From a virus: a DNA stretch of 38,700 nt. Below, piece by piece: positions 1 to 38,700 of the stretch. The notes below the pieces were generated by a model. That model was not told where the DNA came from. It was given only the letters and a program-made list of their open reading frames with translations, and searched no databases. The first letter of the stretch is position 1; every line of letters begins with the position of its first letter. A program made the translations under genes and the position numbers. The DNA is taken from IMG/VR virus record IMGVR_UViG_3300009164_000164, positions 1 to 38,700 of that record; one strand, given 5' to 3'.

Positions 1-1
1 T

Positions 2-997
2 GAAGCGGGTAGCACACTAGAGTCTGCTGCATTTTTTATGCCTTCATATGGCGTGACTGTTGCTTATTCGTCAGGTTTAGGTAAGTACATTGCTATCCCG
101 CCATCTGGTTCATACTACTACTTATCATCGGATGCAATAACTTGGACTCAATACGGCAACCCTGGTCCTTTTAGTAACAGTCCCGTAAATGCAGTTGGTG
201 GTCCACAAGGATTTGTTGTGATTTCTAATGGTGTTGCAGTTAATTCAACTGATGGAATTAACTGGAATTTCAATTTTCTTTCTGCGCAAAATGAACTTTA
301 TCCTTCTTTGACATACGCAAATGGAAGATATGCCTATGTCAACGGCAGCAGCGTTTACGCATCTACTGACAATGTAACTTTCACATCAAGCAATAACGGC
401 GGTGCGTGGTCATCAAGCGCTCTGCAAGGTATTACTTATACAAATGGTATGTGGATAATTACCGACAGGCCTGCATTTGGAACAATCACATTCTGGACCA
501 ACTCTAACGCAAACCCAACCAGTGGCACTTGGACACAGTATGTTTCTAGCGGGCTATTTCCTCCGTTTAGTTTCCCTGGTTCGTTTTTCTTTACATATCT
601 TGCTAGTTCATATGTTTACATTGCTAGCGATGGTACTGTTTTTAGGTGCGCAACCTTAAATGGTACTTGGATAAATACAAGCAGCGTAGGTCTTTCTGGA
701 GATTTTGGCTTAGCCACTCAGGTTGGTAGCACTATTGCAATCGCAGGCGGCGGTGATGATGGCGCAAGCGGTGCGTATAAAACATCCACAGACGGTGGAG
801 TTACTTGGAACTCATACACTGGGCCTCAAAGCCCCGTTTTTGGTAAACCAGTTCTCACTAATAACGGAAGCGGTAGCGTACTGTTGGGTTACTTTGACAT
901 AAGCAGCACATATCCTCGCACAAGCAAACTTACTCCAGTTACACCAGTAACTGGTCCTGGGTCTATTGTTCTAACAAAAGCAGTAGTAACTTCGTAG
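2..997 (+). CDS. Fibre-like / beta-propeller-type structural protein, 5' truncated
   Basis: The reading frame is open to the left edge (codons from base 2), so the ATG at 38 is probably internal and the true start lies outside the window. The visible part is about 331 aa, rich in Ser, Thr, Gly, Asn and Tyr. It contains repeated short blocks of the type S-T-D-G-x-x-W (for example STDGINWNF, STDNVTF, SSDAITWTQYG, STDGGVTWNSY) spaced by glycine-rich beta strands. These resemble BNR/sialidase-type beta-propeller repeats found in phage fibres and tailspikes. No catalytic motif was recognised. It precedes a large tail protein and the lysis genes. It may be the C-terminal part, or a neighbour, of the fibre gene that runs off the right edge. 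Family assignment is inferred from composition and position. Confidence 0.6.
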   Translation, partial: EAGSTLESAAFFMPSYGVTVAYSSGLGKYIAIPPSGSYYYLSSDAITWTQYGNPGPFSNSPVNAVGGPQGFVVISNGVAVNSTDGINWNFNFLSAQNELYPSLTYANGRYAYVNGSSVYASTDNVTFTSSNNGGAWSSSALQGITYTNGMWIITDRPAFGTITFWTNSNANPTSGTWTQYVSSGLFPPFSFPGSFFFTYLASSYVYIASDGTVFRCATLNGTWINTSSVGLSGDFGLATQVGSTIAIAGGGDDGASGAYKTSTDGGVTWNSYTGPQSPVFGKPVLTNNGSGSVLLGYFDISSTYPRTSKLTPVTPVTGPGSIVLTKAVVTS

Positions 998-1069
998 TTC
1001 AAACAATGTTTATCCCTGAGTATGGATTAAAACTGCTCAACTAATTCTTTCTAGTAGTGGAGGTATACC

Positions 1070-3334
1070 TTGGCAGGTAGAGATATTACCGAAGGTCGTG
1101 GCGATAAAGCAGGACCAACGCCCGATAATCCCTCGCTCGGAAGAGCGATTGCAACAGATATTGGTATCGTCTCCGACGGTGCAATCTGGCAGAACACGGA
1201 TGTAAACTACGATGTAGCCATCGGTGGACTTCCATTTATCTACGCTATTAATGATGCACGACCATATGTTAGACAGACAGCACCTTTCCGTAAGGAGCAG
1301 TTCGATAACCAAACAGAACCAGGAGAGCAATCTCTAACTGGTTGGTGGATTCGTTCGCAGTCATCCTTTCACGGTGGCACAGGCATTACTTACTTCGACC
1401 CTCAAACATCTGATGAGTTCGGACACTATCGCTTTGCCGATAGCAAGGGTGTAGATGTCTGGACCGACGGACAGGCAACGCTTCTTAAAGCGGTAACACC
1501 AGGACACATCACAACGGAATCTCTACAACCTAACGGTCGCCCTTGGCAGTTCGTTCGTTCTATTGAATACAATGGCAGCAAGGGCGTGCTAATGCACGAT
1601 GGTTATGATGTAGATAAAATTGACGCTAGTGGTGCAGAGACTCACTTTATTGACTACAATACTGGAACAGATACTCCAGTATACGCAATCTGTGATGATG
1701 GAACTTTTGCCTATTGGGTTACCAATAAAGCGACAAAAAAGACCGTCTACAAAAAAGCGCTAACTCTAACATCATCTGACGCTGAAACAAAAATGTTTGA
1801 TGAAGTTGGCGCTGTAACTAATGTTACAATGGAATATGTTAAAGACCGTATCGTAATGTGTGCAGATAATAAAGTTTATGAGTTCTCTACATCTGCTTCT
1901 GCGCATCCAACTGCAGTGTATACTCACCCTACAACTACTCACGTTTATACGTCTGTTACAGCATCTGGACCAGCAATTTATATTTCAGGATACAATGGTA
2001 TTCAGTCTACAATTCAGAAGTTTACCCTTGGAAGCAATGGTGTAATGCCTACGCTTAATGCTGCCGTAGTAGCAGCAGAACTCCCAGTTGGTGAAATCTG
2101 TTATAAGATTTTCTACTACCTAGGATTTATGCTTATCGGAACCAACAAGGGTATCCGAGTGGCGCAAGTAAATGACCAAGATGGTTCTCTTACATACGGC
2201 CCATTGTTCGTAAAGACAGACCAGCCATGCTATGACTTTGCTGCACGTGACCGCTTTGTATGGTGTGCCACATCTGTAGATGGTGAGCCAGGATTAATTC
2301 GTATTGACCTCGGAACCGAGATTGATACCCTAATCTTTGCTTACGCTAACGATGTATACTATCCAGGGGCAACTGGACGTAATACAACATCTTGTGCTTT
2401 CATAGATGGAACCGACCAGATAGCATTTACTGTTCAAGGTATAACAAAGGGAACTTTGATTACCAATAAGGCTAAGACAAGTGGTGTCGTAACTCTTACT
2501 ACATCTACTGCTCATGGCTTAGCCGTTGGCGATTCTGTCTGGATTGAAGGAGTTGCCGCAGCAAGCGGCTCTGTTTTTAATAGTGGCGAAGCACCTACAC
2601 CTGGCCCATTTACGGTTACAGCAACACCAACAACGACTACATTTACGTACGCTCTAACTGGCGCAAATGTAGCATCCACCGCCGTATCATCAGCACTTGC
2701 CAGAGTTCAAAGTCCTGGTTCAACATATGTCGAATCTCCATCTACACTAATCAACAATGGTTACCTAACTACAGGCAATATCCGCTACAACACACTCGAA
2801 AAGAAGAACTTCAAGCGTCTTCTTGGTCGTGGCGATTTCACTTACGGTTCAATGACTCTTAATACAGTAGACCAAAATGGTACTATATATGACATTATCT
2901 CATACGATGCATCAGTTGGCGCACCAGAGGTTACCACGTCATCTCCATCATCTGCTCAAGAGTACATAGCCTACAAGTTTATTATGTACCGAGATGCAAC
3001 AGACCCTACCAAGGGGCCACAGTTTAAGGGCTACCAAGCAAAGGCTACTATTGCTACACCGCGTCAACGTATAATCCAGTTCCCTGTTTACTGTTTCGAC
3101 ATTGAGACAGATAGATACAACGTGTTGCTAGGATACGAGGGCAGAGCCTTCGATAAGATTCGAGCACTCGAAAACATCGAAGCAAATGGAGACGTAGTAA
3201 CATGGCAAGATTTGACTACTGGTGAATCACGTCAGGCAGTCATAGAGCAAGTAACATTTACCCGTCTAACCCCACCAGATAAGCGCTTTGATGGCTTTGG
3301 TGGAGCAATTCAAATCACCGTCCGTACCGTATAA
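1070..3334 (+). CDS. Large beta-rich tail protein (nozzle/hub-like candidate)
   Basis: 754 aa, starting at a TTG (1070) preceded by the strong Shine-Dalgarno GTGGAGG about 8 nt upstream; no ATG lies near. The protein is beta-rich with evenly spaced aromatic strands (residues about 100-450) that suggest a propeller. Around residues 460-550 there is a small insert beginning with a GTLITNKAKTSGVVTLTT-type segment, a pattern common in phage Ig-like or carbohydrate-binding folds. The C-terminus is more compact. No Walker or hydrolase motif is visible. Size, position between fibre and lysis genes, and the absence of siphoviral tail genes suggest a podoviral tail nozzle or hub component, comparable in role to T7 gp12 or P22 gp10. 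That role is inferred, not shown by a recognised motif. Confidence 0.6.
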   Translation: MAGRDITEGRGDKAGPTPDNPSLGRAIATDIGIVSDGAIWQNTDVNYDVAIGGLPFIYAINDARPYVRQTAPFRKEQFDNQTEPGEQSLTGWWIRSQSSFHGGTGITYFDPQTSDEFGHYRFADSKGVDVWTDGQATLLKAVTPGHITTESLQPNGRPWQFVRSIEYNGSKGVLMHDGYDVDKIDASGAETHFIDYNTGTDTPVYAICDDGTFAYWVTNKATKKTVYKKALTLTSSDAETKMFDEVGAVTNVTMEYVKDRIVMCADNKVYEFSTSASAHPTAVYTHPTTTHVYTSVTASGPAIYISGYNGIQSTIQKFTLGSNGVMPTLNAAVVAAELPVGEICYKIFYYLGFMLIGTNKGIRVAQVNDQDGSLTYGPLFVKTDQPCYDFAARDRFVWCATSVDGEPGLIRIDLGTEIDTLIFAYANDVYYPGATGRNTTSCAFIDGTDQIAFTVQGITKGTLITNKAKTSGVVTLTTSTAHGLAVGDSVWIEGVAAASGSVFNSGEAPTPGPFTVTATPTTTTFTYALTGANVASTAVSSALARVQSPGSTYVESPSTLINNGYLTTGNIRYNTLEKKNFKRLLGRGDFTYGSMTLNTVDQNGTIYDIISYDASVGAPEVTTSSPSSAQEYIAYKFIMYRDATDPTKGPQFKGYQAKATIATPRQRIIQFPVYCFDIETDRYNVLLGYEGRAFDKIRALENIEANGDVVTWQDLTTGESRQAVIEQVTFTRLTPPDKRFDGFGGAIQITVRTV

Positions 3335-3352
3335 CTCCTAGGAGCGCAACTA

Positions 3353-3550
3353 ATGTCCGCAGCAAATTGGGCCAGTCTAATCGTATCTGTCATCGCAGTA
3401 ATATCAGCATTCGCTGCTTCTGTAAGATGGTTGGTTAAACATTACCTATACGAATTAAAGCCCAACTCAGGCTCAAGCCTAAAGGATTCGGTCATTAGGC
3501 TCGAAGAAAAAGTAGAAATTCTTTATCAAATACTGATTCAAAAGAAATGA
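3353..3550 (+). CDS. Small membrane protein with coiled-coil tail (lysis accessory / holin-like)
   Basis: 65 aa, ATG preceded by AGGAGCGC. Residues about 7-28 form one hydrophobic segment (LIVSVIAVISAFAASVRWLV). The C-terminal half is charged and heptad-like (SVIRLEEKVEILYQIL), suggesting a short coiled coil. This layout, a single N-terminal membrane segment with an amphipathic tail, is common in small proteins beside actinophage endolysins. It lies directly upstream of the M15 peptidase and the two-TM holin candidate, so it is probably part of the lysis cassette, as a second holin, an antiholin or a membrane-anchoring accessory. Which of these cannot be told from sequence. Confidence 0.6.
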   Translation: MSAANWASLIVSVIAVISAFAASVRWLVKHYLYELKPNSGSSLKDSVIRLEEKVEILYQILIQKK

Positions 3551-3556
3551 GTTCAA

Positions 3557-4009
3557 ATGAAACCTGTAGCCAAGAAAGCCACACCTGCTGCAATTGCTGT
3601 TCTGCGTCAAGCAACGGCTATATCACCGAATCGGGTCAAAGCCAGCGATGGGCTTCTGCCTTCTGCTGCTCATATAAATCAGAATCCTGATAGTGACCAC
3701 AATACTGGCTTCGGTGTAGACCTTACGCATGACCCTGCACATGGCATTGATTGCGCCAGCATCTACGAAAAACTCAAGAACGATAAGCGAGTTAAGTACT
3801 TAATCTTCAAGGGTCAGATATGGATTCCTCTGCGAGGGGATAAGCCTTATACTGGTAGCAATCCGCACAACAAGCATTTACATATATCAATCAAGGACAA
3901 CTGTGGCGATGATACATCACCTTGGTTCCCTTGGTTAGGAAAACCCAAAACCATCAACAAGGTTAAGGCAGCAGTTAAGCCTCTACCAAAGAAGAAGGAG
4001 AGCATATGA
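3557..4009 (+). CDS. M15-family peptidase, probable endolysin
   Basis: 150 aa. The zinc-peptidase signature of the M15/LAS (VanY/L-alanyl-D-glutamate peptidase) group is visible: SDHNTGFGVDLTHD at residues 46-59 supplies the first His (H48) and the Asp (D55), and the HLHIS motif at 107-111 supplies the last zinc His. Between them are an RVKYLIF strand and a YTGSNPHNKH loop typical of phage members. Expected activity is cleavage of a peptidoglycan stem or cross-bridge peptide. There is no separate cell-wall-binding domain; the C-terminus is only a Lys/Pro-rich basic tail (KPLPKKKESI), which may help bind the envelope. The stop overlaps the next start by ATGA, so the holin candidate is translationally coupled. 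Confidence 0.85.
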   Translation: MKPVAKKATPAAIAVLRQATAISPNRVKASDGLLPSAAHINQNPDSDHNTGFGVDLTHDPAHGIDCASIYEKLKNDKRVKYLIFKGQIWIPLRGDKPYTGSNPHNKHLHISIKDNCGDDTSPWFPWLGKPKTINKVKAAVKPLPKKKESI

Positions 4010-4209
4010 AGAAGTTCCTCACCCCTAAGCGTGTCAAGGCTATCAAGGCTTGGGCTACTGGTGTTGCTGCAGTTGCAGTATTCTCAGGAGTCCAACTACT
4101 AACAGACCTAGCACCACAGTATTCAGCCCTAATCGCTGCTCTGGTCGCTCCAGCCCTCAAATGGGCAGATAAGAATGACGACTCATTTGGACTAGGCTCC
4201 CAGAAGTAG
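4006..4209 (+). CDS. Holin candidate
   Basis: 67 aa starting at an ATG that overlaps the stop of the M15 peptidase. A basic N-terminus (MKKFLTPKRVKAIKAW) is followed by two hydrophobic stretches (about residues 16-33 and 37-50) and a charged C-terminus (WADKNDDSFGLGSQK). Short length, basic start, two membrane segments and direct coupling to an endolysin gene match small class II holins. Its role would be membrane permeabilisation to release or activate the endolysin. It is the last gene before a strong terminator. Confidence 0.72.
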   Translation: MKKFLTPKRVKAIKAWATGVAAVAVFSGVQLLTDLAPQYSALIAALVAPALKWADKNDDSFGLGSQK

Positions 4210-4238
4210 CCCAAATAAGCCTTCTAAGGCCCTTTTAA

Positions 4239-4292
4239 GACAAGAAAACCCCTTACCCTAGCATCTCTGCTATGGCGAGGGGTTCTTTTGTC
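4239..4292 (+). terminator. Probable bidirectional intrinsic terminator after lysis cassette
   Basis: A long imperfect hairpin: GACAAGAAAACCCCT on the left pairs with AGGGGTTCTTTTGTC on the right, with an inner TAGCA/TGCTA stem at the tip. T-rich 3' sides are present in both directions. It sits between the convergent genes ending at 4209 (+) and 4304 (-), so it probably stops transcription from both sides. Confidence 0.75.
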
Positions 4293-4303
4293 GTTTCTGG
4301 GGG

Positions 4304-4459
4304 TTATTTATCCCAGGTTTCATCCTCTAGGTCTTCGACGAAGTTGATGAAGTTGCGACCATTGATGCGAGCCTTTACTTCGTAGTACAACGATTCCAGT
4401 AGGTAGAATACTGTGATACCTGCTAGTGATGCTACAAACGTCTCAAAGAAATTTGACAT
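4304..4459 (-). CDS. Small single-TM protein, function unknown
   Basis: 51 aa (MSNFFETFVASLAGITVFYL...), with a clear AAGGAG Shine-Dalgarno 7 nt before the ATG. Residues about 6-27 are hydrophobic; the rest is charged and acidic (FVEDLEDETWDK). It is the only minus-strand gene between the plus-strand lysis and replication modules. It is read away from the replication genes, from the same AT-rich intergenic region. No family was recognised. Its size, topology and position next to the holin would fit a lysis regulator, but this is inference only. Confidence 0.65.
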   Translation of the reverse strand: MSNFFETFVASLAGITVFYLLESLYYEVKARINGRNFINFVEDLEDETWDK

Positions 4460-4588
4460 GGTACTCCTTCGTATGTATAATGAATATATTATTATATTAT
4501 ATATAAGGCCGAAGGCCTTTATATTATATATAATTACTTACATAACTAAGTATACACGACAATTACCAAATGTCAAATCTTTAAACAA
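4460..4588. promoter_or_regulatory. AT-rich divergent regulatory region with central hairpin
   Basis: No gene is visible here. The stretch is dominated by TATATTAT-type sequence and has a hairpin core AAGGCC-GAA-GGCCTT (4505-4519) flanked by AT arms that partly pair. It lies between a leftward gene (start 4459) and rightward genes (start 4625), so it should hold divergent promoters and may hold an AT-rich unwinding element. The rightward promoter is listed separately; several TATA-like boxes could serve the leftward gene, and none stands out. Confidence 0.5.
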
Positions 4589-4618
4589 TTGACAAATCAC
4601 CAACTGTAGGCTTATACT
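4589..4618 (+). promoter_or_regulatory. Sigma-70-like promoter, probably giving a leaderless mRNA
   Basis: TTGACA (4589-4594), an 18-bp spacer and TATACT (4613-4618). The expected start site, about 7 nt after the -10 box, falls on or next to the A of the ATG at 4625. That ATG has no Shine-Dalgarno. This is the arrangement of leaderless transcripts, which are common in Actinobacteria. Confidence 0.7.
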
Positions 4619-4624
4619 ACCGAT

Positions 4625-4816
4625 ATGTCAATTAAACTAGAAGAATATAACCTACCAGAGCATATATCCTACTCTGCGTTTACAACCTATCTCACCTGTG
4701 GCTACCAATACTACCTCGGTCGCCTCCTCAACAAGGAGGAGTCTCCCTCAGTATGGTCTGTCGGAGGTTCAGCATTTCACTTAGCGTGTGAAAACTACGA
4801 CAAGGAGACAATGTGA
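4625..4816 (+). CDS. Cas4/RecB-like nuclease, N-terminal part (split gene)
   Basis: 63 aa. The sequence HISYSAFTTYLTCGYQYYL (residues 14-32) matches the start of Cas4/RecB-type PD-(D/E)XK nucleases: the S-x-S/A-x(5)-Y-x-x-C pattern with the first Fe-S Cys (C25). It is followed by the family's VGGSAFHLACE helix. The remainder of the domain is encoded immediately downstream in the -1 frame, with stop and start overlapping (ATGTGA). An AAGGAG at 4802-4807 precedes the downstream GTG, so termination-reinitiation is likely. Alternatives are a -1 programmed frameshift or a sequencing error. It is the first gene of the replication operon and appears to be translated from a leaderless mRNA. Confidence 0.75.
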   Translation: MSIKLEEYNLPEHISYSAFTTYLTCGYQYYLGRLLNKEESPSVWSVGGSAFHLACENYDKETM

Positions 4817-5427
4817 GCGACGTACAGCAACTATGGCTCGAAGCGTGGGACAAGTGTAAGGGCGATACCGACTTAACCAATGCACGTGTTGGCGGTCGTG
4901 CCACTAAGGCTAACCCAAATAAAGAAGATGTTACCTTCTGGCAAACTGCTGGCCCTCGTTGGGTAGATGGTTACATCCAATGGCGCAAAACTAATCCTAA
5001 CTGGAAAATCTGGACAGCACCAGATGGCAACCCAGGAATCGAACTTGCCCTAACCCCTGTAGTCAAGGACGTTAAGGTCAAGATGATTATCGACCGTGTC
5101 TTTGAAGTCAACGGTGAACTTGTTATCGTCGACCTCAAGACATCACAGAACACCCCTACCAGTAGCCTGCAGTTGGGCTTCTACAAACTAGGTATCGAAA
5201 AGACTTTCGGTGTCGAAGTTAAGTGGGGTACGTACTATATGTCTCGTGGAAACAACGTCTCTGAAATGGTAGACCTATCCGAGTATACCGATGAGAAGAT
5301 GGAGTATCTAATCGAAACATTTGACAAATCACTAAAGGCTGGGTTATTCTTACCCAACACAAACAGTTGTCAGTACATGTGCGGGTTAACCGAGTACTGC
5401 CAATTCTCTATCAAGAAGGATAAATGA
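4813..5427 (+). CDS. Cas4/RecB-like nuclease, catalytic and Fe-S part (split gene)
   Basis: 204 aa, GTG start overlapping the previous stop, with AAGGAG about 5 nt upstream. The PD-(D/E)XK core is visible: IELALTP and MIIDRVFEV, then ELVIVDLKTS supplying the D-x-K catalytic strand, then QLGFYKLG supplying the conserved Q/Y helix. The C-terminus CQYMCGLTEYCQF holds three cysteines that, with C25 of the upstream ORF, would complete the Cas4-type Fe-S cluster. Phage members act as exonucleases in replication or recombination. Since the fourth Cys and the N-terminal helices lie in the separate upstream ORF, either the two chains associate or ribosomes join the frames. Confidence 0.82.
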   Translation: MSDVQQLWLEAWDKCKGDTDLTNARVGGRATKANPNKEDVTFWQTAGPRWVDGYIQWRKTNPNWKIWTAPDGNPGIELALTPVVKDVKVKMIIDRVFEVNGELVIVDLKTSQNTPTSSLQLGFYKLGIEKTFGVEVKWGTYYMSRGNNVSEMVDLSEYTDEKMEYLIETFDKSLKAGLFLPNTNSCQYMCGLTEYCQFSIKKDK

Positions 5428-5837
5428 TGCCAGAAGACTGGAAGTTACAAGTATCGTATAAGACACCATCAGGTGATATGATTAACGTGCGTGCTCAATC
5501 AGCAGATGAACTCAGCGTATTACTCGAGGGAATTGGTGACTACTCTCATCAAGTTGCCTCAGTGCAACGTCTGATTGTAGGTGCTTACGGAGCGCTCCCT
5601 TTAGCGACATCGCCTTCAACTCAAGGCACAACGCCATCCATCTCCTCCGCTCCACCCCAGGCTCAGGCTCCATCCGCTATGGCTCCAGCAGCAGCAGCGC
5701 CAGTACAGGGCGGACCGACGTGCCAACACGGCCCACGCAAGTACAAGTCGGGAATCTCCAGCAAGACGGGAAATCCTTACGCAATGTGGGTCTGTCCGAT
5801 GCCTCAGGGCGCGGACCAATGCAAGCCAGTCAACTAG
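5424..5837 (+). CDS. Zinc-ribbon protein, possible ssDNA-binding protein
   Basis: 137 aa; the ATG overlaps the stop of the nuclease gene (ATGATG). It has three parts: a small N-terminal alpha/beta domain (residues 1-55), a linker rich in Ala, Pro, Ser and Gln (about 60-95), and a C-terminal zinc-knuckle domain with C-x-HGPRKYKSG...YAMWVCP...QCKP, similar to topoisomerase-type ribbons. A Pro/Ala linker and a ribbon inside a replication operon fit single-strand DNA binding. Comparable proteins occur next to Cas4-like nucleases in actinophages. The ssDNA-binding role is inferred. Confidence 0.6.
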   Translation: MMPEDWKLQVSYKTPSGDMINVRAQSADELSVLLEGIGDYSHQVASVQRLIVGAYGALPLATSPSTQGTTPSISSAPPQAQAPSAMAPAAAAPVQGGPTCQHGPRKYKSGISSKTGNPYAMWVCPMPQGADQCKPVN

Positions 5838-5881
5838 AACAAGAACAGTTTCCATTCTAAACTAACTAGGGAGAGTGCCAT

Positions 5882-6664
5882 ATGAGAACATTAGTTCGTT
5901 CGGTCGGACGTGCCTCTATTGGAGGGGAACCTCTCCCTAGTTCTTTTAGGGCGTTTGAACAGAACAAGATTATTATACGTCGTTCAGAAGTTTCAATGTT
6001 TGCAGGCGCACCTGGGGCTGGTAAATCAACACTAGCCCTAGCGCTCGCACTCAAGACCAACGTGCCAACATTGTACATATCAGCAGATACCAATGCACAC
6101 ACAATGGCTATGAGATTAGCATCCATGATTTCGGGGAAGAGTCAATCGGATGTAGAGCAGAAACTTAATACTGATGTTGGTTGGACGAAAGCAGTCCTCC
6201 AAAAAGGAAGTCATATAGTCTGGTCGTTCGAATCGTCACCAACACTTGAAGACATTGATGAGGAAGTCCAAGCGTTTGAGGAGTTGTGGGGATGTAGCCC
6301 ATCACTCATCGTCTTGGACAACCTCATGGATGTTGCCACCGATGGTGGAGAAGAATTCGCATCTATGAGAGCAATTATGAAGGAGTTGAAGTACCTTGCG
6401 AGAGCAACTAATGCAGCGATTGTTGTACTACACCATACTTCGGAGGCAGTTCCAGGCAATCCTTGTCAGCCAAGAAGCGCCATTCAAGGAAAAGTCTCTC
6501 AACTCCCTGCGCTCATATGCACACTCGGGACTGTTGGCACATCAATGGGCGTTGCAGCAGTCAAGAATCGCTATGGAAGAGCAGATGCAAACGGAACGCT
6601 AATGACTTGGTTGGCGTTCAATCCAGAATATATGTACATCGACGATATACCAGAGAATGCTTAG
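5882..6664 (+). CDS. RecA/DnaB-fold ATPase (replicative helicase-like)
   Basis: 260 aa, ATG preceded by AGGGAGAG. Walker A is GAPGAGKST (residues 42-50). Walker B is in LIVLDNLMD, and a later strand VVLHHTSE carries the sensor-like His pair seen in DnaB and RepA-type ATPases. A KVSQLPALICTL segment matches the region preceding the C-terminal loop. The protein lacks the DnaB N-terminal primase-binding domain, so it corresponds to a single RecA core. It lies upstream of the split primase and is probably the replicative helicase or a RepA/AAA_25-type helicase. Confidence 0.8.
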   Translation: MRTLVRSVGRASIGGEPLPSSFRAFEQNKIIIRRSEVSMFAGAPGAGKSTLALALALKTNVPTLYISADTNAHTMAMRLASMISGKSQSDVEQKLNTDVGWTKAVLQKGSHIVWSFESSPTLEDIDEEVQAFEELWGCSPSLIVLDNLMDVATDGGEEFASMRAIMKELKYLARATNAAIVVLHHTSEAVPGNPCQPRSAIQGKVSQLPALICTLGTVGTSMGVAAVKNRYGRADANGTLMTWLAFNPEYMYIDDIPENA

Positions 6665-6671
6665 GAGAAAC

Positions 6672-6827
6672 ATGAAGTCACTAGAAGAAGCCTACCTACA
6701 GGGTTGGCAAGATGCAGCAGATGCAGTAACCAGCAACTTTGAAAACGCACTACGTACGGCAATTGAATCTGTAGAAGTACCTAACTTTGGGGATGAAGAT
6801 GACAACACGGAAAAGCCACAAGGCTAG
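6672..6827 (+). CDS. Small hypothetical protein
   Basis: 51 aa (MKSLEEAYLQGWQDAADAV...), ATG 7 nt after the helicase stop with AGGAG upstream. It is acidic, and the N-terminal half is probably helical. Its end overlaps the start of the next gene by about 29 nt. No family was recognised. The ribosome site and tight packing within the operon support a real gene. Confidence 0.55.
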   Translation: MKSLEEAYLQGWQDAADAVTSNFENALRTAIESVEVPNFGDEDDNTEKPQG

Positions 6828-7164
6828 AGGTGCAACCTATGAAACAGACCTCAAAGACTACTTTAGAAAACTTGGATACGACGCTGAACGCCTTGCTCGA
6901 CGAGGTAGTAAAGATGAGGGCGATATTGTCGTCCGTTCGGACTTCTTTGGTTCAATTGGAATCCTCGAAGCCAAAGCCCCAGGGGCAGGGAACGCAATCA
7001 ACCTCTCTGGGTGGCAGAAAGAATCCCAAGTGGAAGCGAGAAACTACGCAGAAGCAAGGAACATTGCTCACGATGATGTCCTTCCAGCGGTTGTTATCAA
7101 AGCCAGAGGAAAAGCGATAGCCGATTCGTATCTAGTGTTAAGGTTGGGCGATGTATTTGGTTGA
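6799..7164 (+). CDS. PD-(D/E)XK nuclease, Holliday-junction-resolvase-like
   Basis: 121 aa from the ATG at 6799, chosen because GGGG lies 6 nt upstream; an ATG at 6793 is possible. An Hjc/VRR-type resolvase pattern is visible: KARGATYETDLKDYFRKLGY (first Glu), ERLARRGSKDEGDIVVR (catalytic Asp in GDIVV), then ILEAKAP (the E-x-K strand) and a LSGWQKESQVEA helix. Length fits single-domain phage resolvases. It sits between the helicase and the primase, as in many actinophages, and would resolve branched replication or recombination DNA. Confidence 0.78.
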   Translation: MTTRKSHKARGATYETDLKDYFRKLGYDAERLARRGSKDEGDIVVRSDFFGSIGILEAKAPGAGNAINLSGWQKESQVEARNYAEARNIAHDDVLPAVVIKARGKAIADSYLVLRLGDVFG

Positions 7165-7525
7165 TGACTTACCAGACATAGTAGCAGTACTCAAGCACTA
7201 CGGTGCAAACATTACTCGCTCTAGCGGTCAGGTTAACGTCAAGTGTCCATTCCACAACGACTCTCATGCTAGTGCAAGTTTCAATACTAAGAACAACATA
7301 TTCAATTGCTTCGCGTGTGGTATGCAAGGCAATAGCATTCAAATAATTGCTAAACAAGAAAGGTGCGATATACGTGAAGCAAAGTCAATCGCAGAAGGAA
7401 TTACTGGGCAGAGCCAGCAAGAAGTACGCGGAAAGTATTCATCTGGCCGCAGATTACCTAGCAAGTCGGGGAATCACAAGGGAAGCAGCACGTCTGGCGC
7501 AATTAGGCGTAGTCGCGGAGCCTGA
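7151..7525 (+). CDS. DNA primase, CHC2 zinc-finger part (split gene)
   Basis: 124 aa. A DnaG-type zinc finger is clear: VKCPFHNDSHASASFNTKNN followed by FNCFACGMQGNSIQ, giving the Cys-x2-His...Cys-x2-Cys ligands. Real homology probably ends near residue 95 (EAKSIAEG). The C-terminal 30 residues are Ser/Arg/Gly-rich and are the out-of-frame reading of the downstream primase ORF, which overlaps by about 150 nt. The rest of the primase is in the +1 frame. Split primases in overlapping frames are also known from cluster A mycobacteriophages. Confidence 0.8.
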   Translation: MYLVDDLPDIVAVLKHYGANITRSSGQVNVKCPFHNDSHASASFNTKNNIFNCFACGMQGNSIQIIAKQERCDIREAKSIAEGITGQSQQEVRGKYSSGRRLPSKSGNHKGSSTSGAIRRSRGA

Positions 7526-8000
7526 ACCTGGCCACGAGCAGTACAAAGGCAGGCTATCTATCCCGTACATTACCAAGACAGGCGTAGTTGATTTAAGATT
7601 TAGGTCGCTAGACCCAGCAGTTGAACCCAAGTATATGGGTATGACAGGGGCAGAGACGAAGATGTACAACGTGTTAGACATTGAGAAAGCAGGCGATTGG
7701 ATTGGTGTGTGTGAAGGCGAACTCGATACGCTTACGCTATCTGCACTCGTTGGTATCCCGTGTATCGGGGTTCCTGGGTCTAATTCGTGGAAGAAACACT
7801 ACACCAGACTACTCGCTGATTTCGAACGTGTCTTTATCTTTGCCGATGGCGATGAACCTGGACGCGAGTTTGCGCGAGGACTTGCAAAAGAATTACCCAC
7901 AACAGTGGTTACAATGGAAGACGGAGAGGACGTTAACTCATCTTTCGTCAAGTACGGCGCAGACTACATCCGAGATAAGATAGGATTAAACGTTGACTGA
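7374..8000 (+). CDS. DNA primase, TOPRIM part (split gene)
   Basis: About 208 aa from a GTG at 7374 with AAAGGTG 7 nt upstream; a TTG at 7347 is an alternative. The primase core is in this frame: a helical segment YAESIHLAADYLASRGIT, then RLSIPYI, and TOPRIM motifs in VCEGELDTLTL (catalytic Glu) and FIFADGDEPGREF (D-x-D), followed by EDGEDVN. It lacks its own zinc finger, which is on the preceding ORF. The product would be made by reinitiation inside the upstream ORF or by a +1/-2 ribosomal shift. It should synthesise RNA primers with the nearby helicase. Confidence 0.82.
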   Translation: MKQSQSQKELLGRASKKYAESIHLAADYLASRGITREAARLAQLGVVAEPEPGHEQYKGRLSIPYITKTGVVDLRFRSLDPAVEPKYMGMTGAETKMYNVLDIEKAGDWIGVCEGELDTLTLSALVGIPCIGVPGSNSWKKHYTRLLADFERVFIFADGDEPGREFARGLAKELPTTVVTMEDGEDVNSSFVKYGADYIRDKIGLNVD

Positions 8001-8334
8001 TATACCTCCTTGCTCCGTATGTGGGCAACAGTTTGATAACATATTCGAAGCAGTAGACCATATGGTTGATGATAATGATGAAGAAGAATTCAATCCCGTA
8101 ATATCCCTACCTAGTGGCTATCAACTGCTATTCGGTAGCCTACTACGCCAACTGTACGAGAAGGCAGATGACCCAGAAGAAGTCAAGACTATTGTTGAGT
8201 TGACTTACGCTACGCTGTATGCATCTGAATCTAACATACCATTGATGAAGAAGTTGGTTGAGGATGCAATCATCCACGAACATATGTTTGAGATAGACCG
8301 CGAATTAAAGAAACTACTAGAGGAGAACAAATGA
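7993..8334 (+). CDS. Conserved phage-type protein with N-terminal Cys2 knuckle
   Basis: 113 aa starting at a TTG that overlaps the primase stop by 8 nt (AGGA upstream). The N-terminus CSVCGQQFDNIFEAVDHMVD resembles a C2H2-like zinc finger with a single His. The rest is helical (GYQLLFGSLLRQLYEKADDP, then AIIHEHMFEIDRELKKLLEE). Its fixed place directly after the primase suggests a replication accessory role. I recognise no characterised function. The next gene start overlaps its stop (ATGA). Confidence 0.65.
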   Translation: MTDIPPCSVCGQQFDNIFEAVDHMVDDNDEEEFNPVISLPSGYQLLFGSLLRQLYEKADDPEEVKTIVELTYATLYASESNIPLMKKLVEDAIIHEHMFEIDRELKKLLEENK

Positions 8335-8639
8335 ACCATCCCGACCGCTACATAGACAGAACATTTACACTAGACAATGAACTGACTAAGGTTACCCAGG
8401 AACTAGGAGACCTGCTACTTAGCAAGCACCGTGACTACGGCCCAAAGAATATTTCTGATGCTCCTGGCGGTGCTATCAATGGCCTGCGTGTACGAATGCA
8501 CGACAAGTTAGCACGTATCAACAACCTAACCGATAGCGGTGTAGCCCCAGAGCATGAGTCGCTAGAGGATTCATTCAAGGACATGGCTAACTATGCAATC
8601 ATTGGGTTGCTAGTGCTCAGAGGAAAGTGGGATAACTAA
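8331..8639 (+). CDS. DUF1599 / Nmad1-like protein
   Basis: 102 aa. The block LLLSKHRDYGPKNISDAPGGAINGLRVRMHDKLARINNL, then EDSFKDMANYAIIGLLVLRGKW, matches the small all-helical family DUF1599, named for a proposed link to nucleotide modification and common in phages. It resembles a MazG/dUTPase-like fold with conserved acidic and His residues. Possible roles are nucleotide-pool housekeeping or DNA-base modification; no partner base-modification gene is visible here. Its stop overlaps the next start. Confidence 0.7.
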   Translation: MNHPDRYIDRTFTLDNELTKVTQELGDLLLSKHRDYGPKNISDAPGGAINGLRVRMHDKLARINNLTDSGVAPEHESLEDSFKDMANYAIIGLLVLRGKWDN

Positions 8640-8977
8640 TGAAAATCTTTGGACCATACAAGGGAAGTAAGCAAAATGGCGGACGACCAATCTATGTTTT
8701 CAAACGTAAAAAGAAGGACGGCACTACGGTTACGACTTCTAGCAATAAGGCTCGCGTTGATTACGAAAAGACTACAGGCAAGACGTTACCTAAAACCACT
8801 GACGTGGACCATAAAGATAATGGTGGCAGGGCTGGTCGTGATGGCCATAGCAATCTACAAGCGATGAGTCACTCAGATAACGTAGCCAAAGAGAACAAGC
8901 GTCGTGCTACCGCAAAGAAGACGGTAAAGAAAGTCGCCAAGAAGGCTACCAAGAAAGCGGTTAAAAAGAAGCCATGA
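8639..8977 (+). CDS. HNH-like endonuclease with histone-like basic tail
   Basis: 112 aa. The centre holds a short HNH-type motif: TDVDHKDNGGRAGRDGHSNLQAM, with D-x-D-H (residues about 55-58), a central Asn and a final H-x3-N in SHSDNVAKENK. The last 25 residues are almost entirely Lys/Ala repeats (AKKTVKKVAKKATKKAVKKK), a non-specific DNA-binding tail. It may be a free-standing HNH nuclease or a nicking enzyme of the replication module. Coupled to both neighbours by overlapping stop/start codons. Confidence 0.68.
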   Translation: MKIFGPYKGSKQNGGRPIYVFKRKKKDGTTVTTSSNKARVDYEKTTGKTLPKTTDVDHKDNGGRAGRDGHSNLQAMSHSDNVAKENKRRATAKKTVKKVAKKATKKAVKKKP

Positions 8978-9717
8978 AAACTATAGTCTGTGTTTCCGAT
9001 TTACAAATACCTTATCACGATAAGCGTGCAGTTGCTAACCTTGCTAAATTCATCAAGGCTTACAAGCCAACAGAAGTAGTAAGCGTTGGTGATGAAATGG
9101 ATATGCAGACTATTTCAAAATGGTCAAAGGGTACTCCCCTAGAGTATGAGCGTTCTATCGGACGGGATAGAGACGAGACCACTCGGGTACTCGAGTCACT
9201 CAAGGTCAAGCATATCATTCGGTCAAACCACACGGACCGATTGTATAACACGGTTATGATGCGTGCTCCTGGGTTGCTCGGGCTACCCGAGTTGGACTTG
9301 CCACAGTTCCTGCGCTTACCAGATATCGGCGCTACATACCACGAGAAGCCTTATGAATTGGCTCCTAACTGGTTGCTTATGCACGGCGATGAAGGCGCTA
9401 TGAAGTCAACTGGAGGGCTTACGGCCCTAGGTTTGGCTATGCGTACAGGTAAGTCTGTCGTCTGCGGTCATACTCATCGTATGGGATTAGCACACAACAC
9501 TCAATCTTATGGTTCATCTTCTCCTCAGACTGTATGGGGTATGGAAGTTGGAAACCTTATGAAGTACAAGGAAGCAAAATATATTAAGGGCGGACTGTTC
9601 ACTTGGCAGCAAGGCTTTGGTATGCTCTACGTTGATGGTCGCACAGTAGTTCCAGTAACTATTCCAATTGCAAAGGATGGGTCGTTCATTGTGGAAGGCA
9701 AGGTGTGGGGTCGATGA
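8974..9717 (+). CDS. Metallophosphoesterase (calcineurin-like)
   Basis: 247 aa. The five metallophosphoesterase motifs appear in order: SDLQIPYH (D9, Q11, H15), SVGDEMD (D40), RSNHTD (Asn-His near residue 84), LLMHGDE (His near 137), and VCGHTHRMG (about 163-171). Q in place of H in the first motif also occurs in phage members. Phage proteins of this family cleave phosphodiesters or phosphomonoesters of nucleic acids or nucleotides; the substrate cannot be predicted. It lies at the end of the replication operon and overlaps the sigma-like gene by ATGA. Confidence 0.82.
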   Translation: MKTIVCVSDLQIPYHDKRAVANLAKFIKAYKPTEVVSVGDEMDMQTISKWSKGTPLEYERSIGRDRDETTRVLESLKVKHIIRSNHTDRLYNTVMMRAPGLLGLPELDLPQFLRLPDIGATYHEKPYELAPNWLLMHGDEGAMKSTGGLTALGLAMRTGKSVVCGHTHRMGLAHNTQSYGSSSPQTVWGMEVGNLMKYKEAKYIKGGLFTWQQGFGMLYVDGRTVVPVTIPIAKDGSFIVEGKVWGR

Positions 9718-10406
9718 ACTGGGAGCGTATTGAGAAGTGGGAATACATTGCCGCTCACGTTGCAGATGAATACCATAAGAAGTACACAATGGTCGAGCGC
9801 GAAGACATTAAGCAGTCGCTCTACGAATGGTTTGTGTCGCATCCACGTAAGTTAACTGAGTGGGAGAAGTTGGGTAATCGCTCAGCGCAGAACTTATTGT
9901 ATCGTTCTCTACGTAATCAAGCATTGGACTACTGCCAACTATGGAAGTCTAAGTCTATTGGGTATGAACTATCTGACCTGTTCTATTACGAGGCAGATGT
10001 TATCGAAGCCTTGCTACCAGCAATCCTGCGCGGTGAAACCGCAGAAGCACCTAAATTAAATCTTGGAATGCCAGGACGACCATCAGCACCATCGGAAGGT
10101 GGTAATATGATGGCGATGATGGCCGAGATTAAGGTTGCATACGATACCTTGAGTAAGGAAGATAAGTCTATCCTGTTCCTCAAGCACGCTAACTCCCTGG
10201 ACTATTCCTCGATTGCTACTGAACTTCAACTTTCTAGTGACGATGCAGCGCGTATGCGCCACAAGCGTGCCATCAAGAAGATTATCAATCGACTTGGTGG
10301 ATACCGCCCCTTCCTAGACAAGGATGAGACGAATGATGATGGGAAAGACAACGGAAGCAATGAACAAGGCGCTTCCGATAGTGATGATACCAGCAGCGAT
10401 GACTAA
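9714..10406 (+). CDS. Sigma-factor-like HTH protein
   Basis: 230 aa from the ATG overlapping the previous stop; a GTG 9 nt upstream is also possible. The C-terminal part LSKEDKSILFLKHANSLDYSSIATELQLSSDDAARMRHKRAIKKII (split over residues about 145-190) has the pattern of a sigma-70 region 4 helix-turn-helix. The N-terminal part (DIKQSLYEWFVSHP...LYRSLRNQALDYCQLWK) resembles a region 2-like helical bundle. The C-terminus is a long acidic tail of Asp, Ser, Asn and Glu. As last gene of the early module, it could redirect host RNA polymerase to late or accessory promoters. Confidence 0.65.
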   Translation: MNWERIEKWEYIAAHVADEYHKKYTMVEREDIKQSLYEWFVSHPRKLTEWEKLGNRSAQNLLYRSLRNQALDYCQLWKSKSIGYELSDLFYYEADVIEALLPAILRGETAEAPKLNLGMPGRPSAPSEGGNMMAMMAEIKVAYDTLSKEDKSILFLKHANSLDYSSIATELQLSSDDAARMRHKRAIKKIINRLGGYRPFLDKDETNDDGKDNGSNEQGASDSDDTSSDD

Positions 10407-10410
10407 AGCA

Positions 10411-10836
10411 TCATCCATATATTCTGTCGGTTTCGTATTCGTCGTGTGCCTCAATCTCAAAGTTCCTTGCAACGCGTACGCACTCGATTAAAGCCCCGGG
10501 CTTAATCAGATAACCTCTCGTAGGATTAGGTGGAATGTTGCAAGTGATAGGCTTGCCGTGCTCCCAGATAATCTCCTTGAGTCGATACATAGGAACGATG
10601 AGTATCGTATCTTCTAATACAAAACCCCAATGGCTAGCCTGACTTACTCGTATTCCAGATGGCTTCCACTCGTTGTCGCTTTGATAGAAACACTCAGTCT
10701 CGATATAGATGTTGCCAGTCTCGCGCCAACGCCTATCTGTCTTAACCTCAACAGTATCCATATGTAGCAAGTCGGCTATCTTGCTTTCACCAAGTAGCCC
10801 AGCCCTATAGTCTAAGTCCCAATTACTATCTTTCAT
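10411..10836 (-). CDS. PD-(D/E)XK-like nuclease candidate
   Basis: 141 aa. The N-terminal half has a restriction-endonuclease-like pattern: GLLGESKIADLL (Glu), MDTVEVKTDRRW (D-x(n)-E-V-K), and GNIYIETECF after it. This order (helix with Glu, then a hairpin with D and E-x-K) fits PD-(D/E)XK nucleases. The remainder, with a WGFVLEDTILIVP strand, carries no motif I recognise. It is the last gene of the minus-strand block and ends only 4 nt from the convergent sigma-like gene. Its ATG overlaps the previous stop, after a GGAGGG ribosome site. Confidence 0.6.
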   Translation of the reverse strand: MKDSNWDLDYRAGLLGESKIADLLHMDTVEVKTDRRWRETGNIYIETECFYQSDNEWKPSGIRVSQASHWGFVLEDTILIVPMYRLKEIIWEHGKPITCNIPPNPTRGYLIKPGALIECVRVARNFEIEAHDEYETDRIYG

Positions 10837-10946
10837 TTGCCCTCCAAGTATTTAGCGAATGCTTTATCCCAATCATAGTTATCGAAGTAGTCTTGTATAC
10901 CATCTACGATACCTTCCTGTAGTTCTTGCATCTCATCATCTGTCAT
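10833..10946 (-). CDS. Tiny acidic protein
   Basis: 37 aa (MTDDEMQELQEGIVDGIQDYF...), strong GGGAGG upstream. It overlaps the following nuclease gene by ATGA. Strongly acidic and helical, no family recognised. Its ribosome site and coupling suggest that it is translated. Confidence 0.55.
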   Translation of the reverse strand: MTDDEMQELQEGIVDGIQDYFDNYDWDKAFAKYLEGK

Positions 10947-11123
10947 TTACCCTCCCGTACTGTAGAAGCCAGTCCCATTGAACTTGACTGGTGGTGCGCT
11001 ATACACCCTGCTCATAGGTTCATTGCACGTATCACAATATGGGATAATCTCATCTTCTGTCATACCCCTGCTGACAGTAACCGACTCATTGTCGGCATTG
11101 CACTTGTACTCATAACTAGCCAC
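10947..11123 (-). CDS. FmdB-type zinc ribbon protein
   Basis: 58 aa from a GTG at 11123 that overlaps the previous stop (TAGTG), with GGTGG upstream; an ATG at 11156 inside the upstream gene is less likely. The sequence fits the FmdB/CxxC ribbon family: ASYEYKCNADN at the start, then YCDTCNEPMSRVYSAPPVKF and the typical GTGFYSTGG end. The first pair is degenerate: one Cys (YEYKC) instead of C-x2-C, while the second pair (CDTC) is intact. The family's biochemical role is poorly known; it is frequent in actinobacteria and their phages. Confidence 0.75.
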   Translation of the reverse strand: MASYEYKCNADNESVTVSRGMTEDEIIPYCDTCNEPMSRVYSAPPVKFNGTGFYSTGG

Positions 11124-11512
11124 TAGTACCACCCTCTCCTTTTGTGATGCTTCCAAGCCATGCAGGGTGTGCCATATCTATGCATAATGTAGGCAAATCC
11201 CCTGTCTATCTGCTTTGGTGCAGGTGTTTGTGTCGACATTCCCAATATCTGTGGTATACCGCCAGCGTTCTTACCCATTACCTTTACCTTGTTGTACGCC
11301 TCGGGTCTCCAGTTGGACTCCTTAGTCCACAGTTTCTCCAAGCATAGGTACTGATTATCTGCCCAAGCAAGTACTACATCTTGAGCATAAGCCTTGCTGT
11401 CTGCTACTTGCCACTCCCTTGCTGTTATCTTTGGCTCTGTTCGGTTAACCGAATGAGGAAAGAATGATACTGCAATCAGTATAACTAGCAGTAGTGCAAC
11501 TTTCTTTAGCAT
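11123..11512 (-). CDS. Membrane-anchored lytic-transglycosylase-like protein
   Basis: 129 aa. A hydrophobic N-terminus (residues 4-19, KVALLLVILIAVSFFP) is a signal peptide or anchor. The mature part has an SLT-like core: WTKESNWRPEAYN with the probable catalytic Glu, then GKNAGGIPQILGMS, GFAYIMHRYGTPCMAWKHH and the terminal RRGWY. This matches the compact transglycosylase domain of actinobacterial secreted proteins. It should cut peptidoglycan glycan strands outside the membrane. Its location in the accessory block, far from the lysis genes, suggests a role other than lysis, such as local wall remodelling or exclusion. A copy of the dispersed palindrome lies inside its coding sequence (11440-11453), contributing SVNR to the protein. 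Confidence 0.75.
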   Translation of the reverse strand: MLKKVALLLVILIAVSFFPHSVNRTEPKITAREWQVADSKAYAQDVVLAWADNQYLCLEKLWTKESNWRPEAYNKVKVMGKNAGGIPQILGMSTQTPAPKQIDRGFAYIMHRYGTPCMAWKHHKRRGWY

Positions 11513-11514
11513 AT

Positions 11515-11874
11515 CTACCTACCAATCAAGGGTTTTAACACCCTATAACTTATCAGCGCTCTGCCTTGGTCGCTTAACTTAGTAAAGGTCTTGCCACTTG
11601 CAATGACGCGCTCACCTGCAAGCATACCACCCCAAATGCCATAACCCAAGTTTTCAGTCTTCATACCTTCTTGTAGACAGGCTTGTTTCTTAGGGCAAGA
11701 GTTACATAGGGCGATAGCCCTACGTGTCTCAACCCCTAGAATGGCTTGCTTCTTAACAGAGAAAGCACCTTGCGGTACGTCAGGAAACCACGCATCTGGA
11801 TTGTCATCTCCGTGGCAGTTGCCTAGATTCTCCTCAATCTTCATAGAATTCATCGTGGAGTCTATCTGGGTCAT
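11515..11874 (-). CDS. whiB: WhiB-family Fe-S regulator
   Basis: 119 aa from the ATG at 11874 (GGAGGAA 7 nt upstream; an ATG at 11892 lacks one). All WhiB hallmarks are present: four Fe-S cysteines C20, C57, C60 and C66 in the C...C-x2-C-x5-C order, the DAWFP motif (27-31) and the GIWGG turn (79-83), followed by a short C-terminal segment. WhiB proteins bind sigma-A of RNA polymerase and alter promoter choice; they are confined to Actinobacteria and their phages. So this gene marks the host group and may redirect host or phage transcription. It lies 2 nt upstream of the transglycosylase gene. Confidence 0.92.
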   Translation of the reverse strand: MTQIDSTMNSMKIEENLGNCHGDDNPDAWFPDVPQGAFSVKKQAILGVETRRAIALCNSCPKKQACLQEGMKTENLGYGIWGGMLAGERVIASGKTFTKLSDQGRALISYRVLKPLIGR

Positions 11875-11947
11875 CTTCGTATTCCTCCTCATCTTCGTCT
11901 AGTCCTAGGGCTATGTCGTCTCCTTCTAACCACCTTGGCTCACTCAC
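11834..11947 (-). CDS. Tiny acidic protein overlapping whiB start
   Basis: 37 aa from a GTG (MSEPRWLEGDDIALGLDEDEEEY...), extremely acidic. It overlaps the stop of the upstream gene by 8 nt and the start of whiB by 41 nt. The ribosome site is weak. It fills an otherwise unexplained gap in a packed operon, but it could be non-coding. Confidence 0.4.
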   Translation of the reverse strand: MSEPRWLEGDDIALGLDEDEEEYEDDPDRLHDEFYED

Positions 11948-12143
11948 CTGCTAACCCCGCATCCGTTAAGTCCCCCGCTTGGGGGATATCTACTCTGACT
12001 GGATTAAACGCAGCATTATCTAAGTAGAGGTAGCCATAGTTGTCAGTAACGCAATCTCGCGCCACCTTTAACGCTTCCTCTGCCGTATCTGCATCTAACT
12101 CGTACTTCTCGGTATGATACACGCTTACAATGTATGTACCCAT
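11940..12143 (-). CDS. Small hypothetical protein
   Basis: 67 aa, ATG preceded by GGAGGG. The sequence YIVSVYHTEKYELDADTAEEALKVARD forms a beta-beta-alpha start as in small phage DpnD/PcfM-like or UBA-like proteins, but I cannot assign a family. Its ATG overlaps the stop of the upstream 43-aa gene (TAATG). Confidence 0.65.
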   Translation of the reverse strand: MGTYIVSVYHTEKYELDADTAEEALKVARDCVTDNYGYLYLDNAAFNPVRVDIPQAGDLTDAGLAGE

Positions 12144-12274
12144 TATATTCCCTCCACTATTACATCATCATATCCCATTTCAATCATTTCTTGCGCCCAG
12201 TACTCTGCATCTCGTCTGGTAAGATAGTTAGAGTTCATCTCACTACCACCCACCCATAAGGTATAGTTACCCAT
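12143..12274 (-). CDS. Tiny hypothetical protein
   Basis: 43 aa (MGNYTLWVGGSEMNSNYLTRRDAEYWAQ...). It is coupled to both neighbours by TAATG overlaps. The fold looks like beta-strand then helix, similar in outline to the next protein, so the two may be distant duplicates. No family recognised. Confidence 0.55.
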   Translation of the reverse strand: MGNYTLWVGGSEMNSNYLTRRDAEYWAQEMIEMGYDDVIVEGI

Positions 12275-12426
12275 TACGCCACCTCTCTTAGTAGTAATCG
12301 GACTTGCGCTATCTTTTGGTCGTGCTGGTACTCGTACTTTGATGTCGTGATACCGCTACTAGATGTAAGAACCTCGAGATAGTCGATAAGTACTTCACGT
12401 AACTGCTCCCTCTGCTCGGTTGTCAT
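12274..12426 (-). CDS. Tiny hypothetical helical protein
   Basis: 50 aa (MTTEQREQLREVLIDYLEVL...), with AGGGGG before its ATG. Amphipathic helices throughout. Its stop overlaps the next start (TAATG). Function unknown. Confidence 0.55.
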   Translation of the reverse strand: MTTEQREQLREVLIDYLEVLTSSSGITTSKYEYQHDQKIAQVRLLLREVA

Positions 12427-12427
12427 A

Positions 12428-12676
12428 TTACCCCCTATTGTATGCTGGAACATAGACTGGTTCTATGCTCGCGTTGATTAGTTGTCTACCCCACTCTACA
12501 GCCTTCTCCATAGTATCGAATGGCCCATACATTACCGAGCCTTCTTTACCACAGTCTGTGATTGTAATCCAATGCGCAACCTTCTGCCCCCAGATGGGGT
12601 CGACGATTGTGATTTTGTTTGTGTCGGCCATTCGGTTAACCGAACGACTACCGATTCCAACTGTAGGATTTTCCAT
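12428..12676 (-). CDS. Small hypothetical protein; alternative start inside a palindrome
   Basis: 82 aa from the ATG at 12676 (GGTGG upstream). An alternative ATG at 12631 gives 67 aa beginning MADTNKITIVDP; that ATG overlaps the edge of a dispersed palindrome (12631-12644) and lacks a ribosome site. The conserved-looking core is AHWITITDCGKEGSVMYGPFDTMEKAVEWG, a beta-alpha fold common in small phage proteins. The longer start overlaps the amidotransferase gene end by 29 nt. Function unknown. Confidence 0.6.
   Translation of the reverse strand: MENPTVGIGSRSVNRMADTNKITIVDPIWGQKVAHWITITDCGKEGSVMYGPFDTMEKAVEWGRQLINASIEPVYVPAYNRG
12617..12627 (+). repeat. Second dispersed motif copy, GTTTGTGTCGG
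   Basis: Exact 11-mer, inside the 5' part of the gene 12428-12676, adjacent to the palindrome at 12631. Confidence 0.75.
12631..12644. repeat. Palindrome copy, TTCGGTTAACCGAA
   Basis: Perfect 14-bp inverted repeat. On the minus strand it runs directly into an in-frame ATG (CCGAATG). A copy of the second motif, GTTTGTGTCGG, lies 3 bp away. Confidence 0.9.
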
Positions 12677-13478
12677 TATTCCACCAATCCCTTTCTCCTA
12701 GTGTGTATGCAGACTTGGTACGTTCTGGTGTATAGCATAGGCAGTTATCCCCGTACACACCAGTGCAGTCAAAGCAAGCATAGCACATCTCGCAGTAGTA
12801 CGGGTTGCCATCTTCAAATGGTACAGCACCACACGCACCGCACTCGCTCTCTATCTCAACTGCCGTAGGGTGTCCGCTATTACTGGGCTTGGTAAGATAT
12901 GATGATGACCAAGTGGAGGGCAAGTAGGTAGTGTTAGACCACCACATTCCCTCGTTATCCCAATGACCAGCAGACTCGTTGATGATGTAGCAGTTATCCT
13001 TAGCAGCAGGGTCTAGGGTGAAGATAACTATCTTACTACCTAGCGACCACTTGCTAACCATATTCCATACGTGCTCATCATCTAGTGCAGACACACCACC
13101 CATAGCAGGTAAGGTATCTTCTGCAAAGATACGCGTATCGCTACGGCGGTCGCCAGCCTTGATGTCGATGTCAAGGATACCATTGTGTGCCAGATATGTA
13201 TCTGGGTTACTAGGAACCTTGAACGGGTGGCAGTTATCATCATTCTTCACGCCGTGCGTTGCATAGCGTGCGTGGAACATAGCATAACTGTTTGGATATT
13301 CCTTGCGTACTTCTAGGAACTGCTTGATTACTTTCTTAGCAGACATACCCTTACCAGTAACGATACCATTCGGGGTTATTACAGCAAAGCCGAAGCCGTG
13401 CGGATTGTTACAAGAAGCACACTCTAAGTCCTTCTTCTTTGGCGTGCTATTAGGCGACGCAACGACGAGGAGACACAT
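12648..13478 (-). CDS. Class II glutamine amidotransferase
   Basis: 276 aa. The N-terminus MCLLV places the nucleophile Cys at position 2, exposed after Met removal, as in class II (Ntn) amidotransferases. Other family motifs: HARYATHG (residues about 69-76), NCHPF, LAHNGIL, and SDTRIFAE. Expected role: release of ammonia from glutamine and channelling to a synthetase. Residues about 210-250 contain six or more cysteines in CxxC-type knuckles (CGACGAV, CEMCYACFDC), an added zinc-binding module. It lies 3 nt downstream of the amidoligase gene and is surely co-translated, so that enzyme is the likely ammonia acceptor. A palindrome variant (13500) sits 21 nt upstream of its ATG. Confidence 0.85.
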   Translation of the reverse strand: MCLLVVASPNSTPKKKDLECASCNNPHGFGFAVITPNGIVTGKGMSAKKVIKQFLEVRKEYPNSYAMFHARYATHGVKNDDNCHPFKVPSNPDTYLAHNGILDIDIKAGDRRSDTRIFAEDTLPAMGGVSALDDEHVWNMVSKWSLGSKIVIFTLDPAAKDNCYIINESAGHWDNEGMWWSNTTYLPSTWSSSYLTKPSNSGHPTAVEIESECGACGAVPFEDGNPYYCEMCYACFDCTGVYGDNCLCYTPERTKSAYTLGERDWWNNGKSYSWNR

Positions 13479-13481
13479 AGG

Positions 13482-14696
13482 CTATTCACTCACATTCTGT
13501 TCGGCTAACCGAACGCTACTGATACCTAGTTGGTCAAGGAGTCCGACTAGATGTTCGTAGAGAGAACCATTCTCTCTTACATATGCAATGAAAGCACTAT
13601 CGGATAGCGCTCCATCTTTAACTTGTTGTAGGGTAAGCCCTCTAGTGTACTCAACGCTGGCGTGCGCTAAGTCCATATAAGCCTTAATTCTTTCTGGCTT
13701 GGTGGTACTCTTGAAGATACGTAACTCAAGTGTATCACGATTTTGGGTATTGACGGCAGAATACCTATCGGTATTGCGACCATCAGTTATCTTCTTGCTG
13801 AAACCACGATGGGTTTTCCATTCGCGGTTACCGAACTCATCTCGGGTAAGGGTGTTCTCCAAGACATCATCGAACTTAGCCCAACGAGTAGACTCACGAC
13901 CAGCAATAGTGGAATACAATCCCTCATTGCTATACACAAGGTTCAGGAAGCGGTGCATATGAGCACCACCATTAAACCCAGTACGTGAGATATGAATGTG
14001 GATACCAGTTGTACTAGCACCCCAAGTCATAACTCTATATCTATCTCGTAGTGTTGCAATGGTTTCCCAGAACTCGGTCGCCTCGTTCTTGAAGAAGTCG
14101 TGAGTCATAGGGTGGGTAACTATCTCGAAGCCATCATTGAGAGAGCCATCACTCTTGAGATATGCTAGGTCATATCGTTCTAGCATATTGCCAGCGTAAT
14201 CGGAAGGGTCAGTCCGACCATTACGACATTCCAACTCTATCTCCATACCAAAGTACAAGCGTTCATCCTTGTTGGTGGTGTGGAATATAAGGTCAGGTCT
14301 GTAACTGTAATCGTGAATCATCTCTGGCTCACGATAACAGTCTTCGCAACCATCTTGATAGTAATTATCGCAATCGTCGCAATAAGAAGCGTTGTCCTGT
14401 GTGCAATAACTGCACCAGTAATCGCCTCTATCTTGTATGTAGTTAGTGCCTTCTGAGTTGTACTCCTCACAGTAGGCGCAGAAACTCGCAGCGCGACTGA
14501 TACAGTTCTCGCACCACATAGCGTTGCCATCTACTTCGCAGTAGTTATCGTCAGATGTGCCTGACTCATCACACCTTTCACATATTCGCACGCAGTCAGA
14601 GCATACTTGCTGGTCTGGCTGTACTTGGAATACATCATCAGGTGCAATGGCGGTATCGCAGACCGCGCATTCTATACCTTCTTTGTTTTCTTCCAT
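13482..14696 (-). CDS. Amidoligase-family enzyme with N-terminal zinc knuckles
   Basis: 404 aa. Residues 10-120 carry eight C-x2-C knuckles (C10/13, 32/35, 39/42, 62/65, 73/76, 95/98, 106/109, 117/120), a tandem treble-clef-like array. The C-terminal domain matches the amidoligase (glutamine-synthetase-like carboxylate-amine ligase) pattern: FGMEIELE at 149-156, DGSL...GFEIVTHP at 183-196, HIH at 233-235, and LELRIF at 323-328. Such enzymes use ATP to form amide bonds, often with a class II amidotransferase in the same neighbourhood, as here. Substrate unknown: ammonia, a peptide amine or a wall component. A promoter, a hairpin and a palindrome lie directly upstream. Confidence 0.82.
   Translation of the reverse strand: MEENKEGIECAVCDTAIAPDDVFQVQPDQQVCSDCVRICERCDESGTSDDNYCEVDGNAMWCENCISRAASFCAYCEEYNSEGTNYIQDRGDYWCSYCTQDNASYCDDCDNYYQDGCEDCYREPEMIHDYSYRPDLIFHTTNKDERLYFGMEIELECRNGRTDPSDYAGNMLERYDLAYLKSDGSLNDGFEIVTHPMTHDFFKNEATEFWETIATLRDRYRVMTWGASTTGIHIHISRTGFNGGAHMHRFLNLVYSNEGLYSTIAGRESTRWAKFDDVLENTLTRDEFGNREWKTHRGFSKKITDGRNTDRYSAVNTQNRDTLELRIFKSTTKPERIKAYMDLAHASVEYTRGLTLQQVKDGALSDSAFIAYVRENGSLYEHLVGLLDQLGISSVRLAEQNVSE
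13500..13513. repeat. Palindrome variant, TTCGGCTAACCGAA
   Basis: One central mismatch (C for T). It lies in the 3' end of the amidoligase gene and 21 nt upstream of the amidotransferase start. As RNA the 5-6 bp stem remains intact; only the loop changes. Confidence 0.85.
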
Positions 14697-14711
14697 AACC
14701 TTACCTTGTCT

Positions 14712-14727
14712 GTTCGTTTAACCGAAC
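14712..14727. repeat. Palindrome variant, GTTCGTTTAACCGAAC
   Basis: One mismatch relative to GTTCGGTTAACCGAAC. It sits 15 nt upstream of the amidoligase start, between the promoter-proximal hairpin and the ribosome site. Confidence 0.85.
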
Positions 14728-14729
14728 GC

Positions 14730-14945
14730 TTAACCAACCACGCTTTGTGGTTGAGTGGTACTATCATACACCTTGCCTAAACTATTGTCAATTACGGCAT
14801 CAGCGATTTTACTAGATGTTTCTATTGCAAGTTTGGCAAGTTGGGCATAGCCCTGCTTCACCATTCTATCGTGTTCAGCGCGTAGAGATTGCCTGACGAT
14901 ATTTACCTCGGCAGGGGTCAACTCTATAGATACATTACTGGTCAT
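14730..14945 (-). CDS. Small helical hypothetical protein
   Basis: 71 aa (MTSNVSIELTPAEVNIVRQSLR...), helical with a basic middle. Its start overlaps the end of the upstream 64-aa gene by 11 nt. Its 3' end contains the promoter for the amidoligase gene. No family recognised. Confidence 0.6.
   Translation of the reverse strand: MTSNVSIELTPAEVNIVRQSLRAEHDRMVKQGYAQLAKLAIETSSKIADAVIDNSLGKVYDSTTQPQSVVG
14735..14753 (-). other. Leader hairpin of the amidoligase transcript
   Basis: CAACCAC-GCTTT-GTGGTTG, a 7-bp stem with a 5-nt loop. It begins a few nt after the predicted start site and is followed by the palindrome at 14712. No T-run follows, so it is not a simple terminator. Confidence 0.6.
14763..14791 (-). 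promoter_or_regulatory. Sigma-70-like promoter for amidoligase/amidotransferase
   Basis: Minus strand: TTGACA (14786-14791), exactly 17 bp, TATGAT (14763-14768). Near-consensus boxes. Predicted start about 14756, giving a leader of about 60 nt to the ATG at 14696. Confidence 0.72.
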
Positions 14946-15129
14946 TGGAGAAACTCATAACTGTCTCAAATACGATATCGTCAAGGGTATCAACGAGTTG
15001 TCCCCATTCCTTGAGGCTCATAGAACGCCCCAAGATTTCTTGTACGAGGTCGTAGTCAAGGCGTGCTTCCCACGAATTGTTTGTGTCGGAAATTTCCGCC
15101 ACCAGTTGGTCTGCTGATTTGTAGGTCAT
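14935..15129 (-). CDS. Small acidic hypothetical protein
   Basis: 64 aa (MTYKSADQLVAEISDTNNSW...). Acidic, helical. Its ATG overlaps the stop of the upstream membrane protein gene (TAATG). The second dispersed motif (15079-15089) lies inside and encodes SDTN. No family recognised. Confidence 0.6.
   Translation of the reverse strand: MTYKSADQLVAEISDTNNSWEARLDYDLVQEILGRSMSLKEWGQLVDTLDDIVFETVMSFSNDQ
15079..15089 (+). repeat. Second dispersed motif copy, GTTTGTGTCGG
   Basis: Exact 11-mer within the coding region of the 64-aa protein. Confidence 0.75.
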
Positions 15130-15281
15130 TAGCGTACCTTCTTACGGATAGACTTAGCGATACGAAGTACCACAACTACACCAGCAACGAGAAGAAGTGT
15201 GCGCCAGAAAACGTACACATCACCGAAGTAAGAAGTAAGGCTAATGCCGTACTCGCTTACATCTAAGTTAATCAGTTCCAT
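15129..15281 (-). CDS. Tiny membrane protein
   Basis: 50 aa (MELINLDVSEYGISLTSYF...), AAGGAT upstream. Residues about 22-39 form a hydrophobic helix (DVYVFWRTLLLVAGVVVVL), followed by a very basic tail (RIAKSIRKKVR). That pattern suggests a single-pass inner-membrane protein with the basic end in the cytoplasm. It is the first gene after the highly structured leader and promoter at 15282-15459. Function unknown; a small membrane effector is possible. Confidence 0.65.
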   Translation of the reverse strand: MELINLDVSEYGISLTSYFGDVYVFWRTLLLVAGVVVVLRIAKSIRKKVR

Positions 15282-15424
15282 ATCATATCCTTAGAACACC
15301 ATTCGGTTAACCGAACAGATGATAACGATTTGTTATCACGCGCTCACCGCAGGACTCGCACCTGCGTAAATGCCTATCGTGAGCCACCAGCCTACCCTAC
15401 CCAACGAAAGGTAGGCTCGCCAAT
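15282..15424 (-). ncRNA. Highly structured 5' leader (candidate regulatory RNA)
   Basis: From the predicted start near 15424 to the ATG at 15281 there are about 143 nt with four hairpins on the minus strand. H1: 15389-15396 with 15410-15417 (AGCCTACC/GGTAGGCT). H2: outer stem 15342-15347/15379-15384 (GCTCAC/GTGAGC) enclosing inner stem 15349-15353/15361-15365 (GCAGG/CCTGC). H3: 15320-15326/15332-15338 (TGATAAC/GTTATCA). H4: the palindrome at 15302. A tandem GGGTAGGGTAGG offers an alternative pairing within H1. I recognise no known riboswitch class. No gene lies in this stretch. Confidence 0.55.
15302..15315. repeat. Palindrome copy, TTCGGTTAACCGAA
   Basis: Perfect copy, 20 nt upstream of the ATG of the 50-aa membrane protein, last hairpin of the structured leader. 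Confidence 0.9.
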
Positions 15425-15430
15425 AAGACT

Positions 15431-15459
15431 AGTCTACCACCTGCATAAGTTTTGGTCAA
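15431..15459 (-). promoter_or_regulatory. Sigma-70-like promoter of the structured leader
   Basis: Minus strand: TTGACC (15454-15459), exactly 17 bp, TAGACT (15431-15436). The -35 box overlaps the stop codon of the 37-aa gene. The -10 box and its flank (GGTAGACTAGT) are identical to those of the promoter at 15957-15985. Confidence 0.72.
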
Positions 15460-15569
15460 ATGCCCCAATCTTCTACAACGCCGTCAATAGCATCTTGTAT
15501 ATCTGCTCTAAATACTTCTAGTTCATCATCATTAAGACCATTCGGGTCGTCAATGCTCCAAGTAATCAT
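15456..15569 (-). CDS. Tiny acidic protein
   Basis: 37 aa (MITWSIDDPNGLNDDELEVF...), acidic. The ATG overlaps the previous stop (TAATG). No family recognised. Confidence 0.5.
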   Translation of the reverse strand: MITWSIDDPNGLNDDELEVFRADIQDAIDGVVEDWGI

Positions 15570-15745
15570 TACATACCCTCTCTGATATTAACGTCTACGA
15601 TTTCAACCTTTGCAACGTGGTCAATGGCTAAGGTTCCCTGAATAATATCATTGACCTTATCCCAACCCCAAGCCTCATATGATGGAAACGACTCCTTGCC
15701 GTCTTTGTTGGTAACGCGTAGTGCTACTCCTGTTGGCTGGCTCAT
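15569..15745 (-). CDS. Small hypothetical protein
   Basis: 58 aa (MSQPTGVALRVTNKDGKESF...). It has a beta-rich start, a conserved-looking YEAWGWDKVNDIIQG segment and ends in VEIVDVNIREGM. Coupled on both sides by TAATG overlaps. Function unknown. Confidence 0.58.
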   Translation of the reverse strand: MSQPTGVALRVTNKDGKESFPSYEAWGWDKVNDIIQGTLAIDHVAKVEIVDVNIREGM

Positions 15746-15879
15746 TACATCATCTCCTTGTTGGTTGCTTCTTTGATAGCACGAACGCCTTGCTCGTACT
15801 TTTCTTGCTCTGCTCGCTTCTCATTTAGAATGTTGGTCTGTACTTCTAAGTGAGCGCTTAACTCATTCAGGTCTAACAT
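15745..15879 (-). CDS. Tiny coiled-coil-like protein
   Basis: 44 aa (MLDLNELSAHLEVQTNILNE...), highly charged, probably one long helix. It is the first gene of the transcript from the promoter at 15957-15985; a palindrome lies 16 nt upstream of its ATG. Confidence 0.55.
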   Translation of the reverse strand: MLDLNELSAHLEVQTNILNEKRAEQEKYEQGVRAIKEATNKEMM

Positions 15880-15895
15880 TTCGTTCTCACTCTCT

Positions 15896-15911
15896 GTTCG
15901 GTTAACCGAAC
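15896..15911. repeat. Palindrome copy, GTTCGGTTAACCGAAC
   Basis: Perfect 16-bp inverted repeat in the leader of the 44-aa gene, at about +39 to +54 from the predicted start, next to another hairpin (15913-15932). Confidence 0.92.
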
Positions 15912-15912
15912 A

Positions 15913-15932
15913 CTAGGTTGGATACCAACTAG
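15913..15932 (-). other. Leader hairpin
   Basis: CTAG-G-TTGG / CCAA-CTAG with an ATA loop and one bulged base. It is followed on the transcript by the palindrome at 15896, the same order as at 14735/14712. Confidence 0.55.
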
Positions 15933-15956
15933 GCAGGAGCCTCGCTGATAGACACT

Positions 15957-15985
15957 AGTCTACCCTATGGCTAAATATCCGTCAA
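15957..15985 (-). promoter_or_regulatory. Sigma-70-like promoter flanked by palindromes
   Basis: Minus strand: TTGACG (15980-15985), exactly 17 bp, TAGACT (15957-15962), start near 15950. One palindrome lies 6 bp upstream of the -35 box (15992-16005, about -42 to -55) and one in the leader (15896-15911). Confidence 0.75.
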
Positions 15986-15991
15986 GTACCA

Positions 15992-16005
15992 TTCGGTTAA
16001 CCGAA
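15992..16005. repeat. Palindrome copy, TTCGGTTAACCGAA
   Basis: Perfect copy just upstream of a -35 box, a position usual for an activator site. Confidence 0.9.
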
Positions 16006-16041
16006 CGCCGCTAATCTCTTGCCTGCCCTGCCCTGTGATTT

Positions 16042-16119
16042 GTTTGTGTCGGAAAAAAGTTTCTTGTCGCTGGTCGTTCCTTGCCAGTATTCGGTTTGTG
16101 TTGGTTTGTGTCGGCCGAA
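16042..16119 (+). repeat. Cluster of second motif within a split palindrome
   Basis: GTTTGTGTCGG occurs at 16042-16052 and 16104-16114, plus a near copy GTTTGTGTTGG at 16094-16104. The last two lie between TTCGG (16090-16094) and CCGAA (16115-16119), the two halves of the palindrome spread apart by 20 nt. No gene is visible between 15880 and 16136. Confidence 0.65.
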
Positions 16120-16128
16120 TTTTTGGGC

Positions 16129-16156
16129 AAAAAAATAACCCCCGCTTTCGCGGGGG
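16129..16156 (-). terminator. Strong intrinsic terminator
   Basis: On the minus strand a CCCCCGC-GAAA-GCGGGGG hairpin is followed by TTATTTTTTT. It lies just after the stop of the gene 16172-16768 and separates it from the operon downstream. Confidence 0.9.
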
Positions 16157-16171
16157 CTATCTTCTTCTTGC

Positions 16172-16768
16172 TTATGCGCTTGCCATCTTACCTTCTAAGA
16201 TGAACTGGATTTCTACTAGGGTGTCCAGTTGAGCATCTTCTAGGGTAGAAGTATCCAACGCGGTGAAGAATGCGAGGATGTCTTTCAGCGTATCCTTTGG
16301 AGCCTTAGCCTTTGCGGGTGTTGATGCTCCCGCTTTAGCCTTCTCAGCCTTATTCTTGCGAACACCCGCGATTTCTTTGGTCAAGATTTCTAGGGTCTTA
16401 TATTGCTCACCCTTGCCAGCGCCAAGAAGGTCGTATGATGCGGCGGCGGTTGAGAGTTGCTTGGCGATAGGTAGGGCGCGGAAGTCCGCGTGTAGGGCGC
16501 GCAACTTTGACCAAGTTGGGAGCGCTGGCGCGTGAGATGACTTCACGAATGAGGACACCTTGCCACTATCTTCCAAGCCTTTGATGAACTTCTTCTGGTC
16601 GGCAACTGATAGGCGGGACTCAAGAATTAGGGTCGCGCTAAGGTTCTCAATCGCTTTCACGATTTCATTCTCCGACTTTGCAGAAGTGGTGCAGACACCA
16701 TTCCAAGCGGTTGCAATCTTTGGAGCCTTGATTTCTACTGACTTTGGAGCCTTTGACTTTGTAGCCAT
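16172..16768 (-). CDS. Hypothetical protein, Lys/Ala-rich
   Basis: 198 aa. A basic N-terminus (MATKSKAPKSVEIKAPK) leads to a helical body (SENEIVKAIENLSATLILESRLSV...; SSHAPALPTWSKLRALHADFRALPI), then a Lys/Ala/Pro linker (residues about 140-160) and a C-terminal helical segment rich in Thr, Leu and Asp. No family recognised. It stands alone: its own terminator follows, and about 740 nt of non-coding palindrome-rich DNA precede it. Facing the terminase gene across that region, it could encode a regulator or a DNA-binding protein for the region, but this is only positional inference. Confidence 0.65.
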   Translation of the reverse strand: MATKSKAPKSVEIKAPKIATAWNGVCTTSAKSENEIVKAIENLSATLILESRLSVADQKKFIKGLEDSGKVSSFVKSSHAPALPTWSKLRALHADFRALPIAKQLSTAAASYDLLGAGKGEQYKTLEILTKEIAGVRKNKAEKAKAGASTPAKAKAPKDTLKDILAFFTALDTSTLEDAQLDTLVEIQFILEGKMASA

Positions 16769-16896
16769 TTTTTATTTCTCATTTCTGGTTGGGTACTGAA
16801 TGCCGTTTGGCATAAGAGAACGATACCACGATTTCCAATATCGCAACACCAAGCGCAAGGGTCGGGGGGGTGATTTCTTTGGCGGGTCGGGGGTCA

Positions 16897-16910
16897 TTCG
16901 GTTAACCGAA
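16897..16910. repeat. Palindrome copy, TTCGGTTAACCGAA
   Basis: Perfect copy inside the G-rich part of the non-coding region, about 128 nt upstream of the 198-aa gene. Confidence 0.9.
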
Positions 16911-17240
16911 CGGGCGGGAGCGCGGGCGGGTTGAGCGTGAGCGCGGGAGCGTGAGCCGACACGCGGGGGAATATGGCGGGGAGCATAGGCGCGGGCGTGG
17001 TATAAGTCGGGCGCGAGAGATGCCGACACCTTCACCGATTATATTTTATTTTATCGGGGGGAATATCTATTATCTAAACCCCTTCGGGGGATAGTCACTC
17101 ATTCACAATTCCCACAACAATAAAGAGCGCAGAATATGCGCGCAAGCGCAATGTTTGACCCGAGATTTATTAAATCGAGGTTCTTTTATATATATATACT
17201 CCCTAAATAATTTTCTGTTATATTTAATTGCCCCCCTTCA

Positions 17241-17257
17241 GAGTACTTTAAGTACTC
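17241..17257. repeat. Inverted repeat GAGTACTT-T-AAGTACTC
   Basis: Perfect 8-bp arms with a 1-nt centre; possible operator for a dimeric protein. Confidence 0.7.
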
Positions 17258-17266
17258 CTCGGGATG

Positions 17267-17282
17267 TGTGACGTACGTCACA
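17267..17282. repeat. Palindrome TGTGACGTACGTCACA
   Basis: Perfect 16-bp inverted repeat, 9 bp from the previous one; different sequence from the accessory-block palindrome. Confidence 0.8.
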
Positions 17283-17336
17283 TCGTACGCTTAAGATAAA
17301 GGGGTTCGGGAAAATACTTTCCCAACCCACTCGGAA

Positions 17337-17358
17337 AAGACCCGTTTGAACGGGTCTT
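17337..17358. terminator. Hairpin AAGACCCGTT-TG-AACGGGTCTT
   Basis: Perfect 10-bp arms. The 3' side reads TCTTCTATAG on the plus strand and the mirror side reads TCTTTTCCG, so it may be a weak bidirectional terminator or a cruciform site. Confidence 0.5.
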
Positions 17359-17381
17359 CTATAGTATATAGATAAATATAT

Positions 17382-17396
17382 ACGGAGTCGCTCCGT
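17382..17396. repeat. Hairpin ACGGAG-TCG-CTCCGT
   Basis: Perfect 6-bp arms with a 3-nt loop, in an AT-rich stretch (TATATAG repeats on both sides). Confidence 0.55.
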
Positions 17397-17457
17397 TTAA
17401 GACTCCGCTCCTATATATATAGATTTTTGAATTTTTTGTAATACAGGTGGGAAAGTT

Positions 17458-17505
17458 ATGCCGTTTCTAAGAAGCGTTAAATCACCGTTTAGGGACAGGA
17501 AATAA
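17458..17505 (+). CDS. Possible 15-aa leader peptide before terminase
   Basis: MPFLRSVKSPFRDRK, with GGTGGGAAAG before its ATG. The stop is one base from the terminase ATG, and the terminase ribosome site (AGGAAATAAC) lies in its last codons. It could couple translation of the terminase, or be chance. Confidence 0.3.
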   Translation: MPFLRSVKSPFRDRK

Positions 17506-17506
17506 C

Positions 17507-19369
17507 ATGGGACGCAAAGCAGGAAAACAGAGTTATACCAAGGAAGAAGCCCAGGCTAAAGTACTGGCTCTTCTAGAGCAAGGTGCGACCGTCACAGCCG
17601 CTATGGCTGCCGTAGACCGTCAGGACACCGCCTTCCGTCAGTGGTCAATGCAAAATGCCGACTTTAAGGCTGCCGCTGATAAAGCCAGACTTGCTGGCAA
17701 AGGTATTAAGGCTGACCTAGCCGATATGAAGGAAATGCCCTTCCATGAGTTTTCAGAGCAATTCCTCGATTCACGTCTTTTTGACCATCAACTAGACTGG
17801 ATTGATTTGATAGAGGGAAAGACCCCTCGTTGGCTACCTTCTGGTATGACCTACGAGCCAGGCGACCCGAACCGTGTGTTGATTAACGTGCCACCTGAGC
17901 ACGCCAAATCCACTACTATCACAACCAACTACGTAACTTACAAGATTGTGACCAACCCTAATACGCGAGTAATCATTGTCTCTAAGACCCAGGGTATGGC
18001 TCGTAAATTTTTGGGTGCAATTAAAACCCGACTATCCCACCCAGGATATATGAAACTACAGACGGCCTTTGGCCCTAATGGTGGGTATAAGGCAGATGCT
18101 ACACAATGGTCTGCCGACATGATTTATCTAGGCACAGGACGTGACTCAGGTGAAAAGGACCCTACGGTTCAAGCACTGGGCTTTGGTTCGCAGATTTACG
18201 GAGCACGCGCCGACTTAATTATCCTAGATGACGTGGTGATGGGTTCTAATGCTCATGAGTGGGAAAAACAAATTGAGTGGTTGCAAAAGGAAGTTATAAC
18301 CCGTTTGGGACGACACGGTAAACTTATCATTGTAGGAACCCGTGTGGCATCTGTAGACCTCTACAAGATGATTAGAGATGGCTCGCAGTGGACAGGTGGC
18401 AAGACCCCTTTCACATATTGCGCTATGCCAGCAGTATTGCAGTTTGATGAAAAACCAAAGAACTGGCAAACTTTATGGCCTGCTACAGACCAGCAGGAAA
18501 ACGACCTGGACGAGGTGCTAGATGATGGGCTATATCCCAAGTGGGACGGACCTTCTCTCTTTAAGCGTCGCTCTGAGGTCGCTCCGTCGGTATGGGCTAT
18601 GGTCTACCAGCAAGAAGACGTACAAGAAGATTCCATCTTCTCACCAACCTGCGTTGCAGGAAGCGTCAACGGAATGCGAAAGCGTGGACCGTTAAAGCCT
18701 GGAGCACCAGGACATCCACAGCACGTTGAAGGTTATACCATTATCGGACTTGACCCTGCTATGGCAGGAGCCACAGGAGCCGTCGTATGTACCTATAACA
18801 GGGCAGATGGGCGTATCTACGTCCTAGATGCTGTCAATATGACAGAGCCTACACCTGCTAAGATTCAAAGTTTGATTGAAGAGTGGGTCGACAAGTATCG
18901 GCCACAGGAACTACGTATTGAAATTAACGCTCACCAGAAGGCTTACGCCCTGGATGACAATCTACGTAACTTCTTGGCAGGATATGGAACCCAGTTAAAC
19001 TCACACTTTACTGGCAAGAACAAGTGGGACACATCTTTCGGTGTGGCATCTATGGCTACCCTCTTTGGTAATACCCGTGATGGTAGATTCCAGGATAACA
19101 ACCTGATTGAACTGCCTAGCAATGAAGGCTCAGAAGGCCTTAAGACGTTAGTACAGGAACTTATTACCTGGAAGCCAGATACTAAGAACCCTACGGACGT
19201 TGTAATGGCCCTGTGGTTTACAATCATCCGTATTAGAGAGATGATGCAACGCTCAAGCCAGGCATCACAGTATGCTAATAACAGGTGGGCTACTCGCGCT
19301 CAGACGCAACGCAGAATGGCAATTAACTTAGACGACGAATTTGCCACACAATGGTCAAACCAATACTAA
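17507..19369 (+). CDS. Large terminase subunit (with N-terminal HTH-like region)
   Basis: 620 aa. Residues 10-62 look like a helix-turn-helix of the small-terminase/resolvase type (KVLALLEQGATVTAAMAAVDRQDTAFRQW), an unusual extra at the front. The ATPase follows: Walker A-like PPEHAKST (129-136), VIIVSKTQGMARKFL, Walker B DLIILDDVV, and a VGTRV coupling motif. The nuclease domain begins with YTIIGLDPAMAG (first catalytic Asp, about residue 412), with later acidic residues in LRIEINA and the PTDVVMALWF segment. It packages DNA into the prohead via the portal. No separate small subunit gene is evident, so the N-terminal HTH may take part of that role. Confidence 0.92.
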   Translation: MGRKAGKQSYTKEEAQAKVLALLEQGATVTAAMAAVDRQDTAFRQWSMQNADFKAAADKARLAGKGIKADLADMKEMPFHEFSEQFLDSRLFDHQLDWIDLIEGKTPRWLPSGMTYEPGDPNRVLINVPPEHAKSTTITTNYVTYKIVTNPNTRVIIVSKTQGMARKFLGAIKTRLSHPGYMKLQTAFGPNGGYKADATQWSADMIYLGTGRDSGEKDPTVQALGFGSQIYGARADLIILDDVVMGSNAHEWEKQIEWLQKEVITRLGRHGKLIIVGTRVASVDLYKMIRDGSQWTGGKTPFTYCAMPAVLQFDEKPKNWQTLWPATDQQENDLDEVLDDGLYPKWDGPSLFKRRSEVAPSVWAMVYQQEDVQEDSIFSPTCVAGSVNGMRKRGPLKPGAPGHPQHVEGYTIIGLDPAMAGATGAVVCTYNRADGRIYVLDAVNMTEPTPAKIQSLIEEWVDKYRPQELRIEINAHQKAYALDDNLRNFLAGYGTQLNSHFTGKNKWDTSFGVASMATLFGNTRDGRFQDNNLIELPSNEGSEGLKTLVQELITWKPDTKNPTDVVMALWFTIIRIREMMQRSSQASQYANNRWATRAQTQRRMAINLDDEFATQWSNQY

Positions 19370-19382
19370 AGAGGAAAATAAA

Positions 19383-19685
19383 ATGGCATCAACATCATAT
19401 TCACCAAAGCCTATGACACCAAAGGCTAAGGTTAAGGCTGCAGTCGTGGGTAGGGCAACAGCAAGACGTTACAGCACCGACTTAACCGCAAGAACAACAA
19501 GTGGTATTTCTGGCACTGGAGGAAGAAACGTAGGTAAAGATTACAAAGAAACTGGTAATCAAAAGTCGTTTTTGGAAAAACTAAAGTATGCATTTAGAAC
19601 TATTCCAGTAGAGTCTCCCGAAACTATTTCTTTTCAGAAGCAACTAGAAATTGATAGACAAAACCTAAAGAAAAAGAAGAAGTAA
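19383..19685 (+). CDS. Small basic hypothetical protein
   Basis: 100 aa, starting at the ATG at 19383 (AAAGAGG upstream); a longer ATG at 19341 lies inside the terminase gene. N-terminal half is rich in Lys, Ala, Thr and Arg, includes the segment TSGISGTGGRNVGKDY, and the C-terminus ends in KKKKK. The motif G-x-S/T-G-x-GG-x-x-V-x-K recurs in the next protein (ITGQGGKAVAKVYK), so the two may be related. No family recognised. Confidence 0.6.
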   Translation: MASTSYSPKPMTPKAKVKAAVVGRATARRYSTDLTARTTSGISGTGGRNVGKDYKETGNQKSFLEKLKYAFRTIPVESPETISFQKQLEIDRQNLKKKKK

Positions 19686-19686
19686 A

Positions 19687-19992
19687 ATGACAATGAAACC
19701 TCGAAAAGTTGCTGGCATTACAGGCCAAGGCGGTAAGGCTGTGGCAAAGGTTTACAAGCCAAATGATGTATATGAATTTCCAATGACGCTTGACCAACAG
19801 AGACGATTCAATAAACTACCAAAAGACACTCTCTTTACTTTGCCAAAGGGAGCAGAAAAGTTATCTGCTGAACAAAAAAAACAAATTCAGGATAAAAGAA
19901 TTTTAGACCGTCAACGCACTTTGGCTCGTGGCGCAGCAATCATTCGCCGTGAGGTTAATCCAATTATGCGTGAAATTGCTAAAAAGAAATAA
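19687..19992 (+). CDS. Small basic hypothetical protein
   Basis: 101 aa. It begins MTMKPRKVAGITGQGG, followed by a YEFPMTLDQQRRFNKLP segment and a long basic helix at the end. It shares a glycine-rich motif with the preceding protein. Position between terminase and portal suggests a packaging or head-assembly accessory. Function unknown. Confidence 0.6.
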   Translation: MTMKPRKVAGITGQGGKAVAKVYKPNDVYEFPMTLDQQRRFNKLPKDTLFTLPKGAEKLSAEQKKQIQDKRILDRQRTLARGAAIIRREVNPIMREIAKKK

Positions 19993-20019
19993 TTCTCCCC
20001 TTTAATCGTTAGGATAACA

Positions 20020-21789
20020 ATGGCATTAACAATGGAGCAGGTAGCCGCACGCGTTGAAGCGTTGCGCTATCGCAATAGCGAGCGCGATGCTCGCAACCAG
20101 GATGTTCTTGCTGTCCGCAAGGGTAAAATCTCACAGGTATACCCTGATTTTTTTCCAGATGGCGTAGATGCCAACGTAGTTGCTAACTTCATTGATGTTG
20201 TAGCCCGTGACCTATCCGAAGTCATGGCTCCGCTTCCAGCAGTAAACTGCTCAGCGGCTAACTCAGTCAGCGATAAAGCACGTGCTTTTGCTGATAAGCG
20301 CACCCGTATTGCATCTAACTATTTCTCACACTCAGACCTTTCAATCCAGATGTACTCTGGTGCTGATTGGTATCTAACATACGGTTTCGTTCCTTTCATG
20401 ATTGAATTGGACGAAGAAGCAAAGATGCCTCGCATTCGCGTAGAAAATCCAATTGGGGCTTACCCAGAATTTGACCGCTACGGGCGCTGTGTCGCATTTG
20501 CTAAACGATATCTCATGACCCTTGGAGAACTGGTTACACAGTTCCCAGAGTATGAGCGTGAACTTCTAGGGCCAAACGGATACAAGCAGGACTTGTATTC
20601 ACAACTAGAACTCATTCGGTACTACGATAAAGACCAGTCTCTTATCTACTTGCCAACAAGACAGAATTTAGTTTTATCTTACGCAGCCAATCCGCTAGGT
20701 AAGATGATGGTTGTCGTGGCGCGTAAGCCATCCATTGATGGTGAACTGCGTGGACAATTCGACGACGTATTAGGTATTCAACTTCTCCGCAACCGTTTCG
20801 CCCTATTGGCAATGGAAGCAGCAGAGAAGAGTGTTCAAGCACCAATCGTACTACCTCAAGACGTACAAGAACTCCAGTTGGGTGGCGATGCGGTTATTCG
20901 TACCGCCAACCCTGCTGGCGTTCGACGTGTAGAATTGTCTCTACCACAAGGCGCATTTACTGAGTCAGCACTGCTCAACCAAGAACTTCGCGCTGGTACT
21001 CGTTACCCAGAAGGACGTTCTGGTAACATTGATGCAAGCATCGTTACTGGCCAAGGCGTTCAGGCTCTTATGGGAGCCTTTGATACCCAGGTCAAGGCAG
21101 CGCAAGCAATCTTTGCTGCATCTTTGCGCGACATCATCAGCCTTTGCTTTGAAGTTGATGAGAAGATTTATCCAGCAGAAAAGACCATTCGTGGTGTCGA
21201 CTCTGGCTCACCTTACGAGATTACATACCGACCAAGCAAGGACATCAAGAACGATTACTCGGCTGATGTACGCTACGGTATGCTTGCTGGTCTTAACCCA
21301 GCACAGGGCCTTATCTTCATGCTACAGGCTCTAGGCGGCGGTCTTATCTCTAAAGATATGGCCATGCGTGAACTACCATTCACAGTTAACGTTACACAGG
21401 AACTTGAAAAGATTGAAATTGAAAACATGCGTCAGTCACTTCTTGGCGGTATCACCGCTATGGCGCAGGCTATTCCAGCGATGGCAACATCAGGTGGAAA
21501 TCCAGCAGATATAGTAACCAAGATTGCAGGAGTTATCACTGCGCGTCAAAAAGGTGTAAGCCTAGAAGATGCTATCTCAGAGATATTTGCTCCACAGCAA
21601 CCAGTTCCTCCTGTTGGGGCTGCACCTTCCCCTGTTGAGCAGCCGTCCCCTGTTCCAGGAGCGGCTCCAGCAGGAGGCCTTCCTCCAGAAGGAATGGCTC
21701 CACAAGCACCACCACCAGACTTACAAACAATCTTATCTACCCTTAGCGGTAGCGGCAAGGCAACGGGACGAGTAACAACTAGGGGATAA
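20020..21789 (+). CDS. Portal protein
   Basis: 589 aa. Position after terminase, size, and features of podoviral/T7- and P22-like portals support this: an alpha/beta N-terminal region (VDANVVANFIDVVARDLSEVMAPLP), a wing-like segment with WYLTYGFVPFMIELDEE and PRIRVENPIGAYPEFDR (contact with DNA or neighbours), and a stem/crown with long helices (RNRFALLAMEAAEKSVQAPI; GVQALMGAFDTQVKAAQAIF). The last 65 residues are a Pro/Ala-rich tail (APQQPVPPVGAAPSPVEQPS), atypical and possibly disordered. A dodecameric ring at one vertex would form the DNA channel. Its stop overlaps the protease gene start. Confidence 0.85.
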   Translation: MALTMEQVAARVEALRYRNSERDARNQDVLAVRKGKISQVYPDFFPDGVDANVVANFIDVVARDLSEVMAPLPAVNCSAANSVSDKARAFADKRTRIASNYFSHSDLSIQMYSGADWYLTYGFVPFMIELDEEAKMPRIRVENPIGAYPEFDRYGRCVAFAKRYLMTLGELVTQFPEYERELLGPNGYKQDLYSQLELIRYYDKDQSLIYLPTRQNLVLSYAANPLGKMMVVVARKPSIDGELRGQFDDVLGIQLLRNRFALLAMEAAEKSVQAPIVLPQDVQELQLGGDAVIRTANPAGVRRVELSLPQGAFTESALLNQELRAGTRYPEGRSGNIDASIVTGQGVQALMGAFDTQVKAAQAIFAASLRDIISLCFEVDEKIYPAEKTIRGVDSGSPYEITYRPSKDIKNDYSADVRYGMLAGLNPAQGLIFMLQALGGGLISKDMAMRELPFTVNVTQELEKIEIENMRQSLLGGITAMAQAIPAMATSGGNPADIVTKIAGVITARQKGVSLEDAISEIFAPQQPVPPVGAAPSPVEQPSPVPGAAPAGGLPPEGMAPQAPPPDLQTILSTLSGSGKATGRVTTRG

Positions 21790-21791
21790 TG

Positions 21792-22358
21792 ATGACTACG
21801 TTAGTAGCGATTCAGGGTGACGGATGGTCGGTACTAGGGTGTGATTCTCGCCTTAGCGATGAACACGGTAGGTTTCAAGTAAGCAAGACTCCAAAGATTG
21901 TAGAAAACAATGGAGTATTGATTGCTGGTTGTGGTTCATCACGTACAAGCAACGTGCTACACTATGGCTATGTACAGCCAAAGCCTACGCTTAAAGAAGA
22001 TTTAAATCTATACATGACGCAGAAGTTTATTCCTCAGATGCGTAAGAACTTTATTGATGCAGGAATAGATATTAAAGAGGACGGCGATGTTGCGCAAAAC
22101 GAAGGTGGATTCCTTATCTCAGTCAAAGGCCAAGTCTTCTCGGTCTCGGATGACTATTCTTGGGATACCGATGTTCGCAATGTATATGTTATGGGTTCTG
22201 GCGGAGATGTTGCCCTCGGTGCATTGGCAGCGTTGGGTGTGGAAAAAGTAAAGACAGTCAATCAGGCAGAGACAATGATTCGCAAGGCTATCGCCATTGC
22301 AATCAAATATGATAATATGTGCTCTGAGCCTATTTATACATTTAAACAATACTCATAG
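21792..22358 (+). CDS. Proteasome beta/HslV-like Ntn hydrolase; probable head-maturation protease
   Basis: 188 aa from the second ATG (21792), which has AGGGGAT upstream; the first (21789) overlaps the portal stop. This start gives M-T-T-L, so Met removal exposes Thr1, the proteasome nucleophile. From Thr1, D17 falls in LGCDSR exactly where beta subunits and HslV have catalytic Asp17; K34 (KTPKIV) is one residue off Lys33; GVLIAGCGSS matches the GxxxAGxxG segment; VMGSGGDVALGALAAL matches the conserved GSGG-x-x-A-x-A-A-L helix. So fold and catalytic residues are those of self-compartmentalised Thr proteases. Its place between portal and capsid suggests prohead maturation; immunity or host-protein degradation are alternatives. 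No separate S78/U35-like protease is visible. Confidence 0.82.
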   Translation: MTTLVAIQGDGWSVLGCDSRLSDEHGRFQVSKTPKIVENNGVLIAGCGSSRTSNVLHYGYVQPKPTLKEDLNLYMTQKFIPQMRKNFIDAGIDIKEDGDVAQNEGGFLISVKGQVFSVSDDYSWDTDVRNVYVMGSGGDVALGALAALGVEKVKTVNQAETMIRKAIAIAIKYDNMCSEPIYTFKQYS

Positions 22359-22366
22359 GAGGAACA

Positions 22367-22822
22367 ATGGCAGAAAATCGTGGCGGAGCCAATGGTGGCC
22401 CACAATATAATCCTGCTAACGTTTCAGGTACAGGTGGCGCTGGTCAAAGTGGAAACTATACTGGTTTCGCTTACGGACAAAATCAGCAAGTCAATAATCA
22501 ACGCGTAGAGGGAAACCAAGCAGTGAGTTCAGTTAAGGCATCAGCACCTGCTCCAGACCCAACATACGGCGGAATGAACTTTCCTCAACTTGGAACACTT
22601 ATGGACCCAACTGCGCGTCCAGCAGAGCCTATTACAGCAGGTGTAGACTTTGGTCCTGGTCCTGGTTCAGAGGCTTTGCCATCACAGTTCCAGAATAATA
22701 CACGTCCAGATGAGAATACTCTAATTGCTAAGCAATATCTACCAGAATTGGTAATTGCTGCGCGTTCTAAGGACGCTCCAGATTCATTTAAACGATTTGT
22801 TAACTACTTAATGGCTCGATAA
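22367..22822 (+). CDS. Gly/Asn/Pro-rich virion-region protein
   Basis: 151 aa, AGGAGG upstream. The N-terminal 60 residues are low-complexity (GGANGGPQYNPANVSG, QNQQVNNQRVEGNQ); the C-terminal 50 are more regular and end in a helix (LPELVIAARSKDAPDSFKRF). No family recognised. It may be a minor head protein or assembly factor. Confidence 0.6.
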   Translation: MAENRGGANGGPQYNPANVSGTGGAGQSGNYTGFAYGQNQQVNNQRVEGNQAVSSVKASAPAPDPTYGGMNFPQLGTLMDPTARPAEPITAGVDFGPGPGSEALPSQFQNNTRPDENTLIAKQYLPELVIAARSKDAPDSFKRFVNYLMAR

Positions 22823-23031
22823 TGGCAGATTTGACATTTTTGCCTGGTAGTTTTTTTGATAACGTAGATAAGTTTGCTAGTTCACTTGGTTATCAGAACG
22901 CAGGAATAGTATTTGAACTTGCTATGATACCTTGGAAGTCCGTAGAAGACCGTGATGCATTCATTATGGGAGTCACTCAGGATGATGTAAAAGGTGGAAA
23001 CGAAAAACTGTATATTAAACGAGACTTCTAG
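22822..23031 (+). CDS. Small hypothetical protein
   Basis: 69 aa, coupled to the previous gene by TAATG. It has a compact alpha/beta look (LPGSFFDNVDKFASSLGY; IPWKSVEDRDAFIMG). Function unknown; it precedes the giant internal-protein gene. Confidence 0.58.
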   Translation: MADLTFLPGSFFDNVDKFASSLGYQNAGIVFELAMIPWKSVEDRDAFIMGVTQDDVKGGNEKLYIKRDF

Positions 23032-23040
23032 GGGGTAGAA

Positions 23041-26000
23041 ATGGCATGGTGGAATGATTTCATCAGTTCCGTTGCAGCAATTCCTACCGCTCTTAAAAGA
23101 GCCACAGGCGGTGGCGCGTATCTTAGTAAGGAAGAGCAAGAAAAAGAGCAGGTTCTTTACGATACAGTAAAGGGTGCTCTAGCAGGAATTGATGCTGGAC
23201 TTACAAAAGTGCCAGATGCTGGTCTTTATGGTGGCGTTAAGAAGGCTACAAAGGGTGTTGCAGATAAACTTCTCCAGGGTGCAGTTAAACTCAACGAAGA
23301 AGTAATCTCTCCCTACATCTTTCGCCCAATTTCTACAATTGGATTACTAAACGACGTTAACTCACCACTCTACAAAAAGGGCGAGTACGAAGAAGGCTTT
23401 CAATTCAAGGATATCAAGGCTGCTTATGACCGCAGCGCAAAGGTATCACAGTTCCAAGCACTTATTAAGTCTGAATTAGTCCCTGGACTAACACCATTGT
23501 CTAAGATGGTTCTATCTACCAATAATATCGACCTCAATGAGGTTGACCTTTGGAATGATGAAAGCATTAAGAAGAACTTTGTCGACAATGCTGTAGGTCG
23601 TTGGTTTACTGGTTTGGGTGACTTTGTTGTTGGCACAGCAGCCCTTGGTGGCGTTGGTCGAGCAGTAACAGTTCCAGCAAAGGTTGGATTAACCAAGGCT
23701 GGCATATACACTAAGACAAAGACAGTCGACCAACTTGCTAATGACATGGAAACTGGTATTCAGTACGCCAAAAGCAATGGTACAGTTGGCTCACAAACAG
23801 TCTCTGGCAACCATGCAGTTGTTCTTGCTGAAAGCAAGGACTGGGGACTAATCACCAACCTAGTGTCTAAGTATAGCACTAACGATAAACTTATTCCACT
23901 CATTCATGAAGCAACAGATGCTGATGCAGTAAAAGACCTTTTGCTTGCAGATAAGGGTAACCTTGCAGCGCTTGGACGCTTGGCTGAAACAGCGCCAGAT
24001 AAGTTGTTTGATATGTCAGGAACATCTGCAGTATTGCAGTCAAAGTTCCTACAAACTGGCAAGACCTACATTCCAGAAGGCCCAGCAGTTCCACGCCTAA
24101 AGTCAGCATTCGATGCAGCAATCAAGAGCAACCCACAATTTGTAAAGATTCGTGATGCCTTCTTTGACCCAGATTACAACCTAACTCCTGGCGGCAAATC
24201 ATTCATGCCACGCGAGCCAATCGTAGGCAAGGGTGCAGTAATTGCTGCTGGCGAAAAGATTAGAGCAGTACGTTCTGCAAGCGCCTCACGCGAATTTGAT
24301 AACTTTGCAGATATCTTTGAAACAAGCCTAGGAAAAGGCGCTGCTAGAATCTCTGTCAAGTTAGTTAAGTTTGGTACACGTCAAGCACAGTATAAGCCAC
24401 TAGGCTTTGTTACATTCTCTGGCGTACGTCCACTCGACGGTCGCATAGAACTCAACGCATTCTTGAATAACATAAAGTTATTCCGTGATGGCGATGCCAC
24501 GATTAAGGTATCACCTAGCGTAGAGCGTAAAGTTGCTGACGTTCGCAGAGAATTTGAAGATATGTACATGCGCTCCCTCGGCAAGAACGAGGTAGAGGTA
24601 CTTGATAAGATTGATGACGCTATCGGTCGTATGCTTGCATACAAGGCTGGAATCTATGATTCTAGAGAGATTAGCGCACACATCTCAGCATTTCGTGGTA
24701 ACGTAAATCGTGGTATTGACTCTGTAAAGCAGAATGGCTTTGGTATTGGCCATGATGGCGCACAGATTCTTGTAGACCCACAGACTATCCGTCAGATGAC
24801 TGAGTCATATCGCTTTACTCCTTGGGATGCTATTGAAGGACAATTCATTAGAGCAACCGAGAAGAGTGCTATAAAGGCTGGAGCGAAAGCAACAGCAGAC
24901 CTTGGTGCTCAAGTATTCCGCGACCTTAACCGTTTATGGACATTCGATGTTCTAGTACGCCCAATGTACATCATCAAGCAGTCAATTGGTGAGCCTATTG
25001 TTAGTACAACAGTTGCTCAGGGTATGTCATTCCTGTGGAACGATGTAGCATATATTGGCCTAAATGCTTTGCGTAATAGCGGTAACTGGTCATTAGGTAA
25101 ACTTTCTAAAATCAAAAATAGAAGCGAACGCAAGGCTGTCAATAAGGCAGTAGAGTTCAAGAAGTCTGAATATGCTCGCCTATCTGCAATCAAGGATGAT
25201 GCTCAGGCATCACTAGAAGATTTGCTATCTGGTAGAACATCTCCAGGAACAAAGGCACAGCATCTTGCAGCAGCACGTGAGCAACTCAAGGTTGCATCAG
25301 GGCTACTAGATGAAGCAGAACTCAGCCTACGCGCAGCAGTTAAGCCACTTGGTATTAAAGAGGCTATCCCTAGCGTAACCACACTAGAGCGCCGTGTAGC
25401 ATTCCTTGAGGCTAAAGCACCTTCTGCAGCAACTGCTAGCGAGATTGCAAAGGCTAAGAAGGCTGTTGCTAACTACCGTAGAACTATCAATAAACTTACT
25501 ACAAATAAAAAAGAAATTATTGCAGCAGATAATGCAGTTGCAGCAGCATACCAGAGCGTAGATAACGTTCTCAGCGAACTTGGTACAGCACTTAAAGACC
25601 AGGCTGACGTATGGGGCAAGAGTGCTAAGTTTAAGAAGCGCTGGTTTGGAAAAGAAACACAGTATCGCATGGTTAATGGCGAATACGTATCTATTGATTC
25701 TTTCGTAACTGGTGACAAGAACTTTAGCGCAGCAATTCGCGCAGAAGTAAGCAACGCACGAACTGCAGACCTTAACTTCCTTGGCGAACTATCTACAGGA
25801 ACTCGCAAGTCTCTTGTAGAGCGCAAGGTTCCAATGGATATTATAAGAATCTCTGACCCATTATACTTTGAAGAACTGACATACATTGCCAACCGTGTAA
25901 TGCGTGGGGACCCACTTATGGACCTCATCTTGGCTAACACATCAATGGCTCAGTTGAAAAAGTGGGCAGTATCAGATGCTGGTATTAGATACCTACGCGC

Positions 26001-28050
26001 TTTTGATATCACAGATACTTCACAGGTTAACTCATATCTTGCGGATAAGGTTGCGTTAGTAAATCGCACATTCCCATCATATGAGGCACGTGCAGCAATT
26101 CTGAACCGTGAAGTGACTGGTCAAGAACTACAGACCATGCTTGCTAACTACACTGATGAACTTTACGATATTGTTCCTGGCAACTTTAATTATGGAGCAG
26201 CCAACATTGGTGGAGCAAACGCTTACGAAAGCCTAAGCAACGCAGTTAATAACTTCTCTGCAAGAATATTTAGAGGTATGGCACGGGCTGAAAACCCAAT
26301 CCGTAACGCATTCTTTGATGATGTTGCAATTGATGCAATGGCACGTAAGGCTGAATATCTTGTATCACAAGGTATCGAGATGACACCTGCTCGATGGAAC
26401 GCTCTACGCCAGTCTGCTGGTCGTGAAGCAATCCAGGAACTCGAGAAGACTGTGTACACCATTCGTCGCCAGAATCGACTATTGCACAATGCACGCTTTG
26501 CCGTAGCATTCCCAACTGCAACAGTTAACGCTTTCTATCGCTATGGAAGACTGGCTGCAAATAATCCAGTTAGAACAGCACAGTTTGTAAATAACTATGG
26601 AAGAACATTCCAAACATTTGGCGTAGATGAGAATGGTAACCCAACCAAGAACATCGAAGATATCACACACTTGATTCTTCCTGGTACTGGTGACATGGGT
26701 ATGGGCTATATGGATGAAGGAATTGCACTAAACGCTAAGTCTCTTGGATTCCTACTAAACCAACCATCACCATCATTCATATCTGCGCTATCAGTTGGTA
26801 AGATAATGCAAGAGTTTCCTGGTACAGAAGACGGTATCAAAGAGGCTCTTAACATTAATGGAACGGACTGGTATTCTGTAATCTTCCCATATGGTGCTCC
26901 TACATCAATTACAAAGCAGTTGACACCACCTTGGGCAAACGCACTATTCAATGCTGGCACTGGCCCTCAAGGCAAGGCAGACTATCTTTCTTCATGGCGT
27001 TCAGTTTATAACTATCACAAGATGTTAGTTGAATTGGGCATTGAAAAGAAGTTCCCATCAGATGCTACAATTCTTAAAGAAGTAAAAACTCTTTGGGCTG
27101 AAAAGTTCATCTCAGGCTTCTCTTCAATCTTTGGTGTACCATACAAGGTAGAAACTAACCCTATGCGTGGAACCACTAACTTGTTCTACAAACTTAAGGA
27201 TAAGTACGTTGCAGAAGGTAAAGGCGAGCAGGAAGCACGCGACCTTGCTGGAGACGAGATGATAGCACTACTTGGTCCCAACTTTATGGTTGACCGAGTA
27301 ACCTTTACTGGCTCGAATAAGGAACTCAATATTCCTGCAAGTTATGAAGCCTATAAGCGAGTCTTCAAGGACAACGATGACCTGGTTGGTGCTCTTGCAG
27401 CAATTGATAAGTCTGATATTGGATTAGTTGGGTTGCTTACAGCAGACCTACCTAGAACTCAAGATGAGAAGTCCACTAACATACTCAATCTCTTGAGCGA
27501 CCCTAACTTGACTCTCCCAGGTACAAGTAAGCGTCTTAATGACTTCAAGTTAACCCCACAAGAGGTTGAACGTGAACGCATGAAGCAACGCACTTGGAAC
27601 AACTATAACCTTGTTCGTGATGCGCTAGAGGCTAAGATTACCGATGGTAGAACACTACGTGCTCATCCACAACTAAAGGGCGTTCTTGACCAACTAGTTG
27701 AGACAACCTTTAAAGACCAGAGCCAAGCATGGTACGACGAGTACCAACTTGCTGCAAGTGGCGATACATCATATAAGTATGCTAGAGCGTTCAAGGCTAT
27801 CACTACAGATGAGAAGTTCATGACTGCCCGTCAAGATGTGCAGTTCTGGAAAGATGCTCGTCTATTTATGAAGGCAAGAGATATCTTTAGCACACTGTAC
27901 CAGTCACTTCCAGATTATGACTCACGCAAGGCAATCATCCGTGATGGATACAACCAATGGGTTGCTCAGAATGCTAAGCAGTGGGACCCAAATCTAGAAA
28001 CAATAATTACACAATACTTTGACAATGACTCACTAAAGGCGGTTGGATAA
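23041..28050 (+). CDS. Giant internal virion / DNA-ejection-type protein
   Basis: 1669 aa, largest gene of the window, GGGGGT upstream of the ATG. Long stretches are helical; residues about 700-860 are strongly coiled-coil-like and Ala/Lys/Glu-rich (KKSEYARLSAIKDDAQ, EIAKAKKAVANYRRTINKL). No tape-measure repeats, transglycosylase or peptidase motif were recognised. A very large helical protein between portal and capsid, together with two further internal-protein candidates downstream, matches the T7-type set of core/ejection proteins (gp14-16) in layout. These are expelled to bridge the envelope during DNA entry. The role is inferred from size, composition and context. A WW motif near the start (MAWWNDFISS) and a C-terminal helical part may contact membranes. 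Confidence 0.6.
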   Translation: MAWWNDFISSVAAIPTALKRATGGGAYLSKEEQEKEQVLYDTVKGALAGIDAGLTKVPDAGLYGGVKKATKGVADKLLQGAVKLNEEVISPYIFRPISTIGLLNDVNSPLYKKGEYEEGFQFKDIKAAYDRSAKVSQFQALIKSELVPGLTPLSKMVLSTNNIDLNEVDLWNDESIKKNFVDNAVGRWFTGLGDFVVGTAALGGVGRAVTVPAKVGLTKAGIYTKTKTVDQLANDMETGIQYAKSNGTVGSQTVSGNHAVVLAESKDWGLITNLVSKYSTNDKLIPLIHEATDADAVKDLLLADKGNLAALGRLAETAPDKLFDMSGTSAVLQSKFLQTGKTYIPEGPAVPRLKSAFDAAIKSNPQFVKIRDAFFDPDYNLTPGGKSFMPREPIVGKGAVIAAGEKIRAVRSASASREFDNFADIFETSLGKGAARISVKLVKFGTRQAQYKPLGFVTFSGVRPLDGRIELNAFLNNIKLFRDGDATIKVSPSVERKVADVRREFEDMYMRSLGKNEVEVLDKIDDAIGRMLAYKAGIYDSREISAHISAFRGNVNRGIDSVKQNGFGIGHDGAQILVDPQTIRQMTESYRFTPWDAIEGQFIRATEKSAIKAGAKATADLGAQVFRDLNRLWTFDVLVRPMYIIKQSIGEPIVSTTVAQGMSFLWNDVAYIGLNALRNSGNWSLGKLSKIKNRSERKAVNKAVEFKKSEYARLSAIKDDAQASLEDLLSGRTSPGTKAQHLAAAREQLKVASGLLDEAELSLRAAVKPLGIKEAIPSVTTLERRVAFLEAKAPSAATASEIAKAKKAVANYRRTINKLTTNKKEIIAADNAVAAAYQSVDNVLSELGTALKDQADVWGKSAKFKKRWFGKETQYRMVNGEYVSIDSFVTGDKNFSAAIRAEVSNARTADLNFLGELSTGTRKSLVERKVPMDIIRISDPLYFEELTYIANRVMRGDPLMDLILANTSMAQLKKWAVSDAGIRYLRAFDITDTSQVNSYLADKVALVNRTFPSYEARAAILNREVTGQELQTMLANYTDELYDIVPGNFNYGAANIGGANAYESLSNAVNNFSARIFRGMARAENPIRNAFFDDVAIDAMARKAEYLVSQGIEMTPARWNALRQSAGREAIQELEKTVYTIRRQNRLLHNARFAVAFPTATVNAFYRYGRLAANNPVRTAQFVNNYGRTFQTFGVDENGNPTKNIEDITHLILPGTGDMGMGYMDEGIALNAKSLGFLLNQPSPSFISALSVGKIMQEFPGTEDGIKEALNINGTDWYSVIFPYGAPTSITKQLTPPWANALFNAGTGPQGKADYLSSWRSVYNYHKMLVELGIEKKFPSDATILKEVKTLWAEKFISGFSSIFGVPYKVETNPMRGTTNLFYKLKDKYVAEGKGEQEARDLAGDEMIALLGPNFMVDRVTFTGSNKELNIPASYEAYKRVFKDNDDLVGALAAIDKSDIGLVGLLTADLPRTQDEKSTNILNLLSDPNLTLPGTSKRLNDFKLTPQEVERERMKQRTWNNYNLVRDALEAKITDGRTLRAHPQLKGVLDQLVETTFKDQSQAWYDEYQLAASGDTSYKYARAFKAITTDEKFMTARQDVQFWKDARLFMKARDIFSTLYQSLPDYDSRKAIIRDGYNQWVAQNAKQWDPNLETIITQYFDNDSLKAVG

Positions 28051-28988
28051 TGGGTGAAGAGACAACAACAGCAACAGTGACTCCCAATCAGGATGCACAG
28101 GACGCTGCACTATTAGCGAGTATCGCACCATTTTTGGCGCAACTAATGGGTCAAGGTAGCGGTGGACCGACAGATACAAGTCAAACAACATCTAGAACTA
28201 ACGTTACCAGATTAACATTTAATAGTGCAAAAGCAATGCTTGAAGATGCAATGCAAGAAGTGGGTTTTGCTGGCCAGTTAAGTAAGGCCGATATTGAAGA
28301 CTTCATGAAGAAGTTTGAGAAAAATCAGAACGCACAGATTGAAAAAATCGTTGAATCCTCTAGAACCAAGATTACTCCTGGCGCTACAGAAGATGCTCTT
28401 AAGAAGGTCTTTGAATCTACTGCTCGACAAGAATACCCATCATTCTTCAAGCCTTTAGATTTTGCTAAAGATTTTATCTTCACAAAGATTGACTTCAAAA
28501 ATGAAGGCGCTCTTGGCGCTAAACAACTAGATGTGCTTGCACAGGTGCGTGGAATTGTAGATAAGTTCCAACTTCTAGGTGTCTCAGATGCTGATATGCG
28601 TGTTGCTGCAAAGCAGATTGCAATGGGCAAGAAGGACATCAAGCAGTACACAGTAGAACTACAGCAGATTGCAAAGAAGGAATATCCACAATTTGCTGAG
28701 CGTTTTGCCCTAGACCCAGAACTTACAACTTACGATATTGCAACCCCTGTTATTAAAATGTTGGCAACAACATGGCAAAAAGACCAGAAGGAAATTGGCA
28801 TGGACAATCCGCTTGTAATGTCATATCTTAACTATGCTGGTCCAGACGGCAAGGGTAAGCAACCATCATACTATGATTTGCTACTAAAGGCTAAGAACGA
28901 CCCTCAGTATGAACTTACCGAGAAGGCTAACGAAGATGCACGCGATGCAGCCGTAGGGCTTCTTAGAGCAATGGGAGCAGGTCTATAA
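28050..28988 (+). CDS. Internal virion protein candidate
   Basis: 312 aa, overlapping the previous stop by TAATG. The N-terminal 60 residues are Thr/Gln/Gly-rich and probably disordered; the rest is helical (MLEDAMQEVGFAGQLSKADI; AKDFIFTKIDFKNEGALGAK). No enzyme motif. It lies between the giant protein and the LysM protein, with overlapping codons on both sides, which suggests equal expression as one complex. Function inferred only from context. Confidence 0.55.
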   Translation: MGEETTTATVTPNQDAQDAALLASIAPFLAQLMGQGSGGPTDTSQTTSRTNVTRLTFNSAKAMLEDAMQEVGFAGQLSKADIEDFMKKFEKNQNAQIEKIVESSRTKITPGATEDALKKVFESTARQEYPSFFKPLDFAKDFIFTKIDFKNEGALGAKQLDVLAQVRGIVDKFQLLGVSDADMRVAAKQIAMGKKDIKQYTVELQQIAKKEYPQFAERFALDPELTTYDIATPVIKMLATTWQKDQKEIGMDNPLVMSYLNYAGPDGKGKQPSYYDLLLKAKNDPQYELTEKANEDARDAAVGLLRAMGAGL

Positions 28989-30418
28989 TGGCAGATACAG
29001 TAAAGGTAAAGCCTGGCGATAACATGAGCGCTCTTGCTGCTAAAGCAGGAGTATCTCTTGCAGCAATGAAGGCTGCTAACCCACAGATTGCCAACCCAAG
29101 TCTTATTAAACCAGGACAGGTTCTTAATGTTCCTGCCCCAAAGGCAGCAGCACCAGCAGCGACACCAGCCCCTAAGGTAACAGCGCCAGTAGCGCCTACC
29201 TCTGGAGTTATCCCAGGATTCACCCCATCTGTAACTATGCCAACTCCAGCAATTAAACCAGGAGAGCCAGGATTTGTTGGACCAGTAGCACCTAAATCTA
29301 CTACATCAACAACAGATTCTGCATCATCCGTTGGACCGCAAGGTGGTTTAGGCGCAGGAGTTGTTGCTGGAGTAACAGGCGCTGGTACTGGTACTGGTAC
29401 TGATACAGGTACTGGAACTGGTTGGATAAAGTCTGGAACTGTTCAGACAGAAGATGGTCCAGTAGATGTAGATGCTAATGGTCTGGCAAAGGATGGCTCA
29501 AAGCCAACGCCAAAGCCAGAGCGAACAATGGCTATTGATACCTTTAGAAGGACTCTTGCCACATTCTTTGGAGAAAAAGAAGTTGCCAATGGATGGGTTG
29601 ATGTACTTTACAAGGTAACATCAGGTTACTATAAGACTGGTTCTACAGTTGATGAATCTCTAAACTTGGCACTAAAAGATGCACGTAACAATCCAGACCT
29701 TGCACCATTTGCAAAAAGATTCAAGGGCGTTTACGCATTGCAGGACAAGGCTCTTGCTGGAGAAGCAATTGAAGTACCAACAATTGCAGAATTTTACAAA
29801 TCACAATTCGCTCTTGGCGAAGTTATGACACGCGCTGGATTTCCAGATTTAGCCACCAATGAGTTCCTCGGAGATGTTCTTGGAACTGGTAAATCTGTCG
29901 CAGAGACAACAGCACTCATTAATGATGTGTTTGCAGCAATCGACAATGCTCCAGCAGCCCTCAAAAAGGACTTAGAGACTATTGCTCCAGGAGCAGATAG
30001 AACTGCTATTGCAAGGGCTTTGTTGATGGGCAAGCAAGGCGCTGCTGCTCTTACCAAGCAGATTGCAGAAACAACTGTATTATCAGCAGCCAAGTCTCAA
30101 GGACTTACGATTGCCAAGGCTCTTGCAGCAGACTATGCAGCAAGAGGATTCGGTTACGATACCTCTCTTGCCCAATTCGGTAACGTCGCTCTAGGAAGAG
30201 GACCTCTAGAGAAGTTACTTGAAATTAGCACTGGTAAGGCAGTAACGCCAGAGGAAGCACAGACAACTATGCAGCAATCTCTCTTTGAGAAGAACGTTGC
30301 AGCACAAGAGCAGATTCGCTTAGAAGCAGAGAAGGAAGCGGCACGCTACGGCGGTCGTTCTGGAGCAGCAGGCTCACGAAGCCTTGCTTCTCGCAACAGA
30401 GCAGATAGAGCAATATAA
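28988..30418 (+). CDS. LysM-domain virion protein
   Basis: 476 aa. Residues about 3-49 form a LysM domain: VKPGDNMSALAAKAGVSLAAM followed by NPSLIKPGQVLNVP. LysM binds N-acetylglucosamine in peptidoglycan or chitin. A Pro/Ala-rich linker and a Thr/Gly repeat (TGAGTGTGTDTGTGTG, about 130-146) connect it to a helical C-terminal region (residues about 180-450). No lytic motif is visible. In the virion it could anchor the ejection complex to the cell wall. The C-terminal end is rich in Arg, Ser and Ala (RYGGRSGAAGSRSLASRN). Confidence 0.75.
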   Translation: MADTVKVKPGDNMSALAAKAGVSLAAMKAANPQIANPSLIKPGQVLNVPAPKAAAPAATPAPKVTAPVAPTSGVIPGFTPSVTMPTPAIKPGEPGFVGPVAPKSTTSTTDSASSVGPQGGLGAGVVAGVTGAGTGTGTDTGTGTGWIKSGTVQTEDGPVDVDANGLAKDGSKPTPKPERTMAIDTFRRTLATFFGEKEVANGWVDVLYKVTSGYYKTGSTVDESLNLALKDARNNPDLAPFAKRFKGVYALQDKALAGEAIEVPTIAEFYKSQFALGEVMTRAGFPDLATNEFLGDVLGTGKSVAETTALINDVFAAIDNAPAALKKDLETIAPGADRTAIARALLMGKQGAAALTKQIAETTVLSAAKSQGLTIAKALAADYAARGFGYDTSLAQFGNVALGRGPLEKLLEISTGKAVTPEEAQTTMQQSLFEKNVAAQEQIRLEAEKEAARYGGRSGAAGSRSLASRNRADRAI

Positions 30419-30540
30419 TAGAATCCTGAACGGACCTATCGGCCCCGTCAGCGTATAAGACCGACAGCAAGAGCCAGACCAGTTCCCCGATTGGAGCCTG
30501 AGGCTTGCGAACTAACTACGAATAGAAGGGTGGCGTTGCT

Positions 30541-31023
30541 ATGAGCAACAACTACTGGGAAGACGAAGACGACGAACTAGATACAATCGAAGAAGCACCG
30601 ATGGATGGAAGCGACTTACTTAAAAAGTTGCGTAAAGCCAAGCGTGCAGACGAGAAGCGTATTAAAGAACTTACAGAGCAACTTGAAGGATTCTCCAAGG
30701 CGCAGCGTGAGGCAATCGTTAAGTCTACACTAGAAAAGAAGGGCGTCAATCAAAAGGCTGCTCGCTTAGTAATGAAGGATTTGGACGATATCAATGAGGA
30801 CTCAGTTTCTAACTGGCTCAATGACAATGCGGACTTATTTGGTCTAAGCCAAGCACCAGAAGAAAGTTCTATTATGAGCCAAGAGGACCGCGCATCACTG
30901 CGCAACCAGGATGCTCTGACACAGAACGCAGTCAGCCCAGACCGAGCAAACGACTTAGAGTACAGAATGGCCCAAGCAACATCCGAAGAGGACATTCTAG
31001 CAATACTTCGTTCTCAACAATAA
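30541..31023 (+). CDS. Scaffolding-like protein
   Basis: 160 aa, directly upstream of the capsid gene. It starts with a very acidic stretch (WEDEDDELDTIEEAP), then a coiled-coil-like helix (KKLRKAKRADEKRIKELTEQLEGF), then mixed helical and acidic segments. Acidic, helical, coiled-coil proteins immediately before the capsid are typical scaffolds that guide prohead assembly. No sequence family recognised. The 122-nt gap upstream (30419-30540) shows no gene or clear signal. Confidence 0.68.
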   Translation: MSNNYWEDEDDELDTIEEAPMDGSDLLKKLRKAKRADEKRIKELTEQLEGFSKAQREAIVKSTLEKKGVNQKAARLVMKDLDDINEDSVSNWLNDNADLFGLSQAPEESSIMSQEDRASLRNQDALTQNAVSPDRANDLEYRMAQATSEEDILAILRSQQ

Positions 31024-31058
31024 TTTATCCGTTCATAGTCACTTGGAGGTGACCGCAT

Positions 31059-32246
31059 ATGCCTAATGCATATACATCCACAGGAAGTACCTCTCTCGGA
31101 GGTACAGTTGGTGGTGCAGGTCTTGTACAGAAGGCGTACGACCGTCTTCTAGAGTTCGCACTCCGCGCCGAACCACTTATTCGTTCAGTCGCAGACAAGA
31201 CTCCAGCACAGCAATCAATCCCAGGTTCAACAGTAGTTCTACAGAAGTACGTTGACCTAACAGCAGCAACAAGCACATTGTCAGAAACAGTTGACCCAGA
31301 TGCAGTAGCATTGTCAACACCAGACCAGGTTACAATTACTCTTAACGAGTACGGTAACTCTGTTCTTGTGACACGTGCGTTGGAACTATTCTCTCTTGCA
31401 GATGTAGACCCAGCAGTTTCAAACGTAATCGCATTCAACCTTGCAGATTCAATCGACAAGGTAGCAATGGAAACCCTTCGTGGCGGAACTAACGTAATCT
31501 ACGGTGGTTCGGCAACATCAACAGGAACAGTAGCCGCTGCTTCAACACTCGACTCAGCAGACATCCGTAAGGCTGTCGCTAAGTTGCGTTCAAACAAGGC
31601 TGCATACCGCAAGGGTTCAATGTACTGGGTTGGTATCCACCCAGAAGTATCACACGACCTACGCGCCGAGACAGGTGCTGCAGGCTGGCGTGACCCACAT
31701 AACTACCAGTCAAACGAGAACATCTGGGCTGGTGAAATCGGTGCTTACGAAGGTGCATACTTCGTTGAGTCACCACGTTTGTACTCATCTAAGTCAGGTG
31801 CAGACCAGACAGCACTCTCAACCTCTCCTGCAGTAAGCGGAGTTTCTGGAGAGTTCACAATCGTCGTTGCAAACGGCGCATTCGGTGGCCGCGCTGAGGT
31901 CGGAGATAAAATCTCTGGAACTAACGTAGGTACTGCAGCAAAGATTACAGCAATCTCAGTTGGTGCAACAAACACTACACTTACAGTGTCTGTCGCTAAC
32001 TCAGGAACTGTCGGAACTGCTACACTCACAGTAACACCTGTTACTCGCGTATTCAATACAATCGTTGCTGGAAAGCAAGCAATGGCTCAGGCTGTTGCAG
32101 AAGAGCCACACGTTGTAATTGGTAACGTAACAGATAAGTTGATGCGTTTCCGCCCAATGGGTTGGTACGGCGTACTCGGCTTTGCACGCTACCGTGAAGA
32201 AGCACTTTACCGCCTAGAAACAGGCTCATCAATCGCTGCTCTCTAG
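31059..32246 (+). CDS. Major capsid protein (N4-gp56-like)
   Basis: 395 aa with a strong GGAGGTGA ribosome site, matching high expression. The N-terminal region VQKAYDRLLEFALRAEPLIR, then ETVDPDAVALSTPDQVTITLNEYGNSVLVT and NVIAFNLADSIDKVAMETL, followed by YWVGIHPEVSHDLR, resembles the N4-gp56 family of HK97-fold major capsid proteins. Residues about 254-330 form a beta-rich insert (GEFTIVVANGAFGG...GDKISGTNVGTAAKI), likely an exposed inserted or Ig-like domain. It should form the icosahedral shell around the scaffold. Confidence 0.88.
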   Translation: MPNAYTSTGSTSLGGTVGGAGLVQKAYDRLLEFALRAEPLIRSVADKTPAQQSIPGSTVVLQKYVDLTAATSTLSETVDPDAVALSTPDQVTITLNEYGNSVLVTRALELFSLADVDPAVSNVIAFNLADSIDKVAMETLRGGTNVIYGGSATSTGTVAAASTLDSADIRKAVAKLRSNKAAYRKGSMYWVGIHPEVSHDLRAETGAAGWRDPHNYQSNENIWAGEIGAYEGAYFVESPRLYSSKSGADQTALSTSPAVSGVSGEFTIVVANGAFGGRAEVGDKISGTNVGTAAKITAISVGATNTTLTVSVANSGTVGTATLTVTPVTRVFNTIVAGKQAMAQAVAEEPHVVIGNVTDKLMRFRPMGWYGVLGFARYREEALYRLETGSSIAAL

Positions 32247-32261
32247 TAGTTAATTGACGCT

Positions 32262-32287
32262 GTGGCAGGGGGGAAACTCCCTGTCAC
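32262..32287 (+). terminator. Hairpin after the capsid gene
   Basis: GTGGCAGGG pairs with CCCTGTCAC (one G-U pair) around an 8-nt loop. There is no T-run, so it may attenuate or protect the capsid mRNA 3' end rather than terminate fully. Confidence 0.5.
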
Positions 32288-32312
32288 GGAGTAAGTTCAC
32301 TAAGGAGGACTA

Positions 32313-32585
32313 ATGGCAACTTGGATGTTTAAAACACCAACAGTAGCAGAAGGACCATCAGGAACGGGCTCACGCCTATTCGACTTCTACAAACTGGATG
32401 TTGGTATTACCATCGTCAAAGAAGACGGTGAGTACTATCAGGCTAGATATCTTACAGATTCAGAGTTATCCTCATATCAAGAAGTATATCGTGGTGGAAG
32501 AAACTATGAAGTAAGCGATGCTACCAAAGCAGCACTGATTGCTGGTGGGGTAGATGTTACAGAAGCAAACTTTACAGAGGTTTAA
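32313..32585 (+). CDS. Small hypothetical structural protein
   Basis: 90 aa, with AAGGAGG upstream. Beta-rich, with aromatic strands (SRLFDFYKLDVGITIVKEDG; YEVSDATKAALIAGG). It follows the capsid gene, a place where head decoration or head-completion genes are common. No family recognised. Confidence 0.6.
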   Translation: MATWMFKTPTVAEGPSGTGSRLFDFYKLDVGITIVKEDGEYYQARYLTDSELSSYQEVYRGGRNYEVSDATKAALIAGGVDVTEANFTEV

Positions 32586-32590
32586 GACAA

Positions 32591-33019
32591 ATGGGACATG
32601 AGCACGTAAGCAAAGTTTTAGAATTTAAGTTCGATGAGGACTTCAACTGGAAGCCAGCATCGTATGGTTGTACAGGATGTGAAGAGACTTCATTAACACC
32701 ATTTAAATCTAATGATGTTTTTGTAGACCACAATAACTGTGGTCCTGATTGCTTTGGCTGTAAGGCTAAGTCTTTACAGTTAAGCACAGGAGATGCAACA
32801 AGAGACATATCAGAGAAGAAATGGACTGCTGAGTTGAGCGCCTATAGGGACGCTAGAGACCAAGGCATCCAACCAGCAGGAACATCACATCGCCATATAC
32901 AGGAAGCATATACAGCAAGTGAGACTTTGAATAAGCCTTACAACGCTGATACAATGCCTAAGGCAAAAGATATAAATACCAAATCAGTAGAAGCACTTAA
33001 AGAAATTGGAGCAATATAA
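32591..33019 (+). CDS. Cysteine-rich phage protein, zinc-binding-like
   Basis: 142 aa. Residues about 25-62 hold YGCTGCEETSLTP...DHNNCGPDCFGCKAKSLQL, a CxxC plus C-x3-C-x2-C set that suggests a zinc site, with a repeated Gly-Cys pattern. The rest is helical (KWTAELSAYRDARDQGIQP) and ends near KEIGAI. Proteins with this CFGCK arrangement occur in the structural regions of many uncultured phages; function unknown to me. It is coupled to the next gene by TAATG. Confidence 0.65.
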   Translation: MGHEHVSKVLEFKFDEDFNWKPASYGCTGCEETSLTPFKSNDVFVDHNNCGPDCFGCKAKSLQLSTGDATRDISEKKWTAELSAYRDARDQGIQPAGTSHRHIQEAYTASETLNKPYNADTMPKAKDINTKSVEALKEIGAI

Positions 33020-33186
33020 TGTCAGCAAAAGGTGAGAAGTACAAGTCAATGGCTGCTATGAAGAAGCACGAAAAGACAGAATCTCCTGCTATGCGCCTAA
33101 AGGAATATGGCGCTAAGAAGGTTGCCAAGAAGACTGCTAAGCGTGTTGCTAAGAAGTCAACAATGGTTCGCAAGAAGGGCATGTAA
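33019..33186 (+). CDS. Tiny lysine-rich protein
   Basis: 55 aa; about one third Lys (AKKVAKKTAKRVAKK), a histone-H1-like composition. It is the first of a run of basic proteins to 35185. Possible DNA-binding or membrane-active role. Confidence 0.6.
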   Translation: MSAKGEKYKSMAAMKKHEKTESPAMRLKEYGAKKVAKKTAKRVAKKSTMVRKKGM

Positions 33187-33188
33187 TC

Positions 33189-33416
33189 ATGGCAGGGATG
33201 ATGAAGAAACCACTAGGAACAATCAAGCCAAAGGCAACGCCTACTGCTAAACCAAAGGTAACACCAAAGCCAAAGGCAACGCCAACACCTAAGTTTACAC
33301 CACCAACACTAGCACAGTATAAGCAATCTGCAGCCTACAGGGCAGGAGACTGGACATACAAGCAGTATGTTGACGAGTTTAAGATGCAATACGATAGCAA
33401 GTATCGGAGAAAGTAA
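33189..33416 (+). CDS. Pro/Lys/Thr-repeat protein
   Basis: 75 aa. Residues 8-40 repeat P-K-A-T-P-T/K (KPKATPTAKPKVTPKPKA), then a short YKQSAAYRAGDWTYKQYVDEF segment. Basic; no family recognised. Confidence 0.6.
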   Translation: MAGMMKKPLGTIKPKATPTAKPKVTPKPKATPTPKFTPPTLAQYKQSAAYRAGDWTYKQYVDEFKMQYDSKYRRK

Positions 33417-33596
33417 ATGAAGAAGCATCCAGGATTTAAAGCAGTACAGAAGAAGATTGCTGCAAAGCAGGGCATCCCTATGGAACGCGCAGGAGCAATC
33501 CTAGCCGCTGGCGCTCGCAAAGCATCAAAGAAAGCAGTAAAGGCTAATCCACGCTTGAAGAAAGTCTCTGGCGTTGTAAAGAAAAAGGGTAAGTAA
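33417..33596 (+). CDS. Tiny basic protein
   Basis: 59 aa (MKKHPGFKAVQKKIAAKQGIP...), ending in KKVSGVVKKKGK. The central ILAAGARKASKKA is helical. It follows the previous stop (TAAATG). Confidence 0.58.
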   Translation: MKKHPGFKAVQKKIAAKQGIPMERAGAILAAGARKASKKAVKANPRLKKVSGVVKKKGK

Positions 33597-33597
33597 A

Positions 33598-34014
33598 ATG
33601 GCAGTTCGTAAAGTAACTAAGAAGAGCACTAATCCAGCAGCCAGTAATCCTGCAGGCAAAAATGCTATGAAGATTAGTTCTTCGGTAACAGTTCTTGGCA
33701 AGGCTCTTCTACCAGGATTAAGCCCATCAATGACACCACGCCAGCCGTTTACCAATGCTGAAATGGCTAGACTTAGCAAACTTGCTGACCAAATCAAGGC
33801 TATGGAAGTTAAGGCAGCCAACGAAAAGAAGGCTAACGCTCAGATTATTAAGAAGCAGAATAAGCAAGCAGCATCAAAGACTACTTTGGATAAGCAGGCA
33901 CAAAAAGGAAGAAATGCAAGTAAGCCAGTAGTTAAGGTAACCCCACGCGGAGGACGCGGTATGGGTGGCGGTATGCTCGGCGGCGGCGGTATGCGCGGAC
34001 CAGTGATTCGCTAA
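33598..34014 (+). CDS. Basic protein with glycine-rich tail
   Basis: 138 aa. Helical Lys/Ala/Gln-rich middle (MARLSKLADQIKAMEVKAAN) and a C-terminal Gly/Arg/Met tail (RGGRGMGGGMLGGGGMRG). No family recognised; the tail resembles nucleic-acid-binding RGG-type regions. Confidence 0.6.
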   Translation: MAVRKVTKKSTNPAASNPAGKNAMKISSSVTVLGKALLPGLSPSMTPRQPFTNAEMARLSKLADQIKAMEVKAANEKKANAQIIKKQNKQAASKTTLDKQAQKGRNASKPVVKVTPRGGRGMGGGMLGGGGMRGPVIR

Positions 34015-34293
34015 ATGATTGACCCTAGACTAAAGCGAGCAGGTGTGTCAGGCTTTAACAAGCCTAAGCGCACACCTACACATCCTAAGAAATCACACGT
34101 TGTTGTGGCCAAGGTTGGGGACAAGGTTAAAACTATTCGCTTCGGCCAACAGGGCGTAAGTGGTTCCCCTAAGAAGGCTGGGGAGTCTGCTGCATATGCT
34201 GCACGACGCAAGTCTTTTAAGGCAAGACATGCAAGTAATATATCCAAAGGAAAAATGAGTGCCGCATATTGGGCAGATAAGGTAAAGTGGTAA
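34015..34293 (+). CDS. Conserved uncultured-phage-type protein
   Basis: 92 aa, start directly after the previous stop (TAAATG). It contains SHVVVAKVGDKVKTIRFGQQG and SFKARHASNISKGKMSAAYW with terminal WADKVKW. I recognise this pattern (VGxKxKTIRFGQQG...RHxxNIxKGKMSAAYWAxKVKW) as recurrent in marine and freshwater phages, with no known function. Confidence 0.7.
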   Translation: MIDPRLKRAGVSGFNKPKRTPTHPKKSHVVVAKVGDKVKTIRFGQQGVSGSPKKAGESAAYAARRKSFKARHASNISKGKMSAAYWADKVKW

Positions 34294-34294
34294 C

Positions 34295-35185
34295 ATGGCT
34301 GTTGATAAGAGCACATGGAATAAGAAAGTTAAGGTATCACAATCTACGATTAATGATATCAAAGGATTGGGAATGGCTAAGGCCCTTAAACTGGCTAAGA
34401 TGAACGCTAAGTCACCGCAGGCTGGTCTTGTTGCTGAATACCAAGAAGCAACACGTCGCCTATACGGAGATAAGCGTTTCGCTGCTGCGACTGGTGCTGC
34501 ACCTAAGAAGGCAGCGGCATCAACTGGAGCCAAGCAAAAGATTTACAATCCAAAGAATGCAAGTTCTGCATCAGCGCCTAAGCAGAAGGTTTATAACCCA
34601 AAGTACGCTAGCAAGCCATCGGCTGCAGCAGCGCCTAAGGCATCAACAAAGTATTCACCAGCACCAATGAAGACTCCTGCAAAGAAGTCAAGCGGTGGTG
34701 GAATCAACAAGGGCACAGCAGCAGCAGTTGCTGGAACAGTGGCAGCAGCAGGACTTCTTCTTGCGAGTCGCGGAAGAGGCGCTTCACTTGCTACCAAACT
34801 TGCTCCTGGACTAATGAAGAATAAGTGGGCGCAAGCAGCACTTACTGGAGAAATCAAGAAGGTTGCTCCAAAGGTTGTATCTAAGGCTGCAACTAAGGCT
34901 TCTTCTGCATCTGTAAAGATTAAAGACACAGCATCAGTGGCAGCAGGAAGAGCCGCTGCCAAGGCAGGCAAGCCAGTATCGCAATCACAGTACGATGCAA
35001 TGGTAGCCGCTGCTAAGGCAAGAGGCGTTTCAACAGTAGCAAAGAAGGCAACAACAACTGCTGCTAAGAAGACTGTTGCTAAGAAGGCCGCTGCTCCTGC
35101 AGCATCAAAGGCAGCATCAAAGGCGAAGGCTGCAGTTACCAAACTATCTGCAGGAAAACGCTGGGATGCTAACACACCTAAGTAA
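34295..35185 (+). CDS. Lys/Ala-rich repetitive protein with hydrophobic segment
   Basis: 296 aa. It contains a duplicated motif (KQKIYNPKNAS near 77 and KQKVYNPKYAS near 94), a hydrophobic Ala-rich stretch (GTAAAVAGTVAAAGLLLASR, about residues 144-163) and a Lys/Ala-rich tail (AAKKTVAKKAAAPAASKAAS). The hydrophobic part might cross or touch a membrane; the rest could coat DNA. Composition resembles histone H1-like and AlgP-like repeats. No family recognised. The end of the basic-protein run. Confidence 0.6.
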   Translation: MAVDKSTWNKKVKVSQSTINDIKGLGMAKALKLAKMNAKSPQAGLVAEYQEATRRLYGDKRFAAATGAAPKKAAASTGAKQKIYNPKNASSASAPKQKVYNPKYASKPSAAAAPKASTKYSPAPMKTPAKKSSGGGINKGTAAAVAGTVAAAGLLLASRGRGASLATKLAPGLMKNKWAQAALTGEIKKVAPKVVSKAATKASSASVKIKDTASVAAGRAAAKAGKPVSQSQYDAMVAAAKARGVSTVAKKATTTAAKKTVAKKAAAPAASKAASKAKAAVTKLSAGKRWDANTPK

Positions 35186-35222
35186 TAAAACCAAATAAAC
35201 AATTTAGAAAGAGGCTAAGGCT

Positions 35223-35492
35223 ATGGCAAGCACCCCTGGTTTATCAATGACCGCTGAACTTAATCGTTTAGCAAATGGTGGCAATTATCCACTGATGACC
35301 GCATTTAAAGCATCGCAGGGTGCTGCCAATGCCTGGGCTGGGACAACTGGCAAGGGTATAATCGCTGCTCTTAACTATAAGGCTGATGTTAATCGTCAAC
35401 CTAATAACTATAAGAATCTTAACGCTATCTGTAATGAGTTAGCATCTACTACTGGACTATCTGCTCTTGCAGCATTGAGGACTATAAATTAA
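35223..35492 (+). CDS. Small structural-region protein
   Basis: 89 aa (MASTPGLSMTAELNRLANGG...), with AAAGAGG about 8 nt upstream. Ala/Asn-rich, helical. A LSMTAELNRLANGGNYP motif also occurs beside tail genes in other environmental phages, in my recollection. Its stop overlaps the next start (TAATG). Function unknown. Confidence 0.6.
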   Translation: MASTPGLSMTAELNRLANGGNYPLMTAFKASQGAANAWAGTTGKGIIAALNYKADVNRQPNNYKNLNAICNELASTTGLSALAALRTIN

Positions 35493-36409
35493 TGCCAAAT
35501 CTTTCCGATATGATTGATGAAGTACTCATCAACCTTGCAGGTTATACATACCAGCAGGATAGAGCAACCTATATTACTCAGAATCTAACTGACGCTGCAT
35601 CAACAATTGCTGCGCCAGTTGTTCTACAATTAGCCTCAACCGATAACATCGGTAAGGGAGCAATTGAGATTGACGAAGAACTTATCTGGTTGGACTCATT
35701 TGACCGTGTATCTAATACAGCCACAGTTCCGCCTTGGGGTCGTGGTTACCTAGGTACAGGAAGAGATGCACACACTGCTGGAACAAAGGTTACAATTACT
35801 CCAACCTTCCCTCGCTACGTTGTAAAGAAGGCAATCAATGATACTATTGCTGCCTTTGGTTCAACTATTTTTGCAGTCAAAACAACAACATTTGAGTTCA
35901 ATGCAGCACAGACAACTTATGCATTCAACAACTTAAACATCATGAACATCATGTCAATCATGTGGCAGGACATTGGACCTTCTCAGGAATGGTTCCCAGT
36001 TCGCCATTGGTCATGGGATTCGCTTGCATCAAACACAGCATTTGGTGCTGGAGCACAGACTGTCACAATTGGTGACTATGTTCAGCCAGGTCGTACTATC
36101 AAAGTTGTTTATTCAACAGACCCAGTACCATTTACAGTAAACACACAAGACTATTCAACACAAACTGGTCTGCCAAATTCCACACGGGACGTAGTAATTC
36201 TCGGCGCAGCATATCGTCTTCTTACATATCTAGACCCAGCACGTGCAGCACAGGTTAGCCCACAAGCCGATGAGACAGATAACAAGCGTCCATACGGTGC
36301 TAGCCAGTCGGCAACTAAGCAACTTTATGCTCTTTATCAGCAACGCCTTAATGAAGAGACAGCAAGACAGCAATCCCAATATCCAATTCGCGTCCACTAC
36401 AGCCGATAG
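35492..36409 (+). CDS. Tail adaptor / head-tail connector candidate
   Basis: 305 aa. The N-terminal helix (MPNLSDMIDEVLINLAGYTY) is followed by a beta barrel-like segment (IEIDEELIWLDSFD...PWGRGYLGTGRDAHTAGTKVTIT), and helices that contact the portal may follow (KKAINDTIAAFGSTIF). The size, beta/alpha mix and location just before the fibre are as in podoviral head-tail adaptors and gp11-like gatekeepers. The GRGYLGT...H-x-x-G-T-x-V segment is a fold motif often seen in phage tail proteins. No enzyme motif. The function is inferred. Confidence 0.55.
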   Translation: MPNLSDMIDEVLINLAGYTYQQDRATYITQNLTDAASTIAAPVVLQLASTDNIGKGAIEIDEELIWLDSFDRVSNTATVPPWGRGYLGTGRDAHTAGTKVTITPTFPRYVVKKAINDTIAAFGSTIFAVKTTTFEFNAAQTTYAFNNLNIMNIMSIMWQDIGPSQEWFPVRHWSWDSLASNTAFGAGAQTVTIGDYVQPGRTIKVVYSTDPVPFTVNTQDYSTQTGLPNSTRDVVILGAAYRLLTYLDPARAAQVSPQADETDNKRPYGASQSATKQLYALYQQRLNEETARQQSQYPIRVHYSR

Positions 36410-36417
36410 GTAGATAA

Positions 36418-38700
36418 ATGACAACAAGAAAATACTCATCCCGTTCCCAGCAAACTACTCTAGCAGCAGGCATTACAGATACGGCAACAACCGCTACTGT
36501 AGTATCAGGCTCAGCGTTGCGTGGTGGAGCAGACATCCCTGCTGGCACAACATTTACCGCTGTTATCGACCCAGATACAGCGCTTGAAGAAATTGTAGAT
36601 GTTACCGCCGTTGCCACAAACGTACTAACAATTGTACGTGGTATTGAAAACGCTGGTACAGGACAGGCTCACTCTGCTGGTGCAGCAATTCGCCACATGG
36701 CAATTGGCCGCGACTTCCGCGAAGCCAACCTACACATCGAAGCAACTGGTGCATACAACGATGGCACTATCACTCACCCTATGCATGGTATTGCATCAGG
36801 TGAAGGCAACGTAGTAGGTACATCAAAGACTCAAACTCTTACCAATAAGACACTAACTGCCCCAGTAATTACAACGCCTACGATTACAAGCCTCACCCTT
36901 GGTGATGGAAACATTGTATTTGAAGGTGCTACTCCAGATGCTTTTGAAACAACTCTTACGGTTGCAGACCCTACGGCTGACCGTACAGTAACTATTCCAG
37001 ATGCTACAACAACTCTGGTGGGAACTGATACAACTCAAACAATTACTAATAAGACTTTAACAAGCCCAACTATTACTGGTACTGGTGCTATTGCAGGAAC
37101 ATTTACAGGTAACCTTACTGGTAACGTAACAGGTAACCTTACAGGCAATGTGACAGGCAATGTAACTGGTTCTTCTGGTTCTACTACAGGTAACGCAGCC
37201 ACAGCCACAGCCCTTGCTGCAGGTCGCACAATTAGCCTTGCAGGAGATGTAAGCGGTACTTCTGCATCATTCGATGGAACTGCTAACGCTTCCATTACAG
37301 TAGCCATTGGTGCTAACACCATTATAGATGCTGACATTAATGCTTCTGCTGCTATCACAGCAACAAAGATTGCTGGAACTGCTGTAACTCAATCAGATAC
37401 TGGAACAGTTACAAGCACAATGATTGCCAATGGAACTATTGTTAACGCTGATATAAATTCCGCTGCAGCAATAGACAAAACAAAGATTAGCGGCACAGCC
37501 GTAACGGTGGCAGATACAGGAACTGTTACTAGCGCAATGATTGCTAACGGAACCATTGTAGATGCTGACATTGATAACTCTGCTGCTATTGCTCGCACCA
37601 AGATTGCTAACCCAACCGCAGATGTATCTAACGGTGGTTTCAAAATTACAAGTCTTGGAACACCAACATTAAGCACTGATGCGGCAACAAAGGCATACGC
37701 CGATTTGATGATTCCTTTGACTCAAAAGGGAGCAGCAAATGGAGTCGCGTCACTTGGTGCAGATGGTAAGTTGACAACTGCTCAGATTCCAGACGTTACC
37801 ATTACTGATACATTTGTTGTCTCCACACAGTCCGCAATGCTTGCTCTTACTGCTCAAACTGGAGATGTTGCAGTACGAACAGATGTTAATAAAACCTTTA
37901 TCCTGACAGCAACTCCAGCATCTACGCTTGGAAACTGGCAGGAACTACTTACACCAACTGACTCAGTTCTATCGGTTGATGGATTAACTGGAGCAGTAAA
38001 TCTTTCGTCAACGTATGCAACAGTAGCAAACGCAGCCAATAAGTTGCCTCTTGCTGGTGGCACGATGTCAGGCGCTATCGCAATGGGTTCTAATAAGATT
38101 ACAGGTCTTGGAACTCCTACAGTTAGTACAGATGCGTCTACCAAGGCTTACGCTGACACTATGCTTCCACTTGCTGGTGGAACAATGTCGGGTGCTATTG
38201 CTATGGGAACCAACAAGATTACTGGTGTTGGCAACCCTACCAATGCACAAGATGTAGTAACCAAGAACTATCTTGATACAACAGTCATAGCGCCAACCAA
38301 TCTAACTGGTCCAATTACCTCTGTGGGCGCAGCAACATCTATTGCATCACAGACTGGTACTGGTACTAAATTTGTAGTAGATAATACCCCAACACTTATA
38401 ACTCCAGTGCTCGGTGTGGCTACTGCTACATCTATCAATGGAACAACTATTCCATCTAGCAAGACTCTTGTGGCTACCGACTCTACAACTTATGTAGTGC
38501 CAAGTCAAACTGGCAACTCAGGCAAGTATCTTAGTACAAATGGAACAACCTCATCTTGGCAGTCGGTTGAAAGTCCAGTTTCTGTTTACTATCCTGGCGG
38601 GGTTGCAGGCGCTCAAACTGCGGCAATTAGTGCAACCGCTGGTGCCTATAACTACACATCTAACGGTACTGGGATTATTGCAATTCTAGGTGGAACAACA
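36418..38700 (+). CDS. Tail fibre, 3' truncated
   Basis: The frame runs 761 codons to the right edge without a stop. Residues 1-120 form the probable virion-attachment part. Then come repeats typical of trimeric fibre shafts: TGNLTGNVTGNLTGNVTGN (about 222-242), three copies of a 39-aa repeat of the form GTIVNADINSAAAIDKTKI...GTVTSAMIAN (DNA about 37309-37614), and two copies of PLAGGTMSGAIAMGSNKITG followed by a TSTDASTKAYAD-type segment (about 38045-38235). The repeat family (D-A-D-I-N-x-S-A-A-I, PLAGGTMSG) is known in fibres of marine and freshwater phages. It should bind the host surface. The C-terminal receptor-binding part lies outside the window. Confidence 0.82.
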   Translation, partial: MTTRKYSSRSQQTTLAAGITDTATTATVVSGSALRGGADIPAGTTFTAVIDPDTALEEIVDVTAVATNVLTIVRGIENAGTGQAHSAGAAIRHMAIGRDFREANLHIEATGAYNDGTITHPMHGIASGEGNVVGTSKTQTLTNKTLTAPVITTPTITSLTLGDGNIVFEGATPDAFETTLTVADPTADRTVTIPDATTTLVGTDTTQTITNKTLTSPTITGTGAIAGTFTGNLTGNVTGNLTGNVTGNVTGSSGSTTGNAATATALAAGRTISLAGDVSGTSASFDGTANASITVAIGANTIIDADINASAAITATKIAGTAVTQSDTGTVTSTMIANGTIVNADINSAAAIDKTKISGTAVTVADTGTVTSAMIANGTIVDADIDNSAAIARTKIANPTADVSNGGFKITSLGTPTLSTDAATKAYADLMIPLTQKGAANGVASLGADGKLTTAQIPDVTITDTFVVSTQSAMLALTAQTGDVAVRTDVNKTFILTATPASTLGNWQELLTPTDSVLSVDGLTGAVNLSSTYATVANAANKLPLAGGTMSGAIAMGSNKITGLGTPTVSTDASTKAYADTMLPLAGGTMSGAIAMGTNKITGVGNPTNAQDVVTKNYLDTTVIAPTNLTGPITSVGAATSIASQTGTGTKFVVDNTPTLITPVLGVATATSINGTTIPSSKTLVATDSTTYVVPSQTGNSGKYLSTNGTTSSWQSVESPVSVYYPGGVAGAQTAAISATAGAYNYTSNGTGIIAILGGTT

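Follow-up and report, generated by a model that had tools for sequence, protein, structure and literature searches.

An amidoligase and class II glutamine amidotransferase gene pair with added cysteine modules, set in a lineage-specific palindrome array of a probable actinobacteriophage

Pairs of genes encoding an amidoligase and a glutamine amidotransferase (GATase) have been described in phages before. Such a pair was reported for the OM43 phages MEP401 and MEP402, in an account whose treatment of these genes names phiEco32 and Marvin as precedents and recalls that wall modification and superinfection exclusion had been proposed for the former and secondary metabolites for the latter (PMC10580990, citing Iyer 2009 and Mageeney 2012). 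In the OM43 phages the two genes are adjacent, as in the locus described here, but they overlap (PMC10580990). Their amidoligase, at 548 aa, contains two CxxC motifs only in our comparison, and their GATase contains none. The phiEco32/LUZ24 type likewise combines an Amidoligase_2 protein and a class II GATase in one operon; it adds to them genes for ATP-grasp, AIG2 and a second COOH-NH2 ligase (Iyer et al. 2009, via PMC10580990; PMC3890496), none of which occurs in the conserved neighborhood of our pair. UFV-P2 and other Luz24-like phages also carry a larger gene set (PMC3890496). In cluster S mycobacteriophages, Marvin gp105 and gp106 agree with our pair in gene order, adjacency, folds and the presence of cysteine clusters in both proteins, at 24-32% identity, but the Marvin amidoligase has fewer CxxC motifs, whereas ours has four full modules. 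We note that gp105 (L001:4920-6281) and its cluster S homologs are annotated as glutamine amidotransferases, yet gp105 is the amidoligase and gp106 the amidotransferase. Glutamine synthetase, gamma-glutamylmethylamide synthetase (GMAS) and YbdK have the fold predicted for our amidoligase and share its GxHxHxS and ExR motifs, but they are stand-alone enzymes without zinc modules or a dedicated glutaminase. MurT-GatD combines a Mur ligase (MurT) with a class I GATase (GatD), and these folds differ from those of our pair. Its two-gene logic, glutamine-dependent amidation of a carboxylate, in that case in peptidoglycan, is the same (PMC3267633).

The window analyzed here is the whole stretch of 38,700 nucleotides of the IMG/VR virus record IMGVR_UViG_3300009164_000164. 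Across the terminase-portal region, and in a few further stretches, its DNA is 77-78% identical to that of the phage isolates LanE43-AprF5 and AprE7 (hereafter F5 and E7), whose host is the freshwater actinobacterium Ca. Planktophila (PMC10202952). Given this likeness, and the WhiB and sigma-factor genes that it carries, the window is most likely from a phage of Ca. Nanopelagicales. The literature that we searched did not mention the pair for actinophages from fresh water. A first-pass annotation, made from the sequence alone, had proposed an amidoligase gene (AM) and a class II amidotransferase gene (GA) in one operon. Both open reading frames are indeed there on the minus strand with the motifs noted in them, and the ATG of GA, at 13478, lies 3 nt after the stop codon of AM (13482-13484) (Table 1). 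That annotation had also held that such pairs occur in phages, which agrees with the OM43 report (PMC10580990) and with the annotated cluster S genomes.

Table 1. Features of the AM-GA locus, in window positions, with the evidence for each.
Feature	Position	Strand	Basis
AM, amidoligase gene, 404 aa	13482..14696	-	ORF, Amidoligase_2 match, model, dN/dS
AM catalytic domain, predicted glutamine-synthetase fold, residues 147-352	13641..14258	-	invariant residues, GlnA motif match
AM N-terminal putative zinc array, residues 10-120, eight CxxC as four C2-C2 LIM-like modules	14337..14669	-	cysteine conservation, shuffles, Foldseek
GA, class II glutamine-amidotransferase-fold gene, 276 aa	12648..13478	-	ORF, family matches, dN/dS
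GA predicted Ntn glutaminase domain, residues 2-190 (C2, R71, N99, G100, D114)	12909..13475	-	invariance, Foldseek
GA C-terminal cysteine cluster, residues 213-248 (C213, 216, 229, 232, 235, 238, 246, 248)	12735..12842	-	invariance
Palindrome TCGTTTAACCGA with one mismatch, 18-31 nt upstream of the AM start	14714..14725		same place in many relatives, lineage-specific sequence
Palindrome TCGGCTAACCGA in last AM codons, before GA start	13501..13512		same distance from AM end in nearly all array-bearing relatives
Palindrome TCGGTTAACCGA just after GA, at start of next gene	12632..12643		site scan
198-aa protein, candidate regulator of the palindromes	16172..16768	-	identity follows palindrome class; inferred

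The assignment of AM to the amidoligases was borne out by profile searches, in which it matched Pfam Amidoligase_2 (PF12224) with E = 3.4e-8 and 34.1 bits (cut-off 22), as did all 46 of its aligned relatives, which are 43-85% identical to it. The motifs FGMEIELE, GIHIHIS and LELRIF are present, and residues E152, E154, E191, H233, H235, R311, N316, E324 and R326 are invariant across the alignment. By motif comparison, GIHIHIS corresponds to GMHCHMS and ELRIF to EVRFP of E. coli GlnA; a direct hhalign of AM against one GlnA sequence fell short of significance and recovered the GxHxHxS motif only. A sequence search against the PDB returned casein kinase as its sole match (E > 0.1), which we dismissed as chance, and a fold search was therefore needed. 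The predicted model (mean pLDDT 86) found glutamine synthetase, GMAS, YbdK, PafA and Dop as its best PDB matches, with E-values of 2e-5 to 1e-3. Model and profile together confirm AM as an Amidoligase_2 protein with a predicted glutamine-synthetase fold. Its putative metal/ATP and phosphoryl-transfer residues are complete; a profile match and the ATP-site residues, whose absence the first-pass annotation had named as grounds for giving up the assignment, are thus both present. Most viral fold matches of AM are annotated as amidoligase and one as a LIM domain protein, so that this architecture is already represented in databases.

For GA, the class II assignment also stood, on different grounds. 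The protein starts with MC, placing a cysteine at position 2, and contains HARYATHG and LAHNGIL. Its matches to GATase_6 (E = 1.9e-4, 21.9 bits) and GATase_4 (E = 8.4e-4, 18.8 bits) stay under the curated cut-offs of 27 and 23, respectively, and class II membership is therefore claimed on fold and catalytic site rather than on these Pfam families, although both were matched by all 49 aligned GA relatives (59-92% identical to the window protein). PHROG phrog_25883 matches GA over its whole length (E = 5.5e-37), and C2, R71, H75, N99, G100 and D114 are invariant in the alignment. The model, of moderate overall confidence, is well predicted for residues 1-185 but poorly for the tail; its best Foldseek match was the glutaminase domain of GlmS (E = 2.9e-6), followed by EgtC, including EgtC bound to its gamma-glutamyl substrate, and PurF. 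TM-scores in the comparisons with solved structures were low, at 0.3-0.46. GA thus has a predicted class II (Ntn) amidotransferase fold with a complete glutamine site, and the conservation of its glutamine pocket fits a glutaminase and a gamma-glutamyl hydrolase such as EgtC alike. In comparisons with relatives, dN/dS was 0.14-0.26 for AM and 0.11-0.26 for GA, well below 1, and both genes are therefore real and constrained.

Both proteins carry cysteine-rich additions, as had been proposed. The first 125 residues of AM contain exactly eight CxxC motifs, against a mean of 2.15 and a maximum of 8 in 5000 shuffles; the relatives mostly have 7-8, and the cysteines of the array are mostly invariant among the 46 of them. 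In Foldseek, this part of AM gave weak matches to the LIM domains of LMO2, Isl1 and PINCH1 (E of about 1e-2 to 1e-1), and the array would probably bind zinc. GA ends in knuckles of its own, a tail whose eight cysteines are invariant in all 49 relatives and which coincides with the low-confidence part of its model. The number of CxxC motifs per amidoligase varies between families, with eight in that of the window and six, three to four, two or none elsewhere, and the putative zinc array is therefore a variable addition. The pair is already known in phages, and the version in the window adds an enlarged zinc array to it. The presence of such modules on both AM and GA would favor a large partner; the first-pass annotation had suggested that both may dock onto the same one.

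Scans of viral contigs identified 81 distinct relatives with both genes, and in every viral locus with enough flanking sequence GA directly follows AM on the same strand and in the same order, so that the pairing in these phages is obligate. Counted over loci, not all of which are independent, AM is followed by GA in 139 of 148, all nine misses being Clostridia, and GA is preceded by AM in 132 of 132. Among the 18 Clostridia loci (L072-L089), profiles found a GATase in eight, and a class II GATase-like open reading frame was recognized on reading in seven more. Several of these Clostridia loci adjoin resolvases, integrases or other mobile-element genes. AM and GA have also diverged together: the correlation of their distances (r = 0.88, in part a product of shared ancestry) was the highest among the pairs tested. 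The pair, or a close arrangement of it, was found in divergent versions in Marvin-type mycobacteriophages, OM43 phage MEP402, an Acinetobacter phage and Rhizobium phages, the last with an ATP-grasp gene between the amidoligase and the GATase. The C. difficile phage AR1086-1 (L191:4237-6426) has an amidoligase without CxxC motifs or an adjacent GATase, beside an RNA-repair gene of the RlaP family; the ligase fold therefore does not need a GATase everywhere. Finally, E7 and F5 lack AM and GA while keeping the terminase, portal, sigma-factor, WhiB, transglycosylase-like and FmdB-like genes, which makes the pair accessory, and dispensable in this phage group. Neither AM nor GA matched the anti-phage defense models of PADLOC.

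Because of the established chemistry of both families, we consider it probable, though well short of certain, that AM and GA form a single amide synthetase of two subunits that depends on glutamine. That amides are made here at the expense of glutamine had in general terms been put forward in the first-pass annotation, and the complete catalytic sites of both proteins support this idea. After loss of Met1, Cys2 of GA would hydrolyze glutamine to glutamate and ammonia; AM would use ATP and a divalent metal to turn a carboxylate of the substrate into an acyl phosphate; and the ammonia released by GA would attack this acyl phosphate to give a carboxamide. The LIM-like modules of AM and the cysteine tail of GA may join the subunits into a complex, bind a large target, or both. 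The target would most likely belong to the macromolecules or cell-wall precursors of the host and be modified in the course of infection.

A more specific version, in which the carboxylate is that of D-Glu or meso-DAP in a peptidoglycan precursor and its amidation serves superinfection exclusion, follows the suggestion published for phiEco32 (Iyer 2009, as cited in PMC10580990), and a transglycosylase-like gene whose product has an N-terminal hydrophobic segment lies in the same operon. However, that gene is also kept in E7 and F5, which lack the pair, zinc modules on a soluble enzyme would be needless for a small precursor, and the pair is found in phages of very different hosts; we regard this substrate as doubtful, if still worth keeping in mind. 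The transglycosylase-like gene (11123-11512, minus strand) is retained in nearly all relatives and adjoins the gene for a WhiB-like protein (11515-11892, minus strand), which shows 24-70% identity between close relatives while its neighbors are conserved.

The main rival is a gamma-glutamyl cycle, since the glutamine pocket would be the same in both cases. Here, AM would join glutamate to an amine, as GMAS, PuuA and EgtA do, and an EgtC-like GA would later remove the glutamyl group, so that a small metabolite is made or salvaged. This would accord with the matches of the AM model to GMAS and YbdK, with that of the GA model to EgtC holding a gamma-glutamyl substrate, and with Luz24-like phages, in which the pair stands beside a second COOH-NH2 ligase and an AIG2/GGCT gene (PMC3890496). 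On the other hand, GA retains HARYATHG and AHNG of the GlmS/PurF type and has GlmS as its best match, the conserved operon contains no other metabolite enzyme, and the zinc modules suggest a large partner, all of which make the cycle unlikely. Protein tagging of the PafA/Dop kind seems more unlikely still: a protein would receive an amino acid or peptide through the action of AM, and GA would be the hydrolase for its processing or removal. The structural matches of AM do include PafA and Dop, and the zinc modules would suit a protein target, but we found no small tag with a conserved C-terminus when the 71-aa and FmdB-like neighbors were examined. That AM, GA or both have lost catalysis and act purely as binding proteins through zinc is very improbable, given that all catalytic residues are invariant over 43-92% identity, even though the zinc modules are large and an amidoligase without a GATase exists elsewhere.

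The two neighbors just mentioned were also considered as substrates or partners of the pair. The FmdB-like zinc ribbon (10947-11156, minus strand) ends in an invariant STGG, of which the GG is conserved in the family; we rejected it as a tag or substrate, as E7 and F5 keep the GG without the pair. The 71-aa gene upstream of the pair is present in 74 of 80 contigs and absent from E7 and F5. Its product has a variable C-terminus and nothing similar was seen beside distant pairs, which leaves it unsupported as a tag or third component.

The first-pass annotation had further placed the operon under the control of a palindrome system. In the window, TTCGGTTAACCGAA occurs in six perfect and two near copies, which are confined to the stretch from 11.4 to 16.9 kb (11435-16912), and matches to the palindrome core at up to two mismatches number 9, against 1.0 expected. 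Arrays of this kind were identified at the loci L004-L006, L090-L142 and L168-L187 in addition to the window, while about half of the 81 relatives have no such array. Array-bearing relatives carry other palindromes at the same positions (TCCGTTTAAACGGA, GTCGGCTAGCCGAC, TCGGGTTAGCCCGA, TCGGACTAGTCCGA, TCGGGATATCCCGA and TTCGTGTAAACGAA), among them the positions at the AM end and ahead of its start. Within a genome the sequence is nearly uniform, its sites having changed in concert, and it differs between phage lineages, giving at least seven classes. The window and ten near-complete relatives each have 6-9 sites, none of them outside the AM-GA operon, and the arms of the other classes occur near background. 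What stood of the proposal, then, are conserved sites before both genes and their concerted change, and these make regulation through the palindromes, while still putative, better supported than we had expected. We considered RNA hairpins as an alternative, but in each class the palindrome extends, fully or almost, through the four bases at its center, which would be needless for a loop; a dimeric DNA-binding protein is therefore the preferred reading.

A candidate for this protein is the 198-aa product of the gene at 16172-16768. Its identity is 0.66 among members of one palindrome class and 0.30 across classes (z = 10.5, the strongest of 14 families), in a comparison in which phylogeny is not fully controlled and a few class labels are doubtful; neighboring genes differ far less. 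Since it tracks the palindrome class, this protein is the candidate cognate regulator, and the palindrome site in the region upstream of its gene suggests a putative DNA-binding regulator that is autoregulated. It had no family match in our family searches. WhiB was also considered in this role and rejected, as its variation does not follow palindrome class. Judged from the site sequences, the array looks like a diversifying operator system. The stoperators of cluster A mycobacteriophages are likewise numerous regulator sites of lineage-specific sequence, but they are asymmetric and distributed genome-wide (PMC6550527, PMC9283540), whereas the sites in the window are palindromic and confined to one operon.

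Taken at its boldest, the locus might hold the first recognized ligase of the glutamine-synthetase fold to have a dedicated class II glutaminase as its supplier and LIM-like modules that direct it to a macromolecule of the host, turning specific carboxylates of a host protein or polymer into amides under an operator array of lineage-diversifying specificity; we offer this only tentatively. Should the phage amidate a host protein or wall precursor, this would be a mechanism of host takeover or exclusion not yet described. Phages of unrelated hosts and mobile elements of Clostridia share the pair, and its function is directly testable, given its conserved and complete active sites and its cultured relatives in a standard laboratory system (the cluster S phages, Marvin included, on M. 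smegmatis). In addition, the palindrome array and the gene that tracks it would give a naturally diversified series of regulators and operators, in phages of a freshwater bacterial group that is among the most abundant. Elsewhere in the window, an open reading frame on the plus strand (8331-8639) matches DUF1599, nucleotide modification associated domain 1 (E = 7e-8), a possible link to modified nucleotides.
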